Assembly: GCF_964275005.1 (NCBI RefSeq) | Contig: NC_092702.1 | Coordinates: 8,728,330-8,792,329, forward strand | Reading direction: 5' to 3' | Length of the DNA stretch: 64,000 nucleotides | From: Diadema setosum | Lineage: Eukaryota; Echinodermata; Echinoidea; Diadematoida; Diadematidae | Part shown: positions 1 to 64,000 of the stretch, one piece after another | Layout: each line of letters begins with the position of its first letter | Numbering within the stretch: position 1 is the stretch's first letter | The notes under the pieces: generated by a model | Databases searched by the model: none | Told to the model about the DNA's origin: nothing | Seen by the model: the letters and a program-made list of their open reading frames with translations, nothing else | Translations under genes and position numbers: made by a program

Positions 1-160
1 AGATTTGAGCCATTTCGGGTTTTGCACGTTCCAAGATGTTACTCTCCCTGCAAGGCATATTTATAAACTTCACTGATACCTACCAGTAGGCCTATGTTGA
101 ATCCCATAAGCCTACTATGCCCAACAGTATATACTTCCATCTTGTGATAAGAAAAGTGTT
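1..160. other. Window edge, no feature recognised
   Basis: AT-rich non-coding sequence with one AGGCCTA motif near 87. Nothing further is supported. Confidence 0.4.
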
Positions 161-162
161 TG

Positions 163-489
163 AGTGTGTGTGTTGTGCGTGTGTGTGTCTGCATTTACCC
201 ATGGTGGAAAACGAGGACATACACACAAACTTTATATCTAAACCGAGGACACCCAGCGAACCAAGGACGTCCTTGGTTTGCAGACCATTCCAGACGAGCT
301 GCTTTTGCATGTAGGGGTACATGTTTGTAGGTCCTCGATTAACATTACTGTAATAAGTCCTCGGTTGTATGGTAATACAATGACCAGATTCCTACTTACA
401 CACAGGTCCTCGGTTATGTAGTAAAATTCATTGTGGGTAAAACATTTCCTCGATTTCCACCATAGATGCATATGTGTGTGTGTGTGCAT
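163..489. repeat. TG-flanked fold-back MITE-like element, copy 1 (unoccupied)
   Basis: The body is about 191-470. Its ends are inverted copies: CCATGGTGGAAAACGAGGA on the left, TCCTCGATTTCCACCATAG on the right. Internal CCTCGGTT/AACCGAGG words recur in both orientations. TG tracts abut both sides (163-189 and 471-489). A second copy lies at 4636-5320. The sequence GATTAACATTACTGTAATAA at 337-356 is the intact version of the site that is split in copy 2. Confidence 0.7.
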
Positions 490-2180
490 ACACATAAGAG
501 GTTGGGGAAAGTTAAGCTACTGCCTACAGTGTACATTTCAGAGGGGAATGAGCTAGAAGTAAGTGTACTTTTCACATGTGTTTGTCCACATTATTTAGAA
601 ACCTCTGGAAAATGGAGAATTTATACACAAAGAAACTGCTTAAGATTGACTTTTCCTTTGAGGAAAAAGAGTCTTCCTCATAAGATTTAGTGGAACTGAA
701 TTAGTTTGTGAAAAGCTGTTCTATACAAGAGTATTTTATACCTTTAATGCACATTACAATGGGTAGAAATATCGTGAGTGCATCGATTCTTTTTTAATGC
801 TTATTGTGTTTGTTTACTGGCATGAAACAAAGGTGCGCATAAAAAAATAAAGGGCATGACTGCCATTTGTTTTCTTCACTCGTCAAGTTTCCAGGTGAAT
901 GTGTTTTTCCAGAGTCAGTTGTTTTGTGACAGAACACTCAAGCATGATGTTCTGGAAGGTGTGTCTTTGTGAGCAATACCATTATATATTAATGGGGAAT
1001 GAAACCTAAGTACTGTAAAAGTGGATATTTTTGCCCAAGTAATTTTTCATGCTCTGTTGAGAAAGATGAATTTTGCATGTTTTAAATTCCACTGAATCAA
1101 GACATTGCACACCGGTACATTATTATAATGAGCAAAAATATTTGCACACGTTTATTTTTGCACTATAGTTACTGGTGGTGCAAAATGCATGGAAATTTCC
1201 ATTTTTACAGTAAATCGGTATATAATGGACTGAGTAAATGCTACAATATTAGTAAAAGACATCAGTAAAGTGTGAGGGAAAATGGACAATGAAAAGTCAA
1301 CAAATTCTTACAGTTCTGATGCCAACATTGCTGGATTAGAAGACTGCAACAGTTGGTAACATCATGCATGGATATAAAGAAAATATAAAAAAGAATTAGT
1401 ATACATTACCTCCTCTTGATACTGACACATGAAAGGTAATACAGTGTATTCCCCATTTTCTAAGAGGTTAATCAAGTATTTTTCATAATACTAGAAAAAT
1501 GAAAAGATTTAGCAATTTCCATATTTTCTTTACCGGTATATTTTCTTTATATAGTTGCCCATATACGACATCACAAAATGTTGTAGTGTTTTCATCCAGT
1601 AATGAATAAACTCATAACTTTTGAATGGTTGTCCAGTTATCCTCAGATTTTCCTCGAACTTAAAGTGATTTGGCCTACTAATATTGCTGCATTCACTCAA
1701 TTTACATAATATTATATTCATATGTATTTGGGTTTCATTCTCCTTAGAGTATAAGTCATTTACAGGCAAGCTTCCATCTTCAAATTTGCCTTTACACCCC
1801 AAAACATTGTTTCACAATTTTTGGGTATCCAAAGTCCTTTTGATCTTTTCAGAGCACTACAAAACCAAGCCAGGAAGAGAAAGACTTACTTGGCATCCCG
1901 TTTCAAATTCGGACCACAGACCAGCAGAAAATACTACAGTCAAGTGTGCATGTAGCCTGTAAACTAGACATGATGCTTGCACAATGCTAACTGAATACAA
2001 ACTAATAACAGAAATTGATCATAACTACTTGGTTGGCTCTTAACTTGCTCTGTGAAAATTCTGCCCAGATACGATTTTGATGGCATTTGACCAGTTAGAA
2101 AATGAGAATAAATGTATATCGTGAAGAAAAAAAAAACAAGCAATTACCCATCAAACTGAAACGCCTGAAACCACCTGTCA
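490..2180. other. Gene-free stretch containing one small MITE
   Basis: No exon-like sequence was recognised. A 202-bp element at 1011-1212 begins TACTGTAAAAGTGGA and ends TCCATTTTTACAGTA, so its termini are inverted repeats and may include a TA duplication. The remainder is AT-rich unique-looking DNA. Confidence 0.5.
1011..1212. mobile_element. Small TIR element (MITE), about 200 bp
   Basis: The terminal inverted repeats TACTGTAAAAGTGGA and TCCATTTTTACAGTA are separated by AT-rich sequence with repeated TTTTTGC/GCAAAAA words. TA at each edge would fit a Tc1/mariner-type target. No coding capacity. Confidence 0.45.
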
Positions 2181-3254
2181 ATTTTTATGCCTCCACCACG
2201 AAGTGGTGCTGGAGGCATTATGTTTTTGGGTTGTCCATCCGTCCGTCTGTCCGTCCTTCCATCCGTCCTTCCGTCCGTCCGTGATGAATTTTGTGGACAA
2301 GGTAACTATCAAAACCTGTTGAGGTATCCTAATGAAACTTGGCATGTATGTGTATTAGGGGGTGAAGTTGTGCCTATCAACTTTTGGGTGCACATGCTCA
2401 AGGTCAAAGGTCAAAAGGTCAAGGTCAAATACATAAAATTTCACTATTTCCACCATATCTATGCAATGCCTGAAGATATTTTCTTGAAACTTAGTGTATA
2501 CATGTATTACCCAATTAAGATTCTCTGGTGAAAGTTTGGGTCATGAGGTCAAAGGTCAGAAGGTCAAGTAAAAACATTAAAACTTCTTTTTTTTCTCCAT
2601 ACCTTGGAAAATTGTTCAGGTATCTTCATGGAACATAGTATATACATGTACTGACTGGCAGTAATTATCTAGAGAATGTAGGGTTCATGGGGTCAAAGGT
2701 CAGGGGTCAAAGGTCAAGTGCAGCACTTCAAAATTTTACTATTTCCCTCATGTTCTTTTTTTTTGCCTCAAAGGTCAAAAGGTCAAAGATCAAGTGAAAG
2801 TGCTGAACCAATTTTTTCCTCCATATCTCGGAAGTGGCTCAAGTTATCTTGAAACTTACTACATATCTATACATGTTCTACCTGAAAGTGATTTATCTTA
2901 TGAATTTTAGGGTTAAAGGCCAGATGAAAATGGTAACAATTTACAATTCAATACAGAAATTGCACTTTTTCTCCATACCGGTACCTTGAAAATTACTCAA
3001 TGCATAAATGTATGAATGGGTCAAAGTCAAGTTAAAGTCCTTAAATTCCCAAATACATGCTCTCCTATTCATCCAATTAAACCTAGGTCAAGGAAGGTGA
3101 ACATTCAACACATTTGTGACAAACTTGTCATCTTAATATTTTGCCAATTTTGTGAAAATGTAATCACACATTGTCCACATGTACTATCTAGACCTATTAG
3201 GAGAATCATGCATTATGGCGGAGGCATACCAGTCGCCATAGCGACATTTCTAGT
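2181..3254 (+). repeat. Helitron/Helentron-like repeat carrying GGTCA arrays, copy A
   Basis: It starts ATTTTTATGCCTCC with a hairpin (ATGCCTCCACCAC...GTGGTGCTGGAGGCAT). A GTCC-rich tract follows at about 2230-2282, then four or five diverged units of roughly 140 bp, each carrying AGGTCA direct repeats. It ends with a hairpin (GTCGCCATAGCGAC) and ATTTCTAGTT. The hairpin plus CTAG end resembles Helitron-type 3' termini; that class is inferred. No protein is encoded. An inverted second copy lies at 6913-7916 and a 5' fragment at 63580-63640. Confidence 0.65.
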
Positions 3255-3883
3255 TTTAGTTTTATACTATATTATTTTTTGTTTTGTTTTCATAAAGAAT
3301 ATATAACTAAGCGATTTGAAAGATGGCAAAGATCAACAAAAGTGTCAGAATTATTTTTGTGACGCACCATTCTCTTGGTAAAGTCTTAATAGGCTTTCAA
3401 ATAAATGTGACTTATAATAGACAAAAATAAACATGCAGTGAGCTATTTTACATTATTTAGAAAATCATCAATATGAGATCAATATTGCTGTACCTTCCTG
3501 GGAACCATATGTAGGCCATTATGTGCAGAATTTGCAGTTGCTAAAGGGTTAAGGAAAGAATAGGTCATTAGCAGAGCGAAAGAAGTTTAAAATGTAGACA
3601 AACTAAAAAAACATTGAAATACAATTGTAGATGAATATGACCACTGGAAGGCTCGTAAACCATCTTGAATGGCATCCTCGCGGTATTGCCACTATCCTGT
3701 AGCTACATTGTATGCCATTTCTTATAGAAAAATCAGTTTGGCCCTTGCCCATCAAATGATTTGTAAAATCGAGAAGTTGCATGGCAGAATTTATCTTCGA
3801 CAAATAGATGGAAAGACCCAAACACTGTTAGGTCTTGGGCTAACAAGCCAAACGATTGGAAAAATCAAGGAGAAATACTGCAG

Positions 3884-3884
<1 letters not shown>
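3255..3884. other. Gene-free spacer
   Basis: AT-rich DNA between a repeat and a microsatellite. No splice-bounded coding segment or known repeat was recognised. Confidence 0.35.
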
Positions 3885-3952
<68 letters not shown>

Positions 3953-3973
3953 GCATGCACGCACACATACACA
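3885..3973. repeat. (AC)n microsatellite
   Basis: A perfect AC tract of about 64 bases runs to 3948, followed by degenerate ACGC/ATAC units. Translations across it on either strand are artefacts. Confidence 0.95.
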
Positions 3974-4635
3974 AATTAGAATTTGCAAGGAAGAATTCAT
4001 ACCGGTATTTGTCAAATAGGTGGAAAGTACCCAAACTGTGTTACATCTTGGGCATTCTAACAGTTGAGGTTTTGGAAAAACCCAAGGAGGTACACCTCGG
4101 AAAAAAAAAAAACCCACATACACATACACACACACATGCAATGTTGCACATACATGTACATAAAGAAAGAAAAGAAAAACGGAGAAGCATGGTGCTTGAG
4201 CCAAATGCTGACAACTTTCATGTCCTTGTATAAACTCTATAGTGTACCATTTAGCTTGTGTACTGTTTCGTACATTGATCCAGCAAAGTGTATCTGTTTG
4301 GGGAATTCCCCCCCCCCCCCCCGACATTTTTTACAGTGCTGCCTATTGGGCCTACTGTATGTTGGACAATAGCAAATTGTATGCCACATACATGTTTGTA
4401 TGCAAGAAAGGTCTGGAGAATAGAATATATCAAAGAATATGAGAACACACACGCACACGCACGCACCCACACACATTTTATGAATGATACGAGTCATGAA
4501 AGGGTCAATTACATGTATTAATTACCATACTTTTGGCACACATTTCTATCACAGGGACAACATCCTCTAACTAATTTTACCAATTGAATCTAATCTACGA
4601 GTTGGCAGAGTGAAAGAGGAATTTCACAATTCAGT

Positions 4636-5320
4636 ATGTGTGTGTGTGTGTGCACTTACCCATGGTGGTAAACGAGGACATACACATGAACTTTGCATTT
4701 AAACCGAGGCATCCAGCGAACCAAGGACATCCTCGTTTTGCAGACCATTCCAGATGACGGTCTGCTTTTGTAGGTCCTCGATTAAAGGGATTGTATAGTT
4801 TTGGTTGAGACCTGATTTCAGGTTTCTAACATCATTTGGTGAGATAATGAGAAACCTCTTATGAAATATGAAAGAGCATGTAATTACATGAAGAATTCAA
4901 TGTTTATTTAATGAAAATTGGTTTTGAAATGGCTGAGATATCCAAAAAAGAGTGATTCTAATAAAGTGTGGGACCCAAACTTTATTACAATCGCTTTGTT
5001 TTTGGATGTTTCAGTCATTCCAAACCTGATTTTCATCAAATAAACTTTGAATTCCTCTTAAAATGGCATGCTCTGCACTATATTATGTGTTTTCTTGGTA
5101 TCTTGCAAAAAGTTAAAAGCCCAATTCTCATCTCTACCAATACTGTACCATCCCTTTAACATTACTGTAATAAGTCCCCAGTTGTATATGTAATATACGA
5201 ATGAGTCCTCAGTTGACCAGATCCCTACTTACACACAGGTCCTTGGTTATGTGGTAAAATTCTTGTGGGAAAAACATGTCCTCGATTTCCACCATAGACG
5301 CGTATGTGTGTGTGTGTGTG
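4636..5320. repeat. TG-flanked fold-back element, copy 2, split by a MITE
   Basis: It carries the same termini and TG flanks as the copy at 163-489 (TG tracts 4636-4652 and 5303-5320). The body is interrupted at the TTAA corresponding to 339-342 of copy 1 by the 360-bp element 4796-5155. Outside the insert the two copies are easily aligned. Confidence 0.75.
4796..5155. mobile_element. TTAA-flanked palindromic MITE (AGGGATGG family), intact copy
   Basis: The ends AGGGATTGTATAG and TACTGTACCATCCCT are inverted repeats. TTAA sits on both sides (4792-4795, 5156-5159). The same element occurs at 22026-24416 (interrupted), 45298-45688 and 55755 to about 55995. The interior is imperfectly palindromic (AATGAAAATTGG and TTTTCATCAAATAAAC arms). 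TTAA fits a piggyBac-type target, but the ends also allow a TA duplication with AAGGG termini. Confidence 0.75.
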
Positions 5321-6912
5321 GCCATGTGAGGGCAAAATATGCATCCAATGAAGGAAAAAACTGAAGTCCCAAGGGACCTTCATGTAAAACAACAACACCA
5401 AAACAAAACTATTGCTATTATATGTAAACTTCCATTACACAACCTTTTAAAAACAGAATTCTCTGTTCATTACTCATATCACTCTCCACTGGTAAACAAA
5501 TGATAGTTATGATCACATGTTGTTTTCAAAAAACTTGATCATAGTTCCTATTTTTGTTGGTTGAATCTCTGATGTGTTTAGCGGGTCTGTTCACTCTAAA
5601 AACAAAAAGCAGTTCTTCCGATGCCTGTAGTACAGATATCTATAACATCACACTTGTGACTATTATCAAAGGTGCATAAAACCAAGGAGGTTTAAAAGAT
5701 GGAGTTTCAACTGGCTGTAATTATTCAAACAGCTGTCAGTTTCTATGGATGCACAAAAGAATTCTTCAGGTGCACTTGTGCCCTTGATTATAGGGGTTCG
5801 ATGCCGCCCTCTTTCTGAGCAATCTGCAGATTTATTTTAAATGCTGACGCTAATGTGGGTTATATTTTGCTTGTTTATTTGAAGATGAAACTAACCTACT
5901 GATAAAGCATATAAGAAGCAAAAGTAAATCCCAACCGGAAATATGTGCAAAGTGTAAATCTGAGCTGTATGTTGTGAAGTAAAGTATTCGAAACTGCACC
6001 CTCGTTAGAAAGTCAGTTTCATCATTTTACTGACCACTTCTGACAAATTAAACTGATATGGTACACAGTCTTCAAGTATACACTGTAGTTCTTTATTTAC
6101 TTGTAAATCAAATTAGTGCACAGACACATACAGTCGAGTTATTTTGATTTTGATTTCATCAATCTTTGCTACATTTTTTTTTTTTTGGCGCATTCCCGTG
6201 TGTGTACCAGTATGTACTGCTCATTTTTTATAAGAAGGGACAGTGAAAAGTAACTACACCTGTACCATCGTAAAGATCTATCTTCCTTAGAGGGTGGCTG
6301 CAAACATGTTATGCAATGACAAATTAATCAATCCTTCCTATCTGTGGAGCAACTCTAGTTTGGGACATATGGGACTTATATTTTTGAGTGGTGTCATAGA
6401 ACATGGGATCAAAGGGAGTAAGATTGTTGTACCTCATCTCTTTCGAACCTTCTTGATATTTAACAGACACCAGAAATCAGGACTTACAGAGGTCAGTTCC
6501 TACCCGACATGCATAACCACATTACTTTACTTGTAATCAATCGTTCAGCAGACCAGGGAGGTGTAGGAAAAGGAGAGACAACTCCTGCTCTCCTTTGAAG
6601 GATGCGCGGCACCACCGAGAAGTTATGCGCTTAACTATAGGTGGAAATCAGGTGCTTTGACAAAAGAGAGCGTCAATAATCGGGACTAGCGCTCTCACAT
6701 CTAGAAATACCTGCCCCTACTGCATTTCGCTCTCTCTCTTTCAATGTGGTGGCAACAATGAATTTGTGTACCTTGAATTGGAGCAGCGAATCAAAATGCA
6801 GTGTAAAACTGACAATTTTAACAGCAAATAGTTTAAAAGCACGCTTTAGCGATCAAAATATCCAAGATTAAAGGATAGAAAACTAACATGCGGAAATGTG
6901 CGCATTATAGAA
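5321..6912. other. Gene-free stretch
   Basis: AT-rich DNA. The open frame 6294-6536 shows no family motif and no splice context. Around 6550-6780 the sequence is slightly GC-richer, but nothing is recognised. Confidence 0.35.
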
Positions 6913-7916
6913 CTAGAAATGTCGCTACGGCGACTGGTGTATGCCTCCGCCATAATGCATGGTTCTCCTAATAGGTATATAGTACAATGTCTTGACAATG
7001 TGTGATGACAGTTTCACACAATTGGCAAAATATTAAAATGATAGGTTTGCCACAAATGTGCTGAATGTTCACTTTCCTAGAACTAGGTTCAATTGGATGA
7101 ATGATTAAAATGTCAGAGTGCAGGTATTTGGGGGAACTGATGATTTTCACTTGACTTTTGACCCTTTTACAAATTTATGCATTGAGTAATTTTCAAGGTA
7201 TTGAGAAAAAGTATAATTTCAGTATCAAATGGTAAAATAGTATTATCAAAACCTGGCCTTTGACCCCACAGTTCCAAAGAGAATCACTGTTAGGTAGAAC
7301 ATGCATAAATATGTAAGTTTCATGGTAATACCTTGAGTTACTTTTGAGATATGGAGGAAGAAGTGCAATTTAGTACTTTCACTTGACCTTTTGACCTTTG
7401 ACCTTTTGGCAAGAAACTTCCCACAGAATATATATTGGGTTATACATGCATACATCAAATTTGAAAAAAAAAAATCCTTCAGGCATTGCATAAATATAAG
7501 GAAAGTAGTAATATTTTGAGGAGTTGACCTTGACCTTTGACCCCCCTGACCTTTGACCCATAACCCCCAACTTCCTTAGATAATCACTGGCCATCGGTTG
7601 TACATGCATATATACTAAGTTCCATGAAGATACCTTGAACCATTTGCGAGATATGGAGAAAAACATGAAATTTCAACTTTTTTTCACAAAATAACCCGTG
7701 ACCTTTGACCTTTGACCCCGTGACCCTAAAATCGAAACAAAGTATTATCCCCCCAGGATATACCCTCATACCAAGTTTGATGCAAAACCACCTCACAGTT
7801 CTTGAGATATCGACTAAAACAAAACGGGACGGACATACAGACGGACGTACATACGGACGGACGGATGACCCGAAAACATAATGCCTCTGGCCACTTCGTT
7901 GGCGGAGGCATAAAAA
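6913..7916 (-). repeat. Helitron/Helentron-like repeat carrying GGTCA arrays, copy B
   Basis: This is the inverted counterpart of 2181-3254. On the minus strand it begins ATTTTTATGCCTCCGCC, has a GTCC-rich tract, then units with AGGTCA repeats, and ends with hairpin GTCGCCGTAGCGAC and ATTTCTAGTT. On the plus strand the array reads TGACCT/TTGACC words at 7381-7410, 7525-7560 and 7698-7727. Confidence 0.65.
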
Positions 7917-10900
7917 TATTAGGTTTTTAATAGGGCCTAATTTTCATTTCATTTCGATTTGCGCATTACGAAGAAATGAGAAATACATGTTTATGATATG
8001 GAATTCTTTCCTAAACTACTCTTAATCAATTCGAGTATTTCATTTAAAATTTTACGGGGAAATAAAAGCTTGTAATTCAACGAAAGGTGAAATGCGGTCT
8101 TCGTCTCCGAACTTCGCCTTGCAACTTGAGTGGTGCAGAGCATGACTTCAAAGCGTATAGTGGAATGCTAGACATCCCATTGTAACGCTTTGAACCAAAA
8201 CGTGTTTGCATGACTTACGAAGAGTTGTCTCTCCTTTTCTTACACCTCCCTGAGCAGACTAAGCAATGGCATGGGGTAATACAAACACAGGTGATGGGCA
8301 GGTGAAATTGACCAGGGCATTCTTTCAATAATCCAAACATTTAACAAATGCACAGTAGATACTCTCTAGTGCTATGGGACATATATGTGTACCAGTTGTA
8401 ATCAAGGAATCGAGTGAATATTTTTTGTGCTTGTAGTTAAAAATCGAGGACTACTGATTACTAAAACTTTGATACCATAGTTTGATGCATCACAGTTGCT
8501 GAATTGATTAGTCAACAACTTTGATGCTTCAAAAATAATTCACCACTCTACTTACTGTATTCTTAACAATAGATTTTATCATCTTGACTAAATCATTAAT
8601 AATTGCATAGTGAAACTGTAGTTTGCATCTTCACAGTGGTTTCCTTTGGAACAGTCAACAATGTGATTACTGAATGATAAAACTTTGAGACTGTTATTTT
8701 AATATGTTATGAATACTTGTACAGAGTGCTTGAACTGTAATGGTTTCAAAGTTCAACAACTTTAAAACTTAGAAATCAGAATTAGTGTACATCATCGACT
8801 GTATTCAAAATATACTTCAGGTCAGTTGCCATGGCTGGCAAGATTATGTGAGCTCATGAAATCTACTTCTCTTCAAATGTAGTTTCCTTTAGAATGGTAC
8901 CGGTACTAAAAACTTACTGGTACTGTATTGTATGGGTAATGCAATGACAAATTGGGAAATTTATTTTGGATTTATTGGTGTAAATTGAAATAAAGCATAA
9001 TCCAGGAATTTAACACTGAACAGACTTTGTGCAGTCTACCATCCTTTCATATGATACTTGATGGAAAATTTAAGTTACTTCAGTAAATCATGAAACGGAT
9101 CAATGGCAAGTCATTTTCATCAATACCAGGGGGCACTATAACTGAATTGCTTTAATTAGGTTACTGCTACAGAAGTTTGACAAAGCATGCATATTTGGAA
9201 AGCTAATTGTCTGGAAAATTTGATAATCAAAAAGTCAGATAATCTACAGTTTGTCAAGCTTTCTCTGTGACTGATCACTTCATACAATGTATGTATTGAT
9301 ATTCACTTACAGGCATGATTAAAACATTCTCTTCTGTCCTTCAATGATCCACAATTTGTTCAAAGTAAGGCATACATTTTACATACCTTTATGAGAATTT
9401 TAACGCTAGGATGTGGACATTACCTCCAGATCAGTATGTTTCTGCAGTGTCACTAATCAAAACATTACCATCCTAAAGTAAATGCAGGGCTGCCAACATA
9501 CAAAAAAATAAGAATAAAACCAAATGCAAGAAAGTTAAAAGAGAATGGATTATAGGGCCAGTGCAATATTGTATGTCAGTTTAGATGAGCTGTTAAATAC
9601 AGAACGAACAATGAAAAAGAATATGTTACACAAGACTATCATAAACTGATTTTCATGAGAGTTTTATCCATTTATTAGTTTTGTCACCATAAACACAAAA
9701 TTGGGATTACATGAGACTCTAGCCTGATGTAACTTTTACTTGCTGAATTTCAGATTTACAGTATGCACATCACGAATGCGAGTTCGATGTGACCATGCGT
9801 GGCTTGCATGTGCTTGCTTACAGGGCATACTACAGTAAACCAGTGAACTGTGGGCTGTGTCTGTCACGCCATACATTTGTACATGATGGTAACAATCATG
9901 TATCGTACAGTGTGTGTATAATCAGCAGTGTACATGTACAATTACCGGTATGTAAGTTATGACGTCCAAAGTCTCTTTGTATAGGAGGGGGAAAAAATTA
10001 TCATGCTTGCAAGATCAACAATAACCCGACAATCTGAAGGTCATTACATTCTCAAAAATATATAAATATACTTGTTTTTCATTGTGAAAGAGAGATAATT
10101 GCTTGGAATAAGCAAGTCTTGAGCAATCAATGTTTGACAGTCGGTAGCTCTAAATTGATCCATGGTCTATACCGACTTTATCAAATTACCAATAACGGAA
10201 TTCATACTTCTACCCTCAGCTGTTAACACTGGAAAAATTCTTTGGAAGAGTTCACATGAGTTTGCATTGGCACCTACACTGCACTGGCAAAAAAATAAAA
10301 AAAAAATAAAAAAATAAAAAATAAAAAAATTATATCTATTCACAGTAACACCCCATTAATTTTTCCATCATAAATTCCCCCTTCAATGCAAAGTACAGTA
10401 TTATTTCACAGGAAATAAAGGATACACCAATACAGATCTAAAACCATAAAGAGAGAAAAGAGAAAAACAATGCACCATATCTAGTCTGAAGTTTGGTTGA
10501 AGTACACAAGAAATGCTTACTATGTCAATATAAAGTCTTTGCAAGTAATAAGGTCAAATATTCATTAGGTTTTTCATGTTACTCGCTCTTATAATACACA
10601 TAAAATTTCACAATATCATATGAAGCACTTTGCTTTATACCTTGTTCACACATGTATAGAAAATCAACATCTGGGTACATTATATACACATAATGATCAA
10701 CATTGGTAGTGTTTAACTGAGTAGTACTTTAGATAGTCTCATTTATAACACATATATTGCAACAATGTCAGACATACCAATGATTACAGCGATGTAAATA
10801 TAGTTGAAAATTAAAACCTTACAGTTTCACGTCAGTTGAGTTCTGATTTCATGAATTGTGCAAAAATAAGAAATGCAGAGATAAATACAAATCGGAGAAA

Positions 10901-12808
10901 TAACAGCTTTTCTACAATAAAATGAATGAGAAAATAAGCCAGAAAAGACAACAGAAGAAAAATTGCACTATTGGTTATGTGGCTTTCACCGTCAACACTA
11001 TGAAGGGGCAGATAATTTTCTCCTGGCATTTTCTTATTGTTCCATATAATATGGGTTTTATGGTTATCATTCACTGCCAGAAATTTCATAACCAGAAACT
11101 TCACAAAGCTCTCTGTTGTGACATGTTCTCTCTTGCAAACATTAGGTCACAAATGAATTCAAAACTTGTCTTGGCGGAAGGAAGAAAACGATTCATTTCG
11201 GGACTCACTCCAGAGTCAGAGCAACCAACATGTACATGACCAGTTTACACGGTGACAGTGTTGGCTTCACTGAGTGTACACTTAAATCAAATCACCCTTA
11301 TTTCACCTTTGTCCTGTACTCAACTTTGGAAACTCCAGGGACATATTCGATTAAAAAAGAAAAGACAAATGCATCATGGCAATTTTGAAAAAGAAGGAAC
11401 AATAAAGGATAGAGACACAAATTTATATGATGAACACATTACTATAGGTATCCTCTTTGCATTATTCTATACACATCCAGGATGCAAGGGAAAAAAAAAC
11501 AACACATACATGATGGCACAATGGCAAAATAACTAAGAACTAGACAAATAAAAAAGACAGTACACTACTTAAATTTCTGACAGATTTAGAAAAGTTGTTC
11601 AGTCCATAATGTCAAAATTACAAAAGCGTGGATTTTACATGCATGCAATTTGGCCTACTGGCCAGGTGTCTACTTTTAAATCCACCAAGGATGAGCAATG
11701 ATGTCTTAGCACATATAAAGCAAATAGCCTTCGATGATTTCCTTTTCCATCCCTAACGAACTATAGCCTAACAGTCCAAAGTATTATATAAGCTGCCAAG
11801 AAGAACACTACCAGAACCCCAACACAGGGCATTTGTGTCGTCTCAACAACTTTACATTATGTGTTGTTTGAAGGTTTGCATGGTGAAGTAAATGAGGGAG
11901 AAAGATTTGCGGTGACACCATGTGTATGTAGTCCTTAACCGGATCGTTGTTTGGCAGAAGAGCCTAGAAAGAGGAGAATTGAAGAGGGAAGCGACATATG
12001 GGCGTTGTAAGGAGAGCAAAAACTGAAGAGTGGGGGACGGTAATGGGCTAGAAGTTGAACTAGTGCACTAGTGGAGACAGTAGAGAAAGGAACAGAGAGA
12101 GTGGTAAGGAAGAGTAGAGTGAGAATCAAGTAAGATGTTCGGACATCGTTAGAAGGAGAAAGATGAAATAGAAGGGAAGAGGAAAAGGGAGGAGTTGAAT
12201 GCTGGAAAATCATGGAGATAGGAGAGAGAAGTGAAGATTCATGAAACCAAGACAAAAACGAAGTCGGCGAACAATGTGGACTATGGAATGCGGAGAGAAA
12301 GGGCAAATAATCCCGCAAAGGAAAGGTAAGTCGAGGAGAGATGAGACTATGTTGAGAGAAGGGAGGGGGGGGGGGGAGAAAAAACAGAGAAGAAGAAGAA
12401 AAAGAAAAAAATGAAATTCAAGAAGCAAACGAGAGGGGACTTGGGTGGATCTTAGAAATAAATGCTGCAGAGGAGAGAGAAAAAGAAATATGGAGAGGAA
12501 AATTGACGACAGTTAATCCTGAAAAGGTTCCTTTGGGAGAAATGCAAAATGAGAGATTAAAATAAAGTTTACATTAGCCTGCCCCCAGGAATGACGTCTG
12601 CCACACTTCATGAAAATCTGATTATGTCATCCACTTTGAATAGCAGATGAAAATGTTAATTTTTACCATTAGGCCCAGCCCAAACACATTCACCTATACA
12701 TTCCAAATCTACATTGTAACTACCAGTGCCACTACTAGGAACAACTTGAATTTCTCTTTTAACTTCATGAGCATCTGAATTTACTGGGACTCAGTTGCAC
12801 TACAAGTA
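7917..12808. other. Long gene-free stretch
   Basis: 4.9 kb without a recognisable exon. An A-rich tract lies at 10290-10330 and a purine-rich stretch at 12060-12500, with a G run near 12365. Open frames at 10832-11536 and 11935-12428 have biased composition and no motif. Part of the right half could be distal 3' UTR of the RNF139-like gene, which is unproven. Confidence 0.35.
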
Positions 12809-13700
12809 CAGTAAACCTCGCATGAGTCGAAGCTCTCGGGACTGACAAAAATGCGTCGACTTAAGTGAACTTCGACTCTCGCGAGAGTCGATTTTTTTCG
12901 ACTCACAGTTATGTACATGTATTATAGTACATTTGCATGCATGTGTGTGTGTGTGTGTGTGCGTGCGTGTGTGTGTTTGCATTCAAATTTGTCTGTTCTT
13001 GAAGATAATGTTCTTATTTTGTTCTAAATTGAACATGGAATTTGTATCAATACTAGTAGTTAAACGTAGTTCTGAGAATGTCTGCGCTAATGTGGCAATG
13101 CGCATGTGCTATGTCTATGGTGCAATTCTGTAGGTAGCCATCTCTGTCAACCTACCCTGAGACAAACACTCTCCCAGGCCCATCCCATCTCCATTGAACA
13201 AAACTATACAGGCAGCCAGGCACGCACAAACAAGCTCCGCCCACTTGGCCTGTCACTAAAATATTAAAGCAGCGATTGGTTGACCAAGGAGCTCTGGCTT
13301 GACATGGATAAAGTATGGATCGATGTGCTGTGTGTATACATGTATACATGTGTATGTACATTGTATGCGACATGCGTGCGGAGCGGTACGGTGAGTGTGC
13401 ATGCTTACCTGCAGCAGGTCAGGGACGGGGTTCTGCGACATGCCAATTTTCTTTGTTCTCCTCTAAATGTAATGAGAATGCCAGACAAATCTTCTTCGGC
13501 TCAAGTGATGTAAACTACGTGTATTTTGTACAAAAGGGACTCAATGTTTTACTTCGACACAGCCGAAATTCGACTCTCGTACTTCGGCTTATCCAAATAT
13601 TTCTTAGAGAAAATACACAGGGAAAAATCGGGACTTTTTATTTTGCTTCGAGTTAAGTGATTTTCGACTCACTCGACGTCGACTTATCCGAGGTTTACTG
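12809..13700. mobile_element. pogo/Tigger-like non-autonomous DNA transposon
   Basis: The TIR CAGTAAACCTCGCATGAGTC is matched at the right by the reverse complement of CAGTAAACCTCGGATAAGTC. TA flanks both sides (12807-12808, 13701-13702). The terminal sequence resembles pogo/Tigger elements from memory. Further GAGTCGAA/TTCGACTC words recur near both ends. The interior holds a GT tract (12941-12976) and no transposase. Confidence 0.7.
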
Positions 13701-13702
13701 TA

Positions 13703-14526
13703 TTTCATGGCACGTTGGAGATGATCTTTCCTACACTTTTGGGAGCTCAAACACTTGATCCCCCATGGAGGTCATCTGAACATTTTAACAACTCTGTATC
13801 CCATACCCCACAGAATGACTCCTGCACCTAATAATGACAACTGCTCTGTTCCTTGAAAATATGAATAATGCATCCTACAGGAGAAGACTACAAACATAAA
13901 TCTCAAACAATCGGGGCCCATCCCTCCTTGTATCCCCTGAATTGCTGAATTGGGTCAGTACTGACAATGTTATACTTTCTATTCCAAGGAGGACCTCTAT
14001 GCAATGCGACATGGTTATGCTCCAGTCAATTTGGGAATATCTGATCATGTATTTTTTATGGAGGAGATAAAAATGTCAGTGTCAACTTTTGGGTTCATCT
14101 TCTCAGGTGCAAAATCTACTTCCCCTCCCCCCAACTGTCATGAATAATCTCAATTAATTTATCTCTTAAGAGTATCTAAAGGCTAAAATGACTTGTTTGC
14201 ATTTCTTCAGGGTCTGAGGAAGTAGATCTTTTGGCACTCATATAGTTTGGGGTCTTTCGGACCCTGCCCTGGGTCCCCGTGGGGAGTAACCCAGGAAATT
14301 TGTGCAGCTTTTTGTCAGTCTACCTCTAGGCACGATTCCTGCCAAGTTTGATTGAAAGAGGGACATGAAGTTTACGTCGGATGAAAATGTAAAAAGTTTA
14401 CATACAGACAATGCTCAATACACAGCTGACAATGCACAATAATTTGCAGATGACACACATTTGACTAAGAGTGATTGCAGTAGCTTACATGTACTTGAGC
14501 CCTTTTGCTCATATATATTGAAAAGT
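13703..14526. other. Gene-free stretch downstream of the RNF139-like gene
   Basis: Probable 3' flank or 3' UTR of the minus-strand gene. A phrase around 14265-14380 (CCCTGGGTCCCCGTGGGGAG and the following bases) looks like a dispersed repeat fragment. Nothing else is recognised. Confidence 0.35.
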
Positions 14527-14542
14527 TTTATTAGCTTTTATT
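14527..14542 (-). promoter_or_regulatory. Candidate poly(A) signals of the RNF139-like gene
   Basis: On the minus strand AATAAA occurs at 14542-14537, overlapping the stop codon, and again at 14532-14527. If used they give an unusually short 3' UTR. A longer 3' UTR running towards lower coordinates is equally possible. Confidence 0.4.
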
Positions 14543-16309
14543 CTTCTTGGATTCCAGGTCTTCCCTGTTCCTCATTTTGCCCTTCTTCACTATGCTCTTC
14601 ATTTGTTCTATCATCTGAGTCACTGCCAAACAAAATCTCTTTGTGACAAAGTGGGCATGAGTCTTGCATGTAGAGCCACTTTCGCAGACAAAGCGCATGA
14701 AACAAGTGGCCACAGGGAGTAATGCATGCACTGTTCAACTCCTGATAGCAGATGGCACATACGTCATTATGCTTCTCAAGCAGTGCTGGGGAGGCCTGCT
14801 CCAATAACTTGATCTTCTGGACTGCGAGCCGTCGATTGCGGAACTTTTTCCACCCATCTTTACCCAGCTGGAAGATGTTGAAGTACGCGTGGGTGCAGAT
14901 CATGATAGCGCGGATCACTCCCCGGGACTCAAAGATGAAGATCCAGGCACCATTGATAAACAGGAAAATCCCGGACACAAACTCCAGGACACTTCCTGTA
15001 GCCTTCACGTAGTACACATAATCATCTAACCCTTCCCAGAAAGTTTCTCGATGGGTGTCAATGACAAAAAGGATATACAAGATGAGACTAACAACAATCT
15101 TGATGATAAGCTCGAGGCAGAAAGCAGTCAGGGCAAGCATCCAGGTACCTATAGGATTGGCGTACCATAGCTGAACAATGAACCAGGCCGAGAAGAGGAT
15201 GAGAAAGCATGCCATGGTCAGGGCCCTGGCATGCTTCTTCCTGTTGATGACGTGCATGGTGGACAACTGCATCATGACGCCGTGGAGCATGGTGTGGACA
15301 AAGTGCAGGATGGCTGTACTCAGCAGGCACATGTTCCGTCCGAGTCGCACCACTCTGTTTTCTGGACTCATATCGGGCAGCCCAGTCTGCAAGGCCAGGA
15401 TGAAGAAAAGCACCGATGCCACTGTGCCAATGTTCTCCCCGCCTTCCCTCTCCACTCCCAGGAACAACCGTGCCAACTGTCCCACCACATTTGCTGCAGG
15501 CGATATGGTTGCACTTAACCCCATAACTGCAAGAAATGTGCTGCAACTTTCGACGGCTATCTCATACACAGCCAATGACAAAAACTTTCTGAATGATTGC
15601 TCAGTGTCACCATCATGTGCATAGGTGTATGCGAATACCAATCTACTTACCTGTATACCTAATCTTGTCAACCAAAACAACCTGAGAACCGTAGGAATTT
15701 TCAGTCGTACCCACTGATTTTCCACCATAACGGGAAACCCAAATCTCTTAAAAATGTTCAGATATGTCCTTGCAATGATTCTTAGGTTGATCAAGTAGTG
15801 ATACACGAAGGACATAACTCTCCCCAGTATGTTGAGCATTAAAATTGGTATAATGGGGTAGAGAAAATAGCATGTTTTGACAGCATCACTCATCATTCTT
15901 GCAGGTAGCACAGTGACAGCTGATAGAAACAGACGAAGGAATACAGGTGACACAAGGCACATCCAAACAGAAAAGATGGGGGCGTCAGTGTTGCTCCATT
16001 GTGAGAGATTGAAGAGGGCTGGTGTCTTGGCAAACACAAAACTGTACATCATCTGAATGCAGATATAGAAGAGGAATTCATCGCTGCACACCACTGCAAG
16101 TGCCTTGAGCTGTCCCTCTGCACCAAAGCCTGTTGGCACCGCCGTGGAGTTGGACTGGGTGTCCGTCAGATTGGCCATGCCCAACCTCTGAAGGAAGATT
16201 GCGTTCCACCACTGGGATGTTCTGAGTGCTGCCATGGCAACCACAAGCCCGTAGCACAGGCACAAGGTGGAGGATGGCAGGAAGAAGAGTACTGCACATA
16301 GCAGCAAGA
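14538..16309 (-). CDS. RNF139: RNF139-like coding exon 2 (membrane domain and RING-H2)
   Basis: The large exon encodes residues 53-642. The open frame extends upstream to an ATG at 16352. A polypyrimidine tract followed by CTTCAG|TC places the acceptor after 16310, so the first 14 residues of that open frame are probably intronic. The exon ends in TAA directly followed by AATAAA-type hexamers. Confidence 0.9.
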
Positions 16310-19300
16310 CTGAAGATGCAAAAGAGACATAAAACAGTTTTAAACATTTCACACAATCTAATCAATATGTTAATCTTGAGTTAATTGTATCTTACTCAGC
16401 AATGAAGCAGAATACTGAAGCCACAACTAGCACTTTCTATAAACCGATGCGGTAAAAATTATGGAGTGACCTGATACATACCAGGTAATGAAAAACATGT
16501 TGTGCAGTCTTGACACATTTTGATGAAGCAAAAGTTGAGAAATATACTTGGATACAAAACTGCACTAGTGCCCAAACTCTCAGACCTAGAGCTGAGGATA
16601 CTTGTCGTAAGGAAAGCTACCATGGTATAGCTTTACGTCCCCTCAGTGCCGAAGGACAGGGTAATCTCGACTAAAGTGCTTGCCTGAGGGCACAACTGCT
16701 ACTATTAGTATGACTACCAGCCAGGTAAACATGGAACCAAAATTTAAAGACCGAGACTGTGGTCTTGTCCACTGCACTGAGCCACACTGCACCAGCTCCT
16801 CTCCTACTGTCCAAGAGCAGTAGTCCATCTGATAGGGTGGATGAAGTTACAAAGAGCATGTATTATAAAATGGGTTCAAGAATGTAGCCAATAGGAAGCG
16901 CTTAAATGAGTCACGTGTGCTTTGGTTACTCAGTCCCATTGCACTGCGTGTTAAATCCTATTGCCGATCGTCTGTGCACGCGGCGGCTCCTTTGAATTGC
17001 ATGCATACGCGCTGTCAATCCTGTAAACAACTTCTAGTTCGGACTGCCGGCCGGCCGGGCTTTCTTCCCTTGTGCATAACATGTGTGGCGTACGTATACA
17101 TACAGTGTACAGTAGACCTAGTGTTGTGGGACCGGACGCGTACACGGAGTCACTTTGAAGGGCAAATCCAACGATTTAGCAGGTTAATTCTCACGCCGTT
17201 TATAGAGTACGTTGTCTAGTAGGCCTATATGAGGAGTCTATATCAAGTCTTTAAGGTAAAGGGTGCATATTCTACGTAAAATAAGTAAGTTTTCATGCGG
17301 GAACTTAAGTGTCCGGAAACCCAACCCCCCATCATACTTATACTGTATGTGTGGGATTTCCGAGTGCGACGTGCGTAAATGTTTGGGACGAACATCTTCG
17401 GACGTCTTGACCCACAAAGGTACGTGAAAAATGCTGAAAAATGCTATTAGTTTTCGAATTTTCGACCCATTTTATAAAACAAATGATGCACAGGATTATT
17501 TCGTGGCGTTAGTGGAGTCTTCACTAACGCACTCTATCCTGTGCATTATTTGTATAATATAGAATGGGTAGCAAAAATCATGCAATCTCATTGGTCGAGA
17601 GCTATGTGTTGATTTTTACTAGCCGCATGCCGAGTCACAGTGGTAAACATGCTATCGTGCACTTGTAGTGAGAGTACACGCAATGAGCATGCATTTGCAC
17701 ACTCAGTGCATCCAGTAGGCCTAATTACTGGATGCATTATTTTGGGGGGCTTTTGTCTATGTCAAGCCAAAAGGAATTGCATCCAGTAAATTTGCCAGCA
17801 GGTAGCATGATCGAAAAATGTTCCCATTAGATTTGATAACACAGATGATACATGTCTTTTCGTGTGTCAGTTGGAATAGTGTGCATGCGGTAACTGGAAT
17901 TTAGCCTAAACCCGCTCGGCTTCACCTTGTGGGTTAGCATTCCATAGTTGCCTCATGCACACAATTCCAAATGACGCATTCAGACCTGTGCGTCATTTGG
18001 ATAATACCTGCAAGACGGCCTTGACACAAAGCAATGGGTAATTTTTAATGGAATTGGAAATATTAAAACTTGAGCAAGGACATTTATGGTCGTAAAAGAA
18101 GTCAATAGTCACTGGACATACAGTATTATAGTCTCAGGCATGATATACGATGCAATTAACTTGCCAAAAGCTTTTGACCTCGCTGCCTAATTTGCATAAA
18201 GTAAACAGCATGTTAACGCAAAAACGGGGGGGGGGGGGGGGGGGAAGTGTTCTAGGACTATCGCAATATCTCGCCTTAGAAGCCATCAAATGATAAAATC
18301 TACACAGCAAATTGAAGGAGAAACTATTCCAAACCTGGCAACATTAGTTATTTTGGGTTTTCTTGAGGATAAACCTGAAAATAACGTCGAAACTTAGCCT
18401 CCAAAAAAAAGAAAATTTGGTCTCTCAGAAAATGTTTCACATTTTTCTTTATTGCCCCAAAATTAAACTTCAGTACATGACTTGTGGTAGTATGTCCATC
18501 CTGTGTTCCAAATATCTTTTCTGTAATATTTGTCGCACGGTTATGTCGGGAAAAAACCAAGACCACTGTCATTTGTGACCCACGTAAAATCCATAGCGCA
18601 AGTGTTACACAGCCCAATGTATTGGTTTTCATGCTGCATGAAACTGATGAAGCACATTGCAGGGTTCGTCTTTCACCCACTCACCACCCTGCGGACCGAA
18701 ACCAAACCCTGTCGACGTGCGCCGAACCTGACACTGCTGATTGGCTCAGCATGCGCTGACCAGTAAAAGAATGCATGCGCAGGAGGATGATCTAGGTGTG
18801 CATGTCCAGTATTTTCTCTAAAATTTGGTTGTCTATTTCCTCTGATTTTAACCTAACTACCGGTATTAATTGCGAAAACACAAAACTTCACAGGTAGGGA
18901 GTTTGGGGATACAGACGCGCAATTCGTTAATCAAGTAGAAATCTCTATGCATATTCATGCTGCAGCAGAGTTGTGTCGGGAAATAATCGTAACCCGGCCT
19001 TTCCCACGATCGACTCAAACAGAAAAATACAAATATCTCGAAAGATACATCAGGATTTTCGCCCAAAATTCATATGAAGTCTACCCATATTAGATATATT
19101 TTTATATGAAGTTTCAAGGGATTTAGTGGTCAAATAAGGGAGATATGAAAAGGGGAACTTTCGAGATTTTTTGTCCTTCACTTTGCACAGCACTTTGCAC
19201 AGCACTTCGATGACCGCTACGTATTCAAAAGCTTTCGCCTCTTATCACAGAGAAATTGCACCGAATCGCCTGACATGAGTCTGTGAAGATCAGAGGGGCA

Positions 19301-20890
19301 AACAAGAGATAGAAAACCTTTCTTGGCATTGATAATTATCTTTTTTTATTCTACTATAAAACGCTAGTCTACTCTAAGAAAAGTCCTCCTGTAAAGAAAT
19401 GTTTTATTCAGACTTTAGGGTCTACTACAATAGGCATCACAAATCTTCACATGGACTAGTATCTTCATCAAATCAATTTTCTCACTTTAATATAACAGAC
19501 CCTTGTCACATGACAGTGATATTCTTACAGAAAAAAACAGGGTCACAGCAAACTTGATGATAGCTCTTTTAAGCGTTAGAGGTGTCATCTGCGTTTGACC
19601 GAAAGATCGGCCTGTGTCTGGTCATCGGGGATACATTCCGCGGAGACTGCGTCTGGCTTCACGGATGGAGGAGAGCAATAACGTCAAAAAAATAAAAGAT
19701 TCCTCCGGCCAAACGGATCTTTCTGTCTACATCTCCGTGAGCATGATGGTGAGTGAATGCCGAATGAAGCCAGTTAAGATGTTAGACGTAAGCCTACACT
19801 TGTGTTTCTTAACCCCGTACTTTCTCTGACCCAGGACTTTCTCTGACCCAGGATCGTTAATCCCGTACCAATTTTTTCAGCTTTTTACACTCGCCAATAA
19901 ATCTCGTACCCGGTACTTAAAGCTCTTGTCCCGGGCTATTAAAAAGAGAAAACTGACCTTTTTACACTCGTATTTCCTAGTCCCGTACTTTCCAAACCAC
20001 ATGAATTCATGTTTACGCTGTGCACTGTACTTGTACACGCACGCATTGAAAGCACTTGATTATCTCCTTTCTGATTGGTCAGTGGGGTTCGGGCTTCGTC
20101 TCAGTCTCTTAACCCCAGACTATTTCTTTGTTCTGGTTACACTTGCTTGCTTGGCACCACAATTGCGGTGCTAACCCTGCTTTTGTGCAGGGCCAGATAG
20201 TACGGGATTATCGGTGGGGCTAGCCCCCTTTGGCAAAAACAAGTGAAGTGTCAACAGAAAGTGGGCTAAGGAAAATCCAGTACAAACAAGGGGCTAAGCA
20301 CCCCCCCCCCCCTTAACCCCACCGTTGCCCGTTGCCCGTTGGTAAGGGACTAGAAGTTGCAAGTGTAAAAAGCACTTAGATTCTAAATGGACTTGGGTCT
20401 TTTTTGAAGTGATATTACCAGGGCCCGAGGGGCCAGGGCCAATACCAATACTCATAGGATCTCCCCATTATTAAAAGTACAGATCTAAACTGGTTAGCTG
20501 TAGACTCAGTCTAGCTAGACGAGGGTCGATAGTTGATGAGTTAATTAATTTAACGTTAAATTCTACTACTAAATTTACACTTCATCAGAGTGATCGGACC
20601 AAGGGCAAGGCGATGTCTTGGTGGATAGCATTGGATTCGCGAATGTGTCATTTTCTAATCATTAGACATTAGATTGATCATGTTGATTGGCATAAGTATA
20701 CTCCTAACTTATTGTCTAACGTTACAGTCTTACCTGCTAAGTACAGTAACGTCGACAAGACTGGAAACGCATCCGTATCGCCTAGTTCGAGTGCAATTCC
20801 GCCGGCGATTATGGCGTCCATTAGCAGAAGTGGAGGCACCCGAATAATGGGTCCATACTTTGCCTCAAGACCAACAAGATTTCGAGACAT
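14538..20890 (-). CDS. RNF139: RNF139/TRC8-like ER membrane E3 ubiquitin ligase (two coding exons)
   Basis: The coding sequence joins 20890-20734 to 16309-14538 on the minus strand, 1929 nt, 642 residues plus stop. The N-terminal motif RVPPLLLMDAI matches the RNF139 start region (RVPCLYIIDAI in vertebrates, from memory). The long hydrophobic middle looks like the TRC8_N multi-pass domain, with family-typical stretches such as LRLFWLTR, VLFFILALQTGL and LDDYVYYV. Residues 570-607 form a RING-H2 with Cys570, Cys573, Cys585, His587, His590, Cys593, Cys604 and Cys607. The tail of about 35 residues is acidic. Known family role: ER ubiquitin ligases acting in ER-associated degradation and sterol control. 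The length is near human RNF139 (about 664). RNF145 is the close paralog; DDYVYYV and HALCLRKWLY favour RNF139. The phase at the junction (G|TC, Val53) is consistent. No break is seen. Confidence 0.9.
16600..16830. repeat. Dispersed repeat fragment in the RNF139 intron
   Basis: Contains CGTCCCCTCAGTGCCGAAGG and CTTGCCTGAGGGCACAAC. I recall these phrases as part of a widespread repeat in marine animal genomes. Class unknown. Confidence 0.35.
17465..18000. repeat. Cluster of palindromes in the RNF139 intron
   Basis: Four hairpin-forming segments lie in a row: 17465-17569 (arms ACCCAT...ATGCACAGGAT and ATCCTGTGCAT...ATGGGT), 17707-17736 (TGCATCCAGTA/TACTGGATGCA), 17871-17969 (TTGGAATAGTGTGCATG with ATTCCAA at the far end) and 17965-18000 (TCCAAATGACGCA/TGCGTCATTTGGA). 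They look like small fold-back MITEs. Confidence 0.6.
19810..20370. repeat. Fold-back repeat region in the RNF139 intron
   Basis: TTAATCCCGTAC at 19857 recurs inverted as GTACGGGATTA at 20197, and CTTTTTACACT at 19882 recurs inverted as AGTGTAAAAAG near 20361. An 18-base unit (ACTTTCTCTGACCCAGGA) is tandemly doubled at 19819-19854. A C run lies at 20290-20302. Confidence 0.4.
20734..20890 (-). CDS. RNF139: RNF139-like coding exon 1
   Basis: This exon encodes residues 1-52 plus one base of codon 53. The start codon gives MSRNLVGLEAKYGPIIRVPP, followed by a hydrophobic stretch. The donor reads GCAG|GTAAGA on the minus strand. The 52-residue leader is about as long as the part of vertebrate RNF139 that precedes the region encoded by the large exon, which supports linking the two exons over a 4.4 kb intron. 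Confidence 0.83.
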
Positions 20891-21110
20891 CGTGCTCTAT
20901 CAAATCCGTCAAGGATCTTGAAAGAGAGAGCACCGACATTGCATCACATTCAAGGCCGGCATTTATGTTCTTTGGCGATACATAGCCCGACTGCGTGTGT
21001 ACTACTAGCTAGCTCATGATCATGCATGAGCTGGACGTACAGTATGTACGTTTACGTACAATTGTACGTGCGGGACACTTCGCTTCAGCAACTGTCTGAG
21101 CGGAGTATGA
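20891..21110 (-). promoter_or_regulatory. Likely 5' leader and promoter region of the RNF139-like gene
   Basis: The 220 bases upstream of the start codon contain palindromic TACGTAC-type motifs around 21037-21070. A GC-rich repeat adjoins at 21110-21330. No TATA box or transcription start can be fixed from sequence alone, so this call rests on position. Confidence 0.35.
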
Positions 21111-21330
21111 GGGAAGTGATACCACCTCTCGCCAGTCGATCGCTCCGATCCGCCGTCCGTGCCGGTGTCACAGGCGATCCGTTCCGGCCAGTCGATAAGT
21201 TCCGCCGGAACTTATCGGCGGACTTTGGCCAGTATATCAGATCCCCCAGATCCAATCGGCGGGATTTTTGCCTCACCGCCGATAAGATCCCCCACCGCCG
21301 ATTCGATCCGGGTCTCTTCCGTATACAATG
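21110..21330. repeat. GC-rich palindromic repeat upstream of the RNF139-like gene
   Basis: Contains the palindrome GATAAGTTCCGCCGGAACTT at 21197 and CGTGCCGGTGTCAC. A related GC-rich unit lies inverted at 26670-26845, sharing a 30-base block with about two mismatches. Confidence 0.5.
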
Positions 21331-21399
21331 TATACAAAGTGGTAATGGGCAAACACCCCCTCAGTAAAATGTACTCTTCCAGTCTCCCTCTACAGCCAA

Positions 21400-22025
21400 T
21401 GAACTTCTCCAAATTCTCTCTGACCAGCCAACCGAACAAAGTTGCCAATTTGAAACCCGGACTACAAAGCGATTCCTTTTTTCCCCCTCCCTTATCTCTT
21501 TCGTCGTCATGGTGGCCATGGTACAGTCACAGAACTCTGCTCTGTAGAGTTCTGCACGATGTGACGTTGGTCATGCCAACCTCTCTCTCTGATTTGAATA
21601 ATTTTAAACAGAATAACCGAATGAGTTACTGTAATTGGGATGTTCGGCATGCTTCATGTTAACTACTGTAATACAAGGAGCTTCATATTAAACATACTAT
21701 GTATAGTCCACATTCATTTTAATGTCTATTTTCAGGGCACAGAGTCTAATCATTTTAGTGCGATATAACGACCAATATAATCGCCAACGTCATACATGCA
21801 TGTTCGTTTGGTTCATTATTTTTTCAGTTGTAACAACTAAAGATGACGGGATGAATTTTGTTTTTGTGTGTTCAGTTGTTATTGTTATTGTTACAGTTGT
21901 TTATTCTTGTGTCCGTGTGTATGTGCATATGAATGTGTGTGTGTGTGTGGTTTTTTTTTTTCTCTCTTTTGGGGAGGCGGTCTATCAATACACAGAGATT
22001 ACTTCAAACAGGCAAGGTATTCTAA
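21400..22025. other. Gene-free stretch
   Basis: Contains a short TG tract at 21936-21950 and an inverted AGAGTTCTG/CAGAACTCT pair at 21533-21554. No exon was recognised. Confidence 0.35.
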
Positions 22026-22236
22026 AGAGATACAGTATAGTTTTGGTTGAGATGGGCGATTGAAAATGTAACGTTTTGCAAGAAAATTAAAAGCACATTT
22101 GAAATAGAGAGCATACGATTCTAAGAGAAATTGAAAGTACATTATACAAAATCGGTTTGGACTGAAAAAAAAAAAATACATGTGTAGTGGGCAGATAAGG
22201 TGGGTCCATCCTTTAGTTAGGGTCTCTTTGTTTATA

Positions 22237-24270
22237 CAGTGCGTATAAAAAAAAAACCACACGCAACAAGATTTGATTTCAAATTTCTGAAGATTGTGAT
22301 AACTTTACACCAAAGTGAGCAGCAACATCTCAAAACCATAATAATACTCCTCTTCAAAATGATATTTATGCATACACGGTCATGGATGGCTAAGTAATCA
22401 TTCTTTTTAGACAATGGGTAAATTGGACTTGTTACCAAGTTTAGACACTGCAAGAATCAATGCACCTTATCAGAAATTAACTTAACAAATGGAATAATGA
22501 AATTAATAATCACAACTTACCATTGTTGTTTTTTTTTTCGGATATCTCTTTTTAACATTACATCCCATGCCCCTGAACACGGCCACCATTCCTTCCCACA
22601 CAGAGATTAGCTCTTTTCTACATCTCACGCACAGCTCTGCGAATCATTGTGGCTTGATGGCGTAGAGCTTCAAATTCATCAGTGATTCTTTGTCTCAGAG
22701 TTGCAATGTCAGGTTGAGGGATAATGAACACTTTGCTCTTGAGATAACCCCAAAGAAAAAAAAATCGCAAGAAGTTAGATCCAGAGATTTTGGTGGCCAA
22801 TCCACATCATGATACAAGGCAATCACCGATTTCCAAATACCTCAGCCAATCTGTTTCTTACTGCAACTATAAAGTCGATGGGCTGGTGCGCCATCCTGTG
22901 CCCACCATAGGCGTCTGAACACACCACTTTGTTGCACAGGAAAATTTTCCATTAATTCAGGAATCACATGTTCATTTAAAATTTGTAACCATCCATTTTC
23001 GTTGCGGTTGTTTTCAAAGAAGAAGGGCCCTAGGTATGTCTCACCAGTCTGAACATTCAAAAAAAAAAAAAAGGTGAATCGAAAAGGATTTATGCTGGTC
23101 TCACTAATTGAAACTTGGTCCCAAGTCCAATTTGACCCATTGTCCAAAAAGAATGATTACTCCAGCCATCCATGACCGTGCAAGAATAAATAAGATGTTC
23201 AGTTCAAATTTCATATTTGCATTTTCTCAATGATGAGATTACAAAATTATTGACAATAAAACAAGAATACCAAATATATACAATCATGTCTTTTGATTGA
23301 AGAAGAAGAAGAAGAAAAAAAAACATTCTTGACACAAATGTACATGGTCATATCATATGAAGATGCCACAAATAAGTATCAGAAATATGATGGGGCCTAC
23401 ATAAAAAGCTTTAACGCTTGTAAAACTGTAGGTTCCCAAATTCATAGGCATATAATTATACGGAGAACGGATATGTTTGTCTTGACCAACTAAAATTATA
23501 TCAGTACAAAAATTGATAAAGAATAAAGTAATGAACCACATAGATATCGCACAAATCAGACTATATACGGATCTCGCGGTGTTTGAAAAGGAATGCTATG
23601 TATTAAAAAATGCATCGGTACCATTAAATAACTTCAATAACTTGAAGCTGCGGACAAGGACAAAAGACTGGTAGTATATATTAAAAAAAAAGTTGCTGAA
23701 CACTTGGAAGTGTGTATGCACTAAGTAATAACTGTTTTAATTTGCGTTTGAAGGTGAATAAAGACAAAGAAGAAATAATATCTTGAGGAAGGTCATTCCA
23801 ACATCTGGGTCCAGTAAATATAATTGTTTTCTTTGCAAAAATAGTGCGAGTACGGCGTAGGTGATAGGCGTCACTCTGGCAAGGGGGATAACAGTGGATA
23901 GAGTGATTCCTTTTGAACATGTGGATAAAAACAGATGGTAATTCGTTAGTTGTTAGTTTATACAATGAAAATTCCGAGATTGTAATAAAATAGGTCTGGA
24001 ATTTTCAGAATTCTGTTTTGATGAAAAAACAGTTGGTATGAGCAAAATATCCGGCGTGGTTTATGATTCTTATTGCACGCTTTTGAATACGGAGAAGGGA
24101 ATCTAATAATGAGTGAATTGCATTTCCCCACACCATTGGAAATGGAAAAATTGGATGTCATTGGAAAGAGGAGATATATGGCTTTATGATGTTGCTAATT
24201 ACTTTGGAGCAAAGTAAACACCATCTTCACAAATTCGAAATTAAATCTTGTTGCTTTTTTATACGCACTG
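22237..24270 (-). mobile_element. Tc1/mariner-superfamily element (degraded transposase, minus strand)
   Basis: The TIR begins CAGTGCGTATAAAA at both ends, flanked by TA (22235-22236 and 24271-24272). Similarity between the two ends continues for about 100 bases (CAACAAGATTT onward). The minus strand carries decayed transposase segments: 23147-22842 with GETYLGPFFFENN and WWAQDGAPAHR, and 22800-22618 with RFFFLWGYLKSKV and DIATLRQRITDEFEALRHQ. These are IS630/mariner DDE motifs (second Asp in AQDGAPAH, downstream FFLWGYLK). The reading is broken by frame changes and the element is a pseudogene copy. Confidence 0.82.
23681..24160 (-). mobile_element. LINE fragment lying inside the mariner-type element
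   Basis: The minus-strand frames read as the reverse transcriptase thumb and C-terminal region of a non-LTR element: LLRIQKRAIRIINHAGYFAH, then KIPDLFYYNLGIF, YHLRRTRTIFAKKTIIFTGP and CWNDLPQDI. At least one frameshift is present. It sits between the right TIR of the mariner-type element and its transposase remnant. CR1/L2/Jockey-like group is inferred. Confidence 0.7.
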
Positions 24271-24480
24271 TAGCTACATATATCTCAGCAATTTGAAGCT
24301 AATTTGTGTAAAATGAACTCTGAATTCTAAAAGAATTGAATGCTGTTTAGTATTGCAGGTTTCTCATTATTTCTTTGTTCTGAACACCATCTTATAGTCA
24401 ATACTGTACCATCCGTTCAATCTTGAATGTCTTCCCTTTTCATGATTGGGACTGCAGCCCGAAAAAAATATTTTCTGTTA

Positions 24481-24834
24481 AAAGGGGATGGCTAGAAAAT
24501 GATCATTGGGAATCAGTGGGAATGCTGGGGGATGATTGTTCCAATCCTTGGAGGATACATTTTAGAGTACATTTTTTGTTCTGTGAAAATTATTTGCTTC
24601 ATAATGGTCTCATATTCAAGTAATGTGCAGTTTAATGTTTCCGGGTTAGCATGCCTGTACAGTGACGGGGAATTAAACAACACATTACTTGAATATGAGA
24701 CCGTTCTGAAGCAAATGATTTTCATACAACAATAGATATATTAATGTACTCTTTAATGAATCCCGCTAGAATTGGAAAAATCATCCCCGAGCATTCCCAC
24801 TGATTCCCATTGATCAGATACTAGCCCTCCCCTT
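24481..24834. mobile_element. Fully palindromic MITE, about 355 bp
   Basis: The left arm from 24481 (AAAGGGGATGGCTAG) is mirrored by the right arm ending at 24834 (CTAGCCCTCCCCTT). Complementarity continues to the centre near 24655. A half copy is found at 35084-35286. No coding potential. Confidence 0.75.
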
Positions 24835-25041
24835 GAAAGAAATTATCACAAACTCACGTAAATTTTCTGACTTCTAGTGATACCCTAACTTGAATATCCA
24901 AACAGTGCACCTATGTTCGAAATCTGGTGTTCCACAAAAAAAAAGTTACATTTTCTCTTCGTAAACATATAAGTTTCATCTACATATGTACATACATTTT
25001 TAATGGAAACACATGCACAAGCACACGTGAAAGGTGCGAAG

Positions 25042-25045
<4 letters not shown>

Positions 25046-25086
<41 letters not shown>
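25046..25086. repeat. (TA)n microsatellite
   Basis: Uninterrupted TA dinucleotides. Confidence 0.95.
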
Positions 25087-25090
<4 letters not shown>

Positions 25091-25624
25091 ATTTTTTGGA
25101 GTGAATTATACAAATATATCGGGATATGTAGTGATATAATTGTTTGATGTATAATGATGATGTAGGAAAGGATATTATCAAATACATTTATGAGTGGAAT
25201 AATTATATGAAAGTGATATACAGCTGTATATTCATAGTTTTTGTATACATGTAGCTGTAAATGTCGGGTTAATGTATTATGTTATTATGGTGCATACGTT
25301 ACTGTATGTTAATGTGAGTGAGTTTCATTTTGTACTCTATGACATGTCTGATTGTGGTGTACCTGTAATGTATTGAATGTTAATTTTGTTGCGATATCCA
25401 AAGTATAAAGAATTTCCAGAGTGGACAATTTGAGTAATCAATCAATAAATCTCCTCTTCCGTTTATCAAGTTCAGCGTGTAGGCATTCTCTCTCTCTCTT
25501 TCTCTCCTTCTTCCTTTGTGTTTTTGCTCTAATCCTTTCATTCGTATATTCCCCTCAGTTTAGTCATGTCACGTTGTTGTGTCTCTGTTGTTTGTTTCAT
25601 TTTGTTTTATATTTTTTTGCATTA

Positions 25625-25662
25625 TAGATAGATAGATAGATAGATAGATAGAGAGATAGATA
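25625..25662. repeat. (GATA)n microsatellite
   Basis: Nine GATA-type units directly adjoin a LINE-like 3' end on the right, so the tract may be that element's tail. Confidence 0.9.
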
Positions 25663-25860
25663 TTGGTTTATTTCATCAAAAGGAAAATACATAGCAGCCC
25701 AGAGGCTGAATTGCGTGTTCTTGATGAAAATATACAAACGAAACAAAACAATACAATACGATAATCATTCACATTAAACAATCTCTAATTATGCATAATT
25801 ACGTACTTGTAATTATAATAAGTATTTTTGAAGATATTTTAGAGTGGTCTAAAATCTACA
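25663..25860 (-). mobile_element. Probable LINE 3' end
   Basis: Begins TATTGGTTTATTTCATC and runs into A-rich sequence on the plus strand, the usual look of an inverted non-LTR 3' UTR with its tetranucleotide tail at 25625-25662. No protein-coding part was identified. Confidence 0.4.
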
Positions 25861-26100
25861 AGCAATGCTCCTGGTCAGAGAAGAAGAGAAGAAGAGACGA
25901 CAAGTGTACATGCAGGGTAGTTCTCATTTTTACCCTGCAAACATAACTTTGTAATTCCAGTATGTGTGCATATCTTTATTAGTTTGTTAATTACCATTGA
26001 ATGTCACACTTTGTAATGTATGTTTGCTTATGATTGCATTTTTGATTTACTTTGTGTTATGTTTTGTTGAAAGAAAAATGAGAATAAAATAAATAAAATG
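25861..26100 (+). mobile_element. Probable LINE 3' UTR, plus orientation
   Basis: Ends GAGAATAAAATAAATAAAAT, a composition seen at non-LTR 3' ends. Coding similarity is absent, so the call is weak. Confidence 0.3.
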
Positions 26101-26669
26101 AAATCCACATGCATAGCTCCATAGCTGCATACACATTAACAATTTGTTTGCAGACTATTAGACCAACATTCTTTTTTGTTTTGAAGTACAGCTGAACAGC
26201 TGAATTTTCTTATCAGAACAAAGCTCACCGAGAAAAAACAAACAAACATGTTTATCCTTGCTGTACCCTACCAGCAAACCCCCCCCCCCTCTCCTCCTTC
26301 CCACTTCAAACAGTCTCTTATAAATGTATGACCTATAACTATAGTATTATCATGCTCTTTCGTTGAACTGTTCTTTGAAGTTTTGTCTATAAATAAAGGC
26401 TAATCGCACACTGTCTGTGCAACGGCTCCAGATGATCGACTCGTACGTATTTGTGCATGCTATTTAGCTAATACATTGTAAGCCCTACAGTGATTCATTT
26501 CTTCGCGCCACTTGTACGAGGCTATAATATGATTCATTTAAAGGGAAATTATCAAAACGTAAAAACAGGTTTGTCCTTCATATCATTTTAAAAATGAAGA
26601 AATAGCTTTCTTAGATTTTTGGCTTTGGTATAGGCATCCATGATAAACAGATATTATTTTGTTTTTAAT

Positions 26670-26845
26670 GAGGCCTACTCGCACAACCCGGATAGGATCG
26701 GCGGTTGCGGAACGTTTCTGCGTACTGCCTATTGTGCGGTATATTCGTTCCGCGGAACTAATCGACTGGATTCAGCCAGTATATCGGTTCCCCCGGAACC
26801 CGGAACGGATCGACTGTGACACCGGCACGATAGGTCACGTTATTA
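26670..26845. repeat. GC-rich palindromic repeat, second unit
   Basis: Shares CCAGTATATC, GGCGG and the block CGTGCCGGTGTCACA (inverted) with 21110-21330. GC content and CpG density are far above the flanks. Confidence 0.45.
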
Positions 26846-27525
26846 TCATCAACCTTGTTATCAACGTAAAAAGATATAGCGCCATCTCTTGTCCAGAGCT
26901 GTATTATGCGATATGTAAATGCAGCTCTGTGGAATACACTCACTACTATACAAGTCTCTCTTTAACATACCTAGTACTCAGGAAAAAAAAAAATCAAGTT
27001 CATATTTCTTGTAGATATTTAGCTATATTTGGCTAAAACTTAATGTATCAAATACCATATGAAAGGTAATTTGATTTGCCATCAACGTGATAGGTCAATT
27101 ATAAGGAACACTTTACGCATGAGTGAACATCTTTACTTCTCTTCCAAGATCGGACTACAAAAGTAAAGATTGAAAAAAAAAATGAACAAATTGTCATTCA
27201 TGCGTAAGTGCTCTTCCATGTAACAATGATATAAGAACAAAAGACAATTTCAACACAATAGAAACCGTGAATTAAGTTGCAAAAAATAAACCTGTGATCT
27301 CTATAATATTTCTTGAAGCCTAAAAGCTCAATAAAGGCTAAAAATAATGGAGGAACATAAAGAATCTCTTGTCAAATGATGAAAATGATGGGAATTTGAA
27401 TTGATTTATCAAATTAAAAAAACTGTAGATAATAATTCGTTCAGTAATTTGATTCTTAAATTATTGAATTAAAATGAAATAAAGATATTATGTTCATTTA
27501 GTTATCATTGTACCCTTACTCCCTT
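26846..27525. other. Gene-free AT-rich stretch
   Basis: No exon or known element. GCATGAGTGA at 27118 and TCATGCGTAA at 27198 suggest a small fold-back at 27090-27230. Confidence 0.3.
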
Positions 27526-27528
27526 AGT

Positions 27529-29280
27529 GGCGTAGCCGGGGGGGGGGGGGGGGGGGCGATGGGGGTGGTGATGGGGGTGGTCGCCCCCCCCCCCCCACCC
27601 CCACCCCCAAGATTTGGACCGGAGATTTGGGAGGCGGAAAAAAATGCGTGTATACTGTATGCATGCACATGAAGCGGGTCTCCTTTTCAACCTTCCATCA
27701 AATAAGATCATAATTTTTTGAATATTTCATTCAAAGTGTGTACCAGATCGTTGAATTTCAACTCAAAATATGCAAAATCTCTCCCCCTCTGTGCCTCTTT
27801 CCCTAGCCTTAGTACACTTTTTAGATTTACAAAAAAAAAAAATTATGAATAATTCTGAGTGCTTAAGACTTATCGCTTATATTCCGAAAACTCAAACTTC
27901 CCTCATGTACAAGGGGAATTTCCCCTTTTAATCAACCCTTTCCTAACTCAGTCCCCCCCCCCCCATCACTTTTTTGCAATGATTTCCCAAATATTCCACC
28001 AAATATGCGTATACGAGATATCTCAAATTCAACCTTAAAAAGGCAAAAGCTTCATCTGACGGGAAGGGTGGAGATAACACTCGCCCACGTCTTCTCCCTG
28101 CTCGCCCGCCCCTCCCCCTCCCTCCCCCCCCCCCCATGCATATAGAAGTAGACTTTGGATATACTCACACTTTGAACATATAAACAGTTTTCCAAATATG
28201 ACACAAAATGTGTGCACAAAAACGTTTAACTGCAATCAGAAAATTATACAGAATCTCCTTCCACAGACGCATACACTGCTCTTCTGATTGAAAAATTTAT
28301 TCCAACAAAAGTGTGCGCCAGATTGCTGAATTTCAGTTCTAAAAGCTTAAAACTGAAAAAAAAAAAAAGCTTAGGCTCCCTTGAATATGGGAGATGTATC
28401 TTGCCACCCTTCCATTGCTTGTTACCCGCTATAGACTTAGTACATTTTTGGGAATGACAATTTTCGAATTTCCAACAAAAAGTGTGCTCCAGATCGCTTT
28501 ATTTCAATTCTTAGAACGCAAAAGCTCCGCCGAGCGGGAGGGGGAATCCCCCTCCACTAAGCTCTTCCTCACTGGACTTTGTACATACACACAGATGATG
28601 CACATTCGGAATAAGAGCTAAATTCCGTGATTTTAACACTTCGATGAAAAAGTATTGCACCAAAAATTTGCAACAGATCGCTGAATTAAAGGTCTGAAAA
28701 TGTAAAATTACCTTGGTCTGGGAGGGGAAATGCCCCTACCTACACCCTCGTGTTCTGAAAATGTAAAATCACCTTCGTCTGGGAGGGGAAATGCCCCTAC
28801 CTACACCCTCGTGTGCGTGCTTTTTCTGTTTGATTGCTGAACAGACAGCGTTCATGATATTCAGTGTCAGAATTAATACAAGACGGTTATTTGAATAATA
28901 CCCTTTTATAGCCACAATGTTCAAGTATGATAATCGACATGAAAATATATTGCTACCTTAAACAAGTGGGACTGTTTCAAGTCGATAAGACACGCAAAAA
29001 CACGCAAAAACATGCATCAACTTGCACCATTTGCAACATCAAAACGCAAAAAGTTCTCTCCGTGGGAGGGGGGACACCCCCTCCCACACCCTCCCCTTCC
29101 CCCTCGCTCGCTCCTCTCGCTTGGGCTCAGTCGCGTTCATGATATTCAGAGTAAGAATTTTTTTAAATGATACCATTTTATACGTATTATAGGCAAATTG
29201 TTGATAATAATCTACACTAGAATATACTGCAACCTTGAACAAGTCGGACTTTTGTGGGCTATACCCCTGAAGATCCGAAG
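27529..29280. repeat. Array of diverged repeat units with G/C homopolymer runs
   Basis: Starts TGGCGTAGCCGGGGG. A motif of the type CAGATCGCTGAATTTCA recurs at about 27747, 28320, 28491 and 28674, each followed by a ...AAAAGCTC... and ...GGGGAAT.CCCCT... block. Within it, 28693-28753 and 28754-28814 are a recent 61-bp tandem duplication. C runs occur at 27951 and 28125. Family unknown. Confidence 0.55.
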
Positions 29281-30580
29281 GTCATGATCAAGCAACTAAA
29301 ATCACTTCACTTCTAATACTCAGATTGTACAACCAACTTATAGAGGAAGGTTATAATCATATAATAGCAATTACAGAGTCAATCACCTGAATGAATATTG
29401 GTTGACATCAATAACACCACTGAGAATAAAACTATACCTGGATGAAAGGAGATTTGAAACTAAAACAATGTACATTAATCAGTCATTGCACCGGAACATG
29501 CCATATTATTATGCACTATATAAAAAACATAATCGTCTGGTTGATAAAATTTATGTTACTTTATAATTTTTGTTATATACCTATAAATTGCATAAAATGA
29601 AAGACAAATAAGATAAATACGTGCATCATGATTTTCTTCTTATTGTCATGTTAAAAAGAAAATAGACTTCCATTGGTTCATTGCATTCTGTACTTTCTGA
29701 AGAGAAGAGTCATACACCATCATCATTAATTCCCACGGGTGACATTATAGGATAAGGCTACAAAATGATAAAGTGCGACCGTTTCAATGAAGATTTTGTT
29801 CCAGTACTGTTTGTGCTTTAATAGCACAGACACCCATATCAGAATAAAGTCATGAACTTCTATGCGAGCTGAGCATGGTCCATTTTCCATTGGTTCGTTG
29901 AAGAATATGTTCATGAGGCATTTGACATAATAGACACATAGGCACATACAAGTGATCTTTATACACATGACAACTGTGTATACTGGTACTGGGCCAATGG
30001 AGCTAACAGCCTTTGACACAGGTGGAACCATGCACAGATTTTTCCCAATCATTTTATCGATGCAGGACTCGAGTGGTGATACTCGAGTCAGAAAATCGAA
30101 TATAAGTCTCTAAATTCTCAATCCTGATTGGCTGATCATACCTGACTTACGTTCGATTATCTGACTTAGGTTTGATTGCATATTTTTATGCATCAGGTCC
30201 CAGTTTATTGATGGCCAATGCTGAAGGTCAGCACAGAGCTTGAGAGATATCGGGACAATGCACTTGCATGCCTTGTCCCGTTCCCTCAAAGAGGCTTGCG
30301 ACAGGTGCGTCTGAGAGGAATAACGGGAAAAAAAATGGGATATATTGGATAAGATTGTTCGTAGATGTCATTGTAGTCCCTTCAATACCTACTTGCGCTT
30401 CAGACTGAGTGCAAGAACTTCACTGCAGATAAAAAAAGTGCAATCATAAATGCATGTTGAGCGTTGACTTTATTTCCTTTGTCATTTCCCTATGGAAATT
30501 ATAACTATATAATAATATATAGTAGTGCCCTATATATGCAATTGAATTCCAAATGATAAACCAAAATGATAATGAAAGAA
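29281..30580. other. Gene-free stretch
   Basis: AT-rich DNA. An imperfect inverted pair (GAGTCAGAAAATCGAATATA at 30084, inverted near 30150-30172) is the only structure seen. Confidence 0.35.
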
Positions 30581-30581
30581 T

Positions 30582-30682
30582 GTAAATTAAATCTGTTCGA
30601 CTGGACTTACTTGTGAAAATCAAGGAGAAAACAGTTTCGTGACTCGTTCACAAGTAAATCCAGTCGAACAGATTTAATTTAC
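30582..30682. repeat. Near-perfect hairpin with about 36-bp arms
   Basis: The left arm starts GTAAATTAAATCTGTTCGAC and the right arm ends GTCGAACAGATTTAATTTAC, with one mismatch and a loop of about 28 bases. The direct repeat ATAATGAAAGAATGT lies at 30569-30583 and 30727-30741. Confidence 0.8.
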
Positions 30683-30741
30683 ACGCTTTTAGCATACTAC
30701 CTGGATGAATCAAAATCTACATCGATATAATGAAAGAATGT

Positions 30742-32230
30742 TTTGATGTTGATGTCACATTTGCAATCTTAAAGCCTTTAATATCTTTATTGTTATTATC
30801 ATTGTTATTATTGTTATTATTATTATTACTACTATTATATTCATCTATTTATCTATTTATTTATTCATTTGGCCATACAAGTGCCGCAAATGACATTTGC
30901 AAGATGAGCACATCCACTGTGGATTTTTTTTCTTTTTTTTTTACAAAGCCATCATGAATAATGAAAGTGAATAGAGAGGTTTCCATGAGCTTTTGATATG
31001 AGATGCGAAGGCTATAAGACGACGTATAGCCTCCCAGGTTGGACAATGGAAACAACAGCTGTCTCGAGCATGACATTGTGCAAAACACCATTTTGCCTCA
31101 TTCTCGTCATCTTTAGCGTTTGTGTCGTAGATCTAAAGCTCGCTATTATACAAACCACAGCATCAGCAGAGAAACAGTAACGGATTTCATTTTCGTCATG
31201 TGCACTTGAAATATTGTCGGAGACCAGAATAAGACTTCCCTATCCAATGTACTATTGATGGCTCCCATACATACACCCCCTGTGCATTTATCAAAACACA
31301 TGCAGATTTCAGCTTAATTCCTCAAATGTTATGATTATAACACAGACAAGAAAGTGATGACAAAAAGACAGAAAATGCTAACCGTACAAATTTTGACGCA
31401 CTGGAGACTAGACTCTGGTCCTTTTTGCTCCCTATTTTTGTTTCGATTTATCTTCAGATTTCTTCTTCTCCCCTTCCTTCTCTCCACTCCCGCTGCTACC
31501 ACCTCCTCCTCCTCCACTGGCCTTGTTCTTCTCTCTCTGCTCCTGTGCCATCCTCCGGTAGATTACATCACAGGGATGGTCCAAAGTACTCTCCTCAGTG
31601 GTGAAGTTGAAGTAGTAGATATCACCCGATGAAATTTCCTGACTGCATCATCAATAATGGAGGAAATTGAGGAATAAGCTTTAAGCGTGCCATCGAGCAC
31701 ACGAGATAACTTCAATCGCTTTCTCGACCCTTTTTAAATCCGATATACGACAAGAAAGCGAAATCTGAGATCTCGTCATCTCGACTAATTAATAAACGAG
31801 TCCAAGAAGGTGAAAAGGCAAAATGTTGTATACTATACTCAGTATTTATCTCGACTTTTCTGGAATCAGAGAGTTTAGCTCAGTTATCATCTTAACTTAT
31901 GCCATCTTGATATCTATCAAATTCTACAGTATATAGTTTGTATATATCGCATTATGCTGGAACTATACAATAAAGGAAAGTATAACGTTCAGACTATGAA
32001 AGAGTAATGTGCTCGTTGAGAGTTGGCGTTGCATGCGATGAGCTGACTTGCTAAGCGTTTCTTGGTTCATTTCCCTTGTCATGAAGTCATCCTTAAAAAC
32101 ATCAGTTGCCATCCGATCACGATTAGCTTGTGATATTTATCACACAAAATAACGCCCAAGATATTCCCCAGGCCATTTACTCATTTCCATTTATTATGTA
32201 CCACTTCGTTTCTATTTTCTCAACTGCACA
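30742..32230. other. Gene-free stretch with a (TTA)n tract
   Basis: A TTATTA-type simple repeat runs at 30785-30840. Pyrimidine-rich sequence at 31440-31560 contains codable but biased open frames. No exon recognised. Confidence 0.35.
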
Positions 32231-32231
32231 C

Positions 32232-32402
32232 AGGAGCGGATCCAGGAATTCCGTATACACTGAGGGGGCGCGTTTACAAAATTAAATGGGGGGCGCACGC
32301 ACCCCTCCCCCATTTTTTTATTTTTATTTCTTTTGTTTCAACAAAAAATAAAGGGGGGGGGGGCGTGCGCCGGTTGCAGTCCTCCCTGGATCCGCCCCTA
32401 GC
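32232..32402. mobile_element. GGAGCGGATCCAGG-type MITE, copy 1
   Basis: The ends GGAGCGGATCCAGGAATTCC and CCTGGATCCGCCCCT are inverted repeats. The interior has a GGGGGCGCACGC segment and its inverted partner around a T/A-rich core. A second copy lies at 37908-38072. Confidence 0.65.
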
Positions 32403-32449
32403 ACATGTTTATTATACGACGTCACATAATTATTATAGAGAACGCGTTC

Positions 32450-32575
32450 GCGTACCACAACAATGTCAGATTTGCTGGCCCAAAGATCTGGAACGAGTTG
32501 CCACTCCTCATGAAAGATGCCAGCTTAAAACCAAGCCTCTGGCTGTAAAAGTTACGCGATGACTGTCGTCCATTT
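32450..32575 (+). mobile_element. LINE C-terminal fragment
   Basis: One frame reads NNVRFAGPKIWNELPLLMKD, the conserved GPKIWN.LP motif at the C-terminus of non-LTR reverse transcriptases. The fragment is short and stops soon after. Confidence 0.55.
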
Positions 32576-32774
32576 TAAATCATCTGTGCCCGTCGACTCT
32601 CCCCCTGTTCTAGATCTTGGATACGTCCGTCACTCCCCAAATAGCCCCCATTGTTCTTGCTATGTAGGCCAGTGCAATTGATGCATGTTTACGTCATCAT
32701 AATGTCAATGTCCGTATAGGGTCAATGAACTGTGTCCCTGTCTTCGTCTGTCTCTTTCTCTCTCCCTGTCCATA

Positions 32775-33030
32775 TCTCTTTTAAGTTTAAGTTGATTTAT
32801 TTCAATTCCAACAAAACAAATTAGGGATACAATGAAATGTTCGCACATACAGTTAATGTCACGAAATCAGTACAACAATGTGATGAACATAATAACATAT
32901 CATGATAATAAAGACACAGGTAAATCATTAACAGAGATAAAAATAAATGTTATAACATTATGGTAAACTCAGAAACAAAATTGTTGGAAATGGAGGGGGC
33001 TGCTAAAAAGTGGAGCTCGTATATGAAGTC
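32775..33030 (-). mobile_element. Probable LINE 3' UTR
   Basis: Begins GTTTAAGTTGATTTATTTCA on the plus strand and contains GGAGGGGGCTGCTAAAAAG, a phrase I associate with non-LTR 3' regions. Orientation is inferred from the terminal TTTATTT. Confidence 0.4.
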
Positions 33031-33324
33031 CCCTCATAAAAAAGGGAAAAAATCAAATTGCATAAAAAAGGACTGTTTTGTATATTATCTCCACTTCTTG
33101 TAATATCGTATATCATTGCATATTCTACGTCAAGGGCACAATCGCTACAAGTTCTTTAGTTCTTGAGATGTGCCTAAACATGTTCCAATCTATAGATTAT
33201 ATTTAAGCATGCACTGTATAAGTGCTTTATAGTTGGAAATAATGTATTGTATCCAGTGACCGAGGTAATAACAGTCTGTGAAGTGTATTGAAAGTATTAA
33301 CAAGATTGAAATGCACTAGTTATT

Positions 33325-33480
33325 CAATCCAATTCTATTTCTTTATCTCCATTGAACAAAAGGCGATACACTACACAAAATATACAAGCAAAAAGTATAT
33401 TGAAGAAGTATAGACACTGTGACGAAACTATATCTCTGTTGGAGTTAATTTGTTTCGTCACAGAAGAGAGACACCACTTC
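33325..33480. repeat. LINE-like 3' end followed by a short inverted repeat
   Basis: ATTCAATCCAATTCTATTTC resembles an inverted LINE 3' end. A perfect inverted pair CTGTGACGAAAC / GTTTCGTCACAG lies at 33417-33462. Confidence 0.35.
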
Positions 33481-34809
33481 AAAACGCTCGCAGCCATTTA
33501 GCCGATAGGCACAGGACATAAAGCACACGAAAAGCCATTCATGATTAAGGTGTCTGTTCCTGCTGGTTTTATTGAGAGAGTTTCTTCGACATGGTTCACA
33601 TCATTGTGGAAAGAGTTAGCACAGAGGTGCCTAGCAGCTCCTAGGTCAGCACTCAGCGACGTCTAGATATCTTCTGAAGACAATTTTCCTATTTCTTGTC
33701 TCCCACAAAATTGCTGATCTTTGAAAAGCCACTACGAATAGAGGGAAAGTAAAGTTGTCCTATTTGGACAAGTCAGCCATTTACAAGATTGAAAGAGTAC
33801 ATAAAGGGAAACAAAAAGAATAACTACCATGGTCCAGTCAGCACATTGCTGCTCCTAACTTTTGTACTGTCTCAAATTCACATAAAGACGTATAACATGA
33901 AAATTAACTCCTGACCAATCACACCACTACTCCTTTTTACATAACGTATCTTCCTTCTTGTCTGGAATGAGAGACAAAGAGTTATAATCAATATAGCATC
34001 TACACTTTTGACCAATCATTAAGAAGGTCAGTCTTACATATGTTAAAGTTTGTCTGAAAATCTATTCAAAGAAACACAAAAGAAAGTTACTTTTAGCCAA
34101 TCATCTCTCTGTCTGGACCTGCTATGTATATATTTTTATTTCTTGCTAGCCTCCTACCCTAAGGGTTAAGACCACCTGACCTTTGAGATGTTTGTCCCTG
34201 GACAGAGGATTTATGTTACATTGTAGCTACTTTGGACTGCCACCTGTTGTGGTCTGGAGATGGGGACTAATATATACAGTGCTATACATTTAAATGTGAA
34301 ATGGACACTACTATACGCATGAGGGTATTTCCCACAGAATAATTGAGCTGACATAATTATGTGCATGTCACAGACACTAAGAATAGTACTATTGATATGT
34401 AAATGCGAATGAATGTACAAATTAATGTGAAACAAACGATGAGTATACTCTGCAAGAATGACATGAAGAAGTAAATAAAGCGATGGAAAAGATTGATCCA
34501 CTATAACGCACAGCTTGTGGACATGGATCCTTCGGTAAACAATACTGGTTATATAGCATGCATATCCAAAATGCATCAAGGGCCTACACATTTGATAAAA
34601 GTATTTGTTAACTGTTATAATGAAAGTACATTGTCAACAATACTTAAAAAGTACCAAAGATATTTAATATACTTAAAAAGTACCAAAAAATACAAATGTA
34701 CAGATGATATTATCATCTGTACTTTTGCTGAAAACCAATGTCATTGAACGGAACTGAGGCTTATCCGTATATATAGCAACAGTGTCCCGGGAAAAGGGGA
34801 TGTTGTTTC
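33481..34809. other. Gene-free stretch
   Basis: AT-rich, with a 21-base palindrome at 34701-34721 (ACAGATGATATTATCATCTG and the next base). No exon or known element. Confidence 0.35.
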
Positions 34810-34924
34810 CTTGATTGTCCAATACTTCACTCACTCATTCACTCATTCATTTACATGTATTTTCATTCTCATTTTTCTTCCAAATAAACACAACACAGAA
34901 TAAATCAGGAATTATATCATAAGC

Positions 34925-35420
34925 ATATAACATTATACATTAGAATGTGCAAAGCGATATTCTATAGAATGTGTTCCAAATGAAGTGTTTAGAGTATTGT
35001 GCAAAGCGCTCATAATGCCCCAATTCGATTATTGTGATCTAGTATGGTCAAATTGCTCTTTGTAACTATTGAGAAAATTGGATGCCTGTACAGTGATCTG
35101 TACAGGAATGCTAACCTGGAAACATTGAACTGCACATTACTTCAATATGAGACCATTCTGAAGCAAATGATTTTCACACAGCAATTGATATATAATATAC
35201 TCTTAAATGAATCCCACAAGGATTGGACCAATCATCCCCCAGCATTCCTATTGATTCCCACTGATAAGTTACTAGCCATCCCCTTTAGATGTTATGAATT
35301 GTATTTGTACGTTTTTACCCATCTGCAGGGCCCTCATTAAAAGCAGTTTTATAACTGACGAGGCTGCCCTGGTTGAATAAAACTGGAAATAATTAAATGA
35401 AATAATAAATAAATAAAATA
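34925..35420 (+). mobile_element. LINE 3' remnant interrupted by half of a palindromic MITE
   Basis: 34990-35080 reads VLCKALIMPQFDYCDLVWSN, a typical reverse transcriptase thumb motif with a stop soon after. 35084-35286 is half of the MITE seen whole at 24481-24834. 35287-35420 resumes with a LINE 3' end containing GAGGCTGCCCTGGTTGAATA and an AATAAAT-rich tail, typical of CR1/L2-like elements. Confidence 0.6.
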
Positions 35421-35913
35421 TAGTATATAACAACTATAGATAGAAATATACCTTCGAAGGAGAGGAAAATCTATCAATTTATATAGGCCTAATGTGAATA
35501 CTTAGCATCTTATTTTCACTTTACTGCACTTTCCTATATATATCATGATGGAGAATGTCATAAATTATGACAAAAAAAAATGGTTACCATGGTTTCCAGC
35601 CAGCTGGGAGTGGTTTAGTGATCCCTTCCTTAGCAATCCACATCAACTCAGGCTCAGTCTCAGGATCAATGCCAATCATTGTTGTAGCATACTCATATAG
35701 TTCTGAAAAGAATAAATTTCTCCATTCGATGACAGTGTCAATTTCTAATCACGTGATTATCAGGTGATTTCGTCAGATAAGCACACTTACAACTCGGCCA
35801 TTTAGAGTTCAAAATTAGGCCTAATTGTAAAGAATCATACAAAATATTTGATGACGGTGGTAGCTTCGTCCGATCCTCCTATATGCATGTATACCAATAC
35901 TCGTTTTTTTTAA

Positions 35914-36205
35914 TTCATTTCACATTTTCAAGAGTCAAAGAAATTAATCATAAATTCAAAGGGTAAACATCAGTCAATTCGAATGCACAATAACGTTGCA
36001 ATTCATAATCATAGTCGCAGAAAGTCTTTACCAAAACTAAATCCTCTTAGACATGCATTATTCATTTCACATTTTCAAGAGTCAAAGAAATTAATCATAA
36101 ATTCAAAGGGTAAACATCAGTCAATTCGAATGCACAATAAAGTTGCAATTCATAATCATAGTCGCAGAAAATCTTCACCAAAACTAAATCCTCTTTGACA
36201 TGCAT
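35914..36205. repeat. 147-bp tandem duplication
   Basis: Units 35914-36060 and 36061-36205 differ at only a few bases. The period is a multiple of three, so an open frame of 71 codons runs through both. The encoded peptide matches no family I know. Confidence 0.75.
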
Positions 36206-36611
36206 CAAAGGAAATCTCTGATAGCGAATGATTTTCAGATTTTTACATCATGGGCCCTGTTTTATGAAGAATTATAATATATGGCTGATTTCTATCAAAA
36301 GTCTGTAGCAGCCTCTATGGTAAGAGAAGTTACAATCAATTTTATCTTTTGATCAAACGGGGCCCTGAACAACTATAAATCGGTTATGGTACATGTACAT
36401 GTATAAGTACAGAATTTCAGAATTTAAAGTGATCGGGATGAGGAATAAGAATGTTTGCAAAATTTATAACAAATCATAATGAAGAAGGATGATGACGTGG
36501 CAGCCACAACATAAGAACACAGGAGTGTGGGCTAAAGAAAGCAGAACAAAATAGGAAAGAATGTGTACTATTTTATTATATGTAGATTCTACACAGATGT
36601 GAACTTATTAA
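36206..36611. other. Gene-free stretch
   Basis: AT-rich. GGGCCCTGTTTTATGAAGAA at 36251 and its partial inverse GATCAAACGGGGCCC at 36350 suggest a 115-bp fold-back MITE. Confidence 0.4.
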
Positions 36612-37890
36612 ATAGAATTGAATTGAATTAAATTTATTTATTCAGCATAAAAACGACAGAGAAAGACATTGATGAACAATCATGACAGACACGGAGAAAA
36701 AAACATAACTTTGGAATACATAAAGCTGAAGGGAAGCAGCCAACGAGGAATTAAGTTTCCTTAAAATCTGGCCGACCCAGAAAATCTATTTTTAAAAATG
36801 CATTGCTGGTACATTTTTCATATTTGTAAAAAAAAAAAAAAAATGAGATGAACAGATATACCGTTGCAAGAACAAAACATAAAGCAATACGGCATGATAC
36901 ACAATGCACTACATTTACATTACGAAGGCAATACGAACAAAGTGAGTTACAATCATTAGAATAGAATACATGTATAAATGCCAGTCAAGCATGTCAAAAC
37001 TTATAGGAATGATAATTTTGTATAAAATTCTCCTTAAGATTACGTTTGAATACATTAAAAGAGGTAACTTTACGAATATCAACTGGTATTGAATTCCATA
37101 CAAGCGGACCTTGATAAAACACAGATTTCTGAAATAACAATGTTATTACTTTTGGCATGTAAAAATTCTCAGCGTTTCTGGTATAATATGAATGAATATT
37201 GCAATTCAAGGTGAAATAATGCATCAGAGAATCAGGTAAAAGCTTTCTATGCCATAAAAACATAAGATTTCTTAAAATATACTTATATCTGTCATACAAC
37301 TTTAAAATCTTTTGGGAATTAAAAGTTGGTGAAGTGTGAGCTAAATAAGTTGAATGGTTAATAACCCTTATTGCACGTTTTTGTAGTTTAAAAAGTCTGC
37401 CTATGTATATATTTGCAGCACTACCCCAAACAGAAAGACCATATTCAAAAAAGGGCGCAATAATTGCATCATATATCGTTTTAAGAACAGCAGTGGGTAA
37501 AAAGTTAAGTCGAAAAAGTATCCCAATATTTTTTTGACATTTTGTTGCATATAATATTTATGTGATCTTTCCAAGTCAATTTATTATCAATTGTGATTCC
37601 TAAAAATTGCAAAGACACTTCATGCTTAATTTCAGATCCTGCTAAATGTATACTAATATCCTTGACATCAACATTTCTATTGGTGAATATCATAAAATGT
37701 GTTTTACTTGTATTTACTGATAATTTATTCATATATAACCATTCAGAAATTATACTTAGCTCATTACTGACTATCATTTGCAATGTTTGGGGGTCATTAT
37801 GAGATATAAAAATACTGGTGTCATCAGCAAACAATATTATATATCTAAAAATCTCAGACGCATTACATAAGTCATTCATAAAAAAAAAGA
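36612..37890 (-). mobile_element. 5'-truncated LINE with reverse transcriptase remnant
   Basis: On the minus strand 37879-37505 encodes a reverse transcriptase piece with FADDT (the YADD-type catalytic motif), EWLYMNKLSVNTSKTHFMIF and FLGITIDNKLTW. 37299-36994 encodes the C-terminal part with FYMPKVITLLFQKSVFYQGP and VWNSIP. The linking region reads as thumb sequence in other frames, so several frameshifts are present. The 3' end has a (GAATT)n-like tail at 36612-36630. CR1/L2/Jockey-like group is inferred. Confidence 0.8.
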
Positions 37891-37907
37891 TATTGTAATG
37901 GATCAGT

Positions 37908-38072
37908 CATTGCACGGACGGATCCAGAATTCCGTATTGAAGGGGGGGGGGGGGGGATGCGCACGATACCACCCCCATTTTTTCTTTAAATTTCTTTTGT
38001 TTTAGCAAAAAAATAAAGAGGGGCGCCCGCCCGGTGCGGCCCCCCCCCCCCCTCCTCGTGTTCCGCCACTGT
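37908..38072. mobile_element. GGATCCAG-type MITE, copy 2
   Basis: Same family as 32232-32402: CGGACGGATCCAGAATTCCG at the left, CCTCGTGTTCCGCCACTGTG at the right, G and C runs, and a T/A-rich core. More diverged. Confidence 0.55.
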
Positions 38073-38099
38073 GATACATAGGCCCTACATTTCTCTAAT

Positions 38100-38369
38100 A
38101 ATGTGCCTCCTATCTCCTCATCCTCAGTGTAATTAGTTTTTGATTTTCAGAGTATATGTACTGGATTATCTGCTCAAGGACCTAACTATATTCCACAAAA
38201 TATATATACACGGAGTTGACAATGTAATATGTACAATGTGCCTCCTATCTCCTCATCCTCAGTGTAATTAGTTTTTGATTTTCAGAGTATATGTACTGGA
38301 TTATCTGCTCAAGGACCTAACTATATTCCACAAAATATATATACACGGAGTTGACAATGTAATATGTAC
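38100..38369. repeat. Exact 135-bp tandem duplication
   Basis: 38100-38234 and 38235-38369 are identical by eye, beginning AATGTGCCTCCTATCTCC. The unit shows no homology to the elements around it. Confidence 0.9.
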
Positions 38370-38592
38370 TAAATGATGCGAAATTATGAAAACCACATGA
38401 ACTTCCCCTTTGATGCATGTAATATGCACATCCGCACATATTAATTCTCCTTCACCCATGAAAGTGGTCATGCATTTGCGTTAATCTGACATAGTCTGTT
38501 TTTGTGGCAGGTCACTTGAGTATAAACATTTTGAGTTGATATTTAGTATAGACCCGTTATGTATAATCAGGTTTATGCATGCCCCCCCCCCC

Positions 38593-38593
<1 letters not shown>

Positions 38594-38639
<46 letters not shown>

Positions 38640-38657
38640 ACACACACACACACACAA
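38594..38657. repeat. (AC)n microsatellite after a C run
   Basis: A C run at 38582-38593 is followed by AC repeats with one CCC interruption. Confidence 0.93.
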
Positions 38658-39120
38658 TGCTACCCTTGTAAAGACCGCAAAATTTGCCGGAGACTTGCCC
38701 TATATACCTATAGCAACAACTAAATGAATTTCTGCTTATGAATGGGAAGCAGAGGAGAGCAGGTGAATGAAAATAACCATGCTTCGTTACTATAGGCTGT
38801 ACACATGGTATTATAGGAAAAGAAACTTCCTTAGATATTCGACATTTCAGAGACGATCTCTTTGTAAGCAACTGTTCGGTCTAATTTTGTCCATCTAATT
38901 ATCTCACCTTCTTCAGTTGGTTGATAGTTTTCGTCGAAATCCTCTTCGAGGACAAGCCTCCCGTCATCTCCCATCATGCTTAATGTTCTCGATCCTTATA
39001 CGATCACCTGATCTGGAAAAAAAAAAGAGCATACCATGGATTTCATCATGGGAGTTTACGTGTAATAAGCTGCAGTGTGCGACGCGTTTTCACAGATATA
39101 ATGTGCAAGGTCTGTCTAAA

Positions 39121-39169
39121 CATAATAATAATAATAATAATAGTAGTAGTAGTAGTAGTAATAATAATA

Positions 39170-39256
<87 letters not shown>

Positions 39257-39332
39257 GTAATGATAATAGTAATGATAACAATAATAATAATAATAATAAT
39301 GATAATAATAATAATAATAATAATAATAATAT
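39121..39332. repeat. (ATA)n microsatellite, about 210 bp
   Basis: Nearly pure ATA/AAT triplets with TAG and TGA variants. The long Asn, Ile or Leu open frames across it are artefacts. Confidence 0.95.
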
Positions 39333-39339
39333 GACTGCC

Positions 39340-41189
39340 ATATAGCATCATTCCAATGTCAGATTCAGTCAGAGAAACCACTAAGTGGCTTGTCTAATTT
39401 GGTACATTTTATTCCTCAGAACAAAAACCGTAGCTTTCATTGGAGTTTTAGCCTCATTTAGTCATCATCTGGACACTGTTTACCGATACAGAATTATTAA
39501 AAGCCTCTACAAAACTCACAAATAACAAAATGTACAACTGATGATGCATTTTGCAAGAGTGTCAATAAAATCAGCGTTTATGTCTCATTGTGGCCTGTTT
39601 TTCTGTTTTATTTTCTGATTTTGGGCAGATCTCATGAAATTAACCAAAGTTTCATTTTGTCTTTCTCTGACGTAATATAGGGTGCGCATTGCAACTTCAC
39701 CTTGATATGCATGCGGATTGAGTGAATGCAGCAGTATCAGTAGAACGTGCACAACAGTGTAAAAGTTTGACTAAAAATCAGACACATCGTCCAAAAGATA
39801 TGAATTTTAAAAGTTTCTGTCACTTTTGGATGAGAATGCTAAACTGCAGTTTCTGAAGTCACGTGCGTATTACAAGGAAAATATAGAGAGAATCCCACAA
39901 AGTTATATATCATGAGTTGTGCCACTTTTCAATGATTAGGGTCGATATCCTCTCACACTATCCCAGTATTCATCTTCACACTAAGTCTTGTCATTACGCA
40001 TCGAAATTGATACCCATGCAACAAGTAATCTATAGGGCCTAAACAACAAGAAACAAAATGATGAAACAAACCATCAATCAGACAAGAAAATCCACCACAG
40101 TTTAGTTTCCCAATGAATAGGGCGTATCACGTTCTGAAACAAGCGACGAACAATAAAATTGACATTCTTACAGACCCAGAACTTTATGTCAAGCTTCCGC
40201 AATGGACTCAAATCCGGCACGGCAAAATGATGGGTATGATCACTATAGGATGGGTCCTATAGGCCTAGGCTACTTTTGAGGCCACTGTGACTTGAAGGGG
40301 AGACAATAACAGATAAGGATTGAGATAGGGCTATTTGTTTTGTTTTGAACCCCCGCCCTTTGTGTATAACGGGTTTCATGCACTATATGTTTTATAATCT
40401 ATACTGAAGGTCCGGGACGAAGGTTATTCTCCCGGGTTATCGATGATGACTTCGAAATGAAGAAATTATGTGTGTATGTGTGTGTGTGTGTGTGTATGTG
40501 AGTGTGTGTGTGTGTTTTTAATCGTCTATAGTCTTCTTTAAACATAAAAGCAGTCCCTTGTTTATTTATTACTTTTTTGTGGGGTAGTTATTCCAGTGGG
40601 AAAATTAGTGCGTGTCCGGTGAGAAATAAGTTTGCTAATTTGAAACTAGTAATGCACAATATTAGAGAGCTTGTATAATGTATTACATGTACAATGTATT
40701 CGTCGGGGTGAGGTGAGTCGTTGTTCCGAAGGTTCGTTATTCCAACTGGCACACAAATTCCCCTTACCTTAATTGGTTTGAAAATGAAATAGAGTCCGTT
40801 AATCCGAACATGAATCATTTGTGGCGTTATTCCAGACAAGCTTCATTATTCTGAAGTCCGTTTATAGCGAGAATGAAATAAGGTATATTAATTCACTGAA
40901 AATGTTCGCTGGGCGGAAGGTTCCATAGCGAATATGATTATGAAAACAATAAGGCCTAGTGGGTAGAGTCGAACGAACGAACCTTCGGAATAGGCCTATA
41001 ACGAGATGGAACTGAAAACATAATGAATGCGACGATGATCCTGATGAAAGTGATTAGTGTAAATTGTCATCGTCACCATCGCAGTTTTCATAATATACTA
41101 TTGTCGTCGTAGTCTTCACCATCAGAAGATTTTTATCGACATCATATTGACTGAAACGTTCCTTATCATGTTCACTTCGTTATTTTGGT
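39340..41189. other. Gene-free stretch
   Basis: Contains a TG tract at 40468-40516 and a fold-back pair TCCGAAGGTTCGTTATTCC (40725) / GAACGAACCTTCGGAA (40974). No exon recognised. Confidence 0.4.
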
Positions 41190-41280
41190 TGTGTGTGTGT
41201 GCGTGTGTGTGTGTATGTGCGTGTGTGTGTGTGTGTGTGTGTGCGTGTGTGTGCGTGTGTGTGCGTGTGTGTGTGTGTGT
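41190..41280. repeat. (GT)n microsatellite
   Basis: GT repeats with occasional GC. They directly abut a LINE fragment on the right. Confidence 0.95.
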
Positions 41281-41449
41281 CATTTTTAAATCTAGAACGG
41301 GAAATAAGTTACCCACTGGAGAAAAGATGCAAAAGATTATTGTTGAATTAATAAATGAGGAAAAAATCCTTGCGACCAAGGCTGGGAAGCTACATGTACA
41401 TTTACAAAAATGGGAATATTTTGAGACTTCGTTGAATAAACCAGTCTGA
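41281..41449 (+). mobile_element. LINE C-terminal fragment A (Tx1/L1-like), abutting a GT tract
   Basis: The frame reads FKSRTGNKLPTGEKMQKIIV and ILATKAGKLHVHLQKWEYF. This aligns with the end of fragment B at 42240-42739 (FRSRSEEKIPTLEEICKRII and KRNKLGLHFLKWENDF). The sequence begins immediately at the end of the GT tract. Confidence 0.6.
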
Positions 41450-42135
41450 AGCTACGTGCAACGTCTGTGACTTTTATGAAAATAGTAATGTTTCCATAGT
41501 ATCCCACTCTTTTCTCCCCCCTTTTTTTTTTTCTCTTTTCTCCCCCTCCTTTCCCATGCGTTCCTGTCAGCCTGTTGGCGGGCTGATTATATAACTATAT
41601 TTACTATATTGTGATGTGTAGGCAAGAGCAGTTAACCAAATTAGGTGCATGTGTATGTGTGTGTGTATGGGTGTGTTTGTGTGTGTTTGTGTGTTGCATG
41701 TGTACAGATAGGGTGGGGGAGGAAACAGGAAGGGAGGGAACTGGTGGGGGTGGTCATAGGGACTCAGTAAGGGATATGAGTTAGTAGGTGGGCGGGTATT
41801 GGTTGATAAATAATATGGTTCCATTATTTATTACTGTATAATTTTGCTGCATAATTCATTTGGATGATTATTAAGATTAATGCTAGAAGAATTGAATTAT
41901 CACTGTTAAATTTAAGCAATTTTTTTTGAGAGCATAGGGGAAGTGACTGTATGTAAATTGATAATTGTTCATGAAAATGTAATTTTTGTTATGTCATTAT
42001 GTACAGCAATAGCAAATTTGCTATTATGATCACAAATGTATATTTTTGTCATTTCAATTGTAGCAAATGAAAATTGTTATTTTTTTTCTATTACTTTGAA
42101 TGGAACAGAATAAACATCGTTGAAAAACAAAAAAA

Positions 42136-42177
42136 GTGTGTGCGTGTATGTATGTGTGTGTGTGTGTGTGCGTGTGT

Positions 42178-42213
<36 letters not shown>

Positions 42214-42226
42214 TGTGTGTGTGTGT
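42136..42226. repeat. (GT)n microsatellite
   Basis: GT repeats with some GC and TT steps, directly before LINE fragment B. Confidence 0.95.
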
Positions 42227-42739
42227 TTTGTTTTGTTTTCGAAAAAGGAAATTACACATATATTTTTAAGACCAAGAATGACAACACTTCTAGCAAAACT
42301 TAGGGAATCTCAGTACAAATTATTACATGGAGTTGTTTATACAAAGGAAAATCTTTTTGAGTTTGGTTTCGTTGCAAATAACCGGTGTTATTTTTGTGAG
42401 CAATCGGGAGAAAGATACAAACATTTATTTTGGGATTGTGTGTATGTTAAGAATTTGTGGCAGGAAGTGATAGATAGGTTTGAGATGGCAGATCTTCGAA
42501 ATATAGAGTGGAGAGATGTTCATTTTGGTGTTACGGGAAGGGATCCAAAAGTAAAATTTTATAATACAATAATTTTCATCTTGAAATATATCATTTTTAG
42601 ATCTAGGTCGGAGGAAAAAATTCCTACTTTGGAGGAAATTTGTAAAAGAATAATAAGTTTTCGGGATGAAGAAAAAGAAATTGCTATAAAAAGAAATAAG
42701 TTGGGATTACATTTTCTGAAATGGGAAAATGATTTTTGA
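42227..42739 (+). mobile_element. LINE C-terminal fragment B (Tx1/L1-like) with zinc-binding motif
   Basis: Encodes KLLHGVVYTKENLFEFGF, then CYFCEQSGERYKHLFWDC, a C-x2-C-x8-H-x4-C arrangement as in the C-terminal zinc region of L1/Tx1-type ORF2, and VKFYNTIIFILKYIIFRSR. It ends with a normal stop at 42739. The open frame appears to start at 42074 only because it reads through the GT tract. 42740-43060 is probably its 3' UTR. Confidence 0.72.
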
Positions 42740-43065
42740 AACGAGAGCTTAAGTATTGTTTTGTTTTCTTTTTCTTTTTATTAGTAACGTTACAGTGTAG
42801 TTATCAGTGGTGAAGGCAATATAATGTGTCATTGGCCGAGCGCGGGGAGGGATAAGTTTTTGGTAGTGTAAAAGTTATAGGATTTTGTCCGCAGCTGGGA
42901 GTTTGATGAGTTTTGTTTGGTGAATTTGAATGGGTATTTGGAGCGGTATTTGGGTGCGGGCGGACGATGCTTTTCTGCATACGGCCATTACACGCTTGTA
43001 TGTTGTACGTATCAATCAACATTTGGAAGTCGTTTTCATTAGGAAGGAAGGTGGTATCGCTTCGG

Positions 43066-43200
43066 GTGTGTTTTGTGTATGGGGTGTATGTGTGTATGTG
43101 TGTTTTTGGTGTTGGTGTGTATGTGTGTTGGTGTTTGGGGTGTATGTGTGTGGTGGTTGTGGATGTATGTGTTTGGGATTGTGGTGGGGGTGTGGGATAG
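43066..43200. repeat. GT-rich degenerate tract
   Basis: GTGTATGTGTG-type sequence interspersed with GG steps, on the far side of LINE fragment B. Confidence 0.85.
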
Positions 43201-43306
43201 GTTTGAGTGCATCGGGGTTGGTGGGGATGGGTATTTGATTTTCAATGAAATGATTTCATTCTAGTTTTGTATAACGTATTTTTGTTGCTTTTTTATATAT
43301 ACCCTT

Positions 43307-43333
43307 GTGTATATATATATATATATATATATA
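43307..43333. repeat. (TA)n microsatellite
   Basis: TATATA tract immediately upstream of a LINE fragment. Confidence 0.9.
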
Positions 43334-43339
43334 CCCTTA

Positions 43340-43893
43340 TATACTCGATGACCATATATCTCCTGTTCTCCGCTCACTCCATTGGGCTTCCAGTACATTC
43401 CCGTATTACTTTCAAGATCCTACTTCTGACGTACAAAATCACACGTAATCTTGCACCCATATATCTTCAAAACCTAGTCTCTCTCCGCTCCTCCTCTTCT
43501 GCCAGACCCCTCCGTTCATCTTCCTCTCTCCAATTACTTCATGGCCCACGTACAAAAACCCGTTATGGTGACCGAGCCTTCTCTTCCATTGCTCCCACTC
43601 TTTGGAATAAACTCCCTCTTTATATTCAGAATGCCTCATCTGTCGAATCATTTAAAATTCTTCTTAAAACTCACCTGTTTAATCAGTTGTAAGTTTTTTT
43701 TCTCCTGGAGGCGCACACAGTTATCAATTATTGTACCATTGTATCACATGTATTTTTCTTTTCTTTTCTTTTCTTTCTTCTTCTTTTGTTACTGTTAACG
43801 TTAATTTTGTTAATGTTATTGTGTTTCCTAGTCTATTTGTATGAGTAGCAAAGTGCGCTTAGAAACGTCAGTATGAAGCGCCATATAAATGCA

Positions 43894-43929
<36 letters not shown>

Positions 43930-43931
43930 TA
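43340..43931 (+). mobile_element. CR1/L2-like LINE 3' end with (ATT)n tail
   Basis: The frame reads VHSRITFKILLLTYK, APIYLQNLV, TRYGDRAFSSIAPTLWNKLP and SFKILLKTHLF, the characteristic C-terminus of this LINE group. An upstream frame gives DDHISPVLRSLHW, so one frameshift is present. The element ends GCGCCATATAAATGC followed by (ATT)n at 43895-43931, the classic tail. Confidence 0.85.
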
Positions 43932-45297
43932 CAATCGAGTTGTTATGTTAAAGAGAGATAATTGGCAGTATAAGTATACCATAGTCAAAGATATATATAT
44001 ATATATTTTTTTGTACATGTCAATACTTTCTCATTGGCAGTATAAGTTGGTAATGGATTTGTATTTTGAATGGCATTTGTACGGTTTTTATATTCATGTT
44101 ACACCCAGAATGGGTTGATTTATGATTCCACCATTAGCTGCACCTCCTTGGAGAGCTTCAAGAAGGAGGTGCAACTTGTAAAGCTCCGATGAGCTCTCAT
44201 CTTGTTTTTTAGCTGCACATAGAAATTTTTGTAGAGGATTTTTACCTGCACACTGTACACCCAGCACTCGACAAGCACAAGGTACGATAATACGCCAGAG
44301 GCGGACTGTACCAGACTGGAAGAAGAAGAAGAAGAAGAAATCAATAAAATATAATTGAAAAAAAAAAGTGTTTTTCCCCCGTGCTCTCGATTTAAAGATA
44401 CCATAGGATACACGAGCTAGCGTAGTCTGCTGCATGCTGTGCGTGCACGGTGTTGGTGAAAACTTCCTATCCTATTATTCCTATGAAACGTGTGGTGCAT
44501 GTATGTAGCTGGTAGCATCGCGGGCATAAGCCGGTAGCAAATAAGACGTGTACTGAATGAATCATACTCCACATAGCAAGAACTTCCACCACCTAGGTAC
44601 CTGGACCTTGCCTTGTTGACCACTACCAGGCCAGAGCCGAGTCAGGGGATTGGCACTGGTGCACAGGTGGTAATTGGCAGTTCATCGATTGACATGGTGA
44701 AATCCGTACAACAAGCAGACGAGACGTATACAACTGTAACTCAGTAACTGTAGTGTAAGTACAGTAACTGTGTATAAACTCACTCATGAACTGTTTCTGT
44801 TACACTCACTGCCCACTGGTCTGTTGATTGTGTCTGAAAGAAACGAAGTCTGTGTAAACGTAGGGTGGTTACAGTGCCCCGCGCCGGGGTTTAATATTGC
44901 TAGGAGTAGTTCTAGTAGTGTTGTGTTATGACTAGCAAGTTACACACGTAAATTTTTATCAACCACTGTAATTTCCTGTATAATGTATTGTAAATTAAGG
45001 ATTTGTAGACATCTACTAATGATGATCTACTGTTACTGTGAGTTAAGATACAGATCTAGTTCATAATGATGTGTGTTAAGTGTTGGGAATAGTTGTACAA
45101 CTAAATTAATTTACTGAACAAATTAAAAAAATATATATATATTGTGCTGATTACCTGGGTCCCATATGATTACAAGTGTGATAACAAATAATGTTTAATT
45201 CGCCTTTTGACAAATATTTCACATTTTCTCATTTGTGGCGAGGGTTCAAAATACTGTCAAGAAAATTTACGTCAAGTTGAATAAAGTGTGTTCTCTG
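43932..45297. other. Gene-free stretch upstream of THG1L
   Basis: Contains a (GAA)n tract at 44322-44340 and palindromic GAGCTTCAAGAAGGAGGTGC-type sequence at 44140-44175. A 5' UTR exon of THG1L may lie here: GTAGT|GTAAGTAC near 44754 is a donor-like site. No transcript start can be fixed. Confidence 0.35.
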
Positions 45298-45688
45298 AGG
45301 GACTGTGCAGTACTGGTTGAGGTAAGGATTCAGGTTTATAACATTTTTACTAGGCCTAAGTGAGATAATGAGAAACCTCATAAAATATGAAAGAGCATGT
45401 AATTTCAAGAAGGATTCAATGTTTATTTGATGAAAATTGGCCTTGAGATGGCTGAGATATCCAAAAAAGCAATCCTAATAAAATGCGACAGGCCACAACT
45501 TTCATGAGGATCTCTTTGTTTTACCTTGTTCTTAGATATCTCAGTCGTTTCAAAACCTATTTTCATCAAATAAACTTTTGATTCCCCTTGGATTTGTATG
45601 CTCTATCACATTTCATAGAGTGGTTTCTAAATATCTTGCAAAATGTTACAAGCTGAATCCTCACCTCAACCAGTACTATACAGTCCCT
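45298..45688. mobile_element. AGGGATGG-family MITE, uninterrupted copy upstream of THG1L
   Basis: The ends AGGGACTGTGCAGTACTGG and CCAGTACTATACAGTCCCT form a TIR, with TTAA at 45689-45692 on the right. The interior shares GAGATAATGAGAAACCTC and GGCTGAGATATCC with 4796-5155. Confidence 0.75.
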
Positions 45689-45988
45689 TTAATTTAAGGT
45701 TCCAAAACCATGCTTTCCATTTGTTGATTCAGTTAATGACTATAATGAATGTATCTGAATAGAATAAAACATCTGCCGATCACTGAAGACATGCATGGGC
45801 AAAGCATGTAAAGCATAGGTGAAAAGAAAGATAAGGGCATTTCCACGAAAACTGAAACTTAAATCTGCAATAATTTGAGAAATATATGATCTACAGCCAG
45901 GGATTCGTGGGAGCATACCAGGTACCTATTTGTCCTTTTGTTTCCCCCTCTTTTCAGAGTTGGCCAATTGTGTTGCTGAGATCTGTCA

Positions 45989-46092
45989 ATGGCAAAGAGT
46001 AAATTTGAATATGTTCGTCAGTTTGAGACCCAGGACCGATGTCTACCAAACTGTTGGATTGTTGTCAGGATTGATGGGAAGAATTTTCACAA
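45989..46092 (+). CDS. THG1L: THG1L coding exon 1
   Basis: Encodes residues 1-34 plus two bases of Lys35, including catalytic Asp29. The donor is CACAA|GTAAGT. A cag acceptor-like site at about 45955-45957 after a pyrimidine tract suggests a separate 5' UTR exon upstream, which I could not place. Confidence 0.93.
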
Positions 46093-49000
46093 GTAAGTTC
46101 TAATTAAGCTGATAATCATGTTGTTTTTTAATACTTCCATTTGCAGACAGTTTCCAGCAGCCAGGTTGACCAATCAGCATTTTAGCTCAAGGACCCCGTT
46201 TACAGTGCGGGGCTGGGCCGAGCCGCGGCCGAGCCCAGCCTCAATTGCGAGGCCGGGCCCCGCAATTTTGTCCGTTTACACTGCCGGGCTCGGCCGCGCT
46301 TTTGATTCAAACCTTTCAATATTTTGTCGTAAAGGTGGCGCTCTGCTTGTAAACAAATGCAATTTGGTATTGTCTGGTTTTCGGACCCTTTGCCAAATGA
46401 ATTCCGTGACGACGAAGTCGCCGTTCGGCAAAGGCCTTTGCCGGAGGAAAGAATCCTTTGCAGGACAAAACCACCTTAAACTATACTAGTTTTCGGCGTT
46501 GAGGGGGTTAATATCCTGAATAGCGAAAGATACAGGCAGAGGGTTTGGAAGCCAGATTAAAACTGGCCGCGCAATTGGCCGCGCATTTGGCCCAGTTTGC
46601 GTTTACACCAAGAAAAGGCCAGGCTCGGCCGCGGCTCGGCCGCGGCCGAGACCACCTCCAGAGCGAGGCCAAATGCGAGGCCAATTTTGGCCTCGCATTT
46701 GGCCTTTTGCGCGTTTACACTGAAGCGGGGCTGGGCACGGCCGCGGCCGAGCCGCGGCCGAGCCTCGCACTGTAAACGGGGTCCAAGAGGCAGATTTACC
46801 AAGATTCCAATTCTTGTGAAATCTTGTGATATGTATTGCATGTACAAAATGATAAAATTTTCAGTAAGTTTCTCCGATGGACAGTTATTGTGCAGATATC
46901 AGCATGTTACAATGTATCCTCATATCCCAATAGAAACATATATTCGCAATCTACCACACTCATTTTACTGTATATGTTTAATCTGCAAGTTTGAAAGTTA
47001 ATTACCCTACTGGACCAATTACATGGCACATATATTCTGTACATATGTGTCAGCACAAAACAAGCAGAAGGGATGACATGTTTATCGTTGAATTGTTGTG
47101 GGTACATATGTATATTTCCTATATCTTTTATAGGGATGCTATTTGGTTTGTGTTTGTAACCAGAAACCTCTACCCACACTGATCTTTTGCAGTCTCATGT
47201 ATCTTCAATATTCGTCTTTATCTCTGCATGAATAAATGATTATTTCTCTCAATTTGAAGCAAAAACTCAATTGGGTCCATTTGCACTCCCCAAAATGAGG
47301 ATTTTATGGAACACCTTTTCCCTTACCCTTGGAGGATGCTGTGTGAGATTATCTAGTGATGTTCACACAGGAATAATCCTTAAAACCTGTCTAAATTTGT
47401 ATCTACTAGTTGTGCCAAGTTTTGTTGTTTTGTTTCTTTGAAAATAAGTGTAATTAATGCAAATACTTATTGTAAGAAGACAGAAAAGGCTATTTTAAGA
47501 GTCCTATTTGATCCATATTGATGGCCCTGCTTGAATTACTACTTGCAGTTATTCGTTCTTGGCAGCAGTTGGACTACGTTGTAATTTCTGCTGCTCTGAG
47601 ACAGCTCAGTTGAAATTGTCTTATCAGTTATTCTATCATTCTCTCTAGAGCTCTCTCTTCTTGTATTCTATGTGATCACATGTATGTATTGTTTAACCAT
47701 GACATATTTTGTTCATTTTTTGTTTAATGTTTTGTGTGCATGTGTTGTGTACTCTTGATCCTTGCCATATTTAAGCACATGTGGCTCTTTGTATGCATTC
47801 TTTTTACAGATTCTCTGATGTCCACAACTTCAAGAAGCCAAATGACCTCAGTGGACTCCAGCTGATGTCTAAGGCAGCGTCCAGTGTGATGACCGAATTC
47901 AAGGACATTATTCTGGCCTATGGACAGAGCGATGAATACAGCTTTGTTCTCAAGAAGGACACAAGTCAATATGGAAGAAGAGCAAGGTAAATCTACAGTT
48001 ACACAAAAGTAATCACATTTTGATTATACAATACATTGCAATAATTACATTTGTATAGCGCTCCTACGAACTATAAGTTGTTTCACAGAGTATTTTACAT
48101 CACCCCATCTTCTATAGCACAATCAGGGTATTGCTCCATTTATAGAGTGTTTTGTAAATGCAAATAGTTTGATATTGCAAGATATTTTCATAGATCATGT
48201 GAAACTTTGTAATATAAGTTGGTATGTTTTCAGGAAAAAACAACAACAACTCATATTGTTAAAATACTACATGGTACCATACTGTCGCCATACTGGCACC
48301 ATACTGGCACCTTTCTCCTGTTTTCCTGTATTCATTACCTCCACCAAGGGAGGAAGTTTCATCAGCATTGGTTGGTTTGTTTGTTGGTTTGTTTGTCCAT
48401 GTGCAAAATAGCTCACAAAGTTGTGAATGGATTTGGATGAAACTTACAGGAAAAGTTGAGAATGACACAAGGAACAGATCATTAAATTTTGGTAGTAATT
48501 TGGGAAATGTTTATGGATTTTATGAATGATTTTTGATGTTTTGGCAGGTAGGGTCAGTGAACTTTGGAGATCAAACTGCATTTTTTGAGGTTTGGGTATA
48601 TACATGCACACTAAAGTGCATGCCCTAGTTCAGCTGGAAGTTGATGACGTAACAAAAGGCTTCAACACTGTATGTTGGGAAATCAAGTGATTTTCAGCAT
48701 GGGTGGAAATCACTGATCTCCATGGAAGAACAAGATGAGTGGTGGAAATGAGTTGCTTGGCAGAGGTCTGTGCTCTCAGAGTGTTTTCTAGTTAGTAATT
48801 ATTTCCCTTGGTATAACTCTGTGCATAAAATTCAGCAAAATAAATGTGCTTTTTCACCTTAGATTTATACCTCAATACGCGATATCAAAATTTGTGGCAC
48901 CTTTAATCAGAAACAATTGTGCATCATGGAGATGATAAAATTGATGTTACTGCATGCTGGATGTCTGATGATTACCGTTTAATACTTGATCATTTAATTA

Positions 49001-52000
49001 AGATTTTGCTTCAATTTTCTTACCTCCTCTGCATTCTTCAGCAAATTGGCCACCACCATTTCATCCCTCTTTGCCGCCTCCTTTGTCTTCTCCTGGCCCA
49101 CGGTCTTCCCCGACAAGACTCTCCACTACCCACCTGCCTTCGATGGAAGGTGTGTCCTCTATCCCTCAGACAAGAACCTCAGAGATTACCTGAGCTGGAG
49201 ACAAGCAGACTGTAAGTGTTATCGATGGAATGCCAAGGGTCAAATTTGACACAGCAGGATCAGAAGCAAATTGATAAAGCAAGTTATTTTCTAGACGTTA
49301 TTTTTTTTTTAAATTCCAATTTCTTACATGGATGATTATTTTTCGAGTGAAATTTAGACGTAAACACTTGTATGGTGGAGCCAAAGAAGTGAAAAACCTC
49401 TTAACCCTAACTTACCTGGGGGGGGGGGCCATAATGCCCCCCCCCCCCCTCGACGAATTCCGCGACCATTCCAGCGCGCAAAATTTTTTGACCGCGCCGC
49501 TCGCTGACTTTTTACTTTCAAGTCTCGCGCAACTTTTGAGACCAAATTTGTCGCGCCCGGGCATACCGTTCCGAAGCCACGCCCCTTCAAAAAATTTTCG
49601 TCAACCCCAAAATTGCTCAAAAACATGATTTTGTGTACAAAGTCAATACAAATTGTTTTTTTTCAATTAATTTATATAAAGATTCATATTTTTAATTTGG
49701 ATGGCTGAAATCAATTTATTTTAGTATAATTATGCTTCAAAAAATGTGTATGACAAATTCTGCTGAAAAAAACAACAAAAACAATAGTTCGAAAAAACAA
49801 AGAAATACATAACAAATTGATAAAACAATAAAAAACATAAGAAATTAAGTTTGATACTGAATTTTTTTTTACGCACAAATGTTTGGAATGTCACTAGGAA
49901 TATTTACACCAAAAATCAGCATTCCATAAGCTTTTATAAGCCAATTACAGACGAAAATTAGGTTTTTTGCATATATTTGCATAATTAATTGATTTAAAAT
50001 AGAAAATGCACATTTTTTGAAAATTTAACTGAATAGTCTTGTAGACTTCATCCGGCTTTATGTTCATGCAAAATTTTGCGGCGATCGCGCGATCAACGGC
50101 CGAGATCTGAAGGGGGGGCCATAATGGCCCCCCCAGGAATTCAAGCTCGCTAAATAGCCCAGGTAAGTTAGGGTTAATGGTAAGACAGTGCACTCCCATT
50201 ATGATGAATGTGGTTTAATAATAAAATTCTTGTTACATTGAAGTAAAAATTCAGGTCCTACAATTATCATCTATAAATCTTTACATACTTTAATGTTCAG
50301 CAATTACAAAATTTCGATATAACGAAAAAAAATTGACTGTCCCAAGGATTTCGCTATAACGGGAGTTACCGTTACAGCGAACTTGTTAATCATAGATCAT
50401 GTTAAAATGCTTGTGTTTTCATTGCAGGGGGTAGGTTAGTTTTTCCCATTATCTCAACTTACAAATGATTGGTAACACAAATATTTGGGGCCTGTGGCAC
50501 TCATTGTTCTCGTATCTTTACAGTTCATATACAACTGATCCAATCATCAGCATATTTATCTTGAATTAATACAAAATGATCTGGTCACAAGAACCTATCC
50601 ATGTGTCTGCAACAATGCATGCCATGCTTTACAGTGGATAAAAGTAACCAGATAAACTGTTGATGGCAGTGTTGTTGTCTTGTTCCAATCCATGCTCAGG
50701 TCACATCAATAATTTGTACAACACTTGCTTCTGGACTCTAGTTCAGGAAGGGAACTGCTCACCAAAGGAGGCTGAGGAAAAACTGAGGGTATTATTCTAT
50801 TTATGTTAGACTGATGTGGGCATCTATATGTCTGTTTGTCACCACATACTATATCATGCCATATATTTAGCAAGTCTTAATCAGCACTTCCCGATGATTT
50901 TGCGAGTGATTGACAAATTGCCCTACATCGACGTGAATATATCGACGGAAGAATTTCATGAATTTGAATAATTACGCAGTACCCGCTGCATGCTATAAGG
51001 ATTAGAACCAACACTTGCTGTCGGGCGCAAGCTCGGTGGTCTAGTGGAGATGATGCCTGTCCAGTGATCAGGAGGTTGTAGATTCGAATCCTGCTCAAGT
51101 GTGTACGCACATGATTTTTTATCATGGCTGCTACTAAAACACTGATCAATTCAGTGCTTTTAATATTCACGTCGATGTACGGCAATTTGTCAATCAGTTG
51201 CAATGAAAACATCTCCATGGAAGGATTTCATGAATTTGAATGATTTTGCGAGTGGTTACATTTGCGATCATGGAGTACTGTGCTGTACAGACGTGTGCGT
51301 CACATTCATATCAGGATCAGAATCATTATTTTTGGCATGTCTTTAATTTCGCGAATAGCACCTGACTCGCGAAATTCGCCAAAATAAAAACCTCACAAAA
51401 TATTTGGCGTATTCGGTAGTTGTCCAACAGTCAATGTAGATATGAATATAAATCCAAATGTCTACATAATCATTTCCAATCCCTATTCCTGTTTGATGAA
51501 TCAAAAGTTGATGATGAATTGAAAGTTGATCAATACTCTATTACTATGAATTTTTGCTTGGTTTTACTGGTAGACATACTAGCTTGTATTTGGCAAAGTT
51601 TGAAATGTTCTATGTTGTAAAAACAATGTTGGTATCGAGAGTACATTGTACTCTTTGCACAAGAGAATAATGTACCCACAACAGCATCAACTGTGCTCCT
51701 ATACTGACAGGGTACTGTGGCTGGGGAGAAGAATGAACTGCTCTTCTCTCAATTTGGCATCAACTACAACAACATTCCAGAAATATTCCGCAAAGGAGCC
51801 ACTCTTATTTGGACCACGGTGAGTACAGAGCTCTCTCTAGATCGATGATTTGCTGTGAGCATGTGTCGCAAGTTGGGAAATACCCGTTTTCTGTGTGAGG
51901 TTGATAAGAATGAAGGATCATTCTATTGACTGAATAATAGCCAATACATAAGGGTGTTGAGTACAATGTTAATGATTCCCAAGTTGTACTGATTCATCTC

Positions 52001-52666
52001 TTGTAGGGTCTCAGATATTTCTTGTTTACCTGGCAAGTTGGTGACAATGATGTGGTTCTTGTTCTACCTTGTGTACACAGAATAGTGACATCTGTGTCCA
52101 TACTGTGTTGTAGTCTTCCTCTTACAGCTCTTTTTAGAATTGCTTAGTACTCTGCGGTTGACAGCAAGCTTAAATGTAGTGAATTGATATCTCTTGGGTA
52201 TAATTGGCATTGATTGCAGTTTTGAAAAAACGGAAATGGAAGATTATGTCTCGTTATTATCAAGGAGGGATAGATAAACCACATGAATGTTTCGTCCAGT
52301 TACTTTGAATGCCTGAGTGTGGTGGTAATGTATGTCTTATGTATGTTATTCGTAAACAAATTCTTAAAAACTAGGTTTGATGATATGTTTTTTGTATGAT
52401 GTATAACATTATTGTTTGATAAGTGAGTGATATAATTAATTACAAGATAAAGCCTTCTCAGCTTGTTGCTGTCTCTCTCTATTCAAGATTTGATTAAATT
52501 TCCTAACTTTTTCTTTCAGGTGGAAGAAGAAGAGACATGTGGTAGGGGTACAGAACATGAGCGGACGGTAATGAGGAAAAGAAGGAAAATTGAGGAGCAC
52601 AATGGTGACATCATCGGAGACGACTTTTGGAGCATCCATCCGGAACTGCTTGGTGAGAACAGATAG
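45989..52666 (+). CDS. THG1L: tRNA-His guanylyltransferase (Thg1), six coding exons
   Basis: The coding exons are 45989-46092, 47810-47986, 49042-49211, 50700-50788, 51711-51818 and 52520-52666. All introns are GT-AG, and the total is 795 nt (264 residues plus stop) in one frame. The enzyme adds the extra 5' guanosine (G-1) to tRNA-His, the identity element for histidyl-tRNA synthetase. The start [10 protein letters not shown] equals the conserved Thg1 start. [11 protein letters not shown] carries Asp29 and Gly30, and [10 protein letters not shown] carries Asp76 and Glu77, the metal-binding catalytic residues at family positions. [18 protein letters not shown] and INYNN are further Thg1 signatures, and GDIIGDDFW lies near the C-terminus. 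An in-frame TGA at 45977 rules out a longer N-terminus in this exon, so the mitochondrial-type extension of the human long form is not encoded here. The gene looks intact. Confidence 0.96.
46191..46784. mobile_element. CpG-rich TIR element in THG1L intron 1
   Basis: The ends GGACCCCGTTTACAGTGCG and CGCACTGTAAACGGGGTCC are perfect inverted repeats. Dense GGCCGCGGC words follow on both sides, and GTTTACACTG words mark inner repeats. No obvious target duplication and no transposase. GC content far exceeds the intron around it. Confidence 0.72.
47810..47986 (+). CDS. THG1L: THG1L coding exon 2
   Basis: Encodes residues 35-94, starting [19 protein letters not shown] and including [10 protein letters not shown] with Asp76 and Glu77. 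The acceptor is TTTTTACAG and the donor AGCAAG|GTAAAT. Confidence 0.95.
48335..48792 (+). repeat. CCTCCACCAAGG...TCTAGTT repeat in THG1L intron 2
   Basis: Begins TTACCTCCACCAAGGGAGG, has a GGTTGGTTTGTTTGT tract, then GGATTTGGATGAAACTTACA and ATGACACAAGGAACAGATCA. It ends GCTCTCAGAGTGTTTTCTAG. I recall this family as widespread in marine invertebrate genomes. It looks full length and non-coding. Its end TTTCTAGTT equals that of the GGTCA repeats at 2181 and 6913. Confidence 0.65.
49042..49211 (+). CDS. THG1L: THG1L coding exon 3
   Basis: Encodes [30 protein letters not shown] and DYLSWRQAD. The acceptor is CTTCAG and the donor GACT|GTAAGT. It corresponds to the central Thg1 segment (KFMTHVASQFASSYVFYW in human, from memory). 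Confidence 0.94.
49401..50177. mobile_element. piggyBac-like MITE in THG1L intron 3
   Basis: The edges are TTAA|CCCTAACTTACCTGGG and CCCAGGTAAGTTAGGG|TTAA, a perfect 16-bp TIR within a TTAA duplication. The CCC-start TIR and TTAA target are the piggyBac signature. Subterminal GGGGGGCCATAATG occurs at both ends. The interior of about 700 bp is AT-rich on the right, CpG-rich on the left, and encodes no transposase. Confidence 0.82.
50700..50788 (+). CDS. THG1L: THG1L coding exon 4
   Basis: Encodes [18 protein letters not shown] and [10 protein letters not shown]. The acceptor is GCTCAG and the donor GAGG|GTATTA. The HINNLYNT motif is strongly conserved in Thg1 proteins. Confidence 0.94.
50890..51260. 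repeat. Inverted-repeat element containing a tRNA-like core in THG1L intron 4
   Basis: The arms at 50908-50940 and 51163-51195 are inverted with one mismatch (ATTGCC.TACATCGACGTG). Direct copies of ATTTCATGAATTTGAAT lie at 50956 and 51225, and of ATTTTGCGAGTG at 50896 and 51243. A tRNA-like segment sits between the arms. Confidence 0.6.
51030..51101 (+). repeat. tRNA-derived sequence (SINE head or tRNA pseudogene)
   Basis: An A-box-like TGGTCTAGTGG and a B-box-like GATTCGAATCC are spaced as in a tRNA. A D stem (GTCT/AGAT) and a four-pair anticodon stem (CCTG/CAGG) can be drawn. The acceptor stem pairs poorly and the T stem has one mismatch, so a working tRNA is unlikely. Confidence 0.55.
51711..51818 (+). 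CDS. THG1L: THG1L coding exon 5
   Basis: Encodes [20 protein letters not shown] and [12 protein letters not shown]. The acceptor is GACAG and the donor ACG|GTGAGT. It enters and leaves in phase 0. Confidence 0.95.
52520..52666 (+). CDS. THG1L: THG1L coding exon 6
   Basis: Encodes the charged C-terminal segment with [19 protein letters not shown] and the stop TAG. The acceptor is [19 protein letters not shown] aligns with the C-terminal CDIIGDAFW of human THG1L (from memory). Confidence 0.94.
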   Translation: MEEEETCGRGTEHERTVMRKRRKIEEHNGDIIGDDFWSIHPELLGENR

Positions 52667-55000
52667 CGCTGGAGTCTAATCTCGGCTGTGGAAGTAGAAC
52701 ATAGATTTTGAGACTATGGACACTGGAAGAGTGTTGAAAAGACTGATTAGTGAAGAAGATAAGAGACATGAAGCATCATATAAAGGCATCAGAGCTGCAC
52801 TGGAAGTTTAGTTCTGTTGTGATTAGTGAACAATCTTCATGATCAGGAGCATTCCATGGAAGACAGAATGCTTTGGAGGAATCAAGAGCATTTAACAGCT
52901 TGAAGCAGACAGGAATTTATATAGAGAGAGCCGATAGAGGGCAGTGTTTAGGAAAATGTGTTGTTGACAACAGACTTCTGAGAGAGTGATGCATTTGTTC
53001 ATGTTCTAATAAAACCTTATAAAAAGTAAGTATCATGTTGTGAATAGCACACATTCTGTCCCTTTGATGTTGCTGATATTACTGAAAGAACATGATTCTC
53101 TCTAAAAATTTACCTCACTGGCTTCAAAGGGGAGTAAATCATGTAATGTTCAATGATGTCAATCACAGTTGCAATATATGCATCTGTGGATTATTATTGG
53201 ATGTGAATAGGAGGTTGCATTACACATGGTATATGGTTATAGAATTACAGGGTAATGTACCTGCTATCAGAATCAAGGATTAAAGACTGAAGCCAATCAT
53301 ACGATTTATCATTTTTGTTTTGGTAGTAACTCACAATGTGTGCTCATCTAACTGCTTTTTGGCACTTCAGTGATTACAATTGGTCAATCTTAAATTAAGT
53401 TTGGTAGTCACAGTCAAATTCTGAAATGTTTGCTCTACTAGTGATGACCTTGATTTTTTTTTTTTCCTCCAGAATTTTTCTTATTTAGTACACAGATAGA
53501 GTGTGATAGGAATATCATGGAGTATCTACAGGCTAATAATCACAAACATTTACGTAAATAATAAACTTTAGGATTACAAGATTACGTACAAAAAGCTTTA
53601 AACTGATTTGCACCGTGGAACTACTTGGTTCCATACACATCACCCATTGTTTGTTGACAATAATTGTGAACGTGTGCATTTCTTAAACTTTGGCTCTAGA
53701 AGAAATGCATATGTAGACATGTGTAACTCAGACTTTGGCAAACATGTTAATGTCCCACGTAATTCAGTCGCTCATTTAATGTGCCTGCTCTAGAGCATGT
53801 ATACCATATACCACGTCACAGAACTATCATGAAGATTGCAATCATTTCTATAGTTTAAAGGTCCTGTTTATCTTTGGGAGCAGTGATTTAAAATTTTTTC
53901 AAGGTATCACTTTTGATGCATATGTGTAGGTCAGTTGTATCACAAAACATCCTACCATATTAAATTTTTGCAATAAAGTCTAAAATATAAGGATATATCA
54001 CTATATTTCTCATTAAACCATAACTGTAGACGTTTTAGTCTGAAAACATTTTTATTATAACTGTTGTTCACAGTTTGTTTATTTAACAATACTTGACATC
54101 GACTATACTGGTTCAAGTTTTTACATTGCTTGTTTCTATCCCTAACTCACATTTGAGAACTATTTTGAAGCACTAATGCTGGGTTTATGTTTCATCTGCA
54201 AATGGTAAATTATGCCTTTAATTGACAGATCGTAGATGTAATTTGTCGGAAGCTTTATAACGGGTTACATGTAAACGTGGATGGTATGGGGTTACATTTA
54301 AACACCCATGCATAAACTCTCAGCTGAAGTACATGTACTGGTATTGAAATGAAGGCTCATATTTTTTTTTCTTTAGCAAATTACAAGTGAGTTTTAATAA
54401 AGCTAGTGAAGCATGTTTTGAATAGATTTGCTTTGAATGGATTTATTGTTTGATATGATATGAAATTTTCCTTGATCATAGTTCATTAATTACGGATTGA
54501 ACAATACTTTGTTTTCTAGGATTGTGTTCCCAGTGATCTGAGCTCTCCGCACTCCTCTTGAAATTATAATCATGGTGATTTTTCCATGCTTCCATTAAAA
54601 AGCAGTTAGTTTTTTAAAGTTATTTAAATTTCATTGCAAGTGTATGGCATAACATTAGATTGATGTGGGTATGATGAATACATTCAGATGGAATTATGAA
54701 GACTTCTTCAATGTTAATTTACTGCTGAGAGTGTAGATGTGTATACATTCACTTTCTCTGGACCAATTTTGCCCATTATTCATACTTTAAAAAAAAATGT
54801 CTTGGTTCTCGCATATGATTACTATTGATCATATTTGTAAGAACATTTGAATGAATTAAAAATGCAGGATTTAATACTCAAAGTGACCAAGTTGTCTCAG
54901 CTCAACCTTGAAGTGGTTGTTACTTTCTGTATTGGGATGTAACTTGCTGTAAATTCATGCAGTGCATATTTACTGCAGTTATTTACAGATGAGATGTCTT
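52667..55000. other. THG1L 3' UTR and intergenic AT-rich DNA
   Basis: The 3' UTR probably ends near 53030. The remainder shows no exon-like sequence and no recognised element. Confidence 0.45.
53008..53013 (+). promoter_or_regulatory. Candidate poly(A) signal of THG1L
   Basis: AATAAA lies 342 bases after the stop codon and is the first such hexamer downstream of it. It implies a 3' UTR of roughly 360 bases. Confidence 0.6.
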
Positions 55001-55007
55001 GAAATAG

Positions 55008-55235
55008 TAATAGCAGGAGGAGGAGGAGAAAAGGAAGAATAAGAAGAAAGAGGAGAAGAAGAAAAAGAAAAGAAAGACAGAAAGAAGAAAAAGGTGATGA
55101 TGATGGTGGTGATGATGCAAATGAAGATAAAGATGATGGTGATGATGATGATGATGATGCAGATGAAGATAAAGATGAAGATGATGATGAAGAAGAAGAA
55201 GATGAAAATGAAGATGAAGAATATGAAGAAGAATG
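55008..55235. repeat. Purine-rich (GAA/GATGAT)n tract
   Basis: Composed of GGA, GAA, GAT and AAG triplets. Open frames on both strands are compositional. Confidence 0.93.
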
Positions 55236-55754
55236 TAATGACAGTGACTGTATAAAGCACTCAGAGTAAGAATAGGCGTGAACATAGACACTTTCTGTAC
55301 TGTATATATCTATCTTCTCGGGATGTGTTAACGAGTGTGTTTTACTTTGTGTGTCTTTGTGTGTGGAGCACTGTCTATGCAAAACCTAGCAAGAGATATT
55401 AGGAATATGATGGCAGGCTGTGAAATGCAAAGGTTGATGCAGATTTTAGCAACTCGGTTCTAGTCAAGAATCATCTTGATTTTTTCATAGACCTACTTGT
55501 GTCACACTGATACGTTGTACTAAACAGTCTCCATTAGTATGTACTCTCCTTTATTTCATATCATATACATACCTTTACACCGATAGGTTGTACGAACCAA
55601 TCTACGCTGTAATGTACCAGTCATGCAGGTACCCAGTTTTTACCGGATTACTGTAGTGATGCTATTTTTGACACACCCAACTTTTAATGTACAAATCAAA
55701 GTTCCTGTGAGTAGACCAGAACCATCAACATTTTCTGTAAGGGATCCTCTTTAA

Positions 55755-55995
55755 AGGGATGGTACAGTTTTGGTTGAGATGGGTCTTCATGGTTCCGATG
55801 TTTCTTGATGGTGATTTTTTTTTCTTTTTTGAGATAGTGAGAAACCTCTTGCAAAATATGGAAGAGCATATAATTCTAAGAGAAATGACGATTGTTTTGA
55901 AATGGCTGAGATGTCCAAAACAAAGCAATCCTAATGAAAAATGAGTCACAGAGACACACTTTTTATTAGGGTCTCTTTGTTTTACATTGTTTTTG
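55755..55995. mobile_element. AGGGATGG-family MITE, 3'-truncated copy
   Basis: Starts TTAA|AGGGATGGTACAG and shares GAGAAACCTCTTGCAAAATA and GGTCTCTTTGTTTTACATTG with the family. The right arm is missing. Confidence 0.7.
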
Positions 55996-56133
55996 TGGTA
56001 TTGTATTATTGTGGTATTTTAATGTTTAAATTGCAGTATGTGTATGATTTGTTTTCAAGGGTGCATTCTATTTTATCAAGCCTCTGGCTTTCTCTGAACT
56101 GTACCTGCTACATTTTGTAAACATTTTATATCC

Positions 56134-56949
<816 letters not shown>

Positions 56950-57585
56950 GACTGGGTCCTCCGCGCGTCACTTTATACGTGTTATATGTTGTTCGTTCGA
57001 GCGATCGCGACGATCGACGAGCTGCCGAGACGTAGACAACTTCACCAAAAACTGTCGACTGCGACTGTGTCGACTGCGACTGAAGAGCCGAAATCAAGCG
57101 CGGTATCTAAAGTAAACGACCTGTACTACGACACGACGGGAATCTATAACTTGAAGGTTGTCATCTTTCTAGGGCACATCAAAGAATCTTGATTTGATAG
57201 TGTTGTTCCTGGGGATCTGCTTCGCCTCCTTAAAATTATTCAGTTTGGCTGCAGTCTATCGCGCTGCTACGGACGCGGTACCCAAATCACACGAGAAGCT
57301 AGCCCTATCAACCCGCCGGATCACTCGCTGGTTCCGCTCCTCGCCCCCGCCCGTACCCCTCCGTAGCCGTATTGACCTGTTTGCTCAACATCCGTATCGC
57401 CTTATCTGGGACTTCAGAGATCCTGCGAGCTAGTCAGTACAACGCTAGACTACTGAGCAGAGGGTCGATCCTAACTTTTCGAAGACAAGACACACAGCTA
57501 GAGAATGAACTAAATATCGCGAATTTGCTACGTGCAGATTTCTCCCAATTGGACTTGTAAACACTTCCACCAACTCTGCAAAACC
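56950..57585 (+). promoter_or_regulatory. GC- and CpG-richer FANK1 leader and promoter region
   Basis: After AT-rich flanking DNA the sequence becomes clearly richer in GC and CpG (for example GAGCGATCGCGACGATCGAC at 56999). It also has small tandem units such as GTCGACTGCGACTG at 57053-57080. It ends at the FANK1 start codon. Short open frames at 56986-57192 and 57194-57433 match no family I know and are best read as incidental. Confidence 0.5.
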
Positions 57586-57592
57586 ATGTCAG
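57586..57592 (+). CDS. FANK1: FANK1 coding exon 1 (seven coding bases)
   Basis: AAAACC-ATGTCAG is followed by the donor GTAGGC. The single leftover G completes a valine codon with the TG that opens exon 2. The exon is otherwise 5' UTR. The call rests on phase, donor and start context, since seven bases cannot be recognised by homology. Confidence 0.7.
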
Positions 57593-59825
57593 GTAGGCAT
57601 TGTGCCTTGCCCTTGTGCAATTGTGGTAAAACATGACTAGAATAGAGTAGAGTAATAGGGACTAATAATGTGGACATCAGGAGGGTGTTTCACGAAAAAT
57701 TAAAGTTGAAGATCGACTTATATTCTTTGTGAAACACCCCTAGAGATCTTTCTTGTGACGACAGCCTGTACAATAAGGTGAAATTTGTTGAGAAATTTCC
57801 ATTAAATCCTAATAACCAACACTAAAATATAGTATTTCATAAGGCAATTCCTTTTTATTTTTTGATGCTCTGAGATGCTCGATGACGGAGCTTTTTCTTG
57901 TGATGACAGCCTGTACGGTAAGGTTAAATTTGTTAAGAAATTTTCATTAGGCCTAAATGCTAATAACCAACAATAAATAAAAAGTATGGAAACCGAACGA
58001 GTACGAACGAAAACGATTCGACATAGACATTTGTTTCATTTTTCTTGCAGAAATGATTCCTCTGCTCATGAAAATAACACCAAGGATAGAAAACACATGT
58101 ACCTATATGAAATACTATATTTAATTGTTGGTTATTAGCATTTAATGGAAATTTCTCAACAAATTTCACCTCACCATACAGGCTGTCGCATGTCGTCACA
58201 AGAAAAAGCTCCGTCACCAAGATTCTCAGAGCAGGGAAGATACCGTTAAATATTGCTTTGCAGCATCAGAAAATAAAATGGAATGGCCTTAAAAATGAAT
58301 AAAACCTTTTTCCATACATTTTTATGACAAAAATGTCTTTCATTCTGTACAAATCTGGCACAAATAAAGTTGGGTCGAGTTGTCCAATTGCAAACCCGAC
58401 CCTGGACAATTCGACCCGTCCAGGGGTAGGGACGAGTTGTCCAGGGTCGTGTTATCCCGCGGTCGAGTTGTCCAACCCCCTCAAATTTTGGATTGCATGA
58501 TTATGGTTGAATCATGGGCAGCTTGCTTTAAAACATCCCATGTAGAGCTGCGTAGTCTAGACAGAAAAAAAAAAAAAGTCTGTCTGGAGGAGTCTTTTAA
58601 CCTGTTGAGGACGAGTCCCGAGTATACTCAAAAAGAAAAAATACATTGTAAGTTTTCTGACAAAAATGTGTCATATGAAAATCAGCTCTGAGAGACACAA
58701 ATAAGTGAAAATAATGGGTGAATTTATCTAATGATCTTTCAAATATCAGTTTTGCTACATGGTATACATTTTGAGGTGATTGGAAAACTGTTCTTAATGA
58801 AATTCACATTGTAATATAGTTACTGCCAAGAATATGAAATTTTCATTTGGTACAATTACACATTGTTTATCACATACAAGTAGACTGTATGTTCAGTCTG
58901 ACTGGAGATTTGGATGTTAGTTGGTAGTGATTACGGAATGTCAGCAGCACAGGGTATGAGAGAGAGCGCGAGAGCGCTTGAATGCAGACTCACCCGTCAC
59001 TGTGAAAAGGCCAGTAGAGAAATATTAATGACTGACACTGGGTAATTGCAACTACCAGTATTAATCTTGCTAAGTGGGCATTGCCAGCTTTTTTGACAAA
59101 GTGCTCCACATGTTTTGGTGATGTCGGCATAATCGTGATATAGTCCCCACCTCGGGTATAACGTCACCGGTGGGGACTAATAGAATCCCAACAGCTACCT
59201 TTGCACACAACTGTACATGTACATATCTCCCTGTGTTGCGCTTGCCTGCTCTCGTCTTGATTGGTCACCTCAACGCGCACGGGAGTTCTGTCTTCACCAA
59301 AGACGCTTGGTCTTCACACTCTGTTTTATCTCCGTGTATCTCCGTCTATTATGGTCGTGATATAGTCCCCACTCTATGGAAACTGTGTGCGAATTACACG
59401 GTGATGGGGACGATTTCACGACCATAGAGTAGCTCCTCCCTCTGTTATGCTCGTGATATAGTCCCCACACAACGATAAACTGTGCGTGTTTCGAATGGAG
59501 ATGGGGATTATTCCAACAGTATTATACTCGTGATATAGTCCCCCCTCCACAGGGAACCCGTTGCGTTATATATGGCAGTGGGGACAATTTCCACAAGGTT
59601 TATCTTGCTTGGATTTATCGGACAAATGATTGCTTTGTTGTTGTTGTTGTTGTTTTTGTGTGACTTTCTCGAAGTTCGAATTGCCTCTCGTCAATCATTT
59701 TTCTTGTCATTTTCCTTTTCTATGTTCTACCGATTTTTGTTTACATAATATTGTGACTTCAATTTTTTTTCTTCTTTACACGTTTAGAGCATTGTACCGG
59801 ATTCCTCTTTGAGTGGAAGAATGAG

Positions 59826-59860
<35 letters not shown>

Positions 59861-62800
59861 GGAGAAAAAAACAACAACCCCTGACTCAATTACCGCCAGA
59901 ATACTACACTGAACAATGTGATGAAAACAAGTAGCCTATAATATATTTTTAGCAGAACAAAAGGAAAGAAAATGTTTCAATTACCCTATAAACAATTAAG
60001 AATTCGGTTGGCCCGTCCGAGGCATGCAAGCTCAAGTTGGGTGCGTGCGTCGTTGTATTTATATTGATTTATGATGATGATAATGAGGATGATGATCATG
60101 CAATGTCATTGCTATTGCTGTAGTATTATGTCAGTTAAATGCATTTTCCGTATTTTCCCTTTACTTTGATGCAATTTTTATAGTTATTTTTTTATAGATG
60201 TTATTACATTTTTGAATAAACGGAAAACTACTTTGAATTTTAAGGCTTTGATGTGGGTCGATTCAGCTATTCTATTTCTTTATTCATTTCTTATTCATTT
60301 ATTATCTCATTTATTTAGTCATAATTTTCGCTGCAGTTTGTGCACAAAACAGATTTTATGTTATGCAGTATTGTGTTCTACGTGTGTTCCGTACCTCTAG
60401 TTAAAAAGAAAAAAAATGTAACAATCAAGGCATAATGTTGAGAGGCCTTTGTCCAAAGCAAACGATTTTCTTATTGATAACGGTCTCCCCCACTTGCATA
60501 CTTCACATATTATTTCACATGATTATGTATTTGTCATGTGAAATTTTGTTTGCGTTTTCATGATTTCACTAGAAAATTAATTAAAATGCAACTATGTAAT
60601 TAAATGCAAATTCCAAATCAAATGCAGGTGTATGAAATCACAACTCATTTGCCTTTACCGACAACTCTAGAAATAAAAAAAAATCGCTGTATTCAAACGC
60701 AAGAGCGTTGCAGAGATGTACGGTTTTCATACAAAACTATAGAAACTGCGTTTAAAACCATCCCTGAACATATACGGAAGTCCGTTATTGTTGAAAAGAC
60801 TTGCATTGTTTTTGTTTTATTTACTAATTACTACTATAAAAACTGCATTTAAAACCATCTCTGAACATCTATATATACGGAAGTGCGTTATTGTTGAAAA
60901 GACTTGCATTGTTTTTTTTTAATCAAAATAAATGCAAGTCCACCAAATCACACGAAACGCTGTACTAGTATTTCAACGGAAGAGCACAGCCGCCAGAGAA
61001 GACTTGCGATTTTGTACGAAACTATAGAAACTGCGTTTAAACGCATCTCTAAACATCAACGGAAGTGCGTTATTGTTGAAAAAACTCGTATTAATTGTTT
61101 TTTTATTTCGTACGCAAAATTAAAAATCAAGATCCATTCTGAAAATCAAATGCAAGTCCATCAAATCACACGGAACGTCAAGGCTTGCGTTTGGATTCAT
61201 GTACGAAACTATGTGTAGGAAACTCAGTTAAACTCAATTGCGTTCAAACGCAACTGTCCATATTATGCAAGTCCATCAAACCACACGCAACGCTGTATTT
61301 AGAACGCAAAAGCGTTGCAGAATCTCGGACTTGCAGTTTTTGTACAAAACTAATAAAAGTCTATGCGAAAGTGCGTTATACATTGTTGAAAAGACTTGCA
61401 TTATTTTTTTTTTTTAATTTCGTAATGGCTACAGGAACTTTCGCCGTGACCGAACTTAATCTGCACTAGCACGGGAAAGAAATCGCAACATTTACACATT
61501 TCAAACTACCGAAACGCATGCTGCTTCCTGAAATGTCAATAAAGATAGGTAGCAAGTTATTGTTACAGTTCGCTATGCCGAAGGTTTAAATCTCAGTCCA
61601 AAGTTATTAGTCCGACAATGGAAAGATGTTTGTTTTTACGAACTAGTAATCCGAAAGTTGTCGTTTTCAGATTAACAAACTTGACTTTTGTTTTTTTTTA
61701 TTTCAGACGGGCCTGCACCGTACAGCGCGGTTAAATGTTGCGAATCGGAGCGCGAGAACAATTCATTTTCCGAGTATGGCAATAGAAATTTATAAGCAAA
61801 ACAAATAATGCGACTTAAGGAAGGAAAATCACACATATTACTTCAACTCAGTCGGCACTGAAAAATTATCTCGACAGAATCATACGAATTCACACGCATA
61901 TCTTCGCAGCAACGCAATGAATATAAATCGCAATGGTACTTGCAATTTGGGGAATTGTGTTTGATTTTTCAAATCAAGTTTAAAACGTAGTGTCTAGAAA
62001 CGGGCACAGGTTTCCGATCTCGTTCTCTCCAAATCTCTGTAGAGATTTTGGAATTGTACGTTGTCGTCACTAATCCACGCGAGATTTATGCATGAACTAA
62101 AACATTATTGTTGCTAATGTCAGTATAGGCATGTTTTGGCGGCAAAAGGAAGGAGAAAGATTTTTCAAATCAAGTTTAAAACGTAAAGTGTCTAGAAACG
62201 GGCACAGGTTTCCGATCCCGTTCTCTCAAAATCTCTCTAGAGATTTTGGAATTGTACGTTGTCGTCACTAATCCACGCGAGATTTATGCATGAACTAAAA
62301 CATTATTGTTGCTAATGTCGGAGAGAGATTTGACTGAGTAGCGATCCGCATTAGGCATCGTGGAAATTGTCCCCACTGACATACATAACGCAGCCGGTTC
62401 GCCGTGGAGGGGGGACCATATCACGAGTATATATACTGTTGGAATAATCCCCACCTCCATTCAAAACACGCACAGTTCATCGTTGTGTGGGGACTATATC
62501 ACGAGCATAACAGAGGGGGAGTGGCTACTCTATGGTCGTGAAATTGTCCCCACCACGTGTAATTCGCACGCAGTTTCCCATAGAGTGGGGACTATATCAC
62601 GACCATATAATAGAGGGAGATACACGGAGATACACAGTACTGTATGAAGAGTGTGTGTGTCACTTTAGTGTGTGTTGTCTCACGACTATTGACCAATCAT
62701 GACGTCAGTTGCGTCAAAATCCGCAAGACTGGTACAGCTGTACACTACGCAATACGTGCTACACTCTCAACTAGGTATGTAGGTACTAGGTGGGATTGTA

Positions 62801-63383
62801 ATAGTCCCCAATGGAGAGGTGGGGACTATATCACGATTATGCCGGTGATGTCAATGGCTTCAACCATTACATGTCATGACCAAAGTGCTTGATAGAGATC
62901 ATACTATGCAGTACAGGCTGTCAGCAGTTTTATTTTTATTTTTTCAGTAATCATCGTCAAATTAAGTGCCCCATTTATGCTGCTTACTCATGTTGTTCAA
63001 GCAGTCTTATTGGTTGAATTTGTCATTTTCCATATGCCGCCCAATCCAGTGTTGGCAATGAGAAATACTGCATACAAGTAATTCAATTTAATGCTTGATT
63101 TTGTTCCTTGGCACAAAGTGCAAAAGCTTTGTACTTTGATAGATTAACCCTAACACCTCCCACTCCAATCATGGTAGAGAGTGATTTAAAGTATGATCCT
63201 ATGATTTATTTCTGCAGTGCCCAGAAAGCCGGACCCCCCTGTCGTGGGAAAGGTGACACATCATAGCATCGAGCTGTACTGGGAAAAGGCATCCAAGCAG
63301 GATACGGTTGCCAAGGGAGATGGGAGGCTACGCTACATCATCCAGGAGTCAGACCTCACCCAGGGATGGGGCAATGTCTACAC
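57586..63383 (+). CDS. FANK1: FANK1-like fibronectin type III and ankyrin protein, N-terminal part (gene continues past the window)
   Basis: Two coding exons are visible, 57586-57592 and 63218-63383. They join as ATGTCAG|TG to give MSVPRKPDPPVVGKVTHHS and onward. PPVVGKVTHHSIELYW is nearly identical to the FANK1 N-terminus, where a fibronectin type III domain precedes ankyrin repeats. FANK1 is known from mammals as a testis-enriched protein linked to sperm development and JNK/AP-1 signalling; the function in this organism is inferred. The visible protein is 57 residues and ends within the FN3 domain (GWGNVYT). The next exon must start with one base completing the codon. The ankyrin repeats lie outside the window. 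Confidence 0.88.
57683..58280. repeat. Fold-back repeats in FANK1 intron 1
   Basis: A hairpin GGGTGTTTCAC/GTGAAACACCC lies at 57683-57739. A unit containing GACAGCCTGTAC and AATAACCAACA is directly repeated (about 57750-57840 and 57893-57975) and then inverted at 58105-58215 (TTGGTTATTAGCATTTAATG, ATACAGGCTGTCG). Confidence 0.65.
58281..59116. other. FANK1 intron 1, between repeats
   Basis: 58373-58485 repeats the words GTCGAGTTGTCCA and CCTGGACAATTCGACCC in both orientations. The rest is unremarkable AT-rich DNA. Confidence 0.4.
59820..59862. repeat. (GA)n microsatellite
   Basis: GAGAGA tract inside the MULE-like element, just inside the left TIR. Confidence 0.9.
60600..61420. repeat. Diverged internal repeats of the MULE-like element
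   Basis: AAGTGCGTTATTGTTGAAAA-type words recur at about 60779, 60882, 61063 and 61368. GCAAGTCCATCAAATCACAC-type words recur at about 60933, 61151 and 61265. Units are 100-200 bp and strongly diverged. Confidence 0.6.
61963..62319. repeat. Direct duplication of about 160 bp inside the MULE-like element
   Basis: Units 61963-62121 and 62159-62319 both start GATTTTTCAAATCAAGTTTA and end GCTAATGTC, with few differences. A 37-base spacer separates them. Confidence 0.85.
62853..63217. other. 3' part of FANK1 intron 1
   Basis: AT-rich. It ends in a pyrimidine-containing acceptor TTATTTCTGCAG. No other feature seen. Confidence 0.5.
63218..63383 (+). CDS. FANK1: FANK1 coding exon 2 (fibronectin type III domain)
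   Basis: Encodes PRKPDPPVVGKVTHHSIELY followed by W and the rest of the first FN3 strands to NVYT. The acceptor is TTTCTGCAG and the donor TACAC|GTAAGA. The conserved block VGKVTHHSIELYW makes the assignment firm. Confidence 0.93.
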
Positions 63384-64000
63384 GTAAGAGAAGCTGCTGA
63401 AAGAAAAGTTTCATTTTCCATTTTTCATAGGACAGCAATGCGTCTTGTCTGTGTTTTGAATTATTGTTGTTCTTTGTCATCATTTGTTGTCATTAATTCT
63501 GTTTTGAACAGACCTCTGTTTCCAATTAGTAAAGGCCAATTTACCAAAGAATGCAAAAGACACTTCCTCTTATCCCATTTTTATGCCTCCGCCATGAAGT
63601 ATCACTGGAGCCATTATTTTTTTTTTTTCCTTTTTGGTACAAGTATGCAAGTCAGTCTAAGATCAAGGCTGCTCTGCAAAACCTTTACGTATACATTGAA
63701 TAAGATATCTTGTCTCGAAAGGGTGTCGGATCGAACAGTCAAAGCAGAGCATTGTGCTCGGAAAACTTGTGGGGTACTTTGATGGGCTGGCTAAAAGATG
63801 TGTTGTATAAGGTCTTTACTAATCTCTTGTGGATTGGTAATGAGAGCCAAAGACAGAAAAGGAGAGAGAAGAGAGAACTTGGTGAATGAGAGAGGTGAAA
63901 GAAGAGACAAAATGCCATGACGACATTAAAAATCAAACATAAGAGAGAGAGAGAGGGAGAAATTTGGTATTAATGTTTTATTTTAGTAATGTTGTATGTT
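63384..64000 (+). other. Start of FANK1 intron 2
   Basis: Intronic DNA after donor GTAAGA. 63580-63640 is a 5' fragment of the GGTCA-bearing repeat family (TTTTTATGCCTCCGCCATG). A purine-rich GAGAGA segment lies at 63850-63960. The next FANK1 exon is not visible. Confidence 0.5.

What the first reader, a model, noticed from the sequence alone, without database searches (positions are those of the whole stretch)
59117..62852. Non-autonomous MULE-like element whose long TIRs are chains of hairpin modules
A perfect 9-bp duplication GGTGATGTC flanks a 3718-bp element with inverted ends of about 480 bp. Within each TIR the 16-mer GTGATATAGTCCCCAC recurs (59135, 59357, 59453, 59530 on the left; inverted at 62487, 62585, 62819 on the right). 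It is usually followed about 45 bases later by an inverted partner GTGGGGAC..TTTCAC. Hierarchical palindromes inside a TIR are unusual for Mutator-type elements and may be tandem transposase-binding sites or an amplification by-product. The superfamily call is inference from TSD length and TIR length.
Basis: partly seen in the sequence, partly recalled or inferred. Interest (0 to 1): 0.8.

Follow-up and report, generated by a model that had tools for sequence, protein, structure and literature searches.

The report
Merlin transposon with paired-site ends
A non-coding sea-urchin jumping gene that was taken for a Mutator element turns out to belong to the Merlin group, and its long ends are strings of paired copies of its own end signal that differ in a coordinated way between families, as expected if the jumping enzyme reads them.

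Summary
In detail: a 3718-bp element (59126-62843) with a perfect 9-bp duplication and long ends built from inverted pairs of a ~17-bp site. The superfamily call is wrong. A 5.5-kb copy with the same ends (contig C3, 8-bp duplication) carries a DDE_Tnp_IS1595 (Merlin/IS1016) transposase domain, and a 9.8-kb relative on C8 with the same end architecture carries an uninterrupted Merlin frame. Duplications are mostly 8 bp, sometimes 9, and termini are 5'-GG: Merlin, not MULE. The host is most likely the sea urchin Diadema setosum. The modules look like paired binding sites for the family's own transposase. Pairs lie 47-48 bp apart in families A and B and once in D; sites are more conserved than spacers (82% vs 58%); one base is T in 75 of 75 sites scored in family A and G in 63 of 63 in family B. 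Two further Merlin families carry inverted copies of their own, different, end motif. Hairpin pairing as such is not maintained. Mini-elements without internal modules also moved, so the arrays are not strictly required. Such arrays are known in CACTA and Galileo; I found none described for Merlin. Binding is inferred, not shown.

The parts
59117..59125 (.). target-site duplication GGTGATGTC, left copy
59126..62843 (+). whole non-autonomous Merlin element (family A), 3718 bp
   Evidence: relatives with Merlin transposase
59126..59595 (+). left end region (modules 1-4)
62360..62843 (-). right end region (modules 4-1)
59126..59137 (+). outer terminal core GGC-N4-TCGTG, left; same position in families C and D and in the C8 right end
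62832..62843 (-). outer terminal core GGC-N4-TCGTG, right
59134..59150 (+). outward site O1, left (terminal)
59170..59186 (-). inward partner site I1, left
59356..59372 (+). outward site O2, left
59404..59420 (-). inward partner I2, left
59452..59468 (+). outward site O3, left
59501..59517 (-). inward partner I3, left
59529..59545 (+). outward site O4, left (1 mismatch in the 16-mer)
59578..59594 (-). inward partner I4, left
62360..62376 (+). inward partner I4, right
62438..62454 (+). inward partner I3, right
62487..62503 (-). outward site O3, right
62537..62553 (+). inward partner I2, right
62585..62601 (-). outward site O2, right
62795..62811 (+). inward partner I1, right
62819..62835 (-). 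outward site O1, right (terminal)
59596..62359 (.). interior without detectable transposase remnant; holds a 198-bp tandem repeat at 61963-62319 and a degenerate ~100-bp repeat at 60725-61103
62844..62852 (.). target-site duplication GGTGATGTC, right copy

Best explanation
The element is a non-autonomous member of the Merlin (IS1016/IS1595-like DDE) superfamily in a sea urchin, most likely Diadema setosum. It moves by cut and paste with a Merlin transposase supplied in trans, making 8- or 9-bp target duplications. Each end is an array of four modules. A module is an outward site (CGTGATATAGTCCCCAC) plus a weaker inward partner, 47-48 bp away in modules 2-4. The modules are most likely binding sites for the family's own transposase (a dimer or multimer bridging a pair), of which the terminal site is the essential one and the internal pairs raise or regulate end binding. 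Shown from sequence: membership, ends, duplications, array anatomy, higher conservation of sites, and the coordinated base difference between families. Inferred: that the bound protein is the transposase, the stoichiometry, and the enhancing role.
For: Merlin: the same 25-bp ends bound a 5498-bp copy on C3 (duplication GATGCAAC) that contains PF12762 DDE_Tnp_IS1595, E 1.6e-22, with D12, D76, E121 retained at columns that are D, D, E in 73/73, 76/76 and 75/75 of the residues present among 76 aligned homologs (of 94 found). A 9771-bp relative on C8, duplication GAGAAACA, holds an uninterrupted Merlin frame, 461 aa from the conserved start, and the same arrays. Duplications in 20 further copies: 15 exact 8 bp, 2 of 8 bp with one mismatch, 2 exact 9 bp, 1 none. 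Sites: window-versus-C8 identity is 155/188 in sites and 142/244 in spacers, Fisher p 7e-8, switch column left out. The switch base is T in 75 of 75 sites scored in 7 A copies and G in 63 of 63 in C8 plus 10 B mini-elements. Pair spacing is 47-48 bp in modules 2-4 of A and the two inner modules of each C8 end, and 48 in one D pair. Each of four families carries, at its ends, sites matching its own terminus (10, 8, 9 and 4 at up to 4 mismatches; shuffled expectation at most 0.05).
Against: No binding or transposition assay. Eight of nine mini-elements of 116-153 bp, which lack the internal modules, carry a duplication (two of them with one mismatch), so internal modules are not required. The only protein-coding A copy found lacks residues 23-151 of its nearest homolog, so an intact A transposase was not seen in this genome. 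The inward sites are weak. Sites were defined by motif, which favours site columns in the window-versus-C8 comparison; in that alignment 10 of 12 switch columns were ungapped and 9 of those 10 show the T/G difference, one being out of register. One A copy (C15, right module 3) has a 62-bp instead of a 48-bp pair, and C5 has lost modules on the left. Of 9 long copies inspected at both ends, 4 (C24, C5, C4, C3b) show no duplication or altered ends. Of 30 Merlin loci held with ~1.5 kb flanks, only the C3 copy shows A sites. Family C rests on one copy. Ends of two other Merlin loci (C9 and the C2 pseudogene) were not resolved.
Confidence: 0.72

Rival explanations
1. Mutator-like (MULE) or Foldback element.
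For: 9-bp duplication in this copy and long, internally repeated ends; Tm1, a MULE/Foldback family, has such ends and 9-bp duplications (PMC3169594, passages).
Against: Transposase between the same or homologous ends is PF12762, not MULE; duplications read are mostly 8 bp; 5'-GG termini. A genome search for PF10551 did not complete, so MULEs elsewhere in the genome were not examined.
Confidence: 0.02
2. The modules are a by-product: repeated local duplication, nested insertion or gene conversion between ends, without a binding function; the coordinated T/G difference comes from homogenisation.
For: Left and right inner blocks of the window element are 94% alike, so the ends may exchange sequence; internal modules are dispensable in mini-elements; family C modules are ~109-bp tandem copies.
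Against: Outward and inward classes stay distinct in A and B (O-O 16.3 and 14.5 of 17 against within-module O-I 12.1 and 10.0) while both carry the same switch base, which simple homogenisation would blur; 47-48 bp spacing is kept while spacers fall to 58%.
Confidence: 0.17
3. The arrays bind a host protein or act as promoter/silencing elements rather than as transposase sites.
For: CCAAT-like and CRE-like words lie in the mid-end region (sequence; names recalled).
Against: Sites track each family's own terminus, which the transposase must recognise.
Confidence: 0.09
4. The modules work as folded hairpins (single-stranded DNA or RNA).
For: Palindromic layout; family C modules are 83-85% self-complementary over ~104 bp where measured. 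The T/G switch on both arms would also keep that base pair.
Against: Within-module arm similarity equals between-module similarity in the window element (12.12 vs 12.05 of 17) and is not higher in C8 (10.0 vs 10.53). Not tested in C and D.
Confidence: 0.04

Closest known systems
Merlin superfamily (PMC8101967: abstract and outline, section 10 part 1 of 2, and passages seen)
   Same: DDE_Tnp_IS1595 domain, 8- or 9-bp duplications, terminal 5'-GG, long TIRs (24-462 bp reported), internal tandem repeats noted in several families
   Different: The parts seen do not describe inverted site pairs, fixed 47-48 bp spacing, or family-specific arrays; this end region (~470-480 bp, patchy) is at or just beyond the reported range
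CACTA/En-Spm elements, e.g. soybean Tgmt* (PMC2613891, passages)
   Same: Subterminal direct and inverted motifs able to form stem-loops (2 left, 12 right), read as sites for a TNPA-like DNA-binding protein and diverging between subfamilies
   Different: Unrelated transposase, 3-bp duplication, CACTA termini; the modules lie inside of a short 13-bp TIR
Galileo (P superfamily) (PMC3688188, abstract and discussion section)
   Same: Long repeated TIRs with several transposase THAP-domain binding sites, shown biochemically
   Different: P-type transposase; sites about 70, 570 and 710 bp from the end rather than close inverted pairs
Tm1 Mutator/Foldback (PMC3169594, passages)
   Same: Composite TIRs of repeated motifs; non-autonomous and MITE-like derivatives
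   Different: MULE transposase, 9-bp duplications, ~14-bp direct tandem repeats

Membership tests
Merlin | DDE_Tnp_IS1595 (PF12762) transposase between the same ends in a relative | tested here: met
   C3 copy, E 1.6e-22; C8 uninterrupted frame with homologous ends, aligned over the whole length of P0001
Merlin | conserved D, D, E catalytic residues | tested here: met
   D12, D76, E121 in the C3 frame
Merlin | 8- or 9-bp target duplication | tested here: met
   5 of 9 long copies (9, 8, 8, 8, 8; the other 4 none or altered ends) and 19 of 20 short copies (15 exact 8 bp, 2 exact 9 bp, 2 of 8 bp with one mismatch)
Merlin | terminal 5'-GG | tested here: met
   GGCATAATCG at both ends
Merlin | TIR 24-462 bp | tested here: inconclusive
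   Perfect 28 bp plus patchy similarity to ~470 bp
Merlin | this copy itself encodes a transposase | tested here: not met
   tblastn of 8 Merlin proteins finds nothing better than E 0.37: non-autonomous
Mutator-like (MULE) | MULE transposase (PF10551) in a relative with the same ends | tested here: not met
   The coding relative with the same ends and the C8 relative carry PF12762-type transposases; genome-wide PF10551 search unanswered
Mutator-like (MULE) | predominantly 9-bp duplication | tested here: not met
   9 bp in the window copy and 2 of 20 others; 8 bp in most
Foldback-type ends (architecture) | long, internally repeated inverted ends | tested here: met
   an architecture shared by several superfamilies, not a lineage

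The most novel reading that the evidence does not exclude
Merlin transposases recognise inverted site pairs with a fixed ~47-48 bp geometry. Each Merlin lineage keeps end arrays that evolve together with its transposase, so that a single T/G change spread over a dozen or more sites marks a switch of specificity. Mini-elements can change masters by acquiring another family's terminal site: mini-elements with a family B interior and family A ends were found with target duplications.
Probability: 0.45. Interest if true: 0.62.

Novelty: new variant of a known kind. Interest (0 to 1): 0.46.

Why it matters
Merlin is, as far as I recall, one of the less studied cut-and-paste superfamilies; in the tops of the listings of four paper searches I saw no paper mapping where its transposase binds. 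Two sister families in one genome whose arrays differ by one consistent base, with an uninterrupted family B frame and many short non-coding copies (308 A- or B-type termini), give a ready test of how transposase and sites evolve together and why long modular ends arise repeatedly in unrelated transposons.

Tried and rejected
MULE: rejected as above. Hairpin function: tested by within- versus between-module similarity in the window element and C8, not supported. Transposase as a chance capture in the C3 copy: made unlikely by the C8 relative and by Merlin frames inside differently bounded families C and D. hAT or P (also 8-bp duplications, recalled): rejected on the transposase. Merlin relatives in other loci: 30 loci held with ~1.5 kb flanks were scanned for A sites at up to 3 mismatches; only the C3 copy itself had them, and a loose motif scan of 29 of them (L028-L056) found nothing. 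The C2 pseudogene (nearest transposase, 80% over part) showed no recognisable ends in 9.8 kb. The C9 locus has a D-type left terminus but no matching right end within reach. A search of four Merlin loci by duplication plus terminus also gave chance hits; C was accepted because the GG-N5-TCGTGA scan, up to one mismatch, gave one left and one right candidate with an 8/8 duplication. D likewise gave one and one, with 7/8. D-like termini occur 48 times in the genome at up to 3 mismatches, 15 exact, control 0; the C terminus occurs once. laid one C8 piece in the wrong orientation; its C8 results were discarded and redone. The first C8 left-end search missed because too little upstream sequence was held; found. 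One search ended with a file error after the tblastn part; the rest was redone.

Full report
Observation. The sequence shows a 3718-bp element at 59126-62843 between perfect copies of GGTGATGTC. The terminal 28 bp are perfectly inverted (whose 29-bp arms include one base of each flank). Similarity between the ends is then patchy up to ~470 bp, with a 94% block at 201-470. The element holds 10 sites at up to 3 mismatches against a mean of 0.06 in 50 shuffles.

Host. The window is C18:8728330-8792329 of a 912.7-Mb assembly in 102 contigs. Its RNF139 frame (14541-16361, minus) is 100% identical over 97% to a Diadema setosum protein; the named Strongylocentrotus and Lytechinus proteins follow at 64-67%. 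I take the host to be Diadema setosum or a very close relative.

Family. A DNA search with the left end gave 35 matches. Long copies on C13 (CGAGAAGG), C15 (ATGAAATG, inside a GAAAT repeat) and C3 (GATGCAAC) have 8-bp duplications; the window copy has 9. C24, C5, C4 and C3b have altered ends or no duplication. Further fetched loci show one end or fragments only and were not counted. The C3 copy (5498 bp) holds a frame with PF12762 DDE_Tnp_IS1595, E 1.6e-22. Among its 94 homologs are proteins of Strongylocentrotus (59%, the best), several molluscs, Diadema antillarum and Lytechinus. Compared with the Strongylocentrotus protein, the C3 frame lacks residues 23-151, which include the CxxC region, but keeps the three catalytic acidic residues. 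Genome-wide there are 56 matches to this protein.

An uninterrupted relative. On C8 an open Merlin frame (461 aa from the conserved start, 477 from an upstream ATG) lies in a 9771-bp element with duplication GAGAAACA. Its left terminus is about six bases short. Its ends have the same anatomy: a terminal module (partner 35 bp in on the left, 24 on the right), then two modules 77-78 bp apart whose inverted partners lie 47-48 bp away. Over the DDE domain the C3 (A) and C8 (B) proteins are 69% identical. So a Merlin transposase sits between ends homologous to those of the window element.

Abundance and duplications. The A terminus has 308 matches in the genome at up to 3 mismatches, control 0. Among the listed places (the list is cut) are 26 exact A termini, and a second type (B), at 3 mismatches, that is the C8 right terminus or its partner end. 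I chose 20 of the listed places where both ends were visible (10 with A ends, 116-1030 bp; 10 with B ends, 408-431 bp) and read their flanks: 15 exact 8-bp duplications, 2 of 8 bp with one mismatch, 2 exact 9-bp, 1 none. This is the Merlin pattern of 8 or 9 bp with 5'-GG ends, as stated in PMC8101967 (passages).

What the modules are. Sites fall into two classes, outward (CGTGA...CCCCAC) and inward (often GTGGAA...CCCCAC). Between the window element and C8, site identity is 155/188 and spacer identity 142/244 with the switch column left out (Fisher p 7e-8). The caveats are that sites were chosen by motif and that the alignment left two of twelve switch columns uncounted at gaps and put one out of register; the other nine show T/G. 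The base before CCCC is T in 75 of 75 sites in seven A copies and G in 63 of 63 sites in C8 plus ten B mini-elements; these counts cover only sites that match the site expressions used there. Both classes differ together yet remain distinct. Arms of the same module are no more alike than arms of different modules (12.12 vs 12.05 of 17 in the window element; 10.0 vs 10.53 in C8). That is what paired protein sites predict and folded hairpins do not.

Generality. Two further Merlin loci were bounded. Family C (C2, 6153 bp, duplication GCTTATGT 8/8) and family D (C10, 5771 bp, duplication 7/8) share the outer core GGC-N4-TCGTG at the same position. C carries in its right end four ~109-bp tandem units, 83-85% self-complementary over ~104 bp where measured, with a motif also present at its left terminus. 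D carries an inverted pair 48 bp apart plus two further inverted sites (one at 5 mismatches) of its own terminal motif, all on the left. A cross-match of the four families' terminal sites against the four families' ends is nearly diagonal: own sites 10, 8, 9 and 4 at up to 4 mismatches; A and B match each other (9 and 4); the ends of C and D hold no A or B site at that setting, and the ends of A hold one D-like site. Interiors show 0, 0, 3 and 0 own sites at the same setting; the three in C lie beyond the 800 bp taken as ends. D-like termini occur 48 times (15 exact), control 0; the C terminus once. In contrast, 29 other Merlin loci held with ~1.5 kb flanks show no A sites; how far they lie from their own ends is mostly unknown.

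Mechanism proposed. The transposase binds the terminal site and, cooperatively, the internal inverted pairs; the outer core is where cleavage would be positioned. Non-coding copies such as the window element borrow the enzyme. Mini-elements of 116-153 bp without internal modules have moved (8 of 9 with a duplication), so the internal modules are probably enhancers of end binding rather than essential parts. In six of ten A-ended short copies a B-type remnant GGCCCCACC sits just inside the A terminus, and the interiors of the three that I aligned match the B mini-element: B elements seem to have acquired A ends. Which enzyme moved them is unknown.

Known and new. Long modular ends with several transposase sites are known in Galileo (PMC3688188) and, as subterminal repeats, in CACTA (PMC2613891); repeated ends are known in Tm1 (PMC3169594). 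Internal tandem repeats in Merlin are noted in PMC8101967. Of these papers I saw abstracts, single sections or passages, not whole texts. In the listings (20 of 82, 20 of 64, 3 of 3 and 12 of 17,812 papers shown) I found no description of inverted site arrays in Merlin, nor of binding sites of a Merlin transposase. The library lacks most subscription papers; the 2004 founding paper I know only through PMC8101967.

Limits. Everything is sequence inference from one assembly. Intact family A transposase was not found. The genome search for MULE transposase and the count of B termini did not complete.

Noticed in passing
L068-L076 (116-153 bp copies on C1, C2, C7, C9, C10, C14, C17) and L077 (1030 bp, C6): Short elements with family A ends; 6 of 10 keep an inner B-type GGCCCCACC, and the three aligned have an interior matching the family B mini-element: an apparent end swap between families.
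   Followed up: partly
G000 C2, C6, C10, C12, C16, C19, C20: A further terminus type GGCATTATCGTGAAATAAGTCCCC in 10 of the 48 D-like matches, possibly a fifth Merlin family or a bridge between A and D.
   Followed up: no
L024, L025, L026 (C15:200000-233000): An A-like terminus variant repeated three times about 13 kb apart, apparently a tandem segmental duplication; a nearby frame looks MULE-like to me from recall but had no Pfam match at E 0.001.
   Followed up: partly
C19:12594898-12594921 and C13:14203155-14203178: D-like termini within about 3 and 5 kb of further Merlin transposase matches, likely more copies of family D.
   Followed up: no
window 61963-62319: 198-bp unit repeated 1.8 times inside the element, 96% matches; internal tandem repeats are noted for Merlin in PMC8101967.
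   Followed up: no
window 59259-59267 and 62690-62707: CCAAT-like word GATTGGTCA in the mid part of both ends (inverted on the right), followed on the right by TGACGTCA; possible promoter words (names recalled).
   Followed up: no
window 14541-16361 (-): RNF139/TRC8 E3 ligase frame, 100% over 97% to Diadema setosum; used to place the host.
   Followed up: yes
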